64,000 nt of DNA, from positions 3,596,001 through 3,660,000 of the forward strand of contig CP063848.1 in assembly GCA_015277795.1 (NCBI GenBank), read 5' to 3'. Below are positions 1-64,000 of this stretch, piece after piece. The notes under the pieces were generated by a model. The model was not told the origin of the DNA, made no database searches, and saw nothing but the letters and a program-made list of their open reading frames with translations. Numbering within the stretch: position 1 is the stretch's first letter; every line of letters starts with the position of its first letter. The stretch is from Massilia sp. UMI-21. Its GTDB lineage: Bacteria > Pseudomonadota > Gammaproteobacteria > Burkholderiales > Burkholderiaceae_D. The translations under genes were made by a program, and so were the position numbers.

Positions 1-1966
1 GGAAGCGCCGCACCACCTCGGAGGCTTCCGGGCGCAGGCCGTCGGCCAGGTCGAAGCGCGCCAGCCAGTGGCCCTCGCAGGCCAGCCAGGCGGTGCTGGT
101 GCCGGTCGGCGCCGCGCAGCGCACCATGCCGCCGGCCAGTTCCTGCGCGAATTCGGCGGTGCCGATCCGGTACACGACGCCGTCGATCGTGCCTTCGAAA
201 CCGCGCCCGATCTCGGCGCGCAGCTTGCCCGCCACCAGGCCATGCCCCGGCATCGCCGCACGGACCGCGATCCCGACCGGATGGGAGTTCTCGGCCTGCA
301 GCGCCGAGCCGATGCGCAGGCACAGGTCGCTGTCGAGCGAACCGACCGGCACCACCTGGCGCAGCACCACGCGGCCCAGGGTCAGCGTGCCGGTCTTGTC
401 GAACACGACGTGGGTGGCACGCTCGAAGGTTTCCAGCGTGTGCGGCGCGACCGCCAGCACGCCGCGCCCCAGCAGCCGGTCGGTGGCCGCCGCCAGCGCG
501 GTCGGGGTGGCCAGCGACAGCGCACAGGGACAGGACACCACCAGCACCGCCACCGCGGCATGCCAGGCGCGCGCCGGATCGACGCTGCTCCAGACCAGGT
601 ACACCGCCACGGTGAGCAGCAGCAGGCCGAGCACGAACCAGGCGGCGACCCGGTCGGCCCACAAGGCCATGGCCGGCTTGCCGAGGCCGGCCCGTTCGAC
701 CAGGCGCACCAGCATCGCCAGCGTGCTGTCGCGCGCCACCGAGGTGACGCGCACCACCACCGCCTGGCCGGCATTCACGGCGCCACCCGGCAGCGTGTCG
801 CCGGGACCCATGCGGCGCGAGCGGCTTTCGCCGGTCAGCAGGGAAAAATCGAGATCGGTCTCGCCCTCCACCACGACGCCGTCCGTGGGGACCGCCTTGG
901 CCGGCGTGACCAGCACCAGGTCGCCGACCGCCAGGGTCGACGCCGGCACCAGTTCGGTATCGCGCGCGCCGGGGTCGCCGCGCAGGCGCAAGGCCGACGC
1001 CGGCAGTCCGCGGCGCAGCGCGTCGAGCGCCTGCGAGGCGCGGCGGCGCGCCCCCAGCTCCAGGTAGCGGCTGCCGAGCAGCAGGAAGACGAACATCGTG
1101 ATCGAGTCGAAATAGACGTCGCCCCTGCCGGACACCAGGCTGACGCAGCTGCCGGCGAAGGCGGCCGCGATGCCCAGCGCCACCGGCACGTCCATGCCCG
1201 GCACGCCGCGCTTCAGGTCGCGCCAGGCGCCCTCGAAAAACGGCAGTGCCGAATAGAACACGGCCGGCAGGGTCAGCGCGAACGAGGCCCAGCCCATCAG
1301 CGCGCGCATGTCGGCATCCATGCTGCCGTCCTCGGCCAGGTAGACCGGCACCGCATACATCATCACCTGCATCATCGCCAGGCCGGCCACGAACAGCTGG
1401 CGGAACAGGCGGCGGCGAGCGCGCTCGATTCCCTGGTCGTGGCGCTGCACATCATACGGGGCCGCGCTGTAGCCGATCGCGCGCAGCGCGCGCACGATGC
1501 CGCTGACGCGGCAAAGCTGCGGATCCCAGCGCACGAACACGCGCCCCAGGGCGACGTTGAGCGAGACTTCCCGCACGCCGGCCAGCTGGCCGAGGCGGCG
1601 CTCGACCAGCCAGACGCAGGCGCCGCAGCGCACCCCCTCGATCGAGAAGCTGCCCTCGCCATCCATGCCCTGCTGGTCGAACAGCGCCAGCTCGGGTTCG
1701 TCCGCCGCATCCGCGACCGGGGCGGCGTATTCGGTGCGCGCGTGGTAGTAGTCGGCGAAACCGCCGGCGACGATGGCTTCGGCGGCGGCGGCGCAGCCGG
1801 GGCAGCACATGCTGCGCGCCGCACCGTCGATCCGGGCCTGCCAGCTGCTGCCGTTCGGCACCGGCGCGCCGCAATGGAAGCAGCCGGCGCCCGACCTTGC
1901 CCGCCCCTCGGGCGCGCCCCGGCCGATGCCGGCCGGCGCCGCGATCTCCGCCAGCACCGCGCTCAT
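1..1966 (-). CDS. ccoI: Copper-translocating P1B-type ATPase CcoI/FixI, 3' end cut by window
   Basis: Heavy-metal P-type ATPase that supplies copper for assembly of cbb3-type cytochrome oxidase at the inner membrane. About 655 residues are visible; the C-terminus lies outside the window. In order: an N-terminal cysteine pair region (CFHC at about 29-32 and CCPGC at 54-58, the metal-binding zinc-finger-like segment found in FixI/CcoI proteins), a heavy-metal-associated domain with GVRCGAC at 111-117, membrane helices, the ion-channel motif SCPCALS near residue 476 and the phosphorylation motif DKTGTLT near 521. The ATG overlaps the stop of the upstream TauE/SafE gene as ATGA, so the two are translationally coupled. 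Missing from view: the hinge and ATP-binding end, and any ccoS or ccoNOPQ genes, which would be expected further left. The CcoI role rather than generic CopA rests on the N-terminal domain and on the hemN and FNR-box context. Confidence 0.93.
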   Translation of the reverse strand, partial: MSAVLAEIAAPAGIGRGAPEGRARSGAGCFHCGAPVPNGSSWQARIDGAARSMCCPGCAAAAEAIVAGGFADYYHARTEYAAPVADAADEPELALFDQQGMDGEGSFSIEGVRCGACVWLVERRLGQLAGVREVSLNVALGRVFVRWDPQLCRVSGIVRALRAIGYSAAPYDVQRHDQGIERARRRLFRQLFVAGLAMMQVMMYAVPVYLAEDGSMDADMRALMGWASFALTLPAVFYSALPFFEGAWRDLKRGVPGMDVPVALGIAAAFAGSCVSLVSGRGDVYFDSITMFVFLLLGSRYLELGARRRASQALDALRRGLPASALRLRGDPGARDTELVPASTLAVGDLVLVTPAKAVPTDGVVVEGETDLDFSLLTGESRSRRMGPGDTLPGGAVNAGQAVVVRVTSVARDSTLAMLVRLVERAGLGKPAMALWADRVAAWFVLGLLLLTVAVYLVWSSVDPARAWHAAVAVLVVSCPCALSLATPTALAAATDRLLGRGVLAVAPHTLETFERATHVVFDKTGTLTLGRVVLRQVVPVGSLDSDLCLRIGSALQAENSHPVGIAVRAAMPGHGLVAGKLRAEIGRGFEGTIDGVVYRIGTAEFAQELAGGMVRCAAPTGTSTAWLACEGHWLARFDLADGLRPEASEVVRRF

Positions 1967-2748
1967 GCCCCGGCTCCCGGCGCGAGGCACAGCACGCCGA
2001 TCCAGTGCGCGGCCATGCCGGCGGCCGGCACGACACCGGCTGCGCGCGCCAGGCCGAGCAGGCCGAAGGCGAGGATCAGCAGGCCGCAGGCCAGGCGCAC
2101 CCGGCGCATCTGGAACAGCGTACGCAGCCTGGCCCCGGCCAGGCCGATCGCCGCCAGCATCGGCAGCGTGCCCAGCCCGAAGGCCAGCATCACGCCGGCG
2201 CCATCCAGCGCGGAGCCGCTCAGCATGGCGGTCACCAGCATGCTGTAGACCATCCCGCAGGGCAGCCAGCCCCACACCGCGCCGGCGGCGAACATGCGTC
2301 CCGCGCTGTCGAGCGGGCCGATCTCGCGCAGCAGCGGCGACAGGCGGCGCCACAGCGCCTGCCCGCCCTGCTCCAGCAGGGCCAGGCCGCGCCAGGCGTC
2401 CATCAGGTACAGTCCCAGCGCCACCAGCATCAGGTTCGCCAGCACGTAGGCGCCGGCCTGCAGCGCCGGCAGCCCGCTCAGACTGGCGGCGCCGCCGGCC
2501 AGCCCGCCCGCCAGCGCGCCCGCGCCGGCATAGCTGGCGATGCGTCCGGCGTTGTAGGCGGCCACGTGTCCCGCCGCCGGGGCGAGGCTGCGCGTCGCCA
2601 CCGTGCGCACCGGCACCGGGAAGGCAGGCGCGGGCCGTGCACCGCGCGCGACCGACAGCGCGCCGACGATGCCGCCGCACATGCCGGCGCAGTGGACGCT
2701 GCCGGCCAGGCCGACCAGGAACACCGGGATCAGGCTGACGCCGCTCAT
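1963..2748 (-). CDS. Sulfite exporter TauE/SafE family membrane protein (UreH/DsbD-like)
   Basis: A 261-residue polytopic inner-membrane protein. The N-terminus carries GSVHCAGMCGG (about 16-26), the Cys-containing first-helix motif typical of the TauE/SafE-UreH_2 family found next to cbb3 oxidase assembly genes in proteobacteria. Alternating hydrophobic segments (about six) fill the rest. It lies 7 nt downstream of hemN and overlaps ccoI by 4 nt, so the three genes look like one unit. Family members are linked to metal or sulfur-compound transport; a role in copper handling for the oxidase is inferred from position and from the paired cysteines, and is not shown by the sequence itself. Confidence 0.85.
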   Translation of the reverse strand: MSGVSLIPVFLVGLAGSVHCAGMCGGIVGALSVARGARPAPAFPVPVRTVATRSLAPAAGHVAAYNAGRIASYAGAGALAGGLAGGAASLSGLPALQAGAYVLANLMLVALGLYLMDAWRGLALLEQGGQALWRRLSPLLREIGPLDSAGRMFAAGAVWGWLPCGMVYSMLVTAMLSGSALDGAGVMLAFGLGTLPMLAAIGLAGARLRTLFQMRRVRLACGLLILAFGLLGLARAAGVVPAAGMAAHWIGVLCLAPGAGA

Positions 2749-2755
2749 GCCGTCC

Positions 2756-4237
2756 TCATACCGTCTGCGAGTGCCGCGGACCGGCCGCGCGCGCGGCCGC
2801 GAGATAGCGGTCGAACACCATGCACACGTTGCGGATCAGGAGCCGCCCCTTCATGGTGACGGTCAGCCATTCCGGCCCGACGGTGACCAGGCCGTCTTCT
2901 TCCAGCTGGCGCAGGCTCGCCAGCTCGGCGGCGAAATAATCCTTGAACACGATCGGGAAGGCCTGCTCGAGCGCCGGGATCGACACTTCGAACTGGCACA
3001 TCAGGGTCTGGATCAGGCTGCGGCGCAGCGCGTCGTCCATCCCCAGGCGGATGCCGCGCGCCACCGGCAGTTCGTTCTGGTCGAGCAGGTCGTAGTATTC
3101 CTCGAGCGTCTTGACGTTCTGGCTGTAGGTGGCGCCCACCGCCCCGATGGCCGAGACGCCGCAGGCCACCAGGTCGGTGTCGGCATGGGTCGAGTAGCCC
3201 TGGAAGTTGCGGTGCAGGCGGCCCTGGCGCTGGGCCACGGCGAGGTCGTCTTCCGGCTTGGCGAAATGGTCCATGCCGATGTAGACGTAGCCGGCCGCGC
3301 CCAGGCGCTCGATGCACAGCTGGAGCATCTGCAGCTTGGTGTCGCTGGACGGCATGTCGGCTTCCACGATGCGGCGCTGCGGCTTGAACAGGTGCGGCAT
3401 GTGGGCGTAGTGATAGACCGCGATGCGGTCGGGGCTGGCCGCGACCACCTTGTCGAGGGTCTGGCGCATCGTGTCCAGGGTCTGCTTCGGCAGGCCGTAG
3501 ATCAGGTCGATGCTCACCGAACGGAAACCGGCGGCGCGGGCCGCGTCGATCACCGCGCGCGTCTCGCGTTCGGGCTGCACGCGGTTGACGGCGCGCTGCA
3601 CCTCGGGATCGAAATCCTGCACGCCCAGGCTGATGCGGTTGAAGCCCTGGCGGCGGAGCAGGTGCACGCGCTCGGGGGTGACGGTGCGCGGGTCGACCTC
3701 GATCGAGTACTCGCCCGCCTCGTCGGGCGCGAAGCGGAAGCTGCGCCGCAGGTGGGCCATCAGCTCGTCCATCTGGGCGTCCAGCAGGTAGGTCGGGGTG
3801 CCGCCGCCGAAGTGCATCTGCGCGACCTCGTTCATGCCGCCGAACAGGGCGGCCTGCATCGCGATCTCGCGCTTCAGGTAGGACAGGTAGGTGGCGGCCT
3901 TGTCGCGCTTTTTGGTGACGATCTTGTTGCAGGCGCAGTAGTAGCAGACCGTGTCGCAGAACGGGATATGCAGGTAGAGCGAGAGCGGACGGGCGCCGCC
4001 GCGGGTGAGCAGGCCGGCCACCGCGTGCAGGTAGTCGCGGTAGCCGAATCCCGCGTCGAAGCGGTCGGCGGTCGGGTAGGACGTGTAGCGCGGACCATTC
4101 TTGCCGAGCCGCTTGAGCAGCTCGGTGTCGACTTCGACCGTGGGAGTGCCGGAAAAAGCGGCGGACGGACGGCTGTCCGGGTGAACCTGGATCGGAACCA
4201 CGGTCTTGTCCATGGCCGGAAACGCTGTTGCGTGCAT
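2756..4237 (-). CDS. hemN: Oxygen-independent coproporphyrinogen III dehydrogenase HemN
   Basis: Radical-SAM enzyme that converts coproporphyrinogen III to protoporphyrinogen IX without oxygen, in the cytoplasm. The 493-residue protein has the diagnostic cluster motif FCDTVCYYCAC (Cys94, Cys98, Cys101 bind the 4Fe-4S cluster; Cys103 is the HemN-specific fourth cysteine), followed by the glycine-rich SAM motif GGGTPT and a C-terminal HemN domain. The start chosen here (ATG with AGGAG nine bases upstream) drops 17 residues of a longer open frame. About 30 residues precede the usual N-terminus (E. coli 457 residues). It is the first gene of the hemN-TauE/SafE-ccoI unit and has an FNR-type box about 95 nt upstream, the regulation expected for an anaerobic haem enzyme. 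Confidence 0.96.
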   Translation of the reverse strand: MHATAFPAMDKTVVPIQVHPDSRPSAAFSGTPTVEVDTELLKRLGKNGPRYTSYPTADRFDAGFGYRDYLHAVAGLLTRGGARPLSLYLHIPFCDTVCYYCACNKIVTKKRDKAATYLSYLKREIAMQAALFGGMNEVAQMHFGGGTPTYLLDAQMDELMAHLRRSFRFAPDEAGEYSIEVDPRTVTPERVHLLRRQGFNRISLGVQDFDPEVQRAVNRVQPERETRAVIDAARAAGFRSVSIDLIYGLPKQTLDTMRQTLDKVVAASPDRIAVYHYAHMPHLFKPQRRIVEADMPSSDTKLQMLQLCIERLGAAGYVYIGMDHFAKPEDDLAVAQRQGRLHRNFQGYSTHADTDLVACGVSAIGAVGATYSQNVKTLEEYYDLLDQNELPVARGIRLGMDDALRRSLIQTLMCQFEVSIPALEQAFPIVFKDYFAAELASLRQLEEDGLVTVGPEWLTVTMKGRLLIRNVCMVFDRYLAAARAAGPRHSQTV

Positions 4238-4324
4238 GTCAATCAACTCCTGCTGCTGCCGGTGTGCGGAAATGCATGTCGGCTCCAATAACAGGCAGTT
4301 TATTGATCAGCGTCTCGTAAATCC

Positions 4325-4338
4325 TTGACTTGCATCAA
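4325..4338 (-). promoter_or_regulatory. FNR/ANR-type box upstream of hemN
   Basis: TTGAC-TTGC-ATCAA on the plus strand, one base away from the consensus TTGAT-N4-ATCAA. Its centre is about 30 bp from an AT-rich CAATAA stretch on the hemN side (4299-4304), the spacing of a class II FNR-activated promoter. It precedes hemN by about 90 bp and would switch on the hemN-ccoI unit at low oxygen. Confidence 0.75.
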
Positions 4339-4420
4339 ATACGGTCGAGTCTTGTGGAACTGCGGATTCTCGACGCAAGGGCAGCCGCAAGCGCGGCTGC
4401 CTGCCGCCTGCTGCCTGCGT

Positions 4421-5995
4421 TCAGCGGCGGCCGGCGGCGCCTGCGCCGAACTGGAACACCGACAGCGCCTGCACCAGCTGGCTGGCCTCGTCGGCCACGT
4501 TGGTCGAGGCGTTCGCCGACTCCTCGACCAGGGCGGCGTTTTCGCGCGTGATGTGGTCGAGTTGGGCCATGGCGGCATTGACCTCGGCGATGCCGCTGCC
4601 CTGCTCGCGGCTGGCGCCGGTGATGCCGCTCATGATCGTGGCCGCCTCGCGCACCGACTCCACCACCTGGCGCATGGTCTGGCCGGCGTCGCCGACCAGC
4701 ACATTGCCTTCGCCGACCTGCTGCACCGAGGCCTCGATCAGGCCCTTGATCTCCTTGGCCGCGGCCGCCGAGCGCTGGGCCAGGCTGCGCACCTCGCCGG
4801 CGACCACGGCAAAGCCCCTGCCCTGCTCGCCGGCCCGGGCCGCCTCCACCGCGGCATTGAGCGCCAGGATATTGGTCTGGAACGCAATGCCGTCGATCAG
4901 GCCGATGATGTCCACGATGCGGGTCGCCGAGGCGCTGATCCGCCCCATGGTGTCGCCGACGCGTCCGACCGCGTCGCCGCCGCGGCCCGCGACATTCGAC
5001 GCCGCCAGAACCAGTGCGTCGGCGCGCACCGCGCTGTCGGTATTCTGGCCGGCCGCCGCCGCGATCTGCGCCAGGCTGCTGGCGGTCTGTTCCAGGCTGG
5101 CCGCCTGGGCCTCGGTACGGCTGGCCAGGTCGCCGTTGCCGGTGGCGATCTCGCGGGTGGCGTGCTCGATCGAGGCCACGTTGCGGCGCACGTCGCCGAC
5201 GATGGCCTTGAGGTTGACGTTGAGCTGGCGCAGCGCCAGTTGCAGGCGGCCGATCTCGTCGTTACGGCCCGTGTGCCGCACGTCGACGGGATGGGCCAGG
5301 TCGCCGCCGGCCAGCGCGTAGACGGCGGTCGTGGCTTCGTGCAGCGGTCCCGCGATGCTGCGCTGCAGTTCGGCCCAGGCCGCCAGCGTCGCCGCCACGC
5401 CGGCGCCGGCCAGCACTTGCCACACCAGGCCATCGGCGCCGATGCCGAGTCCCGCCATCAACGCCGCCTGGCCGCCCATCAGGATGCCGAGGCGGCGCGA
5501 CAATGGCAGGCTGCGCAGCGCATCCAGGCGGGCACGCCAGCCGCGCTGCACGACCAGGCCGCGCCGGATCGCCATGCCGCCGGCCTGGCCGTCCCGGAAC
5601 TTGCGGTACAGCTCGCTGGCGTCCGCCACCTGGGCACGGGTCGGCGCGGTACGCACCGACATGTAGCCGGTGACGCGGCCGCCTTCCTTGATCGGCACCA
5701 CATTCGCCACCACCCAGTAGAAGTCGCCGTTCTTGCGGCGATTCTTGACCAGTCCGGTCCAGGGCTCGCCGGCCTGCAGCGTCGCCCACAGGTCGGCGAA
5801 GGCCTCGGGCGGCATGTCCGGATGGCGTACCATATTGTGCGCCTTGCCCAGCAGCTCATGCTGCTGGAATCCGCTGACGTCGATGAAACTCGGGTTGACA
5901 TAGGTAATACGGCCCTTGGTATCGGTCTTCGACACGATCGACTGGCCTTCTTTCAACAGGTACTCGATGCCGGTGACCGGCAGGTTGCTTCTCAC
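4421..5995 (-). CDS. Aer-like PAS methyl-accepting chemotaxis protein
   Basis: A 524-residue inner-membrane chemoreceptor. An N-terminal PAS domain (about 10-120, with [14 protein letters not shown] and [13 protein letters not shown], the segment typical of Aer redox/FAD sensors) is followed by a hydrophobic region of two short membrane spans (about 168-208), a HAMP domain (about 209-262) and a kinase-control domain. The conserved hairpin tip is clear at about 367-403 ([14 protein letters not shown] and [12 protein letters not shown]). There is no periplasmic ligand domain and no C-terminal CheR-binding pentapeptide. The GTG start is supported by AGGAG nine bases upstream. An FNR-type box lies about 75 bp upstream. 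The likely job is energy or redox taxis; FAD binding is inferred from the family. Confidence 0.93.
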
Positions 5996-6065
5996 GACGC
6001 TTCTCCTAGTTGCCTGACGGCAAAATTTCAGCGTCCGATTCTAAGCAGGCACGACTGTAAAATTT

Positions 6066-6079
6066 TTGACATAGATCAA
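6066..6079 (-). promoter_or_regulatory. FNR/ANR-type box upstream of the Aer-like receptor
   Basis: TTGAC-ATAG-ATCAA, again one base from the FNR consensus and with the same T-to-C change as the hemN site. A TAGAAT hexamer on the receptor side (6038-6043) lies about 32 bp away, compatible with class II activation. It sits in the divergent gap between the receptor and the YdjM-like gene, so it could act on either. Confidence 0.72.
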
Positions 6080-6160
6080 ATTTACACAAGACCATCTCGT
6101 CCGCTTCGCCAAATATATCTTGACCTTCGGCAAATGTTGCAATTGGTGTAAGCTGCCGGC

Positions 6161-7414
6161 ATGGACAATCTGACCCATTCACTCGTCGGCCTGGCCCTGG
6201 GAGAGCTGGTCGAGCGCAGCCTGCCTGCGGCAACCGACGCCGCGCATGGCCGCACCCGGCGTCGCGCCCTGCTGTTCACCGGACTCCTGGCCAACAATTT
6301 CCCCGATCTCGACCTGGTTTTCACGCCGCTGCTGCCGGCCCCGCTGGGCTACCTGATCCACCACCGCGGCCACACGCATACCCTGCTGTACGCGCTCCCC
6401 CAGGTGGCCCTGCTGCTGGCCCTGACCTGGCTGCTGTGGCCGGGCGCGCGCCGCCTGCTGCAGGGCGCGCGCGACGCGCGCCGGGCCATCGTCGCCACCG
6501 CCGTGCTCGGCATGCTGCTGCACCTGTCCTTCGACGCGCTGAACGTCTACGGTGTCCATCCGTTCCACCCGGTCGATTCGCGCTGGCTATACAGCGACCT
6601 GGTGTTCATTGTCGAACCGGTGTTCTGGACCGCCCTCGGCTGCGCGCTGGCGCTGGCGGCGCACAGCCTGGTCGTGCGCCGGCTGGCGCTGGCCGCCTTC
6701 GCGGCCATGCCGCTCCTGTTCGCCTGGCTGGGTTTCCTGCAATGGGGTTCGCTGGTCCTGCTGGGGGCGGTGGCGCTGGCCGTGGGCGCCGCCAGCCACC
6801 GCCTGGGCGCGCGCGCCGGGCTGCTGGCGGGCCTGCTGGCTTGCGCCGGCTTCGTCGGTGTGCAGGCCGTGGCCGGCCAGCTGGCGCGCGGCCAGGTACG
6901 CGCGGCGCTGGCCCAACTGGCGCCCGGCAGCCGGGTGCTCGACATTGCGCTGTCCGCGTTCCCGGCCAATCCGCTGTGCTGGTCGTTTGCCACCGTCAGC
7001 ACCGGACCGGCCGCCGACCGCTACAGCGTGCGGGTCGGGGTAGCGAGCCTGGCGCCGGAATCGAGCCCGGTGTGGGCCTGCCCGGCACGCTTCGGCGGCG
7101 TTCCCGGCAACGCGCCGGGATCGGGCGGCCTGCCGCCCAGGGCGGCAAGCGCTGCACTGGCATGGAAATACAGCGAAACCCGCAGCCTGGCCGCGTTTCG
7201 CTCACTGCAACGCAACAACTGCCACTTCGACGCCTGGCTGCGCTTCGCACGCGTGCCCGCGCTGGCGGACGGGACGGCCACCGACATCCGCTTCGGCCCC
7301 CCGGACCAGCCCAATTTCTCGACCCTGCCGTATGCCGCCCGCGCAGCCACGCCCTGCCCGGCGCCGGTAGCCGCATGGGGCTACCCGCGCGCCGACCTGC
7401 TCGGCTGGAAATGA
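6161..7414 (+). CDS. YdjM-like membrane-bound metal-dependent hydrolase family protein (DUF457)
   Basis: A 417-residue protein with the signature N-terminus MDNLTHSLVG (His6), an NNFPDLD acidic motif at 45-51 and HHRGHTHT at 67-74, followed by LHLSFDALN. These His and Asp residues are the proposed metal ligands of the YdjM/DUF457 family, described as LexA-regulated inner-membrane putative hydrolases in E. coli. The central part has about five hydrophobic segments; the C-terminal third (about 280-417) is soluble and outside the membrane core. No LexA-type palindrome was found upstream. The 3' end overlaps the convergent glycosyltransferase by 34 bp. The substrate is unknown. Confidence 0.85.
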   Translation: MDNLTHSLVGLALGELVERSLPAATDAAHGRTRRRALLFTGLLANNFPDLDLVFTPLLPAPLGYLIHHRGHTHTLLYALPQVALLLALTWLLWPGARRLLQGARDARRAIVATAVLGMLLHLSFDALNVYGVHPFHPVDSRWLYSDLVFIVEPVFWTALGCALALAAHSLVVRRLALAAFAAMPLLFAWLGFLQWGSLVLLGAVALAVGAASHRLGARAGLLAGLLACAGFVGVQAVAGQLARGQVRAALAQLAPGSRVLDIALSAFPANPLCWSFATVSTGPAADRYSVRVGVASLAPESSPVWACPARFGGVPGNAPGSGGLPPRAASAALAWKYSETRSLAAFRSLQRNNCHFDAWLRFARVPALADGTATDIRFGPPDQPNFSTLPYAARAATPCPAPVAAWGYPRADLLGWK

Positions 7415-9333
7415 TGCAGCCGCGCCAGCCCGCGCCGCTCCCGGTTGGCGTGGGCGATGGCGCGTCCGAAGAAGTCGACCAGCGCAGGCGCGTGCAGGTC
7501 GAAGCAGAAGCCGTCGCGCACCTGCCAGACGCGTTCGCGCAGGGCGGCCATGGCGTCGCGGTCGTAGAGCTGACGCGCCAGCGCCGAGATGCCGTCAAAA
7601 AATATCCCGATACCGAGGCGCCGCGCCAGCGACTGCGCCGCCACGATCGCGCCTGCGTTGTTGAACTGAATCATCGGTAACCCGGCCGCGGCCAGGGTCG
7701 CCGCGCGCGCCGGGATGTTCAGGTCGTCCCAGTCGGCGCGCCGGATCTCGCCGCCGTTCCTGCTGTCGAAGACATGCAGCCAGCCGGCGTCGTACTGCGA
7801 GAATTCGCGTACCCAGCCGTCCGGATCGACATTGGCATGCAGGTGCAGGTGTGCGGGCGCCAGCGCGCCCGCCCTGGCGATCCATTCGCGCCACTGCTCC
7901 TGCGTGAAGTCGCCATAGAAATGCAGGTGGATGCCATGCCGGGCCAGCGCTGCCACCATGGGCGGGTGCAGTCCGATCGGGCGTCCCGGCACCACCGTGT
8001 GCACTTCCCAGCTGGTGCTCGACAACAAGGGCGAAGGCGCCTGCAGGAACCAGGCGCGGCGCGGCAGGTCGCCGTCGAGCACGTGCTCGGGACGGCCGGG
8101 CGGGATGCCGGGCAAGGCGGTCGCAAACCAGTCGCGCATCTCCGGGCTGCTGTAGATGCAGCCGTCGGCCCTGCGCACCAGGTCGGCCAGCAACGGCCAG
8201 GTGCCTTTCTCGATGCAGATGAACGGCCCCTCCTTGAAATGCCAGACGAAGGGGATGTCCGGGGTGTGCATCAGCACCTCGTGGGCGAAAGGCACCGCCT
8301 GCCAGTTGAGCTGGGCGTAGATCAGGTCGGGATCGAGGCGGTCGAGCGCCGCGCGCCAGCCCTGGCGCGGCAAGTCCTCGACCTGTCCGAAGGGCAGCGG
8401 CCCGACCGTGTTGAACCAGGACGGCGCCGGCGTCCACAAGCCGTACAGGCGGTGCCCCAGTGCCTCGAGCGCCAGCACGCGGTCGGCGTTGTAGGCCAGT
8501 TCGCCGGCCAGCACGATCTTCAGTCCCCGTGCGTCCGGGCCGGGCGCGGCCGCGGCAACAGCCGGGGCAGCAGCCGGCGCAATAGCTGCTGCGGCAGCCG
8601 GGGCACAGTCGCGCGGGCGGGCGTAGAGCCGCGCTTCGTCGATCGCGTTGCCGGTGCTGGTATGGAAGCGCAAGGGTCCGGCCACGCGGTAGTGCCGGCG
8701 GAAGGGATTGATGCCGCCGAGGGGTTCGCGCATGCGCTTGTGGCGCTGGCCCGGATGGTCCACCCATTCGCAGCTGATCTCGCCAGTCGCCACGAATGCG
8801 CCCTGGCTGCGCAGGGCGGACCAGAACAGCCGGTCGAGGTCGTCGCTTTCGACCTCGGCGCGTTCGCGCCAGCGCAAGGCCGTGCGGCGATGCAGGCACT
8901 GCACGGGTTGCAGGCATTCGCCGGGAACGATGCCCAGCGCGCTGCCCTTGTAATGGTGGCGCACCCCGGAATAGGCCAGCACCGCGCCTGGTTCGCGCCC
9001 GAGACAGGCCACCAGCCCGGCCAGGTGCATGCCGTACCATACGTCGTCGCTCGGCAGGTAGGCCACCAGCTCGCCGCGCGCGGCGTCGAGTCCGGCGTTG
9101 ATGGTGCGGCCCAGTCCGCCATTGCTGTCGAAACGCAGGAAGCGCACCCGCGCGTCGGCCAGCCAGGGGCCCAGGGCGGTCGCGGTATCGTCCAGGGAAC
9201 CGTCGTCGACGACGACCAGTTCCCAATTGTCATGGCTTTGCGCCCGCAGGCTGTCGAGGGCGCGGCCGATGAAGGACGCCTGTTCGAAGGTGGGCATGAT
9301 GACGCTCACGCGCGGGCGAGGCTGGCTGGACAT
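7381..9333 (-). CDS. Two-domain glycosyltransferase: GT2 N-terminus fused to a GT-B-like C-terminus
   Basis: A 650-residue protein. Residues 1-230 are a classical family 2 (GT-A) domain: VSVIMPTFEQASFIGRALDS, the VVVDDGSLDDT nucleotide-binding loop and a PSDDVWYG acidic motif. An Ala/Pro-rich linker (about 240-265) joins it to a second domain of about 385 residues that begins LKIVLAGELAYNADRVLALEALGHRLYGLW and has the alternating layout of a GT-B fold, including a DVDPDGW-like loop and GLPMIQFNNAGA near the end. No membrane segments are seen, so it is probably cytoplasmic or peripheral and acts in a polysaccharide or glycoprotein pathway. It is solitary: no other sugar genes are adjacent. The first domain is certain; the activity of the second is inferred. 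Confidence 0.82.
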   Translation of the reverse strand: MSSQPRPRVSVIMPTFEQASFIGRALDSLRAQSHDNWELVVVDDGSLDDTATALGPWLADARVRFLRFDSNGGLGRTINAGLDAARGELVAYLPSDDVWYGMHLAGLVACLGREPGAVLAYSGVRHHYKGSALGIVPGECLQPVQCLHRRTALRWRERAEVESDDLDRLFWSALRSQGAFVATGEISCEWVDHPGQRHKRMREPLGGINPFRRHYRVAGPLRFHTSTGNAIDEARLYARPRDCAPAAAAAIAPAAAPAVAAAAPGPDARGLKIVLAGELAYNADRVLALEALGHRLYGLWTPAPSWFNTVGPLPFGQVEDLPRQGWRAALDRLDPDLIYAQLNWQAVPFAHEVLMHTPDIPFVWHFKEGPFICIEKGTWPLLADLVRRADGCIYSSPEMRDWFATALPGIPPGRPEHVLDGDLPRRAWFLQAPSPLLSSTSWEVHTVVPGRPIGLHPPMVAALARHGIHLHFYGDFTQEQWREWIARAGALAPAHLHLHANVDPDGWVREFSQYDAGWLHVFDSRNGGEIRRADWDDLNIPARAATLAAAGLPMIQFNNAGAIVAAQSLARRLGIGIFFDGISALARQLYDRDAMAALRERVWQVRDGFCFDLHAPALVDFFGRAIAHANRERRGLARLHHFQPSRSARG

Positions 9334-9552
9334 GACGATGGGCCCTGGTTGGCAACCACACCAGCGTAGAAGCCCCGGCCCGCGCGCGTTTGCGTCATGT
9401 CAGCAGTGCGCGGGAGGCGCCGCTGGTTCGTGTCGCGGGCGCGGCAGCCATGGCGACCCCGCCGGCGCCATGCCCGCTGCCCGCCTCCCGCCGCCCGCGC
9501 GGGTCCGCGCCGATTTCGGTAGAATTCCCGGTTTCGCCAGGCCGGAGCCGCC

Positions 9553-12423
9553 GTGACACCCACTGAACCCATGCTTGCCTTCCTGTCGAACGGCGGCGCC
9601 ACCGGCGCCCGGATCCATGCCCACGACTGGGACACCCATCCGCTCGGGCCGATTCCGTCCTGGCCGGCCGCGCTGCGCACCGCGCTCGGCATCGTGCTCG
9701 GCGCGTCCTTTCCGACCTTCCTGGCCTGGGCTCCGCGCTTCGACCTGTTCTACAACGACGCCTACGTACCGCTGCTCGGGAACAAGGCAAGCGATGCGCT
9801 CGGCCAGCCCATGCCCGAGGTCTGGAGCGAGGTGTGGGACTCGGTCGGCCCCTATGCCCGCCGCGTGCTGGAGGGCGAATCCTTCGTGTTCGAGAACTTC
9901 GCCACCACGCTCGAGCGCCATGGCTACCCGGAACAGGCCTGGTTCACCTTCTCGTACAGCCCGGTGCGCGACGACGACGGCGTGGTGCGCGGAATGATCT
10001 GCACCGTCATCGAGGTCACCGACCGGGTGCGCGCGCTGGCGCAGCACAAGCAGGCGGAGGAACGCCTTGCGCTTTCGCTCGAAGCGTCCGGCAACATCGG
10101 CACCTGGTCCTACGACCTCGACACCGCCGCCACCCATGTCGACGAACGCTTCGCGCGCCTGTTCCAGGTCGAGGCCGCCCTGGCCCGCGAGGGCACCGAA
10201 CTGGTGCGCTTCACCGACATGATCCACCCGAGCGACCGCCCGGCCGTACTGGAAGCGATCGACCACGCGATCCTCACCGAGTCGCTGTACGACGTCGAGT
10301 ACCGGATCCCGCAGCGCTCCGGCCTGGACGTGTGGGTCAATGCGCGCGGCAAGGTGTTCGCCAATGCCGAAACCGGCGGACGGCGCTTTGCCGGCATCGC
10401 GGTGGACATCACCGACCGCAAGCGCGCCGAACAGGCCAGAATCGACAGTGAACGCCAGGCCCTGGCCGCCTCGCGGCGGGCCGACGAAAGCGCGCGCCGG
10501 CTCGACGTGCTGCTCGACGCGGCGCCGGTGGGCATCGTCTACGCCGACGCGGCCGGGCGCCTGCAGCTGGCCAACGCCTCCAACCGCCGGATCTGGGGCG
10601 CGCATCCGCACCGCGCCACGGTCGAGGAATATGGCGAATGGAAGGGCTGGTGGCCCGCCGGTTCGGACCGCGCCGGGCAGCGCGTGCTGGCGCACGAATG
10701 GCCGATCGCGCACGCGCTCGGCGGCGTCGACCAGGCCGGCGGCGTGTTCGAGATCGAACCCTTCGACAGCCCCGGCGTGCGCCGCACCATCCTGGTGCAG
10801 GCGGCCGCCATCCGTGACCGCGACGGCGCCATGGCTGGCGCGGTGGCCGCCAACATGGACATCACGGCCCAGGTCGCGGCCGAGCATGCGATGAAGGACA
10901 GCGAAGCCAAGTTCCGCCTGATCGCCAACGTCATTCCGCAGATGGTCTGGTCGGCCGATGCCGGTGGCCGTAGCGACTACGTGAATACCCGCTGGTCGGA
11001 GTTCACCGGCGTGCCGGAGCAACGCATCGCAGGCGACGGCTGGGCCGACATCGTCCACCCGGACGACCTGCCGGAACTGCGCGCGCGCTGGGGCCACAGC
11101 GTGGCCACCGGCGAGCCCTTCGAGGTCGAACACCGGCTGGTCCACCGGTCGGGCGAATACCGCTGGGTGCTCAACCGTGCGCTGCCCTCGCTCGACGAGG
11201 CGGGCAAGCCGACCCGCTGGATGGGCACCCTGACCGACATCCACGACAAGAAGACCGGCGAAGACGAGCTGCGCGCGCAGGCGCGCCGCAAGGACGAATT
11301 CCTGGCGATGCTCGCGCACGAACTGCGCAACCCGCTGGCGCCGATCAGCAATGCGGCCCAGCTGCTGGCCATGAGCACGCTCGACCCGCAGCGCGTGCGC
11401 CAGTCGAGCGAGGTGATCATCCGCCAGGTGCGCCACATGACCTCGCTCGTGGACGACCTGCTCGACGTCTCGCGCGTGACGCGCGGCCTGGTGGAACTGG
11501 AACGCGAGCGCGTCGATATCAAGTCGGTGGTGGCCAGCGCGGTCGAGCAGGCGCGCCCGCTGATCGAGGCGCGCGGCCATGCGCTCGACCAGCACATGGT
11601 GTCGCGCCGCTGCTGGGTACGGGGCGACCGCATCCGCCTGGTGCAGGTGGTCGTCAACCTGCTCAACAACGCGGCCAAGTACACCGGCCAGGGCGGCACC
11701 ATCGCGCTGTCGGTCGATGCGGATGCCGGCAATGTGACGATCGCGGTGCGCGACAACGGCATCGGCATCGACCGCGCCATGCTGCCGCACGTGTTCGGCC
11801 TGTTCACCCAGGCCGAGCGCACCCCCGACCGCTCCCAGGGCGGCCTGGGGCTGGGCCTGGCCCTGGTGCACAGCCTGGTGCAACTGCACGGCGGCCGGGT
11901 CGTGGCGCACAGCCAGGGCTTGGGCATGGGCAGCACCTTCACGGTGACCTTGCCGGTCGTCGACGGCGCCGCCGGCACGGCCGCGGGCGGGCCCGGGCCG
12001 GCCGCTTCCCCCGCCGCAGCGGCCGGCCCGGGCGCGGGCCGCCGCATCCTGGTGGTCGACGACAATATCGACGCGGCGCTGTCGCTGGCCGAGGTGCTGC
12101 GCTCGCTGGGCCATACGGTGGCAAGCGCGCACGATTCGCACGCGGCGCTGGCCCAGGCCCGCGCCGCGCGGCCCGACATCTACATCCTCGACATCGGCCT
12201 GCCCGACATCGACGGCTACGCCCTGGCGCGCCGCCTGCGCGAGGACGCGGATACCGGCCGCGCGACCCTGATCGCCCTTACCGGCTATGGCCAGTCGCAC
12301 GACCGGGTGCTGGCCAGGTCCGCCGGCTTCGACCACCATTTCGTCAAGCCGGTCGACCTGGCGGCCCTTGTGGAGACCATCGACGCCGCCAACCCGCTGC
12401 GGGCCGACTGCGGCAAGTTGTGA
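9553..12423 (+). CDS. PAS-domain hybrid sensor histidine kinase/response regulator
   Basis: A 956-residue soluble hybrid kinase. Four PAS-like sensory modules follow each other (about 15-155, 170-295, 318-445 and 455-575; the second and fourth end in clear PAC segments). Then come a HisKA domain with the phospho-acceptor in [13 protein letters not shown] (His589), an HATPase domain with [15 protein letters not shown] and GGLGLGLAL, an Ala/Gly/Pro-rich linker and a C-terminal receiver with RILVVDDN and the phospho-Asp in ILDIGLPD (Asp880). There is no transmembrane segment, so the signal is intracellular. The GTG start is used; an in-frame ATG six codons on is an alternative. No partner regulator is adjacent, so the output is unknown. 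Confidence 0.93.
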
Positions 12424-12602
12424 CAATGCGCGCGACCGGCAGTCGCCGCCGGGTCCGACGCGTCATGCCCTGACCGGGCCCACCGGCTTGCCGGCCGGGG
12501 AAGGCTGCGTCATCCATGACTATTGGAAACGAATGTTTCGCCCGTTACGGTTTGGAACAATTTCGAATCGTGTCGGTGCGCGGCCGGGCTTACCATTTGT
12601 TC

Positions 12603-13007
12603 ATGAACTTCAGCTTCTCAACCCCATCCAGCGGCGCGTGCCTGGTGAAGCTCTGGGCCAGCGGACGATACGGCTTTTCCTTGCCGAAGAAGGTCGAGAT
12701 CACCGGACCGGACGGTGTGAGCGCGGCCTATCTTTATCACAGTCGAAAAGTCGGGCTGTCCGCCGAACTCACCAACCGCACGCTTGTCAGAATCGCGATT
12801 GCCCAGTACCTGGCGGCCGGCGCGGACGGCGCCGGCGTCCACGAAATCGACGACGCACTGGCCCCCTTCGACGGCACCCTGACGCAGATCCGCCCCTTCG
12901 CCCCGCCGCCCCCGCCCCCGCGCGTGCGGCCTTCGCGGATCATGCCAAGGACCGGCGGCGTGCCCGCAGGGGCCGGGCGCGTCGCCTGCGCCAAGGAGGC
13001 GGCATGA
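12603..13007 (+). CDS. Hypothetical protein with proline-rich C-terminus
   Basis: Not recognised. The 134-residue product (start MNFSFSTPSSGA) has a compact N-terminal part, including LWASGRYGFSLPKKVEITGPDG and a helix LTNRTLVRIAIAQYLAAG, followed by a run of eight prolines in PFAPPPPPPR and a basic tail. A longer frame from 12516 is open, but the stretch 12516-12602 is noticeably richer in A and T and reads like a promoter and leader. Codon use matches neighbouring genes. It is followed after 25 bp by another small unknown gene on the same strand, so the two may be co-transcribed. Confidence 0.55.
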   Translation: MNFSFSTPSSGACLVKLWASGRYGFSLPKKVEITGPDGVSAAYLYHSRKVGLSAELTNRTLVRIAIAQYLAAGADGAGVHEIDDALAPFDGTLTQIRPFAPPPPPPRVRPSRIMPRTGGVPAGAGRVACAKEAA

Positions 13008-13032
13008 CAACATCACGTACAGCGAGGTAGAC

Positions 13033-13443
13033 ATGCGCATCAGCTTCACCCCCGGCCAGGTTGCAATGCTCATCGAGCGGGCCGAGCGCCAGCTCGAACA
13101 GATCGTCGCCGATTCGATACGCGAGACCGGCAACGGGCGCAATATCACGCGCACGGCCCAGCACATGCTGCACGAAACCGTGGTCACCCTGATCCGGCTG
13201 TACCGCGAACAGGTAGCGGAGGGCGCGCCGGTGGCCACGCGCATCGCGCGTGCCTATGCCAAGGGCGCCGATGCGCAAAGCGGGGTGCCGACCCTGGCGT
13301 GCGTGCGGACCATCCTGTCGATCATCCGCGATACGCGCGCGATGGTACCGGCGCCTGAATCCCAGGCGGAGATGCAGCTCGAGTCCGACCCGCAGCCCGA
13401 GCCGCGCCAGCCGCGGCGCCCGCCGACCCTGACCATCGGATAG
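13033..13443 (+). CDS. Hypothetical helical protein
   Basis: Not recognised. 136 residues, mostly predicted helix: an N-terminal segment (VAMLIERAERQLEQIVADSI), a second amphipathic helix (HMLHETVVTLIRLYREQV) and a third (VRTILSIIRDTRAMV), ending in a Pro/Glu-rich tail. No signal peptide, membrane segment or metal motif. It lies 25 bp after the preceding unknown gene with an AGGTAG-like ribosome site. A small DNA- or protein-binding helical bundle is possible, but nothing in the sequence fixes a function. Confidence 0.6.
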   Translation: MRISFTPGQVAMLIERAERQLEQIVADSIRETGNGRNITRTAQHMLHETVVTLIRLYREQVAEGAPVATRIARAYAKGADAQSGVPTLACVRTILSIIRDTRAMVPAPESQAEMQLESDPQPEPRQPRRPPTLTIG

Positions 13444-13520
13444 ACCGTCGGCCTCGGTAAGGCGTCCCTGGACGCCGGATCATGCCGCCCGCCTACGCAT
13501 ATGTTGTATGCATACCACCG

Positions 13521-13549
13521 TTTAACGTTTTCTTAACGCGCTGGTAACG
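13521..13549 (+). promoter_or_regulatory. Three TAACG direct repeats at 11-bp spacing (OmpR/PmrA-type operator)
   Basis: TAACG occurs at 13523, 13534 and 13545, exactly one helical turn apart, the first two within TTTAAC-N5-CTTAAC. This layout is that of tandem half-sites for OmpR-family response regulators and resembles the PmrA/BasR box (YTTAAK-N5-YTTAAK). It lies 143 bp upstream of the LTA-synthase-like gene, which would fit envelope modification under a PmrA-like regulator. The regulator's identity is inferred. Confidence 0.5.
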
Positions 13550-13691
13550 TCCGGCTGATCTATTGCCCCCTAGCATCGTCTATGATCTGCCGATACCGGC
13601 AGGTGTCGTCGCGCGCTCACGAGGCGCGCGCCGTTGGGGCATCGCCTGGCGATGTGTCGTCCACATCATTCAGGCTCAGCAAGCGGTTTTC

Positions 13692-15689
13692 ATGGTCCCT
13701 TCAGCTTCCGGCAACACTGCACAAGACAAGACTCCCTCGGCACTGCTCGCACGTTTCACCCTCTGGGCTGGCCCCTATGCCAGCCTGCTCCAGATGCTGC
13801 TGCTCGGACTGGCCATTCTCAGCCTGTCGCGCCTGGGCCTGGCCGCCTGGCAGTGGGACCGGGTGCAGGCGACCGGGATCGCCGGCGCCCTGTTCCTGCA
13901 GGGCCTGCGCGCCGACCTGATCCTGCTCGGCTACTTCCTGGTCATCCCGCTGCTGCTCGCGCCGCTGCTGGCGCACCGGGTGACGGCCCGTTTCTGGCGC
14001 CGCGCCACGGTTGGCTGGGCCACCTTCGCCCTGGTCTTCATCGTCTTCATGGAGCTGTCCTCGCCACAGTTCATCATGCAGTACGACGTGCGCCCGAACC
14101 GCCTGTTCATCGAATACCTGGTCTATCCGCGCGAAGTGCTCGCCACCTTGTGGAACGGCTTTCGCACCGCGCTGCTGCTGGGCGTGGGCCTGAGCGTGGT
14201 GCTGGCGGTCAGCCTGTTCCGGCTGCTGCGCGGCGCCAGCAGGGAAATGCGCATGTGGCCGGCCCGCAGGCTGCTGCTGCTCTGGCCCCTGCTCTGCTTC
14301 CTGGTGTTCGTGCAGGTGCGCTCGACCACCGGCCACCGTCCGGCCAACCCGGCCCTGTTCGCGCTGACCGGCGACTCGATGGTCAATTCGCTGATCATCA
14401 ATTCGGGCTGGTCGGTGCTGGACGCGATCGGTTCGATGCGCAAGGAAGCGGTGTCCTCCGAGATCTACGGCAAGCTCCCGCGTGCGCAAGTATTCGAGCA
14501 GGTCAGGGCCGCGCCCTGGCTGCGCGCGGCGCGCTTCGACCACCCGGAACTGCCGACCCTGCACCACCAGCAGGCCGCGATCGCGCGCGCGCGCCCCCTC
14601 AATTTGGTGATCGTGCTGCAGGAAAGCCTGGGCGCGACCTTCGTGGAATCGCTGGGCGGCCTGCCGGTGACGCCGGAACTGGAAAAGCTCAAGGACGAGG
14701 GCTGGTGGTTCGAGCAGCTGTACGCCACCGGCACGCGCTCGGTGCGCGGCATCGAAGCGGTGGTGGCCGGCTATGCGCCGACCCCGGCGCGCAGCGTGGT
14801 CAAGCTCTCGCTGGCCCAGCAGAATTTCTACACCCTGGCGGCCGGCCTCGGCCGGCAGGGCTACCACACCGAATTCGTCTACGGCGGCGAAGCCCACTTC
14901 GACAACATGCGCAGCTTCTTCACCGGCAACGGCTTCCAGAAGGTGGTCGACATCCAGCAGATGCGCCCGGCTTTTGTCGGCAGCTGGGGCGCCTCGGACG
15001 AAGACCTGTTCGACAAGTCGCTCGAACGCCTGAAAGACCTGCACGCCCAGGACAAGCCCTTCTTCAGCCTGATCTTCACCTCGTCCAACCACGAGCCGTT
15101 CGAGTTCCCGGACGGCAAGATCGCACTGCACCAGCAACCGAAGCAGACCGTCAACAACGCGGTCAAGTACGCCGATTACGCGCTCGGCAAGTTCATCCGC
15201 GCGGCGAAGCAGCAGGACTACTGGAAGGACACCGTGTTCCTGATCGTGGCCGACCACGACAACCGGGTCTACGGCAATGCCCTGGTGCCGATCAAGAAGT
15301 TCCACATTCCGGGCCTGATCCTGGGCGCCGACATCCAGCCCAAACGCATCGCCACCATCGCCAGCCAGGTCGACCTGGCCCCCACCCTGCTGTCGCTGCT
15401 GGGGGTGTCGAGCACGCACCCGATGATCGGCCGCGACTTCGTGCGCGACAGCAGCACGCCGGGCCGCGCCCTGATCCAGTTCAACAACCTGTTCACCTGG
15501 CTGGAAGGTTCATCGGCCACCATCCTGCGCCCGGGCCAGCCGGCCCTGCTCGGACACTACGACGCCGCCAGCGGCGTGCTGGACCCGAACGCCGGCACCC
15601 CGACCCAGGCCCAGGTCGAGCGGGCGATGGCGCATGTGATGCTGCCATCCCTGCTCTACCGCGAACAGCGCTACCGGCCGGCGCCCTAG
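13692..15689 (+). CDS. LTA synthase-family phosphoglycerol/phosphoethanolamine-type transferase
   Basis: A 665-residue inner-membrane enzyme of the LtaS/OpgB/sulfatase superfamily. About five N-terminal membrane helices (to about residue 200) are followed by a periplasmic sulfatase-fold domain. Visible active-site motifs: VIVLQESLGATFVESLGG (metal-binding Glu), YATGTRSVRGIEAVVAGY (the Thr/Ser nucleophile region) and IVADHDNRVYG (Asp-His metal ligands). In Gram-negatives such proteins transfer phosphoglycerol or phosphoethanolamine to periplasmic glucans or other glycans; the acceptor here is not evident. The ATG at 13692 is chosen over an upstream TTG frame because the hydrophobic N-terminus begins after it. 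The last bases overlap the stop of the convergent CLC gene. Confidence 0.88.
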   Translation: MVPSASGNTAQDKTPSALLARFTLWAGPYASLLQMLLLGLAILSLSRLGLAAWQWDRVQATGIAGALFLQGLRADLILLGYFLVIPLLLAPLLAHRVTARFWRRATVGWATFALVFIVFMELSSPQFIMQYDVRPNRLFIEYLVYPREVLATLWNGFRTALLLGVGLSVVLAVSLFRLLRGASREMRMWPARRLLLLWPLLCFLVFVQVRSTTGHRPANPALFALTGDSMVNSLIINSGWSVLDAIGSMRKEAVSSEIYGKLPRAQVFEQVRAAPWLRAARFDHPELPTLHHQQAAIARARPLNLVIVLQESLGATFVESLGGLPVTPELEKLKDEGWWFEQLYATGTRSVRGIEAVVAGYAPTPARSVVKLSLAQQNFYTLAAGLGRQGYHTEFVYGGEAHFDNMRSFFTGNGFQKVVDIQQMRPAFVGSWGASDEDLFDKSLERLKDLHAQDKPFFSLIFTSSNHEPFEFPDGKIALHQQPKQTVNNAVKYADYALGKFIRAAKQQDYWKDTVFLIVADHDNRVYGNALVPIKKFHIPGLILGADIQPKRIATIASQVDLAPTLLSLLGVSSTHPMIGRDFVRDSSTPGRALIQFNNLFTWLEGSSATILRPGQPALLGHYDAASGVLDPNAGTPTQAQVERAMAHVMLPSLLYREQRYRPAP

Positions 15690-17023
15690 CCCTGTTCCTG
15701 GCGCGGCGAGCGCGGCGGCAGCTGGATCGCCGCCAGCGCCCCGTACAAGGGTGGACTCAGCACGCGCGACACGGTGCTGGCCACCACCGCGCAGGCCATC
15801 AGGCTCAGCACCATGCTGTGGCCGTCGACCATTTCCATGACAATGATGAAGGCCGTCAGCGGCGCCTGGGTGGCGGCGGCCAGGAAGCCGACCATGCCGA
15901 GGGCGATCAGCGCCGCGCCGTGCGGGTAGCCGGTCAGCAGCGCGATGTCGTGCCCGAGCGCGGCGCCGATCGACAGCGAGGGTGCGAAAATCCCGGCCGG
16001 GACGCCGGACCAGGCCGTCAGCCAGGTCGCAATGAACTTGAACAGCACGAATGCGGTCGGCAGGCTGGCCTCGTTCTCGAGCAGCGCGCGGGTGGTCTCG
16101 TTGCCGCTGCCGTAGGTGGCGCCGCCGCTGATCGCACCGATCACCGCCACCAGCAGCCCGCAGCCGGCCGCGAACCAGACCGGATGGCGGGCGCGCAGGC
16201 GGCTCGGCCGGTCGGGGGACTGGCCGCGCAGCGACACCAGCAACAGGCGCGCGAACAGGCCGCCCGCGCAACCGCTGGCCAGCGCCGCCAGCAGGCCCGG
16301 CCAGAGCAGCGACATCCCGATCGGACCGGGATGGATGACGCCGAAGTGGGTGCCGTTGCCGTACACCGACACGGCGATCAGGCCGGCCAGCACGATGCCG
16401 GCGACGATCAGGCCGCTGTTGCGCTGCTCCGGCGAGCGCGACAGTTCTTCGATGGCGAACATGATGCCGGCCAGCGGCGTATTGAAGGCGGCCGCGATAC
16501 CGGCGGCGCCGCCGGCCACCAGCAGCGAATGGGCGCTGACGCCACTGCCCCGCGGCAGCCAGCGGCGCGCGCCCAGCATCACGCCGGCGGCGATCTGCAC
16601 GGAAGGTCCTTCGCGTCCGAGCGACAGGCCGCCCAGCAGGCCGGCCGAGGTCAGCGCGATCTTCGCCATGCTCAACCGCAGCGACACCAGCAGGGGCCGG
16701 CGCCCTCCGGACAGCACCGGATCGAGCGCCGCCATGACTTGCGGGATGCCCGAGCCACCCGCGCCGCGCGCGTAGCGCCGGGTCACCCAGACGATCGCGG
16801 CGCAGAGCAGCGGCGTCCATAACAGCGGGAGCCACCATGCCGTATCGACCAGTTCGCGGAACAGGCCGAATGCGCCTTCGGCCAGCCAGGTAAAGCCCAC
16901 CACGACCAGGCCGGCCAGGGCGGCCATGCTGACCACGACTATGCGCGTGCGCCAAAGATTAGGAGATACAAACTCGCGCTGGAAGGCGGAGCGGACGTCG
17001 TGGGAAGCAGGATCGGGTGGCAT
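15686..17023 (-). CDS. CLC-family chloride channel/antiporter
   Basis: A 445-residue polytopic protein with all CLC signatures: GSGIPQVMAA (91-99), GREGPSVQ with the external gating glutamate Glu138, and NTPLAGIMFAIEELSRS with Glu192/Glu193. Retention of both the external glutamate and the internal acidic site suggests proton-coupled chloride exchange rather than a passive channel. There is no C-terminal CBS pair. The likely role is pH or charge balance across the inner membrane (as in extreme acid resistance of enterobacteria), which is family knowledge. A TATAAT and a perfect palindrome lie just upstream. Confidence 0.93.
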   Translation of the reverse strand: MPPDPASHDVRSAFQREFVSPNLWRTRIVVVSMAALAGLVVVGFTWLAEGAFGLFRELVDTAWWLPLLWTPLLCAAIVWVTRRYARGAGGSGIPQVMAALDPVLSGGRRPLLVSLRLSMAKIALTSAGLLGGLSLGREGPSVQIAAGVMLGARRWLPRGSGVSAHSLLVAGGAAGIAAAFNTPLAGIMFAIEELSRSPEQRNSGLIVAGIVLAGLIAVSVYGNGTHFGVIHPGPIGMSLLWPGLLAALASGCAGGLFARLLLVSLRGQSPDRPSRLRARHPVWFAAGCGLLVAVIGAISGGATYGSGNETTRALLENEASLPTAFVLFKFIATWLTAWSGVPAGIFAPSLSIGAALGHDIALLTGYPHGAALIALGMVGFLAAATQAPLTAFIIVMEMVDGHSMVLSLMACAVVASTVSRVLSPPLYGALAAIQLPPRSPRQEQG

Positions 17024-17054
17024 GGGAGGCGTGATGGTCGCGAGCCTCCATTAT

Positions 17055-17078
17055 AAGTGCATTTGTAGGAATGCACTT
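17055..17078. promoter_or_regulatory. Perfect inverted repeat at the CLC gene promoter
   Basis: AAGTGCATT-N6-AATGCACTT, two perfect 9-bp arms. On the minus strand a TATAAT (17050-17055) directly abuts it, so the palindrome occupies the -10/-35 spacer of the probable clc promoter and a bound repressor would block it. It also lies only 40 bp beyond the stop of the copper storage gene. No U-tract follows on either strand, which argues against a terminator. The regulator is unknown. Confidence 0.55.
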
Positions 17079-17117
17079 TCTGGTAGCGCATTCCCGACCT
17101 CCGCGCGCACTCCAGCC

Positions 17118-17450
17118 TCAGGCCGCGGCCATGGCGCGGCAGGCGTCGGCGCAGCGGCGGCAGGCGGCGGCGCACTGCTGGCAGTGCTCGTGCTCGTGCT
17201 TGCCGCATTCGTCGGCGCAGGCCGCGCACACGTCGGCGCACTGGCGGCACAGGGCAGCCGCGAATTCGCTGCCGCGCGCCATGAAGGCCGATGCCAGCCG
17301 GCAGATCTGGGCGCAATCCATGTCGTGCGCAATGCAGCGCGCCATCATCTTGACGTCGTCCTCGCCCAGGCAGGCGGTGGCGCAATGCTCGCATGCGGCC
17401 GCGCAGGCGTCGCAGGCGTCGATGCATTCCTGGAAGCGTTCGTGTGCCAT
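17118..17450 (-). CDS. Cytosolic four-helix-bundle copper storage protein (Csp3-like, DUF326)
   Basis: A 110-residue protein with 19 cysteines, mostly in CxxC and CxxxC spacing along helices (positions 9, 13, 16, 20, 23, 27, 39, 46, 50, 68, 71, 75, 78, 82, 90, 93, 97, 100, 104). This is the pattern of the Csp family, in which Cys residues line the core of a four-helix bundle and bind many Cu(I) ions. The absence of a signal peptide places it with cytosolic Csp3 rather than exported Csp1. The start is fixed by GGAGGA seven bases upstream; the upstream 59 codons of the open frame are not coding-like. It may buffer copper needed by the CcoI pathway in the same region, which is an inference. Confidence 0.9.
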   Translation of the reverse strand: MAHERFQECIDACDACAAACEHCATACLGEDDVKMMARCIAHDMDCAQICRLASAFMARGSEFAAALCRQCADVCAACADECGKHEHEHCQQCAAACRRCADACRAMAAA

Positions 17451-17701
17451 GTTTCCTCCGTAAATGACGTGTGCGTGAAGAAGCCGGGAGGTATCCGCGC
17501 GGGTCCGGCATGCCGTACGAAACCGGCGGAAGTGCCGCCGACAGCGTCCAGCCGCGTGCCCCGCGCCGGGGCCCTGCTCCGATACATTTGTACGAACAGG
17601 ATACCCGTCCGGCGCGCGACCCGGCACACGTTAGCTCGCCTCAACCGAACGCGCTCAAGCCGGGGCGCGGCCGCCGCGCACGCGTGCCTTCATGCGCGCC
17701 A

Positions 17702-20700
17702 TCAACGGTACAGGCGCACCACATTGGTGGCGCTGAACGGCTGCCTGAACTCCTGCAGCAGGCGCGCGGTCTCCGCACGGGCGCGTTCCAGGTTCGCCGC
17801 CTTCACATGGCCGTAGCCGCGCACCGACTCCGCCACCTGGGCCAGCTTCAGGGCCGCGGCGCGGTTTTCCGCGTTCAGCTCGGTGGCCAGCAGCCCGGCC
17901 AGCGCCAGGGTGTCGTCGCGCAGCTGGCGCTCGACGCGGCGCTCGTGGGTGTAGCCGAAGGGGTCGAAGGCCGTCCCGCGCAGCACCTTCAGCGGCGCCA
18001 GCACCCGGAAGGCCGAACGCATCCACGGGCCGAAGCGCATCTTGGCCGGAATGTCGCTGCCGGGCTTCTTCCGGGCCAGCAGCGGCGGCGCCAGGTGGTA
18101 CTCGACCCGGAAGTCGCCTTCGAACTGTTGCGTCAGGCCCTCGAGGAAGCCGGTCCGGGTGTGCAGGCGCGCCACCTCGTATTCGTCCTTGTAGGCCATC
18201 GCCTTGAACAGCGAACGGGCCAGCGCCTTGCTCACCGGGCGCTTCGATGCCGGGCCTTCGATCTCGACTTCGCGCGCCTCCAGTTGCGCCACCGCGGCGC
18301 GGTATTGCTGCGCGTAGGCGGCGTCCTGGTACTGCGTCAGCCAGTCGGCGCGGAAGTCGACCAATTCCTGCAGCGAGCTGGGAGGCGTGAACTGCACGAC
18401 CTTCGCAGGCTGGGTCAGGCGCGCCAGCGCCTGCTCGTCGGCGGCCACCAGGCGGCCCAGCAGGAAGGCCTTCTTGTTCATCTCGACCGCCACGTTGTTC
18501 AGTTCGATCGCGCGCATCAAGGCTTCCAGGCCGACCGGCACCAGTCCGCGCTGCCAGGCCGCGCCCATGATGAGGATGTTGGCGCCGATCGGGTCGCCCA
18601 GCACGCTGGCGGCCACCTGTTGCGCGTTCAGGCGCAGGGCCGGGCCGCCGGCATCCAGGATCTTGGCCAGCAGCTCGTCCTTGCGGATGTCGGCGTCCGG
18701 GTCGCGCGTGAACTCGGCGGTCGGCGTTTCGTTCTCGTTGGCGACGATGCCGGTGTGGCCGCGCCGCAGCACCGCCAGCGCGTCCGGCATCGCGGCCACC
18801 ACCAGGTCGCAGGCCAGCAGCGCGTCGGCCTGCTGCAGGTCGATGCGGACCTGGTGCAGCTGCCGCGGCGAAGGCGCCAGCCGCACGTGCGACATCACCG
18901 CCCCGCCCTTTTGCGCGAAGCCCATGAAGTCCAGGGTCGAGGCGCCCTTGCCTTCCAGGTGGGCGGCCATCGTGATCAGGGCGCCCACCGTGACCACGCC
19001 GGTGCCGCCGACGCCGGCCACCAGCATCTCGAACGGCTTGTCGAACGCATACGCGGGCGGCAGCGGGCAGGCCGCCAGCATGCCCTCGAGCTGGGCCAGC
19101 GAGAGCGTGGCCGCGGCCGGTTTCTTCAGCTGGCCGCCGATCACCGAGACGAAACTCGGGCAGAAGCCTTCGGCGCAGGAATAATCCTTGTTGCACGAGG
19201 CCTGGTCGATCTGGCGCTTGCGCCCCAGGGGCGTCTCGAGCGGCAGGATCGACAGGCAGTTCGACTGCACCCCGCAGTCGCCGCAGCCTTCGCACACGGC
19301 CGGGTTGATCACCATGCGGCGCGGCGGATCGGGGAACACAAGCTTGTCCGGCTTGTTCTTCTTGCGGCGGCGGCGCTTCTCGGCGGCGCAGGTCTGGTCG
19401 TACACCAGCACCGTGACGCCCGCCATGTCACGCAGGCGGCGCTGGACGGCATCGAGTTCGCTGCGGTGGTGCACAGTGACCCCGGCCGGCAGCGTGACGC
19501 CCTGGTAGTTTTCCGGCTGGTCGGTGACCACCAGCGCCAGTGCCGCGCCTTCGCTCAGCACCTGCTGCACGATCTGCGGCACGGTGAGCTTGCCGTCCAC
19601 CGGCTGGCCGCCGGTCATGGCGACGGCGTCGTTGTACAGGATCTTGTAGGTGATGTTGGTGCGCGCGGCGATGGCCTGGCGGATCGCCAGGTAGCCCGAG
19701 TGGTAATAGGTGCCGTCGCCCAGGTTCTGGAACACGTGCTTCTCGCGGGTGAAGCGCGAGGCCGCGACCCAGGGCACGCCTTCGCCGCCCATTTGCGTGA
19801 GCGTGACCGTGTCGCGCTGCATCCAGCTGGCCATGAAGTGGCAGCCGATGCCGGCCAGCGCGCGGCTGCCTTCCGGCACCCGGGTCGAGGTATTGTGCGG
19901 GCAGCCCGAGCAGAAATACGGGGTGCGCTTGACCGCGTCGGCGCCGTTGGACAGAACCTCGGCGCGGCAGAAGCGCGGCAGGAATTCCTCCAGGCGCAGC
20001 TCCGGCAGCTTCGGCCCCAGCCAGCGCACCAGCGCCGGCGCGATGCGCGAGGGACGCAGTTCGCCCAGGCTCGACAGCAGCGGCGCGCCGACGACATCGT
20101 GCTTGCCCAGCACCAGCGGACGCCTCTCCGGCGCCAGGTTGTAGAGCAGGCCCTTGAGCTGTCCTTCGATGACCTCGCCCTTCTCTTCCACCACCAGCAC
20201 CTCGAGCAGCCCCTGGGCAAAGGCGTGCAGGCGGCCGTGCTCGAGCGGATAGGTCAGGCCCGGCTTGTACAGGCGCACGCCGAGCGCTTCCAACTTGCCG
20301 AGCCCGATGCCGAGCCGCTCCAGCGCTTCCAGCAGGTCGAGATAGGCTTTACCCGCCGCGATGATGCCGAAGCGCGCCTGCGGCGCCGGCACCACCAGCT
20401 TGTCGATCGAGTTGACCCCGGCGAACGCGTGCACCGCCTGCAGCTTGTCGGCCACGCGCTGCTCGATCGCCAGGCTGGGCAGGTCGGGCCAGCGGTAGTG
20501 CAGGCCATCGGCCGGCGGCGTAAAGCCTTCCGGCGTCCGGTACGCGGGCGCTTCGGGCAGTTCCACCACCGCGCCGCCTTCGACGGTTTCCGAGATCGCC
20601 TTGAAGCCGACCCAGGCGCCCGAGAAGCGCGACAGGGCCCAGCCGTACAGGCCGAATTCGAGGTATTCCTCGATGTTGGCGGGGTTCAGCACCGGCATGC

Positions 20701-21265
20701 CCCAGGCCATGAAGGCGTGGTCGCTCTGGTGCGGCATCGACGAGGACACGCAGCCGTGGTCGTCGCCGGCCACCACCAGTACCCCGCCCAGCTTTGATGA
20801 ACCATAGGCATTGCCGTGCTTGAGCGCGTCGCCGGCGCGGTCGACGCCGGGACCCTTGCCGTACCACATGGCGAACACGCCATCGACGGTGCGCTCGGGG
20901 TCGCCGCCGACCTGCTGGGTGCCGAGGACGGCGGTGGCGCCCAGTTCCTCGTTGATGGCGGGCAGGAATTCGATGGACTTCCGCTGCAGGATGGTCGACG
21001 CGCGCCAGACTTCCTGGTCGACCGCGCCCAGCGGCGAGCCGCGGTAGCCGGAAATGAAGCCGGCGGTGTTCAGGCCGGCGCGCTCGTCGAGCGCCTTCTG
21101 CATGAGCGTGAGCCGGATCAGGGCCTGGGTGCCGGTCAGGAACACCCGGCCCCGGTCGCGCGTCAGGTTGTCGTCCAGCTTGTAGGAAGGATCGGCCAGC
21201 ATCTTGCGGCCCTCCTCGCCCGCTGCCTGCGCGGGTTTTCCTACTTTCTCATGCATCGTTCCCAT
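17702..21265 (-). CDS. Indolepyruvate ferredoxin oxidoreductase, fused alpha-beta type
   Basis: A single 1187-residue chain combining both subunits of the archaeal IorAB enzyme, which decarboxylates aryl pyruvates (from aromatic amino acids) to acyl-CoA and reduces ferredoxin. In order: pyrimidine-binding/TPP domain (GFISGYRGSPLGAVD), a region with GDGTYYHSGYLAIRQA and ILYNDAVAMTGGQPVDG (TPP and Mg site), an iron-sulfur segment VCEGCGDCGVQSNCL plus a second Cys group CNKDYSCAEGFCPS, then the gamma-type domain GVGGTGVVTVGALITMAAHL. The start chosen (ATG with GGAG nine bases upstream) is five codons inside the longest frame. A divergent Lrp/AsnC regulator is 137 bp away and probably controls it. 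The ferredoxin partner is not in the window. Confidence 0.93.
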   Translation of the reverse strand: MGTMHEKVGKPAQAAGEEGRKMLADPSYKLDDNLTRDRGRVFLTGTQALIRLTLMQKALDERAGLNTAGFISGYRGSPLGAVDQEVWRASTILQRKSIEFLPAINEELGATAVLGTQQVGGDPERTVDGVFAMWYGKGPGVDRAGDALKHGNAYGSSKLGGVLVVAGDDHGCVSSSMPHQSDHAFMAWGMPVLNPANIEEYLEFGLYGWALSRFSGAWVGFKAISETVEGGAVVELPEAPAYRTPEGFTPPADGLHYRWPDLPSLAIEQRVADKLQAVHAFAGVNSIDKLVVPAPQARFGIIAAGKAYLDLLEALERLGIGLGKLEALGVRLYKPGLTYPLEHGRLHAFAQGLLEVLVVEEKGEVIEGQLKGLLYNLAPERRPLVLGKHDVVGAPLLSSLGELRPSRIAPALVRWLGPKLPELRLEEFLPRFCRAEVLSNGADAVKRTPYFCSGCPHNTSTRVPEGSRALAGIGCHFMASWMQRDTVTLTQMGGEGVPWVAASRFTREKHVFQNLGDGTYYHSGYLAIRQAIAARTNITYKILYNDAVAMTGGQPVDGKLTVPQIVQQVLSEGAALALVVTDQPENYQGVTLPAGVTVHHRSELDAVQRRLRDMAGVTVLVYDQTCAAEKRRRRKKNKPDKLVFPDPPRRMVINPAVCEGCGDCGVQSNCLSILPLETPLGRKRQIDQASCNKDYSCAEGFCPSFVSVIGGQLKKPAAATLSLAQLEGMLAACPLPPAYAFDKPFEMLVAGVGGTGVVTVGALITMAAHLEGKGASTLDFMGFAQKGGAVMSHVRLAPSPRQLHQVRIDLQQADALLACDLVVAAMPDALAVLRRGHTGIVANENETPTAEFTRDPDADIRKDELLAKILDAGGPALRLNAQQVAASVLGDPIGANILIMGAAWQRGLVPVGLEALMRAIELNNVAVEMNKKAFLLGRLVAADEQALARLTQPAKVVQFTPPSSLQELVDFRADWLTQYQDAAYAQQYRAAVAQLEAREVEIEGPASKRPVSKALARSLFKAMAYKDEYEVARLHTRTGFLEGLTQQFEGDFRVEYHLAPPLLARKKPGSDIPAKMRFGPWMRSAFRVLAPLKVLRGTAFDPFGYTHERRVERQLRDDTLALAGLLATELNAENRAAALKLAQVAESVRGYGHVKAANLERARAETARLLQEFRQPFSATNVVRLYR

Positions 21266-21360
21266 TCTTGTCGTCTCCACTATGGCAGCCCTGCGGGGCT
21301 TGTTGATAGTGAACGATGATAGGTCCCCTGACGGGAAATAACTTTTCTAACTTACCCCGT

Positions 21361-21380
21361 TTTGCCCCAGAATAGGCAAA
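21361..21380. promoter_or_regulatory. Inverted repeat in the iorAB-lrp divergent region
   Basis: TTTGCC-N8-GGCAAA, 22 bp before the regulator's start codon, in an AT-rich 137-bp divergent gap. Position and symmetry suit autoregulation by the adjacent Lrp/AsnC protein; the assignment is inferred. Confidence 0.4.
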
Positions 21381-21402
21381 TTATTTCTATTTGGTGCTCC
21401 GT

Positions 21403-21870
21403 ATGGAAAAATTTAACCTTGACGCTGCGTCAATCCGCATCCTGCGCGAGCTGCAGCAGGATGGCCGCCTGTCCGTCAATGAACTGGCCGAACGGGTCGG
21501 CATGTCGGCCTCGCCCTGCTGGCGGCGCCAGAAGGAGCTGGAGGAACACGGCTACATCCGCCGCTACGCCGCCATCCTCGAGCGCCGCAAGCTCGACCTC
21601 GGGCTGGTGTGCATGCTGCACGTGTCCCTCACGCGGCACGAGGCCGGCGTGGTCGAGGCCTTCGAGGCGCAGATGAAGGCTTGCCGCGAGGTGATGGAGT
21701 GCTACGAAATGACCGGCACCTCGGACTACATCGTCAAGGTGATGGTCGCCAACATGGACGCCTACCACGACCTGCTGCACAACGTGCTGCTCAAGCTGCC
21801 CGGGGTCTCGCAACTCAACACCAGCGTGGCGCTGCGCGAAGTGAAGTACGAGACGGCGCTGCCCTTGTAG
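21403..21870 (+). CDS. Lrp/AsnC family transcriptional regulator
   Basis: A 155-residue regulator. An N-terminal winged helix-turn-helix (DAASIRILRELQQDGRLSVNELAERVGMSASPCWRR, about 7-42) precedes a RAM effector domain (about 65-145; MLHVSLTRHEAGVVEAF, ECYEMTGTSDYIVKVMV). The ATG at 21403 is used; a TTG four codons upstream opens the frame but has no ribosome site. Proteins of this family next to indolepyruvate oxidoreductase genes respond to amino acids, so this one probably links the divergent fused enzyme to aromatic or branched-chain amino acid supply. Confidence 0.92.
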   Translation: MEKFNLDAASIRILRELQQDGRLSVNELAERVGMSASPCWRRQKELEEHGYIRRYAAILERRKLDLGLVCMLHVSLTRHEAGVVEAFEAQMKACREVMECYEMTGTSDYIVKVMVANMDAYHDLLHNVLLKLPGVSQLNTSVALREVKYETALPL

Positions 21871-21903
21871 GCAGGCCGCTCTCCCCGGACCCGGGCTACC
21901 GAC

Positions 21904-24816
21904 CTAGAACTTGTACTCCACCGACATCCGGTAGACCCGGCCCATCATGTCGGCGAGGCTGGTCAGGTAACCACCGCTGTAGATGGTGTTGGCGGTCAGC
22001 GGTGGCCATTCTTCCGTGATGTTGTTCACGCCCAGCGACAGGGTGGTGTTCCGGATGCCGGTGTAGCGCACGTTCAGGTTGAACTGGCTGTAGGCCTCCA
22101 CTTCGGTCAGGGTCGAGCCGGCGCGCGGGGTCAGGTCGGTCAGCGCGGTGTTGAAGCGCTGCGACAGGGTCGTCTTCCAGTCGCCCTTGCTGTAGGTGAC
22201 CGCGGCGGTGTATTTCCAGCGCGGGTTCACCTGCGGCATGCCGGCCAGGCCGGCGTTCGGACCGGCGCTGCCGTAGCGGCCGTCGTTGGTGATGATGCCG
22301 ACGTTGCTCATCCACGGGCCGCCCTGCTCGCTCTGGAACTCGTACTTGTGGTACCAGGTCGCGTCCAGCTTGGCATCGAAGCTGCCGATGCTGGTGGTCG
22401 GGAAGCGGTAGCTGCCCGAGAAGTCGGCGCCGCGGATGCGGGTCTGGCCGCGGTTGGCCTGGCTGGCGACGATGTAGTCGATGGTGCCGTCGGCGCCGCG
22501 GTTAATGAAGCGCTCGTACTTGGCCGGGTTCTGCTGGATCTCGGCGATCGAGACGGCGCCCAGCACGTCGCGCAGCTTCAGGCCCCAGTAGTCGACCGTC
22601 AGCGCCAGGCCCCTGATCGGCTCCAGGCCGATGCCAAAGTTGAAGCCGCGCGACTTCTCCGGTTTCAGGTGGGTGTTGTTGGGCGACTTGGTCCAGTACG
22701 AGGTGAGCACGTTGCAGACCTGGTCGGCGGTATAGCCGCTGGATGGCGTGCCGGTGCCGGCCACCAGCGGCTGGGTGCTGCGGCACAGGACCGGGTCATC
22801 CATCACCTGGGTGCGCACCTCGGGCGTCGGGTTCTGGATGTCCATGATGGACGGCGCGCGGAAGCCGCTCGAGATCGAGCTGCGCAGCACCAGCTGCTGC
22901 ATCGGCTGCCAGCGCGCCGCCAGCGCCGGATTCACCGTGGTCTGTTTCAGGTCGTCGTAGTGGTCGGCGCGCACCGAACCGTTGACCAGGAAGGTCTTGG
23001 TAATGGGCGCGTCGGCCTCGAGCACCAGCGAGGCGATCCGGCGCCTGAGCTTCTTGGCCACGCCCTGCGGCACTTCGCCGATCAGGTCGGTCTGCTTCAC
23101 GTTGCCCGAGGCGTCGATGGCATAGCTGCCGTCGGCATTCTTCAGCACGTAGTCGAGCGGCGCGTCGAAGGTGCGCGCCGAATCTTCGCGCAGCTCGCCG
23201 GAGACCGCCACGATCATGTCGCCGCCGCCCAGCTCCCAGACCGGACGGGTGACGGTCAGGTCGACGCTCTTGTTGAAGGCCTTGTTCAGGCGGTAGGTGT
23301 AGTCCTCGGCCTGGATGCTGCGCAGGTATTCCACCCCTGCCGCATCCTGCGCGCCGAACGGGTTCAGGATGCCCTTGTCGAAGCCTTCCTGGGCCTTCGA
23401 GTACAGGATGTAGCCTTCGCCCACGCGGGTGTCGCGCTTCGATTGGCCGTAGTTCAGGCCGGCGCGGTAGTCCCAGCCCATCACATCGCCTTCGACCGAC
23501 AGCACGATGCGGTCGTTGTGCTGTTCGTCGTTGCGGTAGGCCGGCCCGAGTTCGCCCGGCCCCCACTGGAAGTACAGGGTCCGGTTGTTCATGTTCAGCT
23601 CGCTGACCGCGCCCGGGGTCGTGCTCGCGTCGATGTACATGGCCGGGCTGTTGACGCCGGTATTGCTGCCGACGACCTTCGGCAGCGGCGTGATGCCCTT
23701 GCCCGGATAGAAGCGGCTGCCGGGCGCCAGCGAAAAGGTGGTGAAAGGCTGGTTCGAGCCCGGCACCTGCATGCCGCGGAATTTCTGCACCGTGAACTCG
23801 GCATGCAGCACATCGAGGTCGACCTTGTGGCCGCCGGCGAGGTTCCAGCTGGCGCGGCCGGCGACGGTGGTGATCTCGCTGCCGTCGGTGACGGCGTTCC
23901 AGAACAGCGGATCGCGCGCGCAGCCCGGGGCGTAGACCGGCGGCGTGTTCAGGCTGGCGTTGCCCAGCGTCGGGCGCGACCAGGGCGAATCGCAGCCGCC
24001 CGCGAAGTTCGGGTTGTAGTTGGAATTGGCATTGCGGGCGAAGCCGAAGTTGGCCAGCGGGTTCGGGTTGCGCGCATCCGGCGTGATGCCCAGGCCCAGC
24101 GTGCGCAGCACGTCCGGGTCGTGCTGGTCCGGGCGGTCGCCCTGGAACAGCGCGTCCTTCTTCTGGTGGTCGACCGCGATGTAGGCGTTCCAGCCGTCTT
24201 CGCCCAGGTCGCCCCAGCCGGCGATGGCGCCGATGCTCCTGGTGGCGCCGCCGCCGCTCAGTTCCGGGCGCGCGTATTCGGCCTTGACCGATGCCCCCTG
24301 GTAGCCGCGCTTGGTCCAGTAGTTCTGCACGCCGCCGATGGCGTCCGCGCCGTAGATCGAGGCGCCGCCGCCGTTCAGGGTCTCGACGCGGTCGAGCGCC
24401 ATGCGCGGGATCACGTTGACCGAGACGTACTGGTCCTGCAGCGGCTCGTTCGCCAGGCGGCGCCCGTTCAGCAGCGACAGTGTGCGCATCGGGCCGAGGC
24501 CGCGCAGGTTGGTCACCGGACCGGCGGCGCCGGAGTTGGTGCCCAGCGAGAGCGACTGCGGCTGCTCCAGCACGAAGTCCTTCAGTTCGGTATGCCCGCG
24601 CGCTTCGAGTTCCTGGGCCTTGACCGAGGTGACCGGCGTGGCGCCCTCGTCGTCGACGCGGCGAATCAGCGAGCCGGTCACGACCACGGCCTGCGCGACC
24701 GGTACCGAGGCCGGCGCCGCGCCGGTCTGGGCCTGCGCCGCCAGTTGGAACAAGGCCAGGCTGACCGCGATCGCGAGTTGAGCACGGCGGGGGGTGGGAA
24801 CAATACTTGGGTGCAT
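21904..24816 (-). CDS. TonB-dependent receptor (large outer-membrane transporter)
   Basis: A 970-residue outer-membrane receptor. The signal peptide runs through AVSLALFQLAAQAQ (cleavage near residue 29), followed by a TonB-box-like AVVVTGSLIRR, the plug domain (TPVTSVKAQELEARG, LLNGRRL, VETLNGGGASIYGADAIGGV) and a C-terminal beta-barrel ending in RMSVEYKF with the terminal Phe needed for BAM recognition. Length and the plug motifs match the carbohydrate/peptide-type receptors common in Massilia and xanthomonads rather than siderophore receptors. AGGAGA precedes the ATG. A duplicated 38-bp operator-like unit lies upstream. No substrate gene is adjacent, so the ligand is unknown. Confidence 0.92.
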   Translation of the reverse strand: MHPSIVPTPRRAQLAIAVSLALFQLAAQAQTGAAPASVPVAQAVVVTGSLIRRVDDEGATPVTSVKAQELEARGHTELKDFVLEQPQSLSLGTNSGAAGPVTNLRGLGPMRTLSLLNGRRLANEPLQDQYVSVNVIPRMALDRVETLNGGGASIYGADAIGGVQNYWTKRGYQGASVKAEYARPELSGGGATRSIGAIAGWGDLGEDGWNAYIAVDHQKKDALFQGDRPDQHDPDVLRTLGLGITPDARNPNPLANFGFARNANSNYNPNFAGGCDSPWSRPTLGNASLNTPPVYAPGCARDPLFWNAVTDGSEITTVAGRASWNLAGGHKVDLDVLHAEFTVQKFRGMQVPGSNQPFTTFSLAPGSRFYPGKGITPLPKVVGSNTGVNSPAMYIDASTTPGAVSELNMNNRTLYFQWGPGELGPAYRNDEQHNDRIVLSVEGDVMGWDYRAGLNYGQSKRDTRVGEGYILYSKAQEGFDKGILNPFGAQDAAGVEYLRSIQAEDYTYRLNKAFNKSVDLTVTRPVWELGGGDMIVAVSGELREDSARTFDAPLDYVLKNADGSYAIDASGNVKQTDLIGEVPQGVAKKLRRRIASLVLEADAPITKTFLVNGSVRADHYDDLKQTTVNPALAARWQPMQQLVLRSSISSGFRAPSIMDIQNPTPEVRTQVMDDPVLCRSTQPLVAGTGTPSSGYTADQVCNVLTSYWTKSPNNTHLKPEKSRGFNFGIGLEPIRGLALTVDYWGLKLRDVLGAVSIAEIQQNPAKYERFINRGADGTIDYIVASQANRGQTRIRGADFSGSYRFPTTSIGSFDAKLDATWYHKYEFQSEQGGPWMSNVGIITNDGRYGSAGPNAGLAGMPQVNPRWKYTAAVTYSKGDWKTTLSQRFNTALTDLTPRAGSTLTEVEAYSQFNLNVRYTGIRNTTLSLGVNNITEEWPPLTANTIYSGGYLTSLADMMGRVYRMSVEYKF

Positions 24817-24837
24817 GCACGTCTCCTATTTTTTTCT

Positions 24838-24875
24838 AAGAATTGATATGACCACACTGCTGATTGGCCAGGCCA
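24838..24875 (-). repeat. 38-bp operator-like direct repeat, promoter-proximal copy
   Basis: About 28 of 38 positions are identical to a second copy starting 97 bp further upstream. Each copy contains two 11-mers exactly 21 bp apart: TGGCCAGGCCA (near-perfect palindrome) and TGATATGACCA. This copy ends 22 bp before the TonB receptor ATG, so binding would cover the promoter or leader. The shape recalls GntR/FadR-type operators. Confidence 0.6.
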
Positions 24876-24934
24876 CTTAACTCGAAAAACCTTGACCCCG
24901 CCGCCAATCCCTGCGCTGCCTGCGCAGATTTCGC

Positions 24935-24972
24935 AAGAATTGATATGACCGGATTATAAATTGGTCCGGCCA
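24935..24972 (-). repeat. 38-bp operator-like direct repeat, distal copy
   Basis: Second copy of the unit above, with TGGTCCGGCCA and TGATATGACCG at the same 21-bp spacing. The rest of the 328-bp gap 24817-25144 shows no gene; it contains only these units and GC-rich sequence just after the second TonB receptor's stop. Confidence 0.6.
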
Positions 24973-25144
24973 CTTTGTTGCAATAAATATTTACAGGGGC
25001 GGAGCCCGGCTCCCGCAAAGGAAGGGCCGGGCGATGGAGACGTTGTAAATTTGTAACGGAGGTGCTGCGTGGGAGGGGGCGTCGTACCGCCCCGGAGGGG
25101 GCCGGGGCGGCGGACGTGATGCGCGCCGCGGCGCCGGCGCTGCG

Positions 25145-27181
25145 CTACAGGTCGACCGACAGGTAGGCCGACAGCACGCGGCCGGCGATGATGTCGTAAG
25201 CGCCGGCGCCGCGCAGTTCCCAGCCGTAGGTATCGAACACGTTGTTCACCGCCACCCGCAGCGAGGCGGGGCGGCTGGCCAGCATGAAGCGGTAGCGGCC
25301 GCTCAGCGCCACCAGGGTCCGGGCCGGAATGGCGACGCGGTTGTCGACGGTGGCCGTGATGGCGCCGCTGTGCGAGGCCGACATGTCGAGCGACAGGCCT
25401 TCGACCCAGGGCGTGCGCCAGTCGAGATTGAGTTCGGCGCTGCGCCGGCTCATGCCGACCGGGCGCTCGCCGACCCGTCCCAGGCGCACGCCTTCGCCGG
25501 TGGCGCGCGGCCGCGACAGCACCGCGCCGGCGACCATGCTCAGGCGCGGACCCAGGGCGCCCGCCAGCGACAGTTCCAGTCCCCGGTTCTGCACGTCGCC
25601 CAGTTGCGTGTAACGATTGCCCGCGTCGAAGTTGAAATAGGGCTTGCGCAGGTCGAACACGGTGGCCACCAGCTTCATGTCCGGATTCAAGGCATAGCGC
25701 AGGCCAAGGTCGCCCTGGGTGGTGCGGATCGCCGGCAGCAGCTCGTTGCGGTTGAGCGCATTGCCCGGTGCGACCCCGCTCTCTTCCAGGCCGCGGGTGA
25801 AGCTGCCGAACACCACCAGCCGTGGGCCGACGTGGGCCGCCGCCGTCAGGTCGTACAGCCAGGGCTGGTCCTCGGCGGTGGCGAGCGGCAGGCCCGGCTT
25901 GTGCAGGCGCTTGCGGTAGTCGCTCTTTTGCAGGCTGAAACCGATTTCGCCGCGCTGGCGCCAGCGCCCCTCGTAGGCGAGGCCGCCGGTCCACTGGCGG
26001 GTGCGGTCGCGGGTCTGGGGACCGAACACGAAGCTTGGTGCGGGCGCGGTGTAGGGCGCATCGATCGTGGTGCGCCCGAGGTCGAAGGCCTGCGAGCCGT
26101 CGTAGCGGCGCTCGCGGTCGCGCCCGCGCACGCTCAGGTGCAGCGTGTGCAGGCGCGGCCCTTCGGCCAGCTGGCGCGTGAGGCGCAACTCGCCGCTGGT
26201 GGAGCCGTTCTCGGCCGGCGGGTCGACGATCAGGCGCCGGCTGGCGCCGCCGTCCGGCGTCACGCCGGTGAGCAGGTGGGTGAAGGCACGGTGATCGTTG
26301 TACACCGAACGGAAGACCCCGGCGCGCAGCGTCCAGCCCTCCCCGGCGCGCAGGGTGGCCAGGCCGCCGTAGTTCATCGCGGTGGTGCGGAAGTCGGCCC
26401 ATTCCGGGCCATGGAAGCGGCGGCGCTCGACCCGCGGCGGCAGCCAGGGACCGGCCGGCAGGTAGCTCGGCGCCTTCTCGTCGTCATAGGTCTCCGCGCG
26501 GTGCCAGAAGGGAATGATCTCGAGCGCGGCAACGGGCTGCCAGCGCAGGCTCAAGGCGGCATTGCGGTTGCGGCTGTCGGTACCGTTGGGATACTCGTTG
26601 CGGCTGGCCGCCGCGCCGATGCCCATGCTCAGCTCGCGGCCGAGCGGCAGCTCGCCATCGGCCTCGACATAGGCTGCGCCGTAGCTGTCGCCGCCGCTCA
26701 CCAGGGCCAGCCTGCGCTGCCCGCCAGGTTTACGGAAGCTGTAGTCGACGATGCCGGTCGGCGCCGGGAACGGCGTGCCCTGGGCCGAGATGCCGACCCG
26801 GATCGTGGTCGAGCGCCGGATGCGCGAACTCAAGCCCCAAACCTGGTCGAAGTACAGTCCTTCGATGCGCGCATTGCCGGCCGCGATCGGCGAAAAGCCG
26901 CGTACGCTCGAGGCGCTGTACAGACCGATCGTCTCGCGGCCGACACTGGTGCCGAAGGCATCCTCGGCCTGGCGCATGGCGTTTTCGTCGGCCCGTCCGC
27001 GCGCCGGGCTGGCGGCAGCGGTCGGCGCGTCAGTCAGGTCTGCGGGCGGGTCGGCGGCGGGAACGGTGGCGTGTGCCGAGGCGTGTGCCGAGGCGTGTGC
27101 CGAGGCGGGCGCCGCGGCCATGGCCATGGCCAGGGTGGCGGCCAACATCGGCGACGGGGTCGAACGCAGCGAAAGCGACAT
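25145..27181 (-). CDS. TonB-dependent receptor
   Basis: A 678-residue outer-membrane receptor. Start at MSLSLRSTPSPML, followed by a hydrophobic signal segment ending APASA and then a short ASAH repeat. The plug region includes TIGLYSASSVRGFSPIAAGNARIEGLYFDQVWGL, and the barrel ends GRVLSAYLSVDL. The plug is unusual in starting with a family-specific segment and in having no obvious classical TonB box. The frame stays open to 27628, but that stretch runs under the divergent permease gene and is not used. Siderophore-type uptake is likely from family resemblance; no Fur box was recognised upstream. Confidence 0.85.
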   Translation of the reverse strand: MSLSLRSTPSPMLAATLAMAMAAAPASAHASAHASAHATVPAADPPADLTDAPTAAASPARGRADENAMRQAEDAFGTSVGRETIGLYSASSVRGFSPIAAGNARIEGLYFDQVWGLSSRIRRSTTIRVGISAQGTPFPAPTGIVDYSFRKPGGQRRLALVSGGDSYGAAYVEADGELPLGRELSMGIGAAASRNEYPNGTDSRNRNAALSLRWQPVAALEIIPFWHRAETYDDEKAPSYLPAGPWLPPRVERRRFHGPEWADFRTTAMNYGGLATLRAGEGWTLRAGVFRSVYNDHRAFTHLLTGVTPDGGASRRLIVDPPAENGSTSGELRLTRQLAEGPRLHTLHLSVRGRDRERRYDGSQAFDLGRTTIDAPYTAPAPSFVFGPQTRDRTRQWTGGLAYEGRWRQRGEIGFSLQKSDYRKRLHKPGLPLATAEDQPWLYDLTAAAHVGPRLVVFGSFTRGLEESGVAPGNALNRNELLPAIRTTQGDLGLRYALNPDMKLVATVFDLRKPYFNFDAGNRYTQLGDVQNRGLELSLAGALGPRLSMVAGAVLSRPRATGEGVRLGRVGERPVGMSRRSAELNLDWRTPWVEGLSLDMSASHSGAITATVDNRVAIPARTLVALSGRYRFMLASRPASLRVAVNNVFDTYGWELRGAGAYDIIAGRVLSAYLSVDL
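27069..27104 (-). repeat. Three 12-bp tandem repeats coding ASAH-type repeats
   Basis: The 12-mer gcgtgtgccgag occurs three times head to tail inside the TonB receptor gene, just after the signal peptide. It encodes ASAHASAHASAH. Multiples of 12 keep the frame, so copy-number change would only lengthen a linker. Confidence 0.8.
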
Positions 27182-27275
27182 GGAAAACGCACGTGGGCAG
27201 AGTGGAAAGCCCGGCATTATCCCCTGTCGACGCAACATGTTCAACAAGACAGCGTCCGCAGTGCAAGCATTCGGA

Positions 27276-27297
27276 TGTTGATAGAGTATCATCAACA
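27276..27297. promoter_or_regulatory. Inverted repeat between divergent receptor and permease genes
   Basis: TGTTGAT-N8-ATCAACA in the 142-bp divergent gap, 27 bp before the permease start. Symmetric and AT-rich, hence a candidate operator; regulator unknown. Confidence 0.4.
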
Positions 27298-27323
27298 GCA
27301 TTCGCGACTTCCCTGCATGCCCG

Positions 27324-28382
27324 ATGACCCAATTCACGCTGCCGCAACACTCCTTCCTGATCCTGCTGGCCCTGGTGACGCTGGCCTTCTTCGGCATCCT
27401 GCTGCCATTCTCGGGCGCCGTGTTCTGGGGCGTGGTGCTGGCGATCGTGTTCGCTCCCGTGCACCAGCGCCTGCTGGCGGCGTTCGGGCAGCGCGCCAAT
27501 AGCGCGGCCCTGGTCTCCCTGCTGCTGATCGTCCTGATGGTGATCCTGCCGGTGACCCTGATCGCCGCCGCGCTGGTCGACCAGGCGCTCGGCCTGTACG
27601 CCATGGTCAGCAGCGGCCAGCTCGACATCGCATCGATGCCGCGCCGCGTGGTGGCCGGCCTGCCGCGGTGGGCGGGCTCGCTGTTCGACCGCTACGAATC
27701 GACCATCATGGACACCCTGCAGGGCAAGCTCAGCGCCGGCATCGCCGAGGCCAGCCAACTGGCGGCGCGCTATGCGCTGAACGCCGGGCGCAACGCGCTC
27801 AGCTTCCTGATCAGCATGACCGTCATGCTCTACCTGCTGTTCTTCCTGTTCCGCGACGGCCGCACGATCGCGGCGCGCATCAAGCGCGCGGTGCCGCTCG
27901 ACGCGCACTACAAGAAGCCCCTGTTCGACAAGTTCGTGACCGTGATCCGCGCCACGGTGAAAGGCAACGTGCTGGTGGCGATCGCCCAGGGCACGCTGGG
28001 CGGGCTGATTTTCTGGTTCCTGGACGTCCCGGGCCCGGTGCTGTGGGGCGTGGTGATGAGCTTCCTGTCGCTGCTGCCGGCCGTCGGCGCCGCCATCATC
28101 TGGGGGCCGGTGGCGGTCTACTTCCTGTTCACCGGCGCGCTCTGGCAGGGCGTGGTGCTGGCGCTGTACGGCGTGCTGGTCATCGGCCTGGTCGACAACC
28201 TGCTGCGCCCGATCCTGGTGGGCAAGGACACCAAGCTGCCGGACTACCTGGTGCTGCTGTCCACGATCGGCGGCATGGCCCTGTTCGGCCTGAACGGCTT
28301 CGTGATCGGGCCGGTGATCGCCGCGCTGTTCATCGCGGCCTGGAGCCTGTTTACGCAGGCGGACGAATTTCACGGGGAGTGA
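27324..28382 (+). CDS. AI-2E family transporter (PerM/YdiK-like permease)
   Basis: A 352-residue inner-membrane protein with the hydrophobicity pattern of the AI-2E/PerM family: two N-terminal helices (LILLALVTLAFFGILLPF and VFWGVVLAIVFAPVHQRLL), a long cytoplasmic loop, and a C-terminal block of five helices ending in the family signature LVDNLLRPILVG and ALFIAAWSLF. Members export autoinducer-2 in some bacteria or work as cation antiporters in others, so the substrate is open. It faces away from the TonB receptor and precedes the solitary helicase-nuclease gene by about 240 bp. Confidence 0.88.
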   Translation: MTQFTLPQHSFLILLALVTLAFFGILLPFSGAVFWGVVLAIVFAPVHQRLLAAFGQRANSAALVSLLLIVLMVILPVTLIAAALVDQALGLYAMVSSGQLDIASMPRRVVAGLPRWAGSLFDRYESTIMDTLQGKLSAGIAEASQLAARYALNAGRNALSFLISMTVMLYLLFFLFRDGRTIAARIKRAVPLDAHYKKPLFDKFVTVIRATVKGNVLVAIAQGTLGGLIFWFLDVPGPVLWGVVMSFLSLLPAVGAAIIWGPVAVYFLFTGALWQGVVLALYGVLVIGLVDNLLRPILVGKDTKLPDYLVLLSTIGGMALFGLNGFVIGPVIAALFIAAWSLFTQADEFHGE

Positions 28383-28508
28383 TGCGGTGGCCCTGGGCGC
28401 CGCGGGTTTGGTCGCGGGACGCGGCTGAGCACCGTCGTCCTGCGACAATGCACAATTGCGGGACCGCGAAAAGATCGAGAAGGGTTTAATATACCGCGAC
28501 TGTGCGGA

Positions 28509-28532
28509 AATCAATGCTACCGAGCATTGATT
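28509..28532 (+). promoter_or_regulatory. Perfect 10-bp inverted repeat upstream of the helicase-nuclease gene
   Basis: AATCAATGCT-ACCG-AGCATTGATT: perfect arms with a 4-nt centre, 91 bp before the ATG. There is no T-run after it, so it is a poor Rho-independent terminator for the permease; an operator or a leader hairpin is more likely. A TTTAATATA stretch just upstream (28486-28494) could be a -10 region. The remaining gap 28383-28623 shows nothing else. Confidence 0.5.
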
Positions 28533-28623
28533 GCTGAGAATATGTCGTTTGCAGCGTGTCGTTCTCGGCGAACAAGGCTTCCGCAACGCTCAACCCCTAC
28601 CCGATCACCCGCTTGACACCAAC

Positions 28624-31600
28624 ATGCAATCCCCTGCCCAGCTCATGAGCGGGCTGCTCGACTATCTGGTCGAGCAAGCCAAAGACATCGATCCTGCAGC
28701 TTTTACACTGTCGAAGCTCACCGACTTCAAGAAGACCCGCGCCGACCTGGAGACGCTGCCCTGGGTCGACTTCAACGTCGACACCGATGGGGAACCCATT
28801 TGGCTGCGGGTGCATCGCCTGGAGGCGACCCGCGCACCGTCCCTGGCGCAGCCCGAGCTGGCGCCCTTCCTGGCGATCGGCGACGACCCGGCCGGCAGGC
28901 CGCCGGCATTGAAGGAGGCTTCGCTGGCGAGCGTCCGCAACGAGGACGCCGGCATGGTCGGCGACGAAGAGGCCGGGCAGCGCGATGAGCAGCGCCGGGC
29001 ACGGGTCGGACGCCTGCTGGACGTCTACACGCAGCAATGGAACGACTGGGCCATGCGCGAGCGACCGCGCCGCCAGGTGATCGCGCTCTACGCGGACCTG
29101 TTTGCATTGAAGACCCGCCTGGAATCCGAAGAGGCGGTGCGCCCGATCGAGCTGGTCTGGGGCATGGGTGTCTCGTCGTGGCGCGTTGCCGGCGCCGATC
29201 AGTCCGGGTCGGCGGCGTGCGCCGACTTCCATTACCCCTTGCTCACCCAGGCTGTCGAGCTCGACATCGACAACACCAGCCACGCAATCAGCCTGCGTCC
29301 GCGCCAGAAGGCGCCGCGCCTGGAATTCGACGCCTTCGCCGCCTGCGCCGTCCCCGGCATCGGCGATGTCGAGCGCGCCGCGCGTTCCCTGTTGCGCGAA
29401 CGTCCGGACATTGCCGTCTCGCCCTTCGACCCGACCACGGTCGAACCGATCCTGGGCCTGGTTGCCGGCAATCTCGCCGCATCGGCACGCTATGACCGTG
29501 AAGCCGGGACAGCGCCGGCGCCCGGCGACGCGCTGGTGGTGACGAACCAGTGGGTCGTGTTCGCCCGTCCGCGCGCCAGCCATTTCCTGATCGACGACAT
29601 CGCGCGCCTGAAGGAGCGCGTCAGCGCCGGCGACCCCATTCCCGCCGGCCCGCTCGGCATCGTCACGCCGCCCGGCGAGGCCGTGATCGAGCACGCGCCG
29701 ATTGCCTTCCGTGGACTGTCTGGCCGTGCGAGCACGAGGGGCGAAGCGCGCGAGCTGTATTTTCCGCTGCCCTACAACCGCGAACAGGAGACGATCGTCC
29801 AGCAGCTCGGGCGCGCCGCGGGCGTGGCCGTCCAGGGCCCGCCCGGCACCGGCAAGACTCATACGATCGCCAACATCATCAGTCACTACCTGGCGCTGGG
29901 AAAGCGGATCCTGGTGACCTCGAAGGGCGAGCCGGCCCTCAAGGTCTTGCAAGAGAAGATCCCCGCATCGATCCGGCCCTTGAGCGTCGCACTGCTGTCC
30001 GGCGACAAGGAAGGCATGCGCCAGTTCCAGGCGTCGATCGAGGCAATCATCCACACCCTGACCCACCTGAATCCGCAGATGGAAGAGGAAGCCATCGCGA
30101 CATGCCGCGCTGCGCTCGACCGCGCGCACGAAGAGATGGCGCGGATCGACACGCGGATCGACGACATCGCCCGCGCCCATCTGACCGAGCTCGACGTCGA
30201 CGGCGTTCCGATGCGGGCCCAGAAGATGGCCGAGCTGGTGATCCACGGCCAGGCACTGTACGGCTGGTTCGACGACGGCTTGTCGCTGGCCGCGGAGCAC
30301 GCGCCGCCATTCGGCGACGAGGCCGGCATGCGCTTGCGCGACGCGCGGCGCCGGCTCGGGCCCGACCTCGCGTACTGTCATGCCAGCATCCCGGCGTCGG
30401 GCGCCCTGCCCCAGCCCACCGAGCTCGGACGCCTGCATGAGGTGCTGCAAACGGTGCGCGACATCGAGCGCGACGAGGCAAGCGGTGTGCTGCCGCCCTT
30501 GCGTGCCGCCACGCCCGAGGTGCTCGGCCATGCCCGCCGGCTGCTTGCGGCGCTGGACGCGGCCAGCGCCCTGGTGCGCGAACTCGAGGAGTGCGGGCAT
30601 GCGTGGGTATTTCCCCTGCGCGAGAAATGCCGGCGCGCCGACTTCGCCACGGAACGCGCCTCGCTCGAAGCACTGTTCTCGGAAATGGATGCGCTGCTGC
30701 AGGCCCGGGCCGAGTTCATGCAAAGGCCGGTGACGGCGCCGCGCGAAGCACTGGAGCAAGCGAAAGCGCTGGAAGCCATCGCGCGCGGCGCGCAGTCCGG
30801 CAAACCCTTCGGCTTGCTGGCCTTTGGCGTGGGCGACGTCAAGCCGCACATCGGCGCCATCCGCGTCGCCGGCCTGGCGCCCGCTTCCAGCGCGGACTGG
30901 GCACACGTGCAGCGCTTCGCGGCCCTGCACACGCGCCTGCTGTCCTTCGTGGTGCGCTGGAATGCGTTTGCCGAACTGCTCTCGCTTCCCCCCTTGCAGC
31001 CGGACGTCGGGCAACTGCGCACGACCGAACAGATCGCCCTGGCCGCACGCCGGGCCCATACCCTGGCGACGACGCACGATCGCATGCTGCCGGGCCTGGC
31101 CGAACCGGTGTTCGCCAGGGTGCCCGACAAGGACCTGCTGGGGCGGCACGCCGACCTGGCGCGGGTCCGCGAACACCTGCGCCGCCACCTGACGCGGGCG
31201 GAACTGGCGGAGGCGACGACGAGCCTGTCCACCTTGCGTGAGCAGCTGGCCGGCACGAGCGGCCCTGTTTCGGACCAGCTGCGCCGCCTGGTCGACGCTG
31301 TGCTGGGCAGTGCAGACCTGCCCGCCGAAAGCATCGTGTCCGACTACGCCGCGATCGTTGCCGAGATCCGCCGCGTCGAGTCGCTGTCATCGGTCTTCGC
31401 CACCGTACGCCAGCTGGCCGGCGACATCGAGCGTCATGGGGCGCCGCGCCTGGCCGCGCGCGTGCTGTCGGTGCCGGTCGACGCCGTCGGTGACGACGCG
31501 AGCTTCCCGGTGCACTGGCGCGATGCCTGGACCTGGGCACGCCTCAAGACCCACCTCGACGCCATCGATGGCCGCGACGAAATGCGCAGTCTCGCGGCAC

Positions 31601-33201
31601 GCCGGCGCGATCTCGAGAAGGGCCTGGCGCGCCTGTACGAAACCCTGGTCTCGAAATCGGCCTGGCTCGCTACACGGCGCAACGCCGGCCAGAACGTGCT
31701 GACGGCGCTCGAAACCTATCGCATCGCCATGCGCAAGATCGGCAAGGGCACCGGCGTCAACGCGGCCCGCTACCGCCGCGACGCCCAGCAGGCGATGGTC
31801 GACGCGCAGGCGGCCGTCCCCTGCTGGATCATGAGCCATGCCCGTGTGTCGGAATCCTTGCCGGCCACGCTGGGCGCCTTCGACCTGGTAATCGTCGACG
31901 AGGCAAGCCAGTCCGACCTGTGGGCCCTTCCCGCCGTCCTGCGCGGCAAACAGATTCTCGTCGTCGGCGACGACAAGCAGGTCTCGCCGGAAGCCGGCTT
32001 CGTTTCGGCGGCCAAGATCGTCGACCTGCGCCGGCGCTTCCTGGCCGGCCAGCCATTCGAAGCGGTACTCACTGCCGACATGTCGCTGTACGACATCGCC
32101 TCCTCGGTGTTTGCCGCGTCACGGGTCATGCTGCGCGAGCATTTCCGCTGTGTGCAGCCGATCATCGCCTACAGCAACCGGGTGTTCTACAAGGACTTCA
32201 TCCAGCCGCTGCGCATCCCCAAGGCCTCCGAGCGGCTCGACCCGCCGCTCGTCGACGTCTTCGTCGCCAACGGTTACCGCAACGCCAAGTCCCAGAACCC
32301 GCCGGAAGCCGAGTTCATCGCAGCCGAGATCGAAGCGATCATCCGGGACCCGGCGATGCGCCATCGCACGCTCGGCGTGGTATCGCTGCTCGGCCCGGAG
32401 CAGGCGCAATGGATCGACCGGCTGGTGCGTTCGCGTTGCGACGCGGCGGAGCTCGCGCGCCGCAACTTCGCGTGTGGCGACGCGCGTATCTTCCAGGGCA
32501 GCGAACGCGATATCGTGTTCCTGAGCATGGTGGCCGACAGCGCGAATCACCATGCGCTGTCCGGCCTGCAGTATGACCAGCGCTTCAACGTCGCCGCATC
32601 CCGTGCGCGCGACCGCATGATCCTGGTGCGCTCGGTCCGGCTGGAAGAACTGTCCACCCTCGACCTGCGGCGCACGCTGGTCGAACATTTCGCCAGGCCG
32701 GTGGAGAGCAATGACGAGGCCAGCAGCCTGATCGCCCTGTGCGAGTCCGGTTTCGAACGCGACGTCTACACCGAACTGTTCCAGCGTGGCTACCGTGTCA
32801 TTCCGCAGGTGCCGGCGGCGGGCTACCGCATCGACATGGTGGTCGAGGGCGCGGACGACCGGCGCCTGGCGATCGAGCTCGATGGTGACGCGTTCCACGG
32901 ACCGGACAGGTGGGCAGCCGACATGGGCCGCCAGCGCGTGCTGGAACGCGCCGGATGGATTTTCTGGCGTTGTTTCGCTTCGACCTGGTCGCTGCAGCGC
33001 GAAACCGTCCTTGCCGAATTGCTCGCGCAACTAGGGAAAATGGGAATCGAGCCGCTCGGTGCACTCGAGCGCATCCCGTCGCTGGTCGAGTACCGCGAGT
33101 GGGGACGAGAAGCCGATGCAGGAAGCGATGACGCTGCGAGCAACATGCTCGACGCGCTCGTTGCCGGAAACGTGAACGATACGACAATGGCAGTCCGTTA
33201 G
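28624..33201 (+). CDS. SF1 (UPF1/DNA2-like) helicase with C-terminal Vsr/DUF559-like nuclease; candidate defence protein
   Basis: A 1525-residue protein. Residues 1-390 are a family-specific N-terminal region with no motif I recognise. The helicase core follows: Walker A GPPGTGKTHT (about 405), a long mostly helical insertion of roughly 650 residues, Walker B LVIVDEASQSD (about 1090), motif III GDDKQVSP (1115), LREHFRC, FQGSERDIVFLSMV and motif VI NVAASRARDRM (about 1322). The C-terminus (about 1380-1470) has the layout of Vsr/DUF559 PD-(D/E)xK nucleases: YRIDMVVEG, AIELDGDAFHG, then W-x-D-x-x-RQ and a GWIFWR strand. Helicase-Vsr proteins are known as single-gene anti-phage systems and this one stands alone beside a tRNA array. 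The ATG at 28624 is preferred to an upstream TTG. The defence role is inferred. Confidence 0.85.
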   Translation: MQSPAQLMSGLLDYLVEQAKDIDPAAFTLSKLTDFKKTRADLETLPWVDFNVDTDGEPIWLRVHRLEATRAPSLAQPELAPFLAIGDDPAGRPPALKEASLASVRNEDAGMVGDEEAGQRDEQRRARVGRLLDVYTQQWNDWAMRERPRRQVIALYADLFALKTRLESEEAVRPIELVWGMGVSSWRVAGADQSGSAACADFHYPLLTQAVELDIDNTSHAISLRPRQKAPRLEFDAFAACAVPGIGDVERAARSLLRERPDIAVSPFDPTTVEPILGLVAGNLAASARYDREAGTAPAPGDALVVTNQWVVFARPRASHFLIDDIARLKERVSAGDPIPAGPLGIVTPPGEAVIEHAPIAFRGLSGRASTRGEARELYFPLPYNREQETIVQQLGRAAGVAVQGPPGTGKTHTIANIISHYLALGKRILVTSKGEPALKVLQEKIPASIRPLSVALLSGDKEGMRQFQASIEAIIHTLTHLNPQMEEEAIATCRAALDRAHEEMARIDTRIDDIARAHLTELDVDGVPMRAQKMAELVIHGQALYGWFDDGLSLAAEHAPPFGDEAGMRLRDARRRLGPDLAYCHASIPASGALPQPTELGRLHEVLQTVRDIERDEASGVLPPLRAATPEVLGHARRLLAALDAASALVRELEECGHAWVFPLREKCRRADFATERASLEALFSEMDALLQARAEFMQRPVTAPREALEQAKALEAIARGAQSGKPFGLLAFGVGDVKPHIGAIRVAGLAPASSADWAHVQRFAALHTRLLSFVVRWNAFAELLSLPPLQPDVGQLRTTEQIALAARRAHTLATTHDRMLPGLAEPVFARVPDKDLLGRHADLARVREHLRRHLTRAELAEATTSLSTLREQLAGTSGPVSDQLRRLVDAVLGSADLPAESIVSDYAAIVAEIRRVESLSSVFATVRQLAGDIERHGAPRLAARVLSVPVDAVGDDASFPVHWRDAWTWARLKTHLDAIDGRDEMRSLAARRRDLEKGLARLYETLVSKSAWLATRRNAGQNVLTALETYRIAMRKIGKGTGVNAARYRRDAQQAMVDAQAAVPCWIMSHARVSESLPATLGAFDLVIVDEASQSDLWALPAVLRGKQILVVGDDKQVSPEAGFVSAAKIVDLRRRFLAGQPFEAVLTADMSLYDIASSVFAASRVMLREHFRCVQPIIAYSNRVFYKDFIQPLRIPKASERLDPPLVDVFVANGYRNAKSQNPPEAEFIAAEIEAIIRDPAMRHRTLGVVSLLGPEQAQWIDRLVRSRCDAAELARRNFACGDARIFQGSERDIVFLSMVADSANHHALSGLQYDQRFNVAASRARDRMILVRSVRLEELSTLDLRRTLVEHFARPVESNDEASSLIALCESGFERDVYTELFQRGYRVIPQVPAAGYRIDMVVEGADDRRLAIELDGDAFHGPDRWAADMGRQRVLERAGWIFWRCFASTWSLQRETVLAELLAQLGKMGIEPLGALERIPSLVEYREWGREADAGSDDAASNMLDALVAGNVNDTTMAVR

Positions 33202-33343
33202 CCGGCCGCCGACACGCGTGCAGGACAAGAGGACGGCCTGCACGGCCCTCCTCCTGATCCACGCGGCTGACGGAGCGAGGGGGCGGAGATGGGATGGGCG
33301 CCAGTCATGCTTACGCTATTTCACCGGGTGCTGCAGCGGCCGC

Positions 33344-33375
33344 ACAAAAGCAAACGGGCCCCGAAAGGGACCCGT
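33344..33375 (-). terminator. Rho-independent terminator of the tRNA transcript
   Basis: On the minus strand a stem ACGGGTCCC/GGGGCCCGT with a short loop is followed by TTTGCTTTTG, starting 12 bp after the tRNA-Cys 3' end. The rest of 33202-33386 holds nothing recognisable. Confidence 0.8.
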
Positions 33376-33386
33376 CTGAAACGTTC

Positions 33387-33460
33387 TGGAGGCGAGGACG
33401 GGAGTCGAACCCGTCTAGACGGCTTTGCAGGCCGCTGCATAACCGCTTTGCTACCTCGCC
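33387..33460 (-). tRNA. tRNA-Cys (GCA), CCA encoded
   Basis: 74 nt including the encoded CCA. The acceptor stem GGCGAGG/CCTCGCC pairs perfectly, the anticodon loop CTGCAAA gives GCA, and the T arm contains GGTTCGACTCC. It is the last gene of the tRNA array, as cysT is after glyW in E. coli. Confidence 0.97.
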
Positions 33461-33534
33461 AGATTTCATCTTAGCTGAGCTGAGCCGGCCGGTTATGTGC
33501 CGTATCAACCGAGAAGGAATATCTTCTCTGAATT

Positions 33535-33610
33535 TGGAGCGGGAGAAGAGTCTCGAACTCTCGACCTCAACCTTGGCAAGGTTGCGCTCTACCAACTGAG
33601 CTACTCCCGC
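33535..33610 (-). tRNA. tRNA-Gly (GCC), copy 1
   Basis: 76 nt with encoded CCA. Acceptor stem GCGGGAG/CTCCCGC, D loop AGCTCAGTTGGTAGAGC, anticodon GCC in CTTGCCAAG, T loop GTTCGAGAC. Identical to the three other copies. Confidence 0.97.
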
Positions 33611-33638
33611 ATTGGAGTACTACTTGTCGTAAAACCTT

Positions 33639-33714
33639 TGGAGCGGGAGAAGAGTCTCGAACTCTCGACCTCAACCTTGGCAAGGTTGCGCTCTACCAAC
33701 TGAGCTACTCCCGC
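33639..33714 (-). tRNA. tRNA-Gly (GCC), copy 2
   Basis: Identical 76-nt sequence to copy 1, offset by 104 bp. The 8 bp beyond the 5' ends of copies 1 and 2 (attggagt on the plus strand) are also shared, which suggests a recent local duplication. Confidence 0.97.
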
Positions 33715-33722
33715 ATTGGAGT

Positions 33723-33770
33723 CTTACTACTGCTAAGCCTTACTACTGCTGAGCCTTACTACTGCTTATT
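33723..33770. repeat. 16-bp tandem repeat between tRNA-Gly copies
   Basis: Three head-to-tail units of CTTACTACTGCTRAGC (the third ends differently) fill the spacer between tRNA-Gly copies 2 and 3. It does not look like part of a tRNA. Confidence 0.75.
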
Positions 33771-33793
33771 GCACCAGTTCGATAAAGCCAAAC

Positions 33794-33869
33794 TGGAGCG
33801 GGAGAAGAGTCTCGAACTCTCGACCTCAACCTTGGCAAGGTTGCGCTCTACCAACTGAGCTACTCCCGC
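33794..33869 (-). tRNA. tRNA-Gly (GCC), copy 3
   Basis: Identical 76-nt sequence to copy 1, including anticodon GCC and encoded CCA; spacer to copy 2 is 79 bp. Confidence 0.97.
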
Positions 33870-33950
33870 GTACAGAACAACGATTATCGCAGAACTTTGA
33901 CAGTTTTTCAAGATTTCTCGAATCGTACAGCGCTTCGTTCTTCTTGAAAC

Positions 33951-34026
33951 TGGAGCGGGAGAAGAGTCTCGAACTCTCGACCTCAACCTTGGCAAGGTTG
34001 CGCTCTACCAACTGAGCTACTCCCGC
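33951..34026 (-). tRNA. tRNA-Gly (GCC), copy 4, promoter-proximal
   Basis: Identical 76-nt sequence, first in the transcript and about 35 nt after the predicted transcription start. Confidence 0.97.
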
Positions 34027-34068
34027 TTTGTCTTTCATTCTGCTGCGTTGTTGTCGCAACAGGCAGGC

Positions 34069-34096
34069 ATTATAGAGATTCTATTCCGTACGTCAA
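34069..34096 (-). promoter_or_regulatory. Sigma-70 promoter of the tRNA array with GC-rich discriminator
   Basis: TTGACG (34091-34096), 16-bp spacer, perfect TATAAT (34069-34074), then GCCTGCC as discriminator. The GC-rich discriminator is characteristic of stringently controlled stable-RNA promoters. It lies between pgsA and the first tRNA, so the array need not depend on pgsA read-through. Confidence 0.8.
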
Positions 34097-34127
34097 GGAT
34101 GACACTGAACATTTATTGCAAGCCTGA

Positions 34128-34706
34128 TTAGAGCGTCCCGGCTGTCTCCTTGATCAGCGGCCAGGCGCGGCGCAGGTAGTAGAACATCGACCAGACCGTC
34201 AGCACGCCGGCGAGCCACAGGAAGTACTCGCCCCAGTAGTGCGTGTCGATGCCGGCGATCCGGTCGTGGAACAGCAGCATCGGGATCGCCGTCATCTGGG
34301 CCGCGGTCTTGATCTTGCCGAGCGAGCTGACCGCGACCGACTTGGTGGCGCCGATCTGGGCCATCCATTCGCGCAGCGCCGAGATGGTGATCTCGCGCCC
34401 GATGATGATGAAGGCGATGATGGCGTTCACGCGGTCCAGCTGCACCAGCACCAGCAGCGCGCCGGCCACCATCAGCTTGTCGGCGACCGGGTCGAGGAAG
34501 GCGCCGAAGGCCGAGGTCTGGTTCCAACGGCGCGCCAGGAAGCCGTCGAACCAGTCGGTAATCGCGGCGACGATGAATACCAGGGTCGCCGCCAGGTTGC
34601 GGTCGGCCAGCGGAAGCCAGGGGGTGGGAAGATAGAAGACGCCAACAACCAGGGGAATCAGCGCTACGCGTAGCCAGGTCAGGAGAATCGGGATGTTAAA
34701 GGGCAT
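34128..34706 (-). CDS. pgsA: CDP-diacylglycerol-glycerol-3-phosphate 3-phosphatidyltransferase
   Basis: Makes phosphatidylglycerol phosphate, the first committed step to phosphatidylglycerol and cardiolipin, at the inner membrane. 192 residues with about five membrane segments and the full CDP-alcohol phosphotransferase motif D-x2-D-G-x2-A-R-x8-G-x3-D-x3-D: DWFDGFLARR (Asp51, Asp54) and GAFLDPVADK (Asp72, Asp76). The order uvrC-pgsA-tRNA-Gly-tRNA-Cys matches E. coli (uvrC-pgsA-glyW-cysT), here with a PEP-CTERM gene inserted between uvrC and pgsA. Confidence 0.96.
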   Translation of the reverse strand: MPFNIPILLTWLRVALIPLVVGVFYLPTPWLPLADRNLAATLVFIVAAITDWFDGFLARRWNQTSAFGAFLDPVADKLMVAGALLVLVQLDRVNAIIAFIIIGREITISALREWMAQIGATKSVAVSSLGKIKTAAQMTAIPMLLFHDRIAGIDTHYWGEYFLWLAGVLTVWSMFYYLRRAWPLIKETAGTL

Positions 34707-34811
34707 GGAGAAAGCACTGATTACGGGAATGAAAGTTTCGCCGACAGTCTACATGGGTATTGCAAATTGGACTAGGTGACTCGTCTGTATGCGGAGGCCT
34801 TCTCCTTCGCT

Positions 34812-34841
34812 AAAAAGAAACAGGCTGCCGAAGCAGCCTGT
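34812..34841 (-). terminator. Rho-independent terminator after the PEP-CTERM gene
   Basis: Perfect 9-bp stem ACAGGCTGC/GCAGCCTGT closed by a TTCG tetraloop on the minus strand, followed by TTTCTTTTTA. It starts about 22 bp after the PEP-CTERM stop and isolates that gene from pgsA. Confidence 0.88.
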
Positions 34842-34863
34842 CTCAGGGAGTGGCGTGCAAAGT

Positions 34864-35526
34864 TCAGCGCTGGCGGCGGCGCGCGATACCGGCCGCGACC
34901 AGGCCCAGGCCGGCGAGCGCCAGCGAGCCAGGCTCGGGCACGTCGTTCGCCGGCGCCTCTTCTGCAGTCAGGAGCGTGACGCGCGCGACGGCATTCTTGG
35001 TGCCGTTCGCGGTGAATACCAGGTCGGTCAGATCGATCTTGAACGAGCCACCGATGCCGAAGTTGATCGGGCTCAGCGTCGCCCAGTCGATGGTCAGGTC
35101 GGTCTGATTGGCGCCGTTGTTCGGATCGTTGACCGCACCGAGGACGGCGGTACCGGTCGCGGTGACCATCTGCGCCCCCACGCCCGGCTGGGAGAAGGTG
35201 AATGTGGTGGTCACGCCGAGCTTGTCCATCTCGTTCGCGGTGATGCCACCGTTGCTGTTTGGCTCATTGAAATTGACGGTGCCGAAGGTGAACTCGAAAT
35301 AGTCGCCGGCATTCATCAGCGAGAAGGCTTGCGTCGCGTTGGTCACCTTGAATAGCGCGCCCAGCAGGGTCGGATTGTTGTTCTCACTGGCATCCTGGCC
35401 ATAGCCGGCGCCGGGCGTGATCACCGTGTCGGTGATCACGAACGGTGTTGCCATGGCAGCACTGGCGGCCATGGTGGTGATGGCGAAAGCAGCGGTGGTG
35501 AAACACTTGCGAAGCGTGACGTTCAT
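34864..35526 (-). CDS. PEP-CTERM sorting domain protein
   Basis: A 220-residue exported protein. Signal peptide MNVTLRKCFTTAAFAITTMAASAAMA, a beta-rich body with Asn/Thr-rich segments, and the C-terminal sorting signal VPEPGSLALAGLGLVAAGIARRR (PEP motif, hydrophobic helix, Arg cluster) recognised by an exosortase. The start is set by the signal peptide and an AGGGG ribosome site; 27 upstream codons of the frame are rejected. Such proteins are surface-displayed and often linked to exopolysaccharide or biofilm. The body resembles no domain I can name. It has its own terminator and sits in an otherwise conserved uvrC-pgsA gap. Confidence 0.9.
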   Translation of the reverse strand: MNVTLRKCFTTAAFAITTMAASAAMATPFVITDTVITPGAGYGQDASENNNPTLLGALFKVTNATQAFSLMNAGDYFEFTFGTVNFNEPNSNGGITANEMDKLGVTTTFTFSQPGVGAQMVTATGTAVLGAVNDPNNGANQTDLTIDWATLSPINFGIGGSFKIDLTDLVFTANGTKNAVARVTLLTAEEAPANDVPEPGSLALAGLGLVAAGIARRRQR

Positions 35527-35710
35527 TGCAGGACCCCTAATAGTTGTGGTGGAAGAGACACCCACTTCTATTGCATATTCCGTGCCAGCAATTAGAACAC
35601 TCGTCAATACAAGGACTTACATACAGTCATCTATTCGTGACGAATGGAAATGCCAAGATTTCCGACACTGGCAATGCCGGCGGGCATTATTGTCACCCGC
35701 CAAGATTGTG

Positions 35711-37834
35711 TCAGTGAAGCTGGCGGTAGATCTCTTCGGCCAGGGTGCTCGAAATGCCGTCGACCGACATCAGGTCTTCGACGCTGGCGTCGATCACGCC
35801 GCGCAGGCCGCCGAAGCGCGCCAGCAGGCGCTGGCGGCGCTTGGCGCCGATGCCTTCGATCTCTTCCAGGCGCGATGCCTGGCGCGCCTTGGCGCGCTTG
35901 GCGCGCATGCCGGTGATGGCGAAGCGGTGCGCCTCGTCGCGAATCATCGCCACCAGCATCAGCGCCGCCGATTCCTTGCCGAGTTCCTGCGGCGCCCGGC
36001 CATCGGCGAAGATCAGGGTCTCGAGGCCGACGCGGCGCCCCTCCCCTTTCGCCACGCCGACGATCATCGCGATGGGCAGGCCCAACTCCTCGAACACCTG
36101 GCGCGCCATCTCGACCTGCCCCTTGCCGCCGTCGACCAGCACGATGTCGGGCATGACGCCCTCGCCGCCCGCTACCTTCTCGTAGCGGCGCTGCAGTACC
36201 TGGCGCATCGCGGCGTAGTCGTCGCCCGGGGTGATGCCGTTGATGTTGAAGCGGCGGTACTCGCCGTTCTGCATCTGGTGATGGTGGAACACCACGCACG
36301 AGGCCTGGGTCGCCTCGCCCGCGGTGTGGCTGATGTCGAAGCACTCGATGCGCAGTTCGTCGAGGGTCTCGGCATCCAGCGACAGCACGTCGGCCAGCGC
36401 GCGCGTGCGGGCCTGCTGCGAGCCCTGCTCGGACAGCAGGCGCGCCAGCGAAATCTCGGCGTTCTTGCAGGCCAGCTCCAGCCACTGGCGGCGCTGCCCC
36501 TGCGGCTGGAAGATCAGGTTGATGCGGTGGCCGCACTGTTCCGCCAGGGCCACGATCAGTTCCGGCTGGTCGAACTCGATGTTCAGGATCAGGGTGCCCG
36601 GGATGAACTGGCCCGCGTAGTGCTGGGCCAGGAAGGCGCACAGCACCTCGACCTCGATCGGGCATTCGCCCAGGGATTCGCCGACATGGGTCGGGAAGTA
36701 GGCGCGGTCGCCCAGGTGGCGTCCGCCGCGCACCATCGCCAGGTTGACGCAGGCGCGGCCGCCCTGCACCACCACGGCGATGACGTCGACATCGGCATCG
36801 CCCACGGTTTCCATGCTTTGCGCGTGCAGCACTTTCGACAGGGCCTGGATCTGGTTGCGCACGCTGGCGGCCTGTTCGAACTTGAGCTCCATCGCGTAGG
36901 ACTGCATCTTTTCTTCCAGGTCGTGCAGCACCTCGGTCTGGCGCCCGCGCAGGAAGCGCGCCGCATTGTCGACGTCGCGCTGGTAGTCCTCGGGCGCGAC
37001 CAGGTCGACGCAGGGCGCGCTGCAGCGGCCGATCTGGTGCAGCAGGCAGGGACGCGTACGGTTGCTGTAGACGCTGTCCTCGCAGGTGCGCAGCAGGAAC
37101 ACCCGCTGCAGCAGCTGGATCGACTCCTTGGCGGCCCAGGCCGACGGGAAGGGACCGAAATACTGGTTCTTCTTGTCCAGCGCGCCGCGGTAATAGGACA
37201 TGCGCGGCGCTGCGCCGCCGGAAATCTTGATGTAGGGGTAGGACTTGTCGTCGCGGAACAGGATGTTGTAGCGCGGCTTGAGCGACTTGATCAGGTTGTT
37301 TTCCAGGATCAGCGCTTCGGCCTCGCTGCTGGTCACGGTGGTTTCCAGCCTGGCGATCTGCCCGACCATCATCGCGGTGCGCGGGCTCGACAGGGTCTTC
37401 TGGAAGTAGCTCGAGACCCGGTTCTTGAGGTTGCGCGCCTTGCCGACGTAGAGCACGTTGCCGTTGGCGTCGAAGTAGCGGTACACGCCCGGCAGCAACG
37501 GCAGCCTGGCCACCGTGGCCAGCACCTGCTCGCGCGCGGCGTCGCTGGGCTTGACCGGTTCGCGCGCGTCGCCCTGGATGGTGGCCTTGAGTTCTTCCTT
37601 CATGGCCTGCCAACCGTCGGGACGCGGGCGCGGGGCCGGCGCCGCCGCGGGCGTCGGCTTTGCGCTGCGGGTGCGGGCCGGCTTGTCGGCGACCGTCGCC
37701 GGCGCCGGCATCGCTGCGCCGGCGGCGGCCACGTAGGCCACCGGCGCGTCGGTAACCTGCGCGGCGACCTGCCCGGCCGGCGGGATTGCGTCAGGGGTGT
37801 TCGGCTGCTGGTCTTCGGGTTTTGCTTCGGACAT
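35711..37834 (-). CDS. uvrC: Excinuclease ABC subunit C UvrC, with N-terminal extension
   Basis: Nucleotide excision repair endonuclease that makes both incisions with UvrB. 707 residues: a low-complexity Ala/Pro extension (about 1-100), the GIY-YIG nuclease domain ([30 protein letters not shown], about 115-145), a Cys-containing middle region ([25 protein letters not shown]), the UVR motif that binds UvrB, the RNase-H-like C-terminal nuclease ([31 protein letters not shown]) and two helix-hairpin-helix motifs at the end. E. coli UvrC begins its GIY-YIG domain about residue 15, so roughly 95 residues are extra. The ATG overlaps the acpS stop as TGATG; an internal Met near residue 78 would remove most of the extension. 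Confidence 0.96.
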
Positions 37835-38247
37835 CACTCTGCCAATGTATCGCCCGGCGCCTGGGTGACGATGACGAAGGCGACCCCGTAGTCGGCTTCG
37901 TCGCTGATCGTCACCTGGGCGCTGAGCCGGTGATCCTGCATGAATTGTTCGAGGGCGCCGCTGCAGACGATGACCGGCTTGCCGCTCGGGGCGTTCAACA
38001 ACTGCATCGCGCGCCAGGTCATCGGCATGCGCATGCCCAGCCCGATCGCCTTCGAGAACGCTTCCTTGGCCGAAAAACGGGTGGCCAGGAAGCGCAGGCC
38101 GCGCGTCGCGTTCTTGGCGCTGCGCGCGTGGTATTTTTCCAGTTCCTGCGGACCGAGGATCTTCTCGGCGAAGCGCGGGCCGCTCCGCGCAAGGGCGGCC
38201 TCGACGCGGGAAATCTGGACGATGTCGGTGCCGATGCCGTAGATCAT
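37834..38247 (-). CDS. acpS: Holo-[acyl-carrier-protein] synthase
   Basis: Transfers 4'-phosphopantetheine from CoA to the serine of apo-ACP; its substrate AcpP is encoded about 12 kb to the right. 137 residues with the conserved [11 protein letters not shown] (Asp8, Mg ligand) and [13 protein letters not shown] (Lys61, Glu62). It lies between pdxJ (31 bp upstream) and uvrC (overlapping by one base), the usual recO-pdxJ-acpS order of beta- and gammaproteobacteria. Confidence 0.96.
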
Positions 38248-38278
38248 GCCTGCCTCGTTTTTTTCAAGTGCGCGACGT

Positions 38279-39046
38279 TCAAGTTCCGTAGCGGGTACCC
38301 AGGCGCGCTGCCACCATGATGGCCTTCATCTCGCGCACCGCGTTCTCCCAGCCGGCGAACAGGGCGTGGGCGACGATCGCATGGCCGATGTTGAGCTCGT
38401 GGATGTCGGGAATCGCCGCGATCGGCTGCACGTTGGTGTAGTGCAGGCCGTGGCCGGCATTCACGCGCAGGCCGCGCGCGGCGCCCGCATGCACGCCGGC
38501 CTTGATGCGCTCGATCTCGCGCAGTGCCTGCTCGCCCTCGGCTTCGGCATAGCGGCCGGTGTGCAGTTCGATCACGGTGGCGCCCACGGCCGCGGCGGCC
38601 TCGATCTGGGCTTCGTCGGCATCGATGAACAGCGACACCCGGATGCCCTCGCCTTTCAGCTGCCGCACCGCCGCTTCGACTTCATTGTAGTAGCGGATCA
38701 CGTCCAGGCCGCCCTCGGTGGTGACCTCTTCGCGCCGCTCCGGCACCAGGCAGACGTCCTGCGGCTTCACGCGGCAGGCGAAGTCGATCATCTCGCGGGT
38801 GACGGCCGCTTCCAGGTTCATGCGGGTTCCAAGGAGCGGGCGCAGCGCCAGCACGTCCGCATCCTTGATGTGGCGGCGGTCTTCGCGCAGGTGCAGGGTG
38901 ATCAGGTCGGCGCCGGCCTGCTCGGCCAGCAGCGCGCCGCGGATCGGGTCGGGGTAGCTGGTGCCGCGCGCATTGCGCAGGGTGGCGATGTGGTCGATGT
39001 TGACGCCCAGGTCGATCACCGAACCGGTAGGTTGCAGGAAGCTCAT
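38279..39046 (-). CDS. pdxJ: Pyridoxine 5'-phosphate synthase
   Basis: Condenses 1-deoxyxylulose 5-phosphate with 3-amino-2-oxopropyl phosphate to pyridoxine 5'-phosphate, in the cytoplasm. A 255-residue TIM barrel with [21 protein letters not shown] at the N-terminus, [15 protein letters not shown], the catalytic glutamate region VEAAVRQL and the glycine-rich phosphate-binding [11 protein letters not shown] near the C-terminus. Length is typical. It starts 9 bp after recO and precedes acpS, so it belongs to the same transcript. Confidence 0.97.
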
Positions 39047-39055
39047 GTTGGTCTT

Positions 39056-39859
39056 TTATAGTTGCATCAGGTCGATCAAAATCTGGCGCGTGTTGAGCGG
39101 CGCGCCGCCCAGGTGGTGCGCCAGCAGGAAGCGCATCAACTGCTTGCTCTGCGCCTGCGTGAGCGGGTCGCGGTAGTCCTCGCGCTCCATGTCGAGCAGG
39201 GTCTTGCCGCTCACCACCGGCCAGACCTCGCCCGGCAGCGCTTCGCGCGGCCCCTTCTCGGGGTCGACCACGTAGTCGCCGGCCGGGTCGACCGGCGCGC
39301 GGGTGGCGGTGCTGCGCCCCAGGTCGGCCGCCACCCCTGTTTCCTTAAGTAAGGCCCGTTCGAACTTTCGCAAGACGATCGGCGGCGGCTCGCCATGGGC
39401 CAGCTGGTTGAGCGTGGCGACGTAGTGGTCGAACAGGGCCGGATGCCGGTCGTCGCGCGCGATGAGTTTCACCAGCAGTTCGTTCAGGTAGAAGCCGCAC
39501 AACAGCGCGGTTTTTTCCAGCGGCAGCATGCCGCCCACCCATTCCGCATCGATCAGGGTGCGCAGCTCGGATTTGCCGCTGAACGAGACCGACAGCGGCT
39601 GGAAGGTCTGCAGCACGCCGCGCAGCTTCGACAGCGGGCGCTTGGCGCCCTTGGCGACCACGCCCACGCGGCCGAAATCGCGCGTGAACATGTCCACGAT
39701 CAGGCTGGTTTCCTTGTAGGGATAGCTGTGCAGCACGAAACCCGGCTGGCCGCTGACCCGCGTGTCGCGTAGCGGAGGACGGCTGCGTTTCGCCGCAGCC
39801 GGAGCCGCCGCAGGGGGCTGGCTCTCCGGGGTATCGATGAGGTCGTCTGGGCTGGGCAT
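39056..39859 (-). CDS. recO: DNA repair protein RecO
   Basis: Recombination mediator that loads RecA on SSB-covered DNA. 267 residues: about 38 extra N-terminal residues rich in Pro/Ala, then the OB-fold ([33 protein letters not shown], about 40-110) and a helical C-terminal domain ([24 protein letters not shown]). Betaproteobacterial RecO proteins lack the zinc cysteines and none are seen here. It is 34 bp after era, the standard rnc-era-recO order. Confidence 0.95.
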
Positions 39860-39893
39860 GCGGTCGAACGGCCTCCGCGCGGTTAAATGGACC

Positions 39894-40838
39894 TTACTCG
39901 TAACCGTAGGCGCGCAGGCCGGCTTCGTTGTCGGCCCAGCCCGATTTGACCTTGACCCAGATCTCCAGGTACACGGGGCCGCCGAACAATTTTTCCATGT
40001 CCAGGCGCGACTGGGTCGAGATTTCTTTCAGGCGCGCGCCCTTGTTACCGATGATCATGGACTTGTGGGTGTCGCGCTCGACCAGGATGGCGCAGAAGAT
40101 GCGGCGCAGGTTGCCTTCCTGCTGGAACTGCTCGATCAGCACGGTGCTGGTGTAGGGCAGTTCGTCGCCAAGCAGGCGGAACACCTTTTCGCGCACGATC
40201 TCGGCGGCCAGGAACTTCTCGCTGCGGTCGGTGATGTCGTCCGGCCCGAAGATCGGCGGGTTGTGCGGCAGGTGGCGCTTGATCTCGGTTTCAAGGGCGT
40301 CGACCTGGAAGCGCAGCTTGGCCGAGACCGGCACGATCGCGCTGAAGTCGCGCAGCGCGGCGATCTTCTGGGCGAAAGGCATCAGGACCGCCTTGTCCTT
40401 GATGCGGTCCGACTTGTTGATCACCAGGACCACCGGGACGTTCTTCGGCAGCAGGTCGAGCACCTGCTGGTCGGCCGGGCCGAAAGCGCCGGCCTCGACC
40501 AGGAACAGGATCACGTCCGAGGACGTCAGGGTGTTCGAGACGGTCTTGTTCAGCGTCTTGTTGAGCGCGTTCGCATGGCGGGTCTGGAAGCCCGGCGTGT
40601 CGACGTAGATGAACTGGGCGTCGTCGCGGGTCTGGATGCCGGTGATGCGGTGGCGCGTGGTCTGGGCCTTGCGCGAGGTGATCGACACTTTCGCGCCGAT
40701 CAGCACGTTCATCAGGGTCGACTTGCCGACGTTGGGACGGCCGACGATGGCGATGTAGCCACAGCGGAAGTCCTTGGCGCCAGCGTCTGGCTGGCCGGGC
40801 TGGCCGGGCTGGTCGGTGTGATTGCTTTCGTTGCTCAT
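39894..40838 (-). CDS. era: GTPase Era
   Basis: Ribosome-associated GTPase needed for 16S rRNA processing and 30S assembly. 314 residues: short Gln/Pro-rich lead, G1 GRPNVGKST (33-41), G3 DTPGFQ, G4 NKSD and a C-terminal KH domain ([23 protein letters not shown]). The start ATG overlaps the rnc stop as ATGA, which decides it against the longer frame that runs into rnc. Coupled translation with RNase III fits their joint role in rRNA maturation. Confidence 0.97.
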
Positions 40839-41620
40839 TGCGTGTTGCTTCCTGGTTGTTCTGCCGGCGCATCCGACTGGATGGTGGCGATGCCCAGCTT
40901 GAGCTGGGCGGCGCGCGGTTTGCTCTTGCGGGCGGTGGGCGACTTGACCAGCGCCTGCTGGGCCGCCTCGATCGCCAGTCGCGCCGCGGCCTGCTCCCCG
41001 GCGCGGCGGCTGCCGCCGCGGCCGAACACCTGCACGTTCAGTTTCGGCACCAGGCATTCGACCTCGAATTCCTGGCTATGGGCGGCCCCGTGCGTGGCCA
41101 CCACGTTGTAGGTCGGCAGCGAGATTTTTTTGCTCTGCAGAAATTCCTGCAGCAGGGTCTTGGCGTCCTTGCCCAGAGTGGCCGGGTCGACCGTGTCGAG
41201 CAGCGGGATGTAGAAGGCGCGGATCGCGTCGCGCGCGCTGTCGAAACCGCTGTCGAGGAAAATCGCACCGAGCAGGGCCTCGAGGGTGTCGGCCAGGATC
41301 GAGGGGCGCCGGAAGCCCCCCGATTTCAGTTCGCCCTCGCCCAGGCGCAGGAACTGCGACAGCTCGAGCTTCTGGGCGATTTCGAACAGGGATTGCTGCT
41401 TGACCAGGTTGGCGCGCAGGCGCGACAGGTCACCCTCGTCCAGGGCGGTGAAGCGTTCGTACAGGATCGAGGCGACGACACAGTTCAGGATCGAGTCACC
41501 CAGGAATTCCAGGCGTTCGTTATGCAGCGCGCTATGGCTACGGTGGGTCAGGGCTTGCTGGAGCAGGCCGGTGTCCCGGAACGTATAACCCAAGCGTGTT
41601 TGCAGTAACTGTAGATTCAT
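40835..41620 (-). CDS. rnc: Ribonuclease III
   Basis: Double-strand-specific endoribonuclease that processes rRNA precursors and structured mRNAs. 261 residues: the RNase III domain with signature [12 protein letters not shown] (Glu38, Asp42) and the second acidic motif [16 protein letters not shown], then a double-stranded-RNA-binding domain ([44 protein letters not shown]). About 35 residues longer than E. coli Rnc because of a Lys/Arg-rich C-terminal tail. Upstream are DUF4845 (53 bp) and lepB. Confidence 0.97.
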
Positions 41621-41673
41621 TGTGCTGTCGTGTGTGCGTCCGCCACCCTGCGTCGCGGACGGTGTTGCTCTCG

Positions 41674-42072
41674 TTATTGATCCGGCTCGGCATCCCTGGC
41701 CGCCACCACGCCGCTCGGGTCGGTGGTGCCCGCGTAGTCGATCAGCAGGCTGACCTTGCCCGCCAGCGGCACCCGCTTCTCGTAGGCGAAGCTGACCTGG
41801 GTTTCGCCGTCTTCGCGGGTAATGGTCAGGTCGCGGCCGCGGATCGCGGTGACGTTGTTGATGCCGGCGTTCTTGTCGAAGGCTACCTGTATTTCGCGCG
41901 GCGTGCCGCCAGCTTCCTTGGCGCGCACGATCGCGTCCTTGATCGCGCTGTATTCCGTGTAGGTCGGCACTAGCTTGAGCGCGAACACGGCGGCGACGCC
42001 GAGCACGACCAGGACCAGGACCAGGCCGGTCAGCGAGATGCCGGACTGGCGAACGAAGGGCTGCTTCTGCAT
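41674..42072 (-). CDS. DUF4845 single-pass membrane protein
   Basis: 132 residues. A cytoplasmic N-terminus ([14 protein letters not shown]) runs into one membrane helix ([20 protein letters not shown]), then an extracytoplasmic alpha/beta domain ([39 protein letters not shown]). The pattern resembles a pilin-like N-terminus without the prepilin cleavage motif. DUF4845 genes sit between lepB and rnc across betaproteobacteria and gammaproteobacteria; function unknown. Linkage to signal peptidase suggests an envelope role, which is only contextual. Confidence 0.9.
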
Positions 42073-42084
42073 GTGGATCTCCGG

Positions 42085-43014
42085 TTACTGGATGCCGCCA
42101 ATCCGCTTCGGATTGCCGAGGTTCATCCAGACGACGATCGCCTTGCCAACAATGTTCTTGTCCGGCACGAAGCCCCAGTAGCGGCTGTCGGCACTGTTGT
42201 CGCGGTTATCGCCCATCATGAAATAGTTGCCTGGAGGTACGATACAGGTAAATTTGTCGTACGAATAGTCGCAGGCCTCACGATTCGGGAAATCGTCCAC
42301 GGCGCCGAGGTCGAGCGTGGGCTTGCCCTCGGTATTCAGGATACGGTGTGCGATCTGGCCCTGCCGGCCTGGGAGCTGTTCGGTGAACTGCTTGTGGTAG
42401 ACCGGGTGCTGGTCGTCCAGGTAGTCGTCCATCGGGGTGTAGGCGACCGGCTTGCCGTTCACGCTCAGGCGCTTGTCCTCATAGGTGATCTTGTCGCCCG
42501 GAACACCAATGACGCGCTTGATGTAATCCTGGCTCATGTCCTTCGGGTACTTAAACACCATCACGTCGCCACGCTGCGGGTCGCCCACCTCGACGACCTT
42601 CTTGTTGATGATCGGCAGCCGCACGCCGTAGGCGTACTTGTTCACGAGGATGAAGTCGCCCACCAGGAGGGTCGGCACCATCGACGAGGACGGGATCTTG
42701 AACGGCTCCCACAGGAAGGAACGCAGGATGAAGACCAGCGCGATCACCGGGAAGAAGCTGCCGGAATATTCGATCCAGGTCGGCTGGCGCAGGTTGGCCT
42801 GCTCGATCGCGGCGCGCTGGCTGCCACTGTCGAGCTTGATGCCCTCGGCGGTCAGCTTGGCTGTGCGCGCATCGTACTCGGCCAGGGCGGCGTCGGCGGC
42901 GCGGCGGCGCTGCTTGGCGAAGACGAACACGTCCAGGCACCAGATCACGCCGGTGACCACCATCAGGACGAACAGGATCAGCGCAAAGTTGCTCAGAATC
43001 GGTTGCATATCCAT
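42085..43014 (-). CDS. lepB: Signal peptidase I
   Basis: Removes signal peptides from exported pre-proteins at the outer face of the inner membrane. 309 residues: an N-terminal membrane helix ([22 protein letters not shown]), a cytoplasmic loop, a second helix ([16 protein letters not shown]) and the catalytic domain with Ser111 in [13 protein letters not shown] and Lys155 in [11 protein letters not shown], plus the C-terminal box [14 protein letters not shown]. The gene abuts lepA (stop and start codons adjacent), so both are co-transcribed, as in most proteobacteria. Confidence 0.97.
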
Positions 43015-44808
43015 TTATTTTTCTTCCACCTGCAGGATGGCCAGGAAGGCTTCCTGCGGAATCTCCACCGAACCGACCTGCTTCATGCGCTTCTTGCCGG
43101 CCTTCTGCTTCTCCAGCAGTTTCTTCTTGCGCGAGATGTCGCCGCCATAGCACTTGGCCAGCACGTTCTTGCGCAGCGCCTTGACGTTCTCGCGCGAGAT
43201 GATGGTGGCGCCGATGGCGGCCTGGATCGCGACGTCGAACATCTGGCGCGGGATCAGCTCGCGCATCTTGGCCGCCACCTGGCGCCCGCGGTAAGGGGCG
43301 TTGGCGCGGTGCACGATGATCGCCAGCGCGTCGACCTTCTCGCTGTTGATCAGCATGTCGACCTTGACCACGTCGGCGGCGCGGTATTCCTTGAACTCGT
43401 AGTCCATCGACGCATAACCGCGCGAAGTCGACTTGAGCCGGTCGAAGAAGTCCAGCACGATTTCCGCCATCGGGATCTCGTAGTGCAGCTTGACCTGGCG
43501 GCCGTGGTAGGCCATGTCCATCTGGACGCCGCGCTTGCCGTTACACAGGGTCATCACGGCGCCCACATATTCTTGCGGCATGTACAGGTTGACGTCGACG
43601 ATCGGCTCGCGCACTTCGTTGATCCTGGACGGTTCCGGCATCTTCGACGGGTTGTCGACCCGGATCATGCTGCCGTCGCGCATCTCGACCTCGTACACCA
43701 CGGTCGGCGCGGTGGTGATCAGGTCCATGTCGAACTCGCGCTCGAGACGTTCCTGCACGATTTCCATGTGCAGCAGGCCCAGGAAGCCGCAGCGGAAACC
43801 GAAGCCCAGCGCCTGCGAGACTTCCGGCTCGTACATCAGGGCGGCATCGTTCAGCTTGAGTTTTTCCAGCGAGTCGCGCAGCGCGTCGTACTGGTTGGCT
43901 TCCACCGGGAACAGGCCGGCGAACACCTGCGGCTGGACTTCCTTGAAGCCCGGCAGCGGCTCGGGCGCCGGCTTGGCGGCCAGGGTCACGGTATCGCCCA
44001 CCTTGGCGGCGGTCAGTTCCTTGATGCCGGCGATGATGAAGCCCACCTGCCCTGCCGACAGTTCCGGCAGCGAGACCGAACGCGGCGTGAACACGCCGAT
44101 GCTTTCGACCAGGTTCACCGAACCGGTCGACATCAGGAGGATCTTTTCCTTCGGACGCAGGGTGCCGTTGACCACGCGCACCAGCATCACGACGCCCACG
44201 TAGGGGTCGTACCAGGAGTCGACGATCAGGGCCTGCAGCGGCGCATCCTTGTCGCCCTTCGGCGGCGGGACCTTGGCGATCAGGGTTTCCAGCACGTCTT
44301 CCACGCCCAGGCCGGTCTTGGCCGAGCAGACCGTCGCGTCCGAGGCGTCGATGCCGATCACGTCCTCGATTTCCTTCTTGGCGTTGTCCGGGTCGGCGTG
44401 CGGCAGGTCGATCTTGTTCAGGATCGGCACCACTTCCACGCCCAGGTCGAGCGCGGTGTAGCAGTTGGCGACCGTCTGCGCTTCGACGCCCTGGCTGGCG
44501 TCGACCACCAGCAGCGCGCCTTCGCAGGCCGACAGCGAGCGCGAGACTTCATAGCTGAAGTCGACGTGGCCCGGGGTGTCGATCAGGTTCAGGTTGTAGA
44601 CCTGGCCATCGCGCGCCTTGTATTGCAGCGCCGCGGTCTGGGCCTTGATGGTGATGCCGCGTTCGCGTTCCAGGTCCATCGAGTCGAGCACCTGCGCGTC
44701 CATCTCGCGCTCCGACAGGCCGCCGCACAGTTGGATGATGCGGTCGGCCAGGGTCGATTTGCCGTGGTCGATGTGGGCGATGATGGAGAAGTTACGTATG
44801 TTGTTCAT
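43015..44808 (-). CDS. lepA: Translation elongation factor 4
   Basis: Ribosomal GTPase (EF4/LepA) that acts in 30S assembly or back-translocation under stress. 597 residues: G1 [14 protein letters not shown]2 [10 protein letters not shown]3 [13 protein letters not shown]4 NKIDLP, then EF-G-like domains and the LepA-specific C-terminal domain ([20 protein letters not shown]). The ATG beginning MNNIRNFS is used; an upstream TTG adds two codons. Two terminator-like hairpins stand just upstream. Confidence 0.97.
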
Positions 44809-44824
44809 TAACAAAGCTCAAACC

Positions 44825-44847
44825 AAAAAGGCCGCGAACAGCGCGGC
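44825..44847 (-). terminator. Terminator-like hairpin immediately before lepA
   Basis: Stem GCCGCG/CGCGGC with a 5-nt loop followed by TTTTT on the minus strand, ending 17 bp before the lepA ATG. With so little room for a promoter after it, it could act as a leaky attenuator for lepA rather than a full stop. Confidence 0.6.
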
Positions 44848-44885
44848 AGGCTACAGCAACAGGGTGCAGAACGGGATCGTCATGC

Positions 44886-44931
44886 AAAAAAGCGCTCCGC
44901 GGGAGGGCATGCCGGGCCCGGCCGAAGCGCT
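44886..44931 (-). terminator. Terminator-like hairpin between glutaredoxin gene and lepA
   Basis: AGCGCT arms around a GC-rich loop of about 34 nt, followed by a run of six T on the minus strand. Together with the hairpin 40 bp downstream it would end the mucD-glutaredoxin transcript. The gap 44809-45198 otherwise holds only a degenerate palindromic repeat. Confidence 0.5.
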
Positions 44932-45092
44932 CGATGAAGCGAAAGGAAAGCGGCAGCGGATCGTGGGACGAGGGCAGACGCTTTTCCGACCCCGGCATTT
45001 TACCGGATTCCGCGCCGGAAAGCCCGGATTTGGGGCCGCGAGGGGTAGAAACCGCGGTTTTGGCTTATCGGAAGCTCAATGTTGCCGCTTTC

Positions 45093-45158
45093 GTAGGGTG
45101 GGCGGCTCCACCCGGACGCGGTTAAGGCGGCGGCGTGGGCGCCGCCCGCGCGTTCAAC
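45093..45158. repeat. Degenerate copy of the GTAGGGTGGGC palindromic element
   Basis: Begins GTAGGGTGGGC and has an internal GTGGGCGCCGCCCGCG arm and GCGTTCAAC, like two fuller copies at 52.5 and 60.2 kb, but lacks the closing GCCCACCCTAC. Lies in a gene-free gap. Confidence 0.5.
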
Positions 45159-45198
45159 TGGTCGATGATGTGCCGCCACCGCCGCCTCTGCCCATGGC

Positions 45199-45480
45199 TC
45201 AGGCAGCCTGCGTGCAAGCCCCCACCCAGCCGCGCGCCGCCGCCGGGTCGAGGAAATAATGGCACAGCTCGGCCGCGCCCGGGTCGCCGAACAGCACCGG
45301 CACCAGTTCGTCGAAGCGCGCCACCAGCGCCGGATCGGCATCGACGTCGATCACGGCCACCTCGAAGTGCTCACCCGGCCGCTGCAGCGCCAGCAAGGCC
45401 TGCAGCATGTCCTCGCACAGGTGGCAGTAGCTACGCGAATAGAGCGTGAAGGGAATCGACTGCATGCCCGGCACGCTCAT
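45199..45480 (-). CDS. Glutaredoxin family protein (DUF836-like)
   Basis: A 93-residue thioredoxin-fold protein: beta-strand FTLYSRSYCHLC with a CxxC active site (CHLC), helix MLQALLALQ, then VAVIDVDADPALVARFDELVPVLFGD with the cis-proline region VPVLF. It overlaps the mucD stop by ATGA. Betaproteobacteria commonly have such a small glutaredoxin between mucD and lepA; its redox partner is unknown. Confidence 0.88.
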   Translation of the reverse strand: MSVPGMQSIPFTLYSRSYCHLCEDMLQALLALQRPGEHFEVAVIDVDADPALVARFDELVPVLFGDPGAAELCHYFLDPAAARGWVGACTQAA

Positions 45481-46964
45481 TGACGCGGCTTCACGACGAC
45501 GTACTGGCTCACGTCTTCACGACGCACCAGCAGGGCTACCGGCTTCTTCGGATCCAGCTTGGCGACCAGCGCATTGAACTGGGCCGCATTGCCCACCGGC
45601 GTATTGCCGACCTGCGAGATCAGGTCGCCCGGACGGATGCCGGCCGTGGCCGCGGCGCCCTCGGCATTCTCGACCAGCACGCCGATCTCGACGCCCAGCT
45701 CGGCACGCTCGGGCGGGGTGATATCGGACACCACCAGGCCGAGCGCGTTCGGTGCGACGCCCGGGGCCGGCTTCTTCGGCGTCGTGCGCGCCGTCGGGGA
45801 TTTTTCTTCCTGCAGTTCGACGATGGTCACCGGCACGTCGATCTGGTTGCCGCGGCGCCAGACGGTGACAGTGGCGCGACTGCCCACCTTGGTGGCGCCG
45901 ACCAGGCGCGGCAGGTCGCGGGTGGTCTCGATGGCCTGGCCGTTGAATTTCAGGATGATGTCACCGACCTTGATGCCGCCCTTCTCGGCCGGCCCGCCGG
46001 CTTCGACCATCGAGACTTCGGCGCCGCGCGCCTTGCCCAGGCCAAGCGATTCGGCCACGTCGCGCGTGACTTCGCTGATCTGCACGCCCAGGCGACCGCG
46101 CGTGACCTTGCCGGTGGTCTTGAGCTGGTCGGCCACCCGCATCACTTCGTCGATCGGCACCGCGAAGGAGATGCCGTTGTAGGCGCCGGAGAGCGTGGCG
46201 ATCTGCGAGTTGATGCCGATGACCTCGCCGCGCATATTGATCAAGGGTCCGCCCGAATTACCGGGGTTGACCGCCACGTCGGACTGGATCAGCGGCAGGT
46301 ACTCGCCGGTGTCGCGCGACTTGGCCGAAATGATGCCGGCGGTGACGGTGTTGTCGAGGTTGAAGGGCGAGCCGATCGCCACCACCCATTCGCCGACGCG
46401 GATCTTGCTCGAGTCGCCGGTTCGCAGGTAAGGCAGGTTGGTGGCCGACAGCTTGAGCAGGGCGACGTCGGAGCGGCGGTCGGCGCCCAGCACCTTGGCC
46501 TTGAACTCGCGGCGGTCGGTGAGCGTCACGGTGACTTCGTCGGCGCCCTCGACCACATGCGCATTGGTCAGCACGTAACCGTCGTTCGAAATGATGAAGC
46601 CGGAGCCGACGCCGCGCGTCACCTGCTCTTCCACGCCGCCCTGTCCGCGCGGCGCGCCCGGCCGGCCCTGGCCGCCGCGCGGGATCTGGCCGCCGAAGAA
46701 GCGGCGCAGGAATTCCTGCATCTCGTCTTCGCCCGGCACGCCCTGGCCGCGCATGACGCGCTCGGTGGTGCGGATATTGACCACGGCGGGGCCGACCTTG
46801 TCGATCAGGTCGGAGAAGTCGGGCAGGCCGGTGACCACCGGGGTCTGCACCGGCGCCGCGGCCAGGACGGTGGCGGGGAGGAAGGCGCTGCCGCCGGCGG
46901 CCAGCAGGGCCGACAGGATCAGGCTTGCGCAGCGACGGGGAAACGGGCGAAAGTTGGCTGGCAT
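45477..46964 (-). CDS. mucD: Periplasmic serine protease DegP/MucD family
   Basis: Envelope quality-control protease/chaperone. 495 residues: signal peptide (RCASLILSALLAAGGSAFLPATVLA), trypsin-like domain with catalytic triad His136 (TNAHVV), Asp166 (RRSDVALLK) and Ser237 (NPGNSGGPL), and two PDZ domains (about 285-375 and 400-490). The loop between strands near residue 95-112 is Gly/Arg/Pro-rich. It belongs to the rpoE stress locus: rseA lies upstream, but a terminator and 247 bp separate them, and rseB, normally in between, is missing. Confidence 0.95.
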   Translation of the reverse strand: MPANFRPFPRRCASLILSALLAAGGSAFLPATVLAAAPVQTPVVTGLPDFSDLIDKVGPAVVNIRTTERVMRGQGVPGEDEMQEFLRRFFGGQIPRGGQGRPGAPRGQGGVEEQVTRGVGSGFIISNDGYVLTNAHVVEGADEVTVTLTDRREFKAKVLGADRRSDVALLKLSATNLPYLRTGDSSKIRVGEWVVAIGSPFNLDNTVTAGIISAKSRDTGEYLPLIQSDVAVNPGNSGGPLINMRGEVIGINSQIATLSGAYNGISFAVPIDEVMRVADQLKTTGKVTRGRLGVQISEVTRDVAESLGLGKARGAEVSMVEAGGPAEKGGIKVGDIILKFNGQAIETTRDLPRLVGATKVGSRATVTVWRRGNQIDVPVTIVELQEEKSPTARTTPKKPAPGVAPNALGLVVSDITPPERAELGVEIGVLVENAEGAAATAGIRPGDLISQVGNTPVGNAAQFNALVAKLDPKKPVALLVRREDVSQYVVVKPRQ

Positions 46965-47006
46965 TGGCTTGGCATAGGAAGGCTGAGATTGACTTTATGG
47001 TAAGCC

Positions 47007-47028
47007 AAAAAACGCGCTTTGTCGCGCG
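47007..47028 (-). terminator. Rho-independent terminator between rseA and mucD
   Basis: Stem CGCGC/GCGCG with a 6-nt loop followed by TTTTTT on the minus strand. It suggests that the rpoE-rseA transcript ends here and mucD has its own promoter, within the AT-richer stretch after it. Confidence 0.6.
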
Positions 47029-47211
47029 CCGCTGGGGACGTGCGGCGGCCCGGTACGGCGCGGATGACCCGGTCGGGACCGGGAAGGGCTGCGCGGGCGA
47101 TATGTAGAATGTATCAAAGGCAGGCAATCGATACGCGTGGCGTATCAAGGGATGACCGGAAGGCGATGCTGCCCGCAGGCCGGCGCCCGGGCAGCGCCCG
47201 CGCCGGCCGGT

Positions 47212-47610
47212 TCAGAGGCGCTTGACGGCGGCCGGGGCGGTTTCCGGCGCTGGCCCGTCATGGGGCGCCGCCTGCGCTGTTCGCTTGGCGCCTTTGAGCG
47301 GGTCGGCGCCGGCCACGACGGCCGGCGCGATCGCCGCCAGTGCCTCGCCCGGCGTGGCGGGCGGCGCCGGGCGCCGCTGGGGCACCGGCTCGGCGGCGAG
47401 TTTGGCGGACAGGCGCGCGGCGAAACCGGATGAGAGCACGGGCTCGTCCCGATCGCTGCGCAGCGCGTCGCCGATCCGGTGGTAGAGGTCCCATGCCCGC
47501 CGGCCGTCTTCTTCGCGCAGCGCCGCCAGCGCAAGTTCGAGGTCGGCATCCGGCAATTCGCCGTCCGCAAAGGCCGATATGTATTCGCGTATCTTCTTAT
47601 TCGTGTCCAT
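47212..47610 (-). CDS. rseA: Anti-sigma-E factor RseA, short form without evident membrane helix
   Basis: 132 residues. The N-terminal 60 residues (MDTNKKIREYISAFADGELPDADLELALAAL, WDLYHRIGDALRS) are the RseA sigma-E-binding domain. The remainder (about 75-132) is Pro/Ala-rich, with only a weakly hydrophobic stretch ALAAIAPAVVAGADP, too short and broken for a transmembrane helix. Typical RseA has a membrane anchor and a periplasmic domain cleaved by DegS/RseP and protected by RseB. Translations of the other frames show no displaced helix, so a simple frameshift is not apparent. The gene starts 59 bp after rpoE. Confidence 0.85.
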   Translation of the reverse strand: MDTNKKIREYISAFADGELPDADLELALAALREEDGRRAWDLYHRIGDALRSDRDEPVLSSGFAARLSAKLAAEPVPQRRPAPPATPGEALAAIAPAVVAGADPLKGAKRTAQAAPHDGPAPETAPAAVKRL

Positions 47611-47669
47611 CTGGTAACTCGCCGCCGTCGGTCTGTTCAATTTGTCTCGCCTATGTACGATCCTGCCAC

Positions 47670-48272
47670 CTACCGACGTTTGTCAACCGGGAAATCGAGC
47701 AAAGGGCGCAATTTCTCAGCAATGACTTCGCGTGCGCGGAAAATCCGGCTGCGTACGGTTCCTATCGGACACGCCATCACCTCGGAAATTTCTTCGTAGC
47801 TCAATCCCTCTATTTCTCGCAGGACAATTGCCGTTCGCAATTCCACCGGCAGCGCTTCCATCGCCGCATTGACCGTGTGGGCAATCTGCTTGCTCGCCAG
47901 CACCGATTCCGGTGTGTTTATGTCGCGCAAGCTGTCTGCGTCGTCGAATCCCTCTGCCCGCTCGGCATCGGCCTCGGTCGAGGTCGGCGCGCGGCGGCCC
48001 TGAGTCACCAAAAAATTCTTGGCCGTGTTGATGCCGATGCGATACAGCCAGGTGTAGAAGGCCGAATCGCCGCGGAAGTGACGCAGGGCGCGAAAGGCCT
48101 TGATGAAGGTCTCTTGCACCACGTCTTCGGCTTCCGCCGGATCGTGCACGAGACGCGACACCAGGCGCATCAGGCGGCGCTGGTATTTGGCCACGAGCAG
48201 GTCGAACGCCCCCCGGTCGCCGGCCTGGACGCGCTCCACCAACAGCTGATCTCCCTCGCGTTCTGTCGTCAC
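47670..48272 (-). CDS. rpoE: RNA polymerase sigma factor RpoE (sigma-E, ECF)
   Basis: Envelope-stress sigma factor. 200 residues: region 2 (AFDLLVAKYQRRLMRLVSRL, DVVQETFIKAFRALRHFRGDSAFYTWLYRIGIN) and region 4 (LPVELRTAIVLREIEGLSYEEISEVMACPIGTVRSRIFRARE). The GTG start giving MTTEREGDQLLVERV is preferred to an ATG 12 codons upstream, because that ATG lies inside the -10 element of a sigma-E promoter and the GTG start matches the family's N-terminus. Followed by rseA, its likely inhibitor. Confidence 0.94.
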   Translation of the reverse strand: MTTEREGDQLLVERVQAGDRGAFDLLVAKYQRRLMRLVSRLVHDPAEAEDVVQETFIKAFRALRHFRGDSAFYTWLYRIGINTAKNFLVTQGRRAPTSTEADAERAEGFDDADSLRDINTPESVLASKQIAHTVNAAMEALPVELRTAIVLREIEGLSYEEISEVMACPIGTVRSRIFRAREVIAEKLRPLLDFPVDKRR

Positions 48273-48307
48273 GGACCATGCCCCATCGCTGCAACGGCCC
48301 TCCTGCA

Positions 48308-48334
48308 TAAGAGTTGGCCCGCTGCAATAAGTTC
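48308..48334 (-). promoter_or_regulatory. Sigma-E-type autoregulatory promoter of rpoE
   Basis: GAACTT (48329-48334), exactly 16 bp, then TCTTA (48308-48312), close to the sigma-E consensus GGAACTT-N16-TCTGA. Transcription would start near 48300, about 28 nt before the GTG start of rpoE. Positive autoregulation of rpoE is the rule in this family. Confidence 0.75.
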
Positions 48335-48902
48335 AAAGTATTTTGTGCGTCGTCGACGTCGCGCCGCTTGTTCCGCCTGCTCCGCCGGCCCCGCCGAGCG
48401 CTACCGCCAGGGCGCGCATGGCGGCCGGCGGCACGCTGTCGGGCAGGATGACGACATTGCGGCAGACAAGCTTGCGGCGGGCCGGCATGCACCCGCGAAA
48501 CCAGCCGCAGGGACCGTCCGGCGCCGGGCCGGGCGCCGTCTCCAGGCGCAACAGCATCAGCCACGGCCACAGCGTCGATCCCGGTAAAAGCCGCGCCGGG
48601 AAGGCTTCGCATGCGTCCGTCCGCACCCCCTGTTGTACCGTCAGGCGTAGCCGGCCGACTCCAGAAATATCAATGCGATGCACCATTGCAGGACCCAGCG
48701 CGGCATGCAGCACGCATAGCCCGGCCAACAGCAGCGCGGCCGCCACAAGCGGTGCGGCAGCGAAGCCGCCGTAGCGCGATACGCCGGCGCACGCGGGCAG
48801 GCCTGCGGCACATGCGGCCGCAAGCAGGGACGCGCCGAAGCCGGCGAGCAGACAGCGCAGGCGGCGCGACGGCGCAATGACGACGGTCATCGCGATCGAC
48901 AT
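48333..48902 (-). CDS. YgfX/CptA-like membrane protein
   Basis: 189 residues. Two adjacent N-terminal membrane helices (about 14-40 and 45-70) are followed by a soluble part with LRLTVQQGVRTDACEAFPARLLPGSTLWPWLMLLRL, a helix-poor domain like that of YgfX, and an extended Gly/Thr-rich C-terminus. Betaproteobacterial YgfX-like proteins occupy precisely this site between fabF and rpoE. In E. coli YgfX (CptA) is reported as an inhibitor of cell-division and cytoskeletal proteins, but its partner YgfY/SdhE is not next to this gene. Similarity is weak, so identification rests largely on context and topology. Confidence 0.65.
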   Translation of the reverse strand: MSIAMTVVIAPSRRLRCLLAGFGASLLAAACAAGLPACAGVSRYGGFAAAPLVAAALLLAGLCVLHAALGPAMVHRIDISGVGRLRLTVQQGVRTDACEAFPARLLPGSTLWPWLMLLRLETAPGPAPDGPCGWFRGCMPARRKLVCRNVVILPDSVPPAAMRALAVALGGAGGAGGTSGATSTTHKIL

Positions 48903-49010
48903 CGTGTGGATAGGGAAAGAAGGGGCGCCCGCAGGCGGGAGCCATACGGAAGGAGATACGGGGGTAGAAAACTTGATGTGCAGGACCGAACGACGTCGGC
49001 CTGTCAGGCG

Positions 49011-49035
49011 CCCATTCCGGTTAGACCGGAATGGG
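49011..49035 (-). terminator. Strong hairpin downstream of fabF without U-tract
   Basis: Perfect 11-bp stem CCCATTCCGGT/ACCGGAATGGG with a 3-nt loop, 33 bp after the fabF stop. No T-run follows, so it is either an mRNA-protecting 3' structure or a weak terminator of the fab transcript. Confidence 0.5.
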
Positions 49036-49067
49036 TGTGGTCTGGTTCAGTCCGCGGGTCTGAAAAC

Positions 49068-50315
49068 CTAGACTTTTGCGAACACCAGGGTACCGTTGGT
49101 ACCGCCGAAGCCGAACGAGTTCTTGACCGCGACATCGATCTTCATGTCGCGCGCCGTGTTGGCGCAGAAGTCCAGGTCGCATTCCGGATCCGGATTGAAG
49201 AGATTGATCGTCGGCGGCGACACCTGGTTGTGGATCGCCAGCACGGTGAACACCGACTCCAGGCCGCCCGCGCCACCCAGCAGGTGGCCGGTCATCGACT
49301 TGGTCGAGTTCACGACGATGTTCTTCGCATGGTCGCCGAAGACGCGCTTGATGCCGCGCACTTCCGCCACGTCGCCCAGCGGCGTCGAGGTGCCGTGTGC
49401 GTTGACGTAGTGGACTTCGCCGGGGTTCACGCCGGCGTTGTGCAGGGCCGCGACCATGCAGCGCGCCGCGCCACTGCCATCCTCGACCGGCGAGGTGATG
49501 TGGTTGGCGTCCGCGCTCATGCCGAAACCGATGACCTCGGCGTAGATCCTGGCGCCGCGCTTGACCGCGTGTTCGTACTCTTCGAGCACCATCACGCCGG
49601 CGCCCTCGCCCAGCACGAAGCCGTCGCGGTCCTTGTCCCACGGACGCGAGGCGGTGGCCGGATCGTCGTTGCGGGTCGACAGCGCGCGGGCCGAGGCGAA
49701 GCCGCCCAGGCCCAGCGGCGAGATGGTCGCTTCCGCGCCGCCGGCGATCATCACGTCGGCATCGCCGTACTCGATCAGGCGCGCGGCGGCGCCGATGCAG
49801 TGCAGGCCGGTGGTGCAGGCGGTGACGATCGCCAGGTTCGGGCCGCGCAGGCCGAATTTGATCGAGAGATCGCCCGAGATCATGTTGATGATCGATGCCG
49901 GCACGAAGAAGGGCGAAATGCGGCGCGGGCCGCGATTCATGTACTCTTCCTTGGTGGCTTCGATCATCGGCAGGCCGCCGATGCCCGAACCGATGGTCAC
50001 ACCGATGCGGTCCGCGTTTTCTTCGGTCACGACCAGGCCCGAGTCCTGCAGGGCCTGGATGCCGGCGGCCATGCCGTAATGGATAAAGCTATCCATGTTA
50101 CGGCCTTCCTTGCCCGGCAGGTAGTCTTCCACCTTGAAGTTCTTCACTTCACCGGCGAAATGTGTCGTGAACGGCGTGGCGTCGAACTTGGTAATGTTGG
50201 CAATGCCCGACTTACCGGCCAGCGCCGCGTCCCACGCCTCGGCAATGGTGTTGCCGATTGGTGAAATGCAGCCCAGGCCGGTAACGACGACACGGCGGTT
50301 GCGTGAACGGCTCAA
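49068..50315 (-). CDS. fabF: Beta-ketoacyl-ACP synthase II
   Basis: Elongating condensing enzyme of type II fatty-acid synthesis. 415 residues, thiolase fold, with the catalytic triad Cys167 (VTACTTG), His307 (NAHGTS) and His344 ([11 protein letters not shown]). The start is TTG, supported by GGGAG eight bases upstream and by the family's N-terminus ([16 protein letters not shown]). It lies 39 bp after acpP; next on the strand is the ygfX-like gene. Confidence 0.97.
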
Positions 50316-50354
50316 GCGATTCTCCCAGAAACTTTTTAAAGCGCCAGCTACTAC

Positions 50355-50594
50355 TTAGGCCTTGACGTGCGCGGTGGCGTAGTCAATGGCTTGCTTGACG
50401 GTGGTGATCTTCTCAGCCTGCTCGTCAGGGATTTCCATTTCGAACTCGTCTTCCAGTGCCATCACCAGTTCCACGGTGTCCAGCGAGTCGGCGCCGAGGT
50501 CGTCAACGAACGAGGATTCGATTTTGATGTCTGCTTCTGCAACACCCAGTTGCTCAGCGACGATTTTTTTAACGCGTTGTTCGATATCCGACAT
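50355..50594 (-). CDS. acpP: Acyl carrier protein
   Basis: 79-residue acidic carrier of acyl intermediates. Ser37 in [15 protein letters not shown] is the phosphopantetheine site loaded by AcpS. The final residues [11 protein letters not shown] are typical for betaproteobacteria. A 193-bp gap separates it from fabG; its AT-rich part near the start suggests a separate promoter, as expected for this abundant protein. Confidence 0.98.
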
Positions 50595-50787
50595 GTTATG
50601 GCTCCATTAAGGTATGTGTTGCGGAAAGTGCGCGCATTTTATCAGGTTTGCGCGTTGAAAAACTACTTTCGGCGATTACGGCTATTTCCACCGAAATTAC
50701 TGCTAACAGAGGCGATTGCGCCGGATTTTGTTTCGCGCGGGTGGAAGCCCGCCGCGTTTCGATCTCATCCGGCGCTGTTTTTCGCCA

Positions 50788-51525
50788 TCAATTCATGTAC
50801 ATGCCGCCGTTCACGTGCAGTTCGGTGCCCGTGACGTAGGCGGCGGTCGGGCCGGCCAGGAAGGCCACGGCGTGGGCGATGTCTTCCGGCTGGCCGAGGC
50901 GGCCCAGCGGGATCTGGCCCAGCAGCGCGGCGTGTTGCTCGTCGCCCAGCGCCTTGGTCATGTCGGTGTCGATGAAGCCCGGCGCCACGCAGTTGACGGT
51001 GATGTTGCGGCTGCCGATCTCGCGCGCCAGTGCGCGGGTCATGCCGGCCACGCCGGCCTTGGCGGCGGCGTAGTTCATCTGGCCCGGGTTGCCCGAGGCG
51101 CCCACCACCGAGGTGATGTTGATGATGCGGCCGTGCTTGGCCTTCATCATGCCGCGCAGTACCAGGCGCGACAGGCGGCCGACGGCGCTCAGGTTGGTCG
51201 CGATGACGCTGTCCCACTCCTCGTCCTTCATGCGCATGGCCAGGTTGTCCTGGGTGATGCCGGCATTGTTGACCAGGATCGACAGGCTGCCGAAGCTTTT
51301 CTGCACGTCGTCGACCACGGCGGCGCAGTTGGCCGCATCGGTCACGTTCAGGACGACGCCCTTGCCGCCGAATTCAGCCAGGTAGGCGCCGATCGCCTCC
51401 GCGCCGGCCGCGCTGGTGGCGGTGCCGACCACTTTCGCGCCCTGGCGCGCCAGTTCCAGCGCGATGGCCTTGCCGATACCGCGCGACGCGCCGGTAACGA
51501 GCGCGACTTGGTTCTCCAGATTCAT
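50788..51525 (-). CDS. fabG: 3-oxoacyl-ACP reductase
   Basis: NADPH-dependent reductase of the fatty-acid elongation cycle. 245 residues, Rossmann fold: TGASRGIGKAIA (cofactor loop), NNAG, catalytic Ser139 (NITSV), Tyr152 and Lys156 (MNYAAAKAG), and the C-terminal VTGTELHVNGGMYM. The ATG at 51525 begins exactly at the family's N-terminus; the longer open frame runs into fabD and is not used. 26 bp after fabD. Confidence 0.97.
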   Translation of the reverse strand: MNLENQVALVTGASRGIGKAIALELARQGAKVVGTATSAAGAEAIGAYLAEFGGKGVVLNVTDAANCAAVVDDVQKSFGSLSILVNNAGITQDNLAMRMKDEEWDSVIATNLSAVGRLSRLVLRGMMKAKHGRIINITSVVGASGNPGQMNYAAAKAGVAGMTRALAREIGSRNITVNCVAPGFIDTDMTKALGDEQHAALLGQIPLGRLGQPEDIAHAVAFLAGPTAAYVTGTELHVNGGMYMN

Positions 51526-51551
51526 GCTATTCCTTTTCTTCTCAATGTATT

Positions 51552-52490
51552 TCAGGCCGGCTGGACCGAGGCCAGCACGCGCTCCAGCGCAGCCTGGTCG
51601 ACCAGGGCTTCGCCGGCCAGGACCGGATCGATGCGCTTGGCCATGCCGATCAGGGTCTTGCTCGGCGCGCACTCGATCACCTGGGTGATGCCGCCCGCGG
51701 CCATCTTCTGCATGGTCTCGACCCAGCGCACCGGGCCGGCGGCCTGGCGCACCAGGGCGTCCTTGATGGCAGCCGGATCGTGCAGGATAGCGACGTCCAC
51801 GTTGTTGATCAAGTCGATCCGCGGCGCCGAGAAAGCAATGTTTTCCATGTAGTCGCGCAGGCGGCTCGAGGCGGGCGTGAGCAGCGACGAGTGGAACGGC
51901 GCCGACACCGACAGCTTCATGGCGCGCTTGGCGCCCCTGGCCTTGGCGATCTCGCAGGCGCGGTCGATGGCGGCGGCGTGGCCGGCGATGACGATCTGGG
52001 TCGGCTCGTTGAAGTTGACGGCTTCGACAATGTCACCCTGGGCTGCTTCGGCGCAGACTGCGCGCACCTCGTCGGCCTGCAGGCCCAGCACGACGGCCAT
52101 GCCGCCCTGCCCGACCGGCACCGCTTCCTGCATCGCCTGGGCGCGGAAGCGCACCAGCGGCACCGCGTCCCTGAACTGGATGACGCCCGCGGCGACCAGG
52201 GCCGAGTATTCGCCCAGGCTGTGGCCGGCCACCATGCTCGGCACCGGGCCGCCGGCCGCGATCCAGGCGCGGTACACGGCGACCGCGGCGGTCAGCATGA
52301 CCGGCTGGGTGTTGGTGGTGAGGTCGAGGTCTTCCTTCGGACCTTCGGCGATCAGCTTGCCGATGTCGAAGCCGAGGGCGTCCGACGCTTCAAGCACGGT
52401 CTGTTCGACGACCGGGTTGCCGGCGAAGCCGTTCAGCATGCCGACGGCCTGGGCGCCCTGGCCCGTAAACAGGAATGCGAATTTGCTCAT
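51552..52490 (-). CDS. fabD: Malonyl-CoA:ACP transacylase
   Basis: Loads malonyl groups onto ACP. 312 residues with FTGQGAQAVGM at the N-terminus, nucleophile Ser91 in GHSLGEYSAL and His200 in VSAPFHSSLL. It lies between fabH and fabG; the 146-bp gap to fabH is filled by a palindromic repeat element, unlike the short gaps elsewhere in the cluster. Confidence 0.97.
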   Translation of the reverse strand: MSKFAFLFTGQGAQAVGMLNGFAGNPVVEQTVLEASDALGFDIGKLIAEGPKEDLDLTTNTQPVMLTAAVAVYRAWIAAGGPVPSMVAGHSLGEYSALVAAGVIQFRDAVPLVRFRAQAMQEAVPVGQGGMAVVLGLQADEVRAVCAEAAQGDIVEAVNFNEPTQIVIAGHAAAIDRACEIAKARGAKRAMKLSVSAPFHSSLLTPASSRLRDYMENIAFSAPRIDLINNVDVAILHDPAAIKDALVRQAAGPVRWVETMQKMAAGGITQVIECAPSKTLIGMAKRIDPVLAGEALVDQAALERVLASVQPA

Positions 52491-52532
52491 GTTCTTGTTC
52501 TCTCTGTTCGAATATGTGGTTGAACGCTTTCC

Positions 52533-52633
52533 GTAAGGTGGGCAAGTTTCTTGCCCACGCGTTCAACCGGAATATGCGTTGCGACAGCGCGTCCGGGAGT
52601 TGGACGCGCGGGCGGGAGACCCGCCCACCCTAC
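52533..52633. repeat. GTAGGGTGGGC palindromic element, copy between fabH and fabD
   Basis: A 101-bp element with ends GTAAGGTGGGC and GCCCACCCTAC in inverted orientation. Inside the left end is a perfect hairpin GTGGGCAAG/CTTGCCCAC. It shares GGTGGGC, GCCCACGCG and GGGAGACCCGCCCACCCT features with the copy at 60.2 kb. It contains no gene. Confidence 0.75.
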
Positions 52634-52636
52634 AAA

Positions 52637-53623
52637 TTACATGCGGGCGAGCACCGCGCCCCAGGTAAAGCCGCCGCCGACGCCTTCCATCAGCACGTTG
52701 TGGCCCGGCTTGATGCGGCCGTCACGCACCGCGCAATCGAGGGCCAGCGGGATCGAGGCGGCCGAGGTGTTGCCGTGCTGGTCGACGGTGATGACCATCT
52801 TTTCCAGCGGCAAGTCGAGCTTCTTGGCGGTGCCCTTCATGATGCGCAGGTTGGCCTGGTGCGGAATCAGCCAGTCGATGTCGGACGCCTGCATCTGCGC
52901 GTGCGCGAGCGCTTCCTTGGCGACTTCTTCCAGCACGGTGACGGCCAGCTTGAACACCGCCGGGCCGTCCATGTACAGGAAGCCGCTGCCGGCCACGGCG
53001 CCGCCGGCCAGGTTGCCCGGGATCGACAGGATGTCGGCATGGCTGCCGTCGGCGTGCAGCTTGGTCGCCAGGATGCCGGGCGCGTCCGAGGCTTCCAGCA
53101 CCACCGCGCCGGCGCCGTCGCCGAACAGCACGCAGGTGGTACGGTCGGTGAAATCGAGGATGCGCGAGAACACTTCGGCGCCGATCACCAGCACCCGCTT
53201 GTACACGCCGGCACGAATGAAGGCGTCGGCGGTCGAGACCGCGTACACGAAGCCGCTGCACACGGCTTGCACGTCGAAGGCGGCGCTGTGGTTGCCCATG
53301 CCGAGCTTCTGCTGGACGATGCAGGCGGTGCTCGGGAAGCTGCCGTGGAAGTCCGGCGTGGAGCTGGCGACGATCACCAGTTCAATGTCGGCCGGCTGGC
53401 AGCCGGCCGCTTCCAGGGCCTTGCGCGCCGCGTTGACGGCCAGGTCGGATGCGTTTTCGTCGGCCGCCGCATAGTGGCGGCTCTGGATGCCGCTGCGGCT
53501 CACGATCCATTCGTCGGAAGTCTCGACACCCTGCCCCGCCAGCTGGGCCGCGAGCTCGTCGTTGGTGACACGCTTGGCCGGCAGGTAGCTGCCGGTTCCG
53601 GTGATCTTGCTGTAAACAGTCAT
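52637..53623 (-). CDS. fabH: Beta-ketoacyl-ACP synthase III
   Basis: Initiates fatty-acid synthesis by condensing acetyl-CoA with malonyl-ACP. 328 residues with catalytic Cys122 ([10 protein letters not shown]), His255 (PHQANLRI) and Asn285 ([10 protein letters not shown]). The N-terminus [15 protein letters not shown] is canonical. It starts 25 bp after plsX. Confidence 0.97.
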
Positions 53624-53648
53624 CTCTCCACCATCCTGCTGGTTCTGG

Positions 53649-54674
53649 TCAAGCCTGGCGCTGGGCGTCGGGCGGGGGCGGCATCAGTTCGGCGATCAGG
53701 GCCGACAGCTGCTCTTGCACATCGTATTTGGCCGCGTCGTAGGCGCGCTTGATGGCCCATTCGAACGCGAAGGCATTGGCGCTGCCGTGGCTCTTGAAGA
53801 CCAGGCCTTTCAGGCCGAGCAGGCTGGCGCCGTTGTAGCGTTCCGGGTTCAGCTTCTTCAGCGATTTACGCGCCAGCAAGGCGCCCGCCATCGAGAAAAT
53901 ATTCTCCGTGAACACCGATTTGACGAAGCGCGACAGGCCTTCGACGGCCTTGAGCGTGACGTTGCCGACGAAGCCGTCGCACACGACCACGTCCACCGTG
54001 CCCTTGAAGATGTCATTGCCTTCGACGTTGCCGTAAAAATTCAGTTTGCCGCGCTCGTGGTCGGCCTTGAGCAGGATGCCGGTGGCCTTGACCACGTCGT
54101 TGCCCTTGATGTCCTCGGTGCCGACATTCAGCAGGCCGATGGTCGGGCGCGGGATGTGCTCCATCGCCGAACACAGCACCGAGCCCATGATGGCGAACTG
54201 GTGCAGGTGATGCGGCTCGCAGTCGACATTCGCGCCCAGGTCGAGCATGTAGGTCGGCCCGCCCTTCTGGTTCGGCATGATCGAGCAGATCGCCGGACGG
54301 TCGACGCCGGCCATGGTCTTGAGCACGTAGCGCGAGATGGCCATCAGGGCGCCGGTATTGCCGGCCGAGACGCTGGCGTTGGCGCTGCCGTCCTTGACCA
54401 GCTCGACCGTGACGCGCATCGACGAATCCTTCTTCTTGCGCAAGGCGATCTCGATCGGGTCGTCCATGGTCACGACCTCGGTGGCGTGCTTGAGCGTGAT
54501 GCGGGGATGCGCCTCGGCGCGCTGCTTTTTCAGCTCGGCGCGCACGACGTCGTCGGGACCCACCAGGACAAGATGGACGTCAGCTTGTTTTTTTAGAAAC
54601 GAAATGGCTGCCGGAATGGTAACTGAGGGGCCGTGGTCGCCGCCCATGCAGTCAATAGAAATTGTGATTGTCAT
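53649..54674 (-). CDS. plsX: Phosphate acyltransferase PlsX
   Basis: Converts acyl-ACP to acyl-phosphate for PlsY-dependent phospholipid synthesis, peripheral to the inner membrane. 341 residues with the N-terminal [18 protein letters not shown] and [25 protein letters not shown] motifs, and [19 protein letters not shown] further on. Gene order rpmF-plsX-fabH is conserved across proteobacteria. The 230-bp gap to rpmF shows no gene. Confidence 0.97.
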
Positions 54675-54904
54675 TTGTCGGGGGATGCCGGCTCACGCGG
54701 CGCGGGCGGCAAGATGGGATCGGGTATGGCTCGTGACCAACCTTTGTCCGCGCAATTCAAAATGACGGAGTGCAAGCTTGTTGCAGCCGATGAAAACGGG
54801 AATGCGAACGGATACGCCATGGAAAAAGCGGCGAAAGAAAAAGCGGCGCCACGCAGAAAACATACGTTGCACCGCTTTCATGGTACTAAAGGACAAGACG
54901 TCGA

Positions 54905-55087
54905 TTACTCGTCGTTCTTGGTCTTCAGGACTTTGCGACCACGGTAGAAACCGTTCGGGCTGATGTGGTGACGCAGGTGGGTTTCGCCGGTGGTCGGCTC
55001 GACTGCCAGGTTCGGTGCGGTCAGGAAATCGTGCGAACGGTGCATGCCGCGCTTCGACGGGGACTTCTTATTCTGCTGAACTGCCAT
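54905..55087 (-). CDS. rpmF: 50S ribosomal protein L32
   Basis: 60 residues, Lys/Arg/His-rich, with the conserved [20 protein letters not shown] start and [16 protein letters not shown]. No zinc cysteines, as is usual for proteobacterial L32. Second gene of the yceD-rpmF-plsX-fab cluster. The 218-bp gap to yceD is AT-rich with scattered CTACTGC words and no gene. Confidence 0.97.
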
Positions 55088-55305
55088 GATGACTCCTAAT
55101 ACATAAGTTCTAAAATTCTAACACATTCGACTTGCAAATACTTGCAGATCGAGTATCCCAGCGGCAATTTCTTATTCATCCATTGCCGACATGTTTTAAC
55201 GCTGCCTACATCAACTGCTACTGCCATACTCGACTACTGCACGCGTTTGACACGTTCTTCCAGCCGTACTGCAGCTACTGCGGTACTACTAAATTCTGTA
55301 AAGCT

Positions 55306-55803
55306 TTATTCTGACTTGAGGTTTTTCAGTGCCGCGAACGGCGAGACCTTTTCGGTCTTCAGGGTGTCCAGGAGCTTGGTGTCCGGACATACCGCATGTT
55401 TCGGTGCCTGCGGCAGGGCCAGCAGGGCTTCGTCTTCCAGCAACTGGCGGATATCGCACTCGCGGCTGCCGACGATCACGTCGATGCTTTCATCGTCGAG
55501 GACTTCCTCGATCCCGTCGGCATCTTCGTCGTCCTTGCCGAGCACCAGCATGGTGGACGAATCGATGTCGTATTCCATTGCCGTCAGGCAGCGCTGGCAG
55601 ACCAGCTTCACGGGACCGGCAACCGCCAGGGTCATCGATGGGTAGCCCTGCTTGGTCAGGCCACCGTCGATCGACCAGCGGATTTCGCCGGATTTATCCG
55701 CGCAATCGGCCGCCAGGCGGGTCATCTCGGCAACTGGCGTCACGCCGTCGCGGTGTCCGCCATTCCGGCAAAACTCGAAGGCGTCGATGACAAAAGCGCT
55801 CAT
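55306..55803 (-). CDS. yceD: YceD/DUF177 family protein
   Basis: 165 residues. Residues 1-100 form the N-terminal part, with CQRCLTAM, and the C-terminal part has the acidic DDEDADGIEEVLDDESIDV and cysteine-containing DIRQLLEDEALLALPQAPKHAVCPD. DUF177 proteins precede rpmF almost universally in bacteria and have been linked to 23S rRNA accumulation in E. coli and plants. The start at MSAFVIDAFEF is chosen because the preceding 19 codons overlap the promoter and GGGGAAG ribosome site. Confidence 0.93.
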   Translation of the reverse strand: MSAFVIDAFEFCRNGGHRDGVTPVAEMTRLAADCADKSGEIRWSIDGGLTKQGYPSMTLAVAGPVKLVCQRCLTAMEYDIDSSTMLVLGKDDEDADGIEEVLDDESIDVIVGSRECDIRQLLEDEALLALPQAPKHAVCPDTKLLDTLKTEKVSPFAALKNLKSE

Positions 55804-55830
55804 TTGGAAAACTTCCCCGGAAAACCTGCG

Positions 55831-55860
55831 ATAATAACAGGCTTCTCTCCGCAGAGTCAA
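55831..55860 (-). promoter_or_regulatory. Sigma-70 promoter of the yceD-rpmF-plsX-fab cluster
   Basis: TTGACT (55855-55860), 18-bp spacer, TATTAT (55831-55836). It would start transcription near 55824, about 20 nt before the yceD ATG. Each hexamer has a single mismatch to consensus. Confidence 0.65.
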
Positions 55861-55990
55861 AGACTTACGCCGATTTTGACCGGGGCGCGTTGCAAGCGAC
55901 AGGCAATGCGTGGCATTTATGAGATTTGCTTGCCAGGGAGCCGTATCTATCAGCTTTGCTGATCATCGCTTTGCTGACTGCCTCACTGAT

Positions 55991-56040
55991 TCGCCATTAC
56001 TTGCCACTACTTGCCACTACTCGCCACTACTCGCCAGACC
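55991..56040 (+). repeat. Five 10-bp tandem repeats upstream of maf
   Basis: Five successive 10-mers of the form YTGCCACTAC/TCGCCACTAC (55991-56040), ending 3 bp before the maf ATG. They replace any recognisable ribosome-binding site. Ten bp is not a multiple of three, so copy-number change would shift the frame upstream of the start, but the gene itself would be unaffected. Confidence 0.7.
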
Positions 56041-56043
56041 GCA

Positions 56044-56658
56044 ATGATACCAAGTTCCGCGCCTTCGCGCCTGATCCTCGCCTCCAGTTCCGCCTACCGC
56101 CGCGAGTTGCTGGCGCGCCTGCACCTGCCCTTCGAGACGGTCGCACCCGACATCGACGAAAGCCCGCTGCCGGGCGAAGCGCCGCAGGACACCGCCCTGC
56201 GCCTGGCGCGCCACAAGGCGGGCGCTGTCGCGGGGCGCTTCCCCGGGGCGCTGGTGATCGGCTCGGACCAGGTGGCAACGCTCGACGGCATGCAGATCGG
56301 CAAGCCTGGCTCGCACGCGCGGGCGCTCGAGCAACTGCAGTTGATGCGCGGGCGCCGGGTCGTGTTCCATACCGCGCTGTGCCTGTGGGACAGCCGCGCG
56401 GCCGACCCGTCCCGGGCTGTCCAGGTCGAGAATGTGCAAGTGTTCGTCGATTTCCGCATGCTGCCGGATGCCGAACTGGACGCCTACCTGCGCATCGAGC
56501 AGCCCTACGATTGCGCCGGCAGCGCCAAGAACGAGGGCCTGGGCATTGCCCTGCTCGAGCGCATCGAGTCGAGCGACCCGACCGCCCTCACCGGCCTGCC
56601 CCTGATTGCCCTGACCGGCATGCTGCGCCGCGCCGGCGTCCCGTTCTTCGGCGCCTGA
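56044..56658 (+). CDS. Maf/YceF family nucleotide pyrophosphatase
   Basis: 204 residues. LILASSSAYRRELLARLHLPFE is the Maf signature; DIDESPLPGE, ARHKA, and GSDQVATLDG (Asp75, metal/catalytic) follow, and the C-terminal DCAGSAKNEGLG is the substrate-selecting loop of the YceF subfamily (7-methyl-GTP pyrophosphatase) rather than YhdE. Divergent from yceD, as yceF and yceD are in E. coli, which supports the assignment. Confidence 0.93.
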   Translation: MIPSSAPSRLILASSSAYRRELLARLHLPFETVAPDIDESPLPGEAPQDTALRLARHKAGAVAGRFPGALVIGSDQVATLDGMQIGKPGSHARALEQLQLMRGRRVVFHTALCLWDSRAADPSRAVQVENVQVFVDFRMLPDAELDAYLRIEQPYDCAGSAKNEGLGIALLERIESSDPTALTGLPLIALTGMLRRAGVPFFGA

Positions 56659-56682
56659 CACCCTTTTATCCCCCATTCAACG

Positions 56683-57432
56683 ATGCCTGGCACCCTTTAC
56701 CTGATTCCGAATACCCTTGGCCCTGTCGAGGCCACCTCCGGCGCCCTGTCCGCCCTGCTGCCGACCCAGGTGCAGGCGCTGACCGCGAAGCTCGACTACT
56801 TTGTCGCCGAGAACGCCAAGACCGCGCGCGCCTTCCTGAAATTGATTGCAATCGATCATCCGCTGGCCAAACCCCTGCAGGAAATCGAGATCGCCGAGCT
56901 GAACGTGAACACCCCAGCGGCCGCGCTCGCACAACTGCTGGCGCCGCTGCTGGCGGGACGCGACGCGGGCCTGGTCTCGGAAGCCGGGGTGCCGGCGGTG
57001 GCCGATCCGGGCGCCGACCTGGTGCGCCTGGCCCACCAGCACGGCATCGCGGTGCGTCCCCTGGTCGGGCCGTCCTCGCTGCTGCTGGCGGTGATGGCGA
57101 GCGGGCTGAACGGCCAGAGTTTCGCATTCAACGGCTACCTGCCGACCGATGCGGCGCAACGCGGCAAGCGCATCCAGCAGCTGGAGGGGCGTTCGCGCAG
57201 CGAGAAGCAGACCCAGTTGCTGATCGAAACGCCCTATCGCAACGGACAGATGCTGGAAGCGCTGGCCGGCGCCTGCCAGCCGGGCACCCTGATCTGCGTG
57301 GCGACCGATCTATCGCTGGCCAGCGAGTCGGTCAAGACCCTGAGTGCGGCGAAATGGAAGGCGGCCCTGGCCGCGGGGAAGGCGCCGGATTTCCACAAGA
57401 AGCCGACCGTCTTCCTGTTCCTGGCGCAATAA
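56683..57432 (+). CDS. SAM-dependent methyltransferase, tetrapyrrole methylase fold (RsmI-like)
   Basis: 249 residues. It starts GTLYLIPNTLGP and has AGRDAGLVSEAGVPAVADPGADLVRLAHQHGI, the conserved SEAG-PxxxDPG loop of RsmI-type methylases, then VRPLVGPSSLLLAVMASGL and FNGYLP. RsmI 2'-O-methylates 16S rRNA C1402; this shorter paralogous family is common in betaproteobacteria and its substrate is not established. It follows maf by 24 bp on the same strand. Confidence 0.85.
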   Translation: MPGTLYLIPNTLGPVEATSGALSALLPTQVQALTAKLDYFVAENAKTARAFLKLIAIDHPLAKPLQEIEIAELNVNTPAAALAQLLAPLLAGRDAGLVSEAGVPAVADPGADLVRLAHQHGIAVRPLVGPSSLLLAVMASGLNGQSFAFNGYLPTDAAQRGKRIQQLEGRSRSEKQTQLLIETPYRNGQMLEALAGACQPGTLICVATDLSLASESVKTLSAAKWKAALAAGKAPDFHKKPTVFLFLAQ

Positions 57433-57455
57433 ACCGCGGCCCGGGCCGAACGGAT

Positions 57456-58721
57456 TCAATGGACCTCGTGGGTCAGCTCGCGCACCCAGTCGAAGGCCTG
57501 CAATTCGATCTCGCGGATCTGGGCCACGCTCAGCCCCAGCTTGCGCAGCGCGTTGTACAGCATGCAGCCGCCTTCGGCCGCTTCGAGCAACTCGGCGACC
57601 CGCAGCATCGTCCCGAACTCCCCTTCCCGCCCCAGCAAGGCGGCGCGGACGTCGTCCGCCACTTCGACGTGGTCGAGGATCTCTTGCATCGGGATCGAGA
57701 ACAGCGCATCGGCCAGCGACATGATGCCCACCGTGAACGCGCGGTCGGCCTTGGCCGGATCGTGCGGCCGGCAGGCCAGGGTCATTAGCTCGAGCAGCTT
57801 GCCGCGCGTGGTGGCCAGTTGCAGCAGCGGCGATGCCAGCTCCACGCCGCCGGCGGTGGTGTACAGCAGGATCTGCAGCCAGCGCTGCAGCTGGCGCCGC
57901 CCCAGCTGGCTCAGCGCCTGCGACAGCGACTCGATCTGCGGGCCCGGCACCGCGCGGCTGTTGACCAGGCGTAGCAGGTTCAGGCTGATCAGCGCATCGC
58001 GCTTGACCGCCGTCTCGATCAGCTGGGTGTCGGCGTCCGAGCTCACCAGTTCCAGCAGGCGCAGGATCGCCATCTCGGACGGCGTGATCTTCTTGCCCGA
58101 CAAGATGACCGGGCGAGCAAAATAATAACCCTGGAAATATTCGAAGCCGAGGTCCATGCACAGCCTGAATTCGTCGAGCGTCTCGACCTTTTCGGCCAGC
58201 AGTTTCTTGCCGGTGGCCTTGAGTGACTTCACCAGGCGCTCCAGCTCGACGCGCGGAACCAGCTTGACGTCGACCTTGATCACATCGACCAGCCCGATCA
58301 GGCGGTCGAGCTCGGGCGAATGCTCGATCACGTCGTCGACCGCGAACTTGAACCCGAGCTCCTTCAGCTCGGCGACACGCGCCAGTAGCTGCCGGGTCGG
58401 CTTGACGGTTTCCAGGATTTCGAGGATAACCTTATGCGGAGGCAGGAAACGCACGAAGTCGCTCATCAGCACGACTTCATCGACATTCACGAAGGCGAGT
58501 TGCTCGCCGACCACCTGCTCCATGCCGAGCTGCGAGGCGTGCGAAATCACGGCCGCCGTCGCCGCCGCGTTATCGGTCAACTTGGCATCGTCGTCTTCTC
58601 CGGCGGCCCGGAACAGCAGCTCGAATGCGACGAGATGCTGGTCGCGGCCAAGGATGGGCTGGCGCGCGAGGAAAAAATCGTTGGACGGCACGGATGCCGC
58701 TGCCGTTGCTTCGGCATGCAT
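57456..58721 (-). CDS. EAL-HDOD signalling protein with degenerate EAL domain
   Basis: 421 residues. The N-terminal half is an EAL-type barrel (FLARQPILGRDQHLVAFELLFR), but the signature EAL is FEL and the metal-binding DDFG motif is replaced by AVDDV, so c-di-GMP hydrolysis is unlikely. A FQGYYFARP segment (normally QGY-F in EAL domains) remains. The C-terminal half is a HDOD domain (about 205-400: LLRLVNSRAVPGPQIESLSQALSQLGRRQLQRWL). Proteins of this YuxH/CdgJ type act as c-di-GMP receptors or regulators of motility. No partner gene is adjacent. Confidence 0.9.
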   Translation of the reverse strand: MHAEATAAASVPSNDFFLARQPILGRDQHLVAFELLFRAAGEDDDAKLTDNAAATAAVISHASQLGMEQVVGEQLAFVNVDEVVLMSDFVRFLPPHKVILEILETVKPTRQLLARVAELKELGFKFAVDDVIEHSPELDRLIGLVDVIKVDVKLVPRVELERLVKSLKATGKKLLAEKVETLDEFRLCMDLGFEYFQGYYFARPVILSGKKITPSEMAILRLLELVSSDADTQLIETAVKRDALISLNLLRLVNSRAVPGPQIESLSQALSQLGRRQLQRWLQILLYTTAGGVELASPLLQLATTRGKLLELMTLACRPHDPAKADRAFTVGIMSLADALFSIPMQEILDHVEVADDVRAALLGREGEFGTMLRVAELLEAAEGGCMLYNALRKLGLSVAQIREIELQAFDWVRELTHEVH

Positions 58722-58843
58722 CTGGAAAGCTCCTGGAAACTGTTACGGCGCGGATAAGCCTGCCGGGCGGGCGCGCGAACGCCTGCCTCGAAGACTATAC
58801 TACAAATCCGACATTATTAGCATTTTTATATCGAATCTGCCGC

Positions 58844-60130
58844 TCAGCGATTGCCGCCGCCCTTGCCGCCGGAGCGCGGCCCGCCCTGGCGCGGTCCGGC
58901 CTGACGCGGCCCGGCCTGACGTGGCGCGACCGTCCTGCCGCCGCCCGTTCCGCCTGCAGCGACCGGCCGCTTGCCCGCGCCGCGTCCGTCGCCGCCTGCC
59001 GCCGCCTGGGGCTTGCCCGGAGCATTCCCATCGGGACGCCACACCCGGCGCGCGCCGGTCTTGGTCGGGGCCGGGGCCGGGGCGGCCGCGCCCGGCTTGG
59101 CGCCGCGCGCCTCCTCTTCGCCTTCGCGCACCATGCTCTGGCCCGGCAGGCGCAGGCTGCCCTTTCCGGACAGCGGACTGGCGCGGCGGGCATTCCCGAC
59201 CGGCGTGCGTGGCCCCTCACCGGCCAGGCGCGCCGAGACGGCGCCGGTGACCTGGGTACCGGTCTCGATGGTGAAGCGGGCGCCGGCATCCTTGCCCAGC
59301 ACCTGCACCAGGTAGGGCATGGTCTCGCGCAGCATCGCCTCGAGCGTGTACGGCGGGTTCAGGATGAACATGCCGCTGCTGTGCAGGCCGAGGCCGTCCG
59401 GCCCCGGGGTCGAGACGGTCAGGGTGACGTTGAGCCATTCCTTGGCCGGGAGGCGCTTGAGCTTGTCGGGGAACTGGCGCGACTCCATGCGCTGCAGCAC
59501 CGGGTACCAGACCGCGTACATGCCGCTCGGGAAGCGGCCCAGGGCTTCTTCCAGGGCATCGCGCACCTTCTTGTAGTCGTCCTTCACCTCGTAGGGCGGA
59601 TCGACCAGCACCAGCGCGCGGCGCGACGGCGGCGGCAGCAGCTTCTTGAGGCTCTGGAAGCCGTCGCCATGCTCGATGATGACGCGCTTGCCGCGGGTGC
59701 GTTCGCCCTGCTCGGCCTTGTGCGCCTCGGCCTTGCGGACGTTCTCGTGCAGGATCTTGACGTCGGCCGGATGCAGTTCGAACAGGCGCAGGCGGTCGTC
59801 GGCGCGCGCCATCTGGTCGGCCACGTAGGGCGAGCCCGGGTAGTAGCGCATCTTGCCGCTCGGATTCATTCCCTTGACGAGGTCCAGGTAGGGCTGCAGC
59901 GGCGCCGGGACGTTCACTGCGTTCCACAGCGGGCCGATACCGGTATCGTACTCGCCGGTCTTGGTCGCCTGGAAACTGTCGAGCGCATACACGCCGGCGC
60001 CGGAGTGGGTATCGATATAGGTGTAGGCAACATCCTTCTGGTTCATGTACGAATGCAACTGCACCTGTACAAAATGTTTGAGGACATCGGCGTGGTTACC
60101 CGCGTGGAAGGCGTGGCGGTAGCTCAACAT
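58844..60130 (-). CDS. rlmJ: 23S rRNA (adenine(2030)-N6)-methyltransferase RlmJ with long C-terminal tail
   Basis: Methylates A2030 of 23S rRNA. 428 residues. Residues 1-291 are the RlmJ enzyme: MLSYRHAFHAGNHADVLKHF at the start, YIDTHSGAGVY (SAM site) and the catalytic DPPY at 177-180. Residues 292-428 are extra, low-complexity Gly/Ala/Pro/Arg, ending in RQAGPRQAGPRQGGPR repeats. E. coli RlmJ is about 280 residues. AGGA ten bases before the ATG supports the start. Codon use in the tail is as GC-rich as the body. The tail could bind RNA, as in RhlE-type helicases, but that is a guess. Confidence 0.93.
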   Translation of the reverse strand: MLSYRHAFHAGNHADVLKHFVQVQLHSYMNQKDVAYTYIDTHSGAGVYALDSFQATKTGEYDTGIGPLWNAVNVPAPLQPYLDLVKGMNPSGKMRYYPGSPYVADQMARADDRLRLFELHPADVKILHENVRKAEAHKAEQGERTRGKRVIIEHGDGFQSLKKLLPPPSRRALVLVDPPYEVKDDYKKVRDALEEALGRFPSGMYAVWYPVLQRMESRQFPDKLKRLPAKEWLNVTLTVSTPGPDGLGLHSSGMFILNPPYTLEAMLRETMPYLVQVLGKDAGARFTIETGTQVTGAVSARLAGEGPRTPVGNARRASPLSGKGSLRLPGQSMVREGEEEARGAKPGAAAPAPAPTKTGARRVWRPDGNAPGKPQAAAGGDGRGAGKRPVAAGGTGGGRTVAPRQAGPRQAGPRQGGPRSGGKGGGNR

Positions 60131-60223
60131 AAGCTGGAATTCCTGAGAAGAAAGTGGGTGCCGAGTTTGACAACGGCGCAATGGGCGCCATTATCCACTA
60201 CAACACGACTTCCCGGGACATTC

Positions 60224-60336
60224 GTAGGGTGGGCAGGTTCCTTGCCCACGCGGTGGTTGTTTCCAGCTTCGTGTTCGTACCGGATGATCGCGCTGCAAGC
60301 GATCACCGCGTGGGCAGGAAGACCCGCCCACCCTGC
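60224..60336. repeat. GTAGGGTGGGC palindromic element, copy between rlmJ and aceA
   Basis: A 113-bp element opening GTAGGGTGGGCAGG and closing GCCCACCCTGC, with internal arms CCTTGCCCACGCGG and CCGCGTGGGCAGG in inverted orientation, so a cruciform can form. It occupies the gap between two same-strand genes and shares its ends with the copy at 52.5 kb. Confidence 0.75.
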
Positions 60337-60377
60337 AACAATGGCCGCAGGCCCTTGCGGATACCGCGACCAGACGC

Positions 60378-61676
60378 TCAGGCGACCTTCTGCTCGTCGA
60401 AGAACTGCTCGTCCTCGGTCGAGCCGTGCAGCGCGGTGGTCGAGCTCTGGTTCTGCTGGATGGCCTGGGTCACGGCGTCGAAGTAGCCGGTGCCGACTTC
60501 GCGCTGGTGCTTCACCGCGGTGAAGCCCCTGTCGGCGGCGGCGAATTCGGCTTCCTGCATCTCCACGAAGGCCGACATGCCGCGCCGCGCGTAGCCGTGG
60601 GCGAGGTTGAACATGCTGTAGTTGAGTGCGTGGAAGCCGGCCAGGGTGATGAACTGGAACTTGTAGCCCATGGCGCCCAGTTCCTTCTGGAACTTGGCGA
60701 TGGTGGCATCGTCCAGGTTCTTCTTCCAGTTGAACGAGGGCGAGCAGTTATAGGCCAGCATCTTGCCCGGGAATTTCGCATGGATCGCTTCGGCGAACTG
60801 CTTGGCGAAGTTCAGGTCCGGCTTGCCGGTCTCGCACCACACGAGGTCGGCGAACGGGGCATAGGCCAGGCCGCGCGAAATGGCCTGCTCGACGCCCGGC
60901 CTGACGCGGAAGAAACCCTCCACCGTGCGCTCGCCGGTGCAGAAAGCCCCGTCGTTGGGATCGACGTCCGAGGTCAGGAGGTCGGCCGCCTCGGCATCGG
61001 TACGGGCGATGACCAGGGTCGGGGTGCCCATCACGTCGGCGGCCAGGCGCGCGGCGCCCAGCTTCTCGACGGCTTCGCGGGTGGGCACCAGCACCTTGCC
61101 GCCCATGTGGCCGCACTTCTTCACGGAAGCAAGCTGGTCTTCGAAATGGACGCCGGCGGCGCCCGCGTCGATCATCGCCTTCATCAGTTCGAAGGCATTG
61201 AGCACGCCGCCGAAGCCGGCTTCGGCATCGGCCACGATCGGGGCGAAGTAATCGATGTCGCCCTTGCTTTCGGACCACTGGATCTGGTCCGCGCGCTGGA
61301 AGGTATTGTTAATGCGGCGCACTACCTGCGGCACCGAATTGGCCGGGTACAACGACTGGTCCGGATACATCTCGCCGGCCACGTTGGCGTCGCCCGCCAC
61401 CTGCCAGCCCGACAGGTAGATGGCCTTCAGCCCGGCCTTCACCTGCTGCATGGCCTGGTTGCCGGTCAGGGCGCCCAGGGCATTGACGTAGGGCTCGTTG
61501 TTGAGCAAGTCCCACAGCTTTTCGGCGCCGCGCCTGGCGAGCGTATGTTCGATCCGGACCGAACCGCGCAGGCGCACCACGTCGGCCGCCGTATAGCTGC
61601 GCGTCACACCCTGCCAGCGCGGGTTGGTGTCCCAGTCTTGTTGGAGTTCACTGATCTGTTGTTCACGGGTTGCCAT
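60378..61676 (-). CDS. aceA: Isocitrate lyase
   Basis: First enzyme of the glyoxylate shunt, splitting isocitrate into succinate and glyoxylate. 432 residues with [11 protein letters not shown], the catalytic KKCGHMGGK (Cys188) and the [22 protein letters not shown] and WCETGKPD segments. Length equals E. coli AceA. AGGAG lies before the ATG. Malate synthase is not in the window. Upstream sequence carries a promoter and two palindromes. Confidence 0.97.
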
Positions 61677-61727
61677 GCTGCTTCTCCTGAATGAAAAACG
61701 ATGTGCGAAAACGAATCCGATGGCTTA

Positions 61728-61755
61728 ATCATAAAACAGTTTGTGCAGAGCACAA
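61728..61755 (-). promoter_or_regulatory. aceA promoter with palindrome over the -35 box
   Basis: On the minus strand TTGTGC (61750-61755), 16-bp spacer, TATGAT (61728-61733). The -35 box is half of a perfect palindrome TTGTGC-N3-GCACAA (61741-61755), a likely operator position. Leader to the ATG is about 45 nt. Confidence 0.65.
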
Positions 61756-61818
61756 CCACTCTTATATAAGACATGAAAAGATTTTTTTATGCCGTGTATT
61801 CATGGACTTGCATCCAAC

Positions 61819-61840
61819 ATTTCATGATGTGGCATGAAAT
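61819..61840. promoter_or_regulatory. Inverted repeat upstream of aceA
   Basis: ATTTCATG-N6-CATGAAAT, perfect 8-bp arms, about 140 bp upstream of aceA; a single CATGAAA half-site also lies at 61772. The gene-free stretch 61677-62080 (404 bp, AT-rich) holds this, the aceA promoter and a further inverted repeat near 62.0 kb; nothing else was recognised. Confidence 0.55.
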
Positions 61841-62006
61841 TTCTGACAATGAGACTGCACGCGGATGGGAAGCCGGCGTGAGTTTCGCAATGCGCGCTCC
61901 ACCTCTCATATTGTGAAATCGCACGGCGGAAGGCCCTCCCCGTTGTTGTAATTGTTTCCCTCTATCGCTGTTATTAAGAGAAATATGCTTAGAAAAAGCA
62001 ATTTGT

Positions 62007-62041
62007 ATTGACTAGAGGCATGGCCAATGTCAATCTAGTCA
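62007..62041. promoter_or_regulatory. Nested inverted repeats upstream of the second PEP-CTERM gene
   Basis: TGACTAG (62009-62015) pairs with CTAGTCA (62035-62041), and overlapping ATTGAC (62007-62012) pairs with GTCAAT (62029-62034). The region is 40-75 bp before the PEP-CTERM ATG, so it is a candidate operator; no known regulator is implied. Confidence 0.4.
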
Positions 62042-62080
62042 TATCGTTAATTTCGTCGAATAGATCCCGAAAGCTTCCCC

Positions 62081-62902
62081 ATGAACCGCCAGCTTCGCAG
62101 TGCCCTCTTCCTTCTCTTCGCCGCCACCGCCGGCAGCGCATCGGCCGGGGTGATTACCCAGGACGGCGTGGTCTTCACCACGACTTACACCGGGAAGGTC
62201 CTGACGCTGGAGATCGATGCCGCCGGCCGTACCGGCGGCTGGGCCGGTGCGACGGCGATCGATGCGCTGGGCATCAAGACCATCGGCAATTTCGACAATG
62301 TCACAATGGCCAGCCCAGGCGGCGCGGCGTGGACCAACGCCAGCACCGAACTGAATGCAGCGGGCTGTGGCCGGTCCTCCGGCGGCAAGGCCAAGACCGC
62401 CGGCGGCGGCCGCCTGTGCTATACCGGCAGCGCCATCGAGCTGGCCGACAACATGGTGTTCACGTTCACCTTCGACGGCACGCCGACGCTGAGCGCGCCG
62501 CACCTGAAGGTGCATTTCGTGAATGCCGCCGGCAGCAAGGTGGGCAGCCTGCTGTCGATGGATTTCCCATGGCAGGCCGAGACCGTGCCGACCCCGCCGG
62601 CCAGCGGCGGCCAGCAAGGTGGCGCAGGCGCGTCCGGATCGGATGAAGGCGCCGATACCGGCACGCCTGGCGGCGCCACCGAACCGGTGTCTGAACCGGT
62701 GTCCGACCCGGTGCTGATTCCCGCGCCCGTCCTGACCGAACCGGTCGACGCCCCGGCCCAGGACGAGGCGATTCCGCCGCCTGCCGCCGGCGGTGGACCC
62801 GCGGACATCCCCGAGCCGCAATCGCTGGCCATCGTCGGCGCCGGCCTGGCCGTGATGGGCCTGTCGCGCCGCAAGCGCAAGCACAAGCACAAGCAGGCAT
62901 AG
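62081..62902 (+). CDS. PEP-CTERM sorting domain protein
   Basis: 273-residue exported protein. Signal peptide MNRQLRSALFLLFAATAGSASA, a beta-rich body with two cysteines (Cys115-like AAGCGRSS and GGRLCYTG), a Pro/Glu/Val-rich stalk (EPVSEPVSDPVLIPAPVLTE), and the sorting signal IPEPQSLAIVGAGLAVMGLSRRKRK. Unlike typical signals the C-terminus is long and Lys/His-rich. An exosortase and its glycan partners must be elsewhere in the genome. Nothing in the body indicates a specific function. Confidence 0.9.
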   Translation: MNRQLRSALFLLFAATAGSASAGVITQDGVVFTTTYTGKVLTLEIDAAGRTGGWAGATAIDALGIKTIGNFDNVTMASPGGAAWTNASTELNAAGCGRSSGGKAKTAGGGRLCYTGSAIELADNMVFTFTFDGTPTLSAPHLKVHFVNAAGSKVGSLLSMDFPWQAETVPTPPASGGQQGGAGASGSDEGADTGTPGGATEPVSEPVSDPVLIPAPVLTEPVDAPAQDEAIPPPAAGGGPADIPEPQSLAIVGAGLAVMGLSRRKRKHKHKQA

Positions 62903-62915
62903 ACTCCGGCCGGAT

Positions 62916-62950
62916 GGAAAAACGGCGCGTGCCCTTGCGGGAACGCGCCG
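62916..62950 (-). terminator. Rho-independent terminator of clpB
   Basis: Perfect stem CGGCGCGT/ACGCGCCG with a 13-nt loop on the minus strand, followed by TTTTTCC, 24 bp after the clpB stop. It lies between convergent genes; no T-run serves the plus-strand gene. Confidence 0.85.
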
Positions 62951-62974
62951 TGTTGCTTGCCGGTGGGGCCTGCC

Positions 62975-64000
62975 TTACTTGGCCAGCGCCACCTGCGGCT
63001 CGCCGAACACCAGGTTGCCCCCGCGCACCCGCACCGGGATGGTGTCCTTCGGCCCGAAGCGGCCGGCCAGGATGTCCTTCGACAGCGGATTCTCGATCTG
63101 CTGCTGGATCGCGCGCTTGAGCGGGCGCGCGCCATACACCGGGTCGTAGCCCGCTTCCGCGATCTTCTGCAGGGCTTCCTCGTCGATGTCGAGCGTCATG
63201 TCCATCTTGGCCAGGCGCTGCTCCAGGTTGTGCAGCTGGATCTTCGCGATCGCGCCGATGTTCTTCTCGTCGAGCGCATGGAACACCACGATCTCGTCGA
63301 TGCGGTTGATGAACTCGGGGCGGAAATGCCCGCGCACCTCGGCCATCACGGCCAGCTTCACCACGCCCGGCTCGTCGGTGTCCATCGACTGGATCTTGTG
63401 CGAGCCCAGGTTCGAGGTCATCACGATCACGGTGTTCTTGAAGTCCACGGTGCGGCCCTGGCCGTCGGTCATGCGGCCGTCGTCCAGCGCCTGCAGCAAG
63501 ACGTTGAACACGTCCGGGTGCGCCTTCTCGATCTCATCGAGCAGGATCACGCTGTAGGGTTTGCGGCGCACCGCTTCGGTCAGGTAGCCGCCCTCCTCGT
63601 AGCCCACGTAGCCCGGTGGCGCGCCGATCAGCCTGGCGACCGAGTGCTTCTCCATGAACTCGCTCATGTCGATGCGGACCAGGGCGTCCTCGGTGTCGAA
63701 CAGGAAGTTCGCCAATGCCTTGCACAGCTCGGTCTTGCCGACCCCGGTCGGGCCCAGGAACATGAACGAGCCGTACGGCCGGTTCGGGTCGGACAGGCCG
63801 GCGCGCGAGCGGCGGATCGCGTCCGACACCGCTTCGATGGCTTCGTCCTGGCCCACCACCCGCTCGTGCAGTTTTTCCTCGATATGCAGCAGCTTCTCGC
63901 GCTCGCCCTGCATCATGCGCGAGACTGGAATGCCGGTGGCGCGCGCCACCACCTCGGCGATCTCCTCGGCCCCGACCTGGGTGCGCAGCAGCTTGGGTTT
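62975..64000 (-). CDS. clpB: ATP-dependent chaperone ClpB, 5' end beyond window
   Basis: Disaggregase working with DnaK. Only the C-terminal 341 codons are present, beginning mid-protein at the right edge ([23 protein letters not shown]). Visible: the second AAA+ domain with Walker [10 protein letters not shown], the pore loop region [19 protein letters not shown], Walker [11 protein letters not shown], sensor 1 [10 protein letters not shown], arginine-finger region [15 protein letters not shown] and the D2 small domain ending [15 protein letters not shown]. The distinctive GYVGYEEGG and the lack of an N-terminal ClpS-binding-type tail identify ClpB rather than ClpA. A strong terminator follows. 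Confidence 0.97.

Follow-up and report, generated by a model that had tools for sequence, protein, structure and literature searches.

A solitary helicase-Vsr nuclease gene of Massilia sp. UMI-21, a candidate single-gene defence system remotely related to the DUF4011-helicase class

The 64,000-nt stretch of the Massilia sp. UMI-21 genome analysed here (the window) carries a solitary gene (28624..33201, plus strand) for a 1525-aa helicase-nuclease that probably acts as a single-gene, or plug-in, defence protein against phages and/or plasmids. The protein keeps the domain order and the catalytic residues of an SF1 helicase joined to a C-terminal Vsr-like nuclease and is under purifying selection. 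The gene is patchily present in its genus, where decayed copies also occur, and defence genes lie beside a number of its relatives.

Reading frame 28624-33201 contains no internal stop in its 1525 codons, which bears out the protein length given in the original prediction. A TTG at 28531 marks the farther upstream end of the mechanical ORF, and the database version of the protein (P0002) has 1518 aa. The start MQSPAQLM, with close variants, is common to the 14 orthologues compared. Of 7995 sequences scored, 3664 are homologues at E≤1e-3, and codon comparison with four orthologues gave an overall dN/dS of 0.15-0.24, indicating purifying selection. This frame is therefore not a chance ORF. In the same comparison, the helicase and nuclease parts had a dN/dS of 0.05-0.14, and the N-terminal region and insert one of 0.18-0.32. 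These results indicate that the gene is real and that its enzymatic parts are conserved.

About 147 bp upstream of the gene (28477..28623, plus strand) resemble, by sequence comparison, the corresponding stretch in genus genome G060 (71.7% over 184 columns, the first 30 coding bases included), despite the different neighbours of the G060 gene. TTTAATATA lies within this stretch at 28485-28493, and a perfect 10-bp inverted repeat with a 4-nt loop (28509..28532), read in the sequence and partly kept in relatives, is a possible operator. The G060 and G019 upstream stretches match at 73% over 175, again with different neighbours. The window gene directly matches G019 only at the coding start and G003 in short pieces, and its downstream side had no match among the relatives' flanks compared.

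All SF1 helicase motifs and a C-terminal Vsr/DUF559-like nuclease had been predicted for this protein, and both were recovered. Pfam places AAA_11 at residues 384-457 and AAA_12 at 1154-1335. By Pfam and alignment the helicase domain starts with residues 381-470 (29764..30033, plus strand; Walker A at 29836-29859), and its remainder, from Walker B to motif VI, occupies residues 1061-1345 (31804..32658, plus strand), as PDB relatives also indicate. In a 17-sequence alignment, the positions to which we assign the names Walker A (405-412), Walker B (1092-1095) and motifs III-VI (GDDKQ 1115-1119, EHFR 1172-1175, QGSERD 1291-1296 and ASRARDR 1325-1331) are invariant or almost invariant, and the whole set of an SF1 Upf1-like helicase is present. 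By sequence, the motor comes closest to the solved structures of Sen1, Upf1, SMUBP-2 and Dna2. Residues 1377-1470 (32752..33033, plus strand) match the Vsr-like PD-(D/E)xK nuclease family MTES_1575 (PF18741) with an E of 3.6e-29 and 101.1 bits, above the curated cut-off of 38.2, and a DUF559 match falls slightly below its Pfam cut-off. Nuclease residues E1378, D1404, E1418 and D1420 are invariant in the 17 aligned sequences. An E-x-DG pattern, its place not confirmed singly, occurs in 41 of 48 relatives with Walker A, and the seven misses include cut or late-starting frames.

In front of the motor, residues 1-380 (28624..29763, plus strand) have no Pfam match: among Pfam families matching at E≤1, none aligns best ahead of residue 384, and Pfam DUF4011 matches four DUF4011-type proteins of the genus but not the window protein. 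The original prediction described this region as free of known motifs and as lacking a DUF4011-type opening. The first description stands for Pfam and fails in profile-profile comparison, and the second had to be abandoned. With hhalign, 39 N-terminal regions matched the DUF4011 region of DUF4011-type proteins with a score of 41.5 (E 6e-5, probability 64-65%) at residues ~158-237 (29095..29334, plus strand; ELVWGMGxxxW...YPLLTQAVELDID). The best of 200 column shuffles scored 25.3, the reversed profile 14.9 and six insert or motor pieces at most 16.6, and after these controls the reading without DUF4011 was dropped. A smaller DUF4011 profile comparison gave an E of 0.0016 with an HHalign probability of 16%, and a PDB search with the N-terminal profile returned only a weak match (E 0.011).

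A long insertion does separate Walker A from Walker B, as predicted (at roughly 650 residues); the two motifs are 687 residues apart, and the insert itself (residues 471-1060; 30034..31803, plus strand, by alignment) measures about 590. Walker spacing in 119 DUF4011-type proteins is 624-863. Insert residues 470-1055 matched the DUF4011-type insert with a score of 46.5 (E 1e-4, probability 54%), over residues ~535-775 only, compared with at most 23.1 in 40 shuffles. The order of DUF4011 core, motor with long insert and MTES_1575 nuclease is thus common to the window protein and the DUF4011-type class, the core and the insert being remote and above controls. DUF3320, found in the four DUF4011-type proteins scanned, is missing from some members of the class and, by Pfam, from the C-terminus of the window protein. 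Because the DUF4011-like core and part of the insert match above controls, the seemingly distinctive features of the protein look like diverged versions of features of this class. For the same reason its branch appears to be a deep sister of the DUF4011-helicase-Vsr class, remotely related along its length.

The gene stands alone in the window as originally described, with no integrase, transposase or defence gene among the neighbours scanned. To its right are tRNA-Cys (33387-33460) and four tRNA-Gly genes (together 33387..34026, minus strand), which are neighbours outside the system, and beyond them lie pgsA and genes for a PEP-CTERM protein, uvrC, acpS, pdxJ and recO. On the left are genes for an AI-2E family transporter, two TonB-dependent receptors, an Lrp-type regulator, a ClC channel, a sulfatase and an indolepyruvate-oxidoreductase-like protein, so named from its POR/DUF6537 domains. 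The description of these surroundings as otherwise core fits the right side and not the left, where the AI-2E transporter gene was found in only 37 of the 62 genus genomes.

Insertion at the tRNA-Cys end, implied by the position beside the array, found little support in the window copy. There is no second copy of the tRNA-Cys end within the window and no integrase among the neighbours scanned, and this is the sole one of 15 full-length copies that adjoins the array; the tRNA explanation is therefore weak here. The site is used for integration in relatives: in 3 of their 20 pgsA contexts, the 3' part of tRNA-Cys recurs as a 45-48-bp copy at a distance of 5-7 kb. pgsA was found in 59 of 62 genus genomes, and the pgsA/tRNA-Gly/tRNA-Cys block is kept in the 20 contexts from other genomes as well as in G025 and G030, with variable sequence after the tRNA-Cys. 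From this array the gene is about 16 kb away in G025, and a remnant about 4.4 kb away in G030. One sign of mobility is a decayed copy in G052, with a gene matching CP4-like/lambda-type integrases about 3 kb away; a 33-bp stretch similar to the tRNA-Cys end lies about 1 kb from this copy.

Across the genus, full-length orthologues are present in 15 of 62 genomes (own included), the other 14 being 72-87% identical, and their positions vary. This agrees with the accessory gene originally proposed, and not with a housekeeping gene held at the same place in all relatives. G030 retains about 320 C-terminal residues and G052 broken pieces with stops. Ten further genomes have only distant matches (30-34% identity over parts of 893-1515); eight of these proteins were opened, and the four scanned are DUF4011-MTES_1575-DUF3320 proteins. 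The remaining 35 genomes have nothing at E≤1e-20. Among 20 genomes compared, in which those lacking the gene had been chosen as near by pgsA, the ten nearest by core proteins comprise three with the gene, one with a remnant and six with none.

Neighbour reading found no evident partner or defence island next to the 15 genus copies. The contexts are TerC-like in six genomes, YceI/TetR-like in three (names from sequence reading, not family search) and single cases in the remainder. Where the gene and the AI-2E gene share a contig (nine genomes, own included), the former lies 0.2-41 kb downstream of the latter in the same orientation in seven: 0.2 kb in our genome, 7.8 kb in G003, 28-34 kb in G039, G009, G040 and G008, and 41 kb in G025. 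The distance for the G030 remnant is 25 kb. G060 and G012 also have the two genes on a single contig, separated by 0.36 and 1.4 Mb; five genomes carry them on separate contigs, and G019 has no AI-2E match. The loose AI-2E position in seven of nine genomes and for the G030 remnant ruled out an unrelated place in each genome. Furthermore, the identity of the gene tracks that of four core proteins, with a Pearson coefficient of 0.94 and a Spearman coefficient of 0.63 (91 pairs from 14 genomes, G024 being excluded as its region is missing), and none of 5000 permutations reached this Pearson value. Because identity tracks core proteins and the AI-2E position persists, the gene resembles an old, often-lost chromosomal gene more than a roaming cassette. 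We conclude that the genus has long had this gene, passing it on mainly by vertical descent or by exchange between close relatives, with frequent losses and occasional changes of place.

At the level of the order, 30 of 399 genomes sampled had matches at E≤1e-200; counting good genomes only, the figure is 23 of 346. A partial copy and a copy with a stop are among the 30. A phylum-wide search found 3 of 398 genomes, a figure that understates the spread because the cut-off was strict and at most two candidates were scored per genome. The genome-contig scan used the best 80 of 353 relatives. By record titles, the tree includes Pseudomonadota, Bacteroidota, Chlorobiota, Planctomycetota, Acidobacteriota, Bacillota and Actinomycetota, with Chlorobiota, Planctomycetota and Acidobacteriota represented by MAGs only, possibly misbinned. 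The frame exceeds 1300 aa (up to 1939) in 43 of 51 loci examined, and Walker A-Walker B spacing is 651-755, mostly near 687, in relatives with both motifs. In the 61-row tree, 46 family rows separate from 15 DUF4011-type rows with support of 100/100; the latter are a selection from the best 120 of one search, with true Hhe or ProA not among the rows placed, the motif or length filter removed 7 of the 22 DUF4011 rows selected and 5 of the 43 long loci of the family, and the tree program flags long branches and uneven composition in some rows. This single clade of 46 sampled members, together with scores far under the Hhe and ProA cut-offs, supports the separate subfamily of the original prediction. 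Two Hymenobacter rows and one Chlorobiaceae MAG nest within Pseudomonadota, which suggests transfer of the gene between phyla.

Relatives also occur in 44 plasmid records, and no match was found among 50,697 phage records at E≤1e-20. Five contigs of a viral collection carry relatives; in the four that were gene-called, serine recombinases lie beside L214 and L216 and type I restriction genes beside L214 and L218, and because of these neighbours the contigs may be mobile islands. The branch appears to be an unnamed, cross-phylum group of ~1500-aa helicase-Vsr nucleases, a variant of an already known type of defence protein.

Seventeen of the 44 plasmid records, chosen by us, were opened (15 annotated, 2 without annotation). 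A defence gene was found by annotation in 12 of the 15 annotated contexts, which are not independent (5 Acinetobacter, 3 sphingomonads and 2 Variovorax were among those opened), compared with none of 6 control stretches of the same plasmids, the six being chosen among plasmids with defence neighbours. By name, none of the control stretches has a BREX, restriction, Wadjet or Abi gene, but genes for GIY-YIG and PD-(D/E)xK nucleases, for a Fic protein and for a UvrD helicase accompanied by a ThiF gene do occur there. In all five Acinetobacter plasmids opened (of 24 Acinetobacter records) the homologue follows brxL of BREX-1 by 63 nt, and in one of them RecQ, DprA and DUF262 genes precede pglZ, with no pglX in the stretch shown. 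Three sphingomonad plasmids encode a restriction enzyme, two of them a methyltransferase too, and in one sphingomonad plasmid the relative is split by an insertion sequence. The Variovorax WDL1 plasmid has AbiE about 6 kb from the relative, and the Variovorax paradoxus plasmid a nearby DUF4194 gene with a large ATPase, which we take to be Wadjet-like. DUF4194 is also found in the Chromobacterium Wadjet locus, and the Chromobacterium gene begins 115 bp downstream of jetD. TIGR02678-02680, presumably Wadjet type II, lie near the relative in a Streptomyces chartreusis plasmid, and a single restriction S subunit lies about 6.5 kb from it in the Fusobacteria ZRK30 plasmid. The Deinococcus, Tsukamurella and one Streptomyces plasmid contexts had no defence gene by annotation.

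Type I restriction genes are also near relatives in L158, L214 and L218, and a GmrSD-like gene is beside L109. L134:6749-9715, considered as a restriction subunit, was rejected for having no Pfam match at 1e-8. A scan of 140 of the 158 nearest neighbours of genomic relatives, the 18 left out being those of loci L098, L099, L123, L132 and L142 and three very long proteins, gave PADLOC matches to 179 families. Among the 25 of these families listed, JetA, JetC, DrmD, PglZ and type I restriction appear in one or two members each; the first member has a JetD match. The top Pfam families of these neighbours are mostly ordinary enzymes. Patchy presence and defence neighbours in relatives are thus both found for this branch.

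In the defence reading that we favour, in which the activity, substrate, trigger, polarity and auto-inhibition are all putative, the N-terminal DUF4011-like region and the long insert would sense some property of foreign DNA or of the way it replicates. DNA ends, single-stranded intermediates and a phage single-strand-binding protein (SSB) are candidates for what is sensed. The SF1 motor would then translocate with ATP, and the C-terminal Vsr-like nuclease would cut the DNA. In the resting cell the nuclease should be held inactive, as is reported for Hna (PMC13381803), and an SSB-triggered, auto-inhibited model applies to the window protein by analogy only. Alternatively, the protein could be an accessory of BREX, Wadjet or restriction systems, with the solitary genus copies as orphans or acting in trans. 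The identical 63-nt gap after brxL in five Acinetobacter plasmids, one of them without visible pglX, and the repeated Wadjet-like and restriction neighbours would fit such a role; but the Acinetobacter cases are closely related to one another, the neighbouring systems are of several kinds (BREX, Wadjet, type I, type III-like restriction) and no evident partner adjoins the 15 genus copies, and we regard it as unlikely.

A chromosomal repair or recombination enzyme, Dna2- or RecD2-like, that serves broken forks and is occasionally lost seems quite improbable to us. Housekeeping repair was set aside because presence is patchy: full-length copies are missing from 47 of 62 genus genomes and matches at E≤1e-200 from 369 of 399 in the order. 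The 44 plasmid records and the BREX, Wadjet-like and restriction neighbours of relatives argue against this role as well, whereas the sequence relationship of the motor with Dna2, Upf1 and SMUBP-2, the tracking of core proteins by gene identity and the strong purifying selection on motor and nuclease agree with it. The RNA-acting proteins Sen1 and Upf1 head the solved motors by sequence, as would suit an RNA-directed effector in which a Upf1-like RNA helicase and its nuclease destroy transcripts or tRNAs on infection. However, the motor is also related to Dna2, which acts on DNA, and the nuclease belongs to the Vsr/restriction-endonuclease type, a DNase going by its Pfam name and by PMC3710099, so we consider such an effector highly improbable.

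A wider form of the defence reading, in which the helicase-Vsr family acts alone in the genus and outside it provides a plug-in nuclease to BREX, Wadjet and restriction-modification, is conceivable and rather doubtful. If it were true, the Acinetobacter BREX loci would gain a motor-driven nuclease. BREX was said to show no nuclease (PMC9122589), although the title of a 2025 paper reports PglZ of BREX as a metal-dependent nuclease (PMC11974810). At stake are stand-alone defence by this branch and whether BREX can borrow a nuclease. Helicase-nuclease giants are common, poorly understood candidate defence proteins. The branch spans seven phyla, scores below the Hhe and ProA cut-offs and is only half covered by PDC-S37, and a curated model of it would expose unannotated candidates.

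PDC-S37, a code that we take to denote a single-gene phage-defence candidate, is the best PADLOC match (215 bits; residues 848-1472 of 1525 against 709-1340 of 1550). Its length is similar to that of the window protein, but the best stretch omits the first half of the latter and there is no full-length match. The PADLOC library gives no cut-off for PDC-S37. Because it gives only 155-215 bits with six relatives drawn from four phyla, PDC-S37 seems to model another branch; no paper naming it was found in the open-licence literature searched. ProA (NCBIfam NF058533, 'anti-phage protein ProA') likewise scores 215 bits, against a cut-off of 1500, and residues 375-1472 align in a single stretch, insert included, to 641-1705 of its 1903 model positions, the model being 378 positions longer than the window protein. 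Hhe (NCBIfam NF042953; PADLOC Hhe, DUF4011 helicase) scores 143 bits against a cut-off of 2000, and the helicase and nuclease of the window protein align with it from ~1050. Hhe has a DUF4011 domain whereas Pfam matches none in the window protein, and the remote likeness of the core and part of the insert was established against DUF4011-type proteins, not Hhe itself. PMC12278908 lists Hhe among the SF1/SF2 defence helicases compared.

SF1 helicases fused to a Vsr-family MTES_1575 nuclease in giant proteins are described in the part of PMC3710099 consulted; those giants also contain HEPN, transglutaminase and wHTH domains, for none of which Pfam has a match in the window protein. The window protein is not named in the portions consulted of PMC3710099, PMC12839542, PMC9122589, PMC12458937, PMC9455709 and PMC10250203, and the open-licence literature searched held no paper on it and no activity test of its branch. 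Nhi and Hna offer a functional analogy only: the Nhi PADLOC model reaches an E of 0.034 with the window protein, and no Hna model is among its matches to PADLOC and NCBIfam. Both nevertheless combine motor and nuclease in one protein triggered by phage SSB, and these single-gene nuclease-helicases are reported to defend cells (PMC12904381, PMC13381803). Nhi, like Hachiman, is thought to respond to phage SSB (PMC12904381), and in Hna, described as an auto-inhibited exonuclease, a phage SSB destabilises the autoinhibited dimer (PMC13381803).

In this genus the end of tRNA-Cys appears to serve as a site of integration: sequence copies of this tRNA recur in relatives. Partial duplicates comprising its 3′ part (45–48 bp) were found in three relatives, 5–7 kb past the pgsA-tRNA block (loci L068:8426-8470, L078:7748-7792 and L083:6961-7008), and additional whole tRNA-Cys-like copies are present in others. 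One genome (G030) keeps a C-terminal remnant of the helicase-nuclease gene (L066:9888-10913), flanked by chemotaxis-like genes on one side and by the tRNA block on the other, which points to loss of the gene there. A second genome (G052) carries a decayed copy separated by about 3 kb from a CP4-like integrase gene (L067:6083-7309 and 10147-11363), the integrase gene being placed after one that reads like guaA. This region is probably a genomic island.

Upstream of the intact gene, and just downstream of a TTTAATATA element, a perfect 10-bp inverted repeat was identified (window 28509-28532). The repeat is retained in part in two relatives and is a possible operator.

Two relatives are candidate fusions that carry an additional domain at the C terminus. 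In the one from a Roseomonas MAG (L101:9830-14797) this domain is GreA/GreB-like, and in the one from Paractinoplanes (L115:9089-14908) it is arginase-like. On two viral-collection contigs (L214 and L216) the relatives adjoin serine recombinases, one of them with an HsdM gene alongside; these contigs are probably mobile islands filed as viral. Finally, five Acinetobacter plasmids with BREX-1 loci (L169, L173, L199, L212 and L213) encode a 1576-codon relative 3′ of brxL, with an identical 63-nt gap in each, and in one of these loci RecQ, DprA and DUF262 genes precede pglZ.
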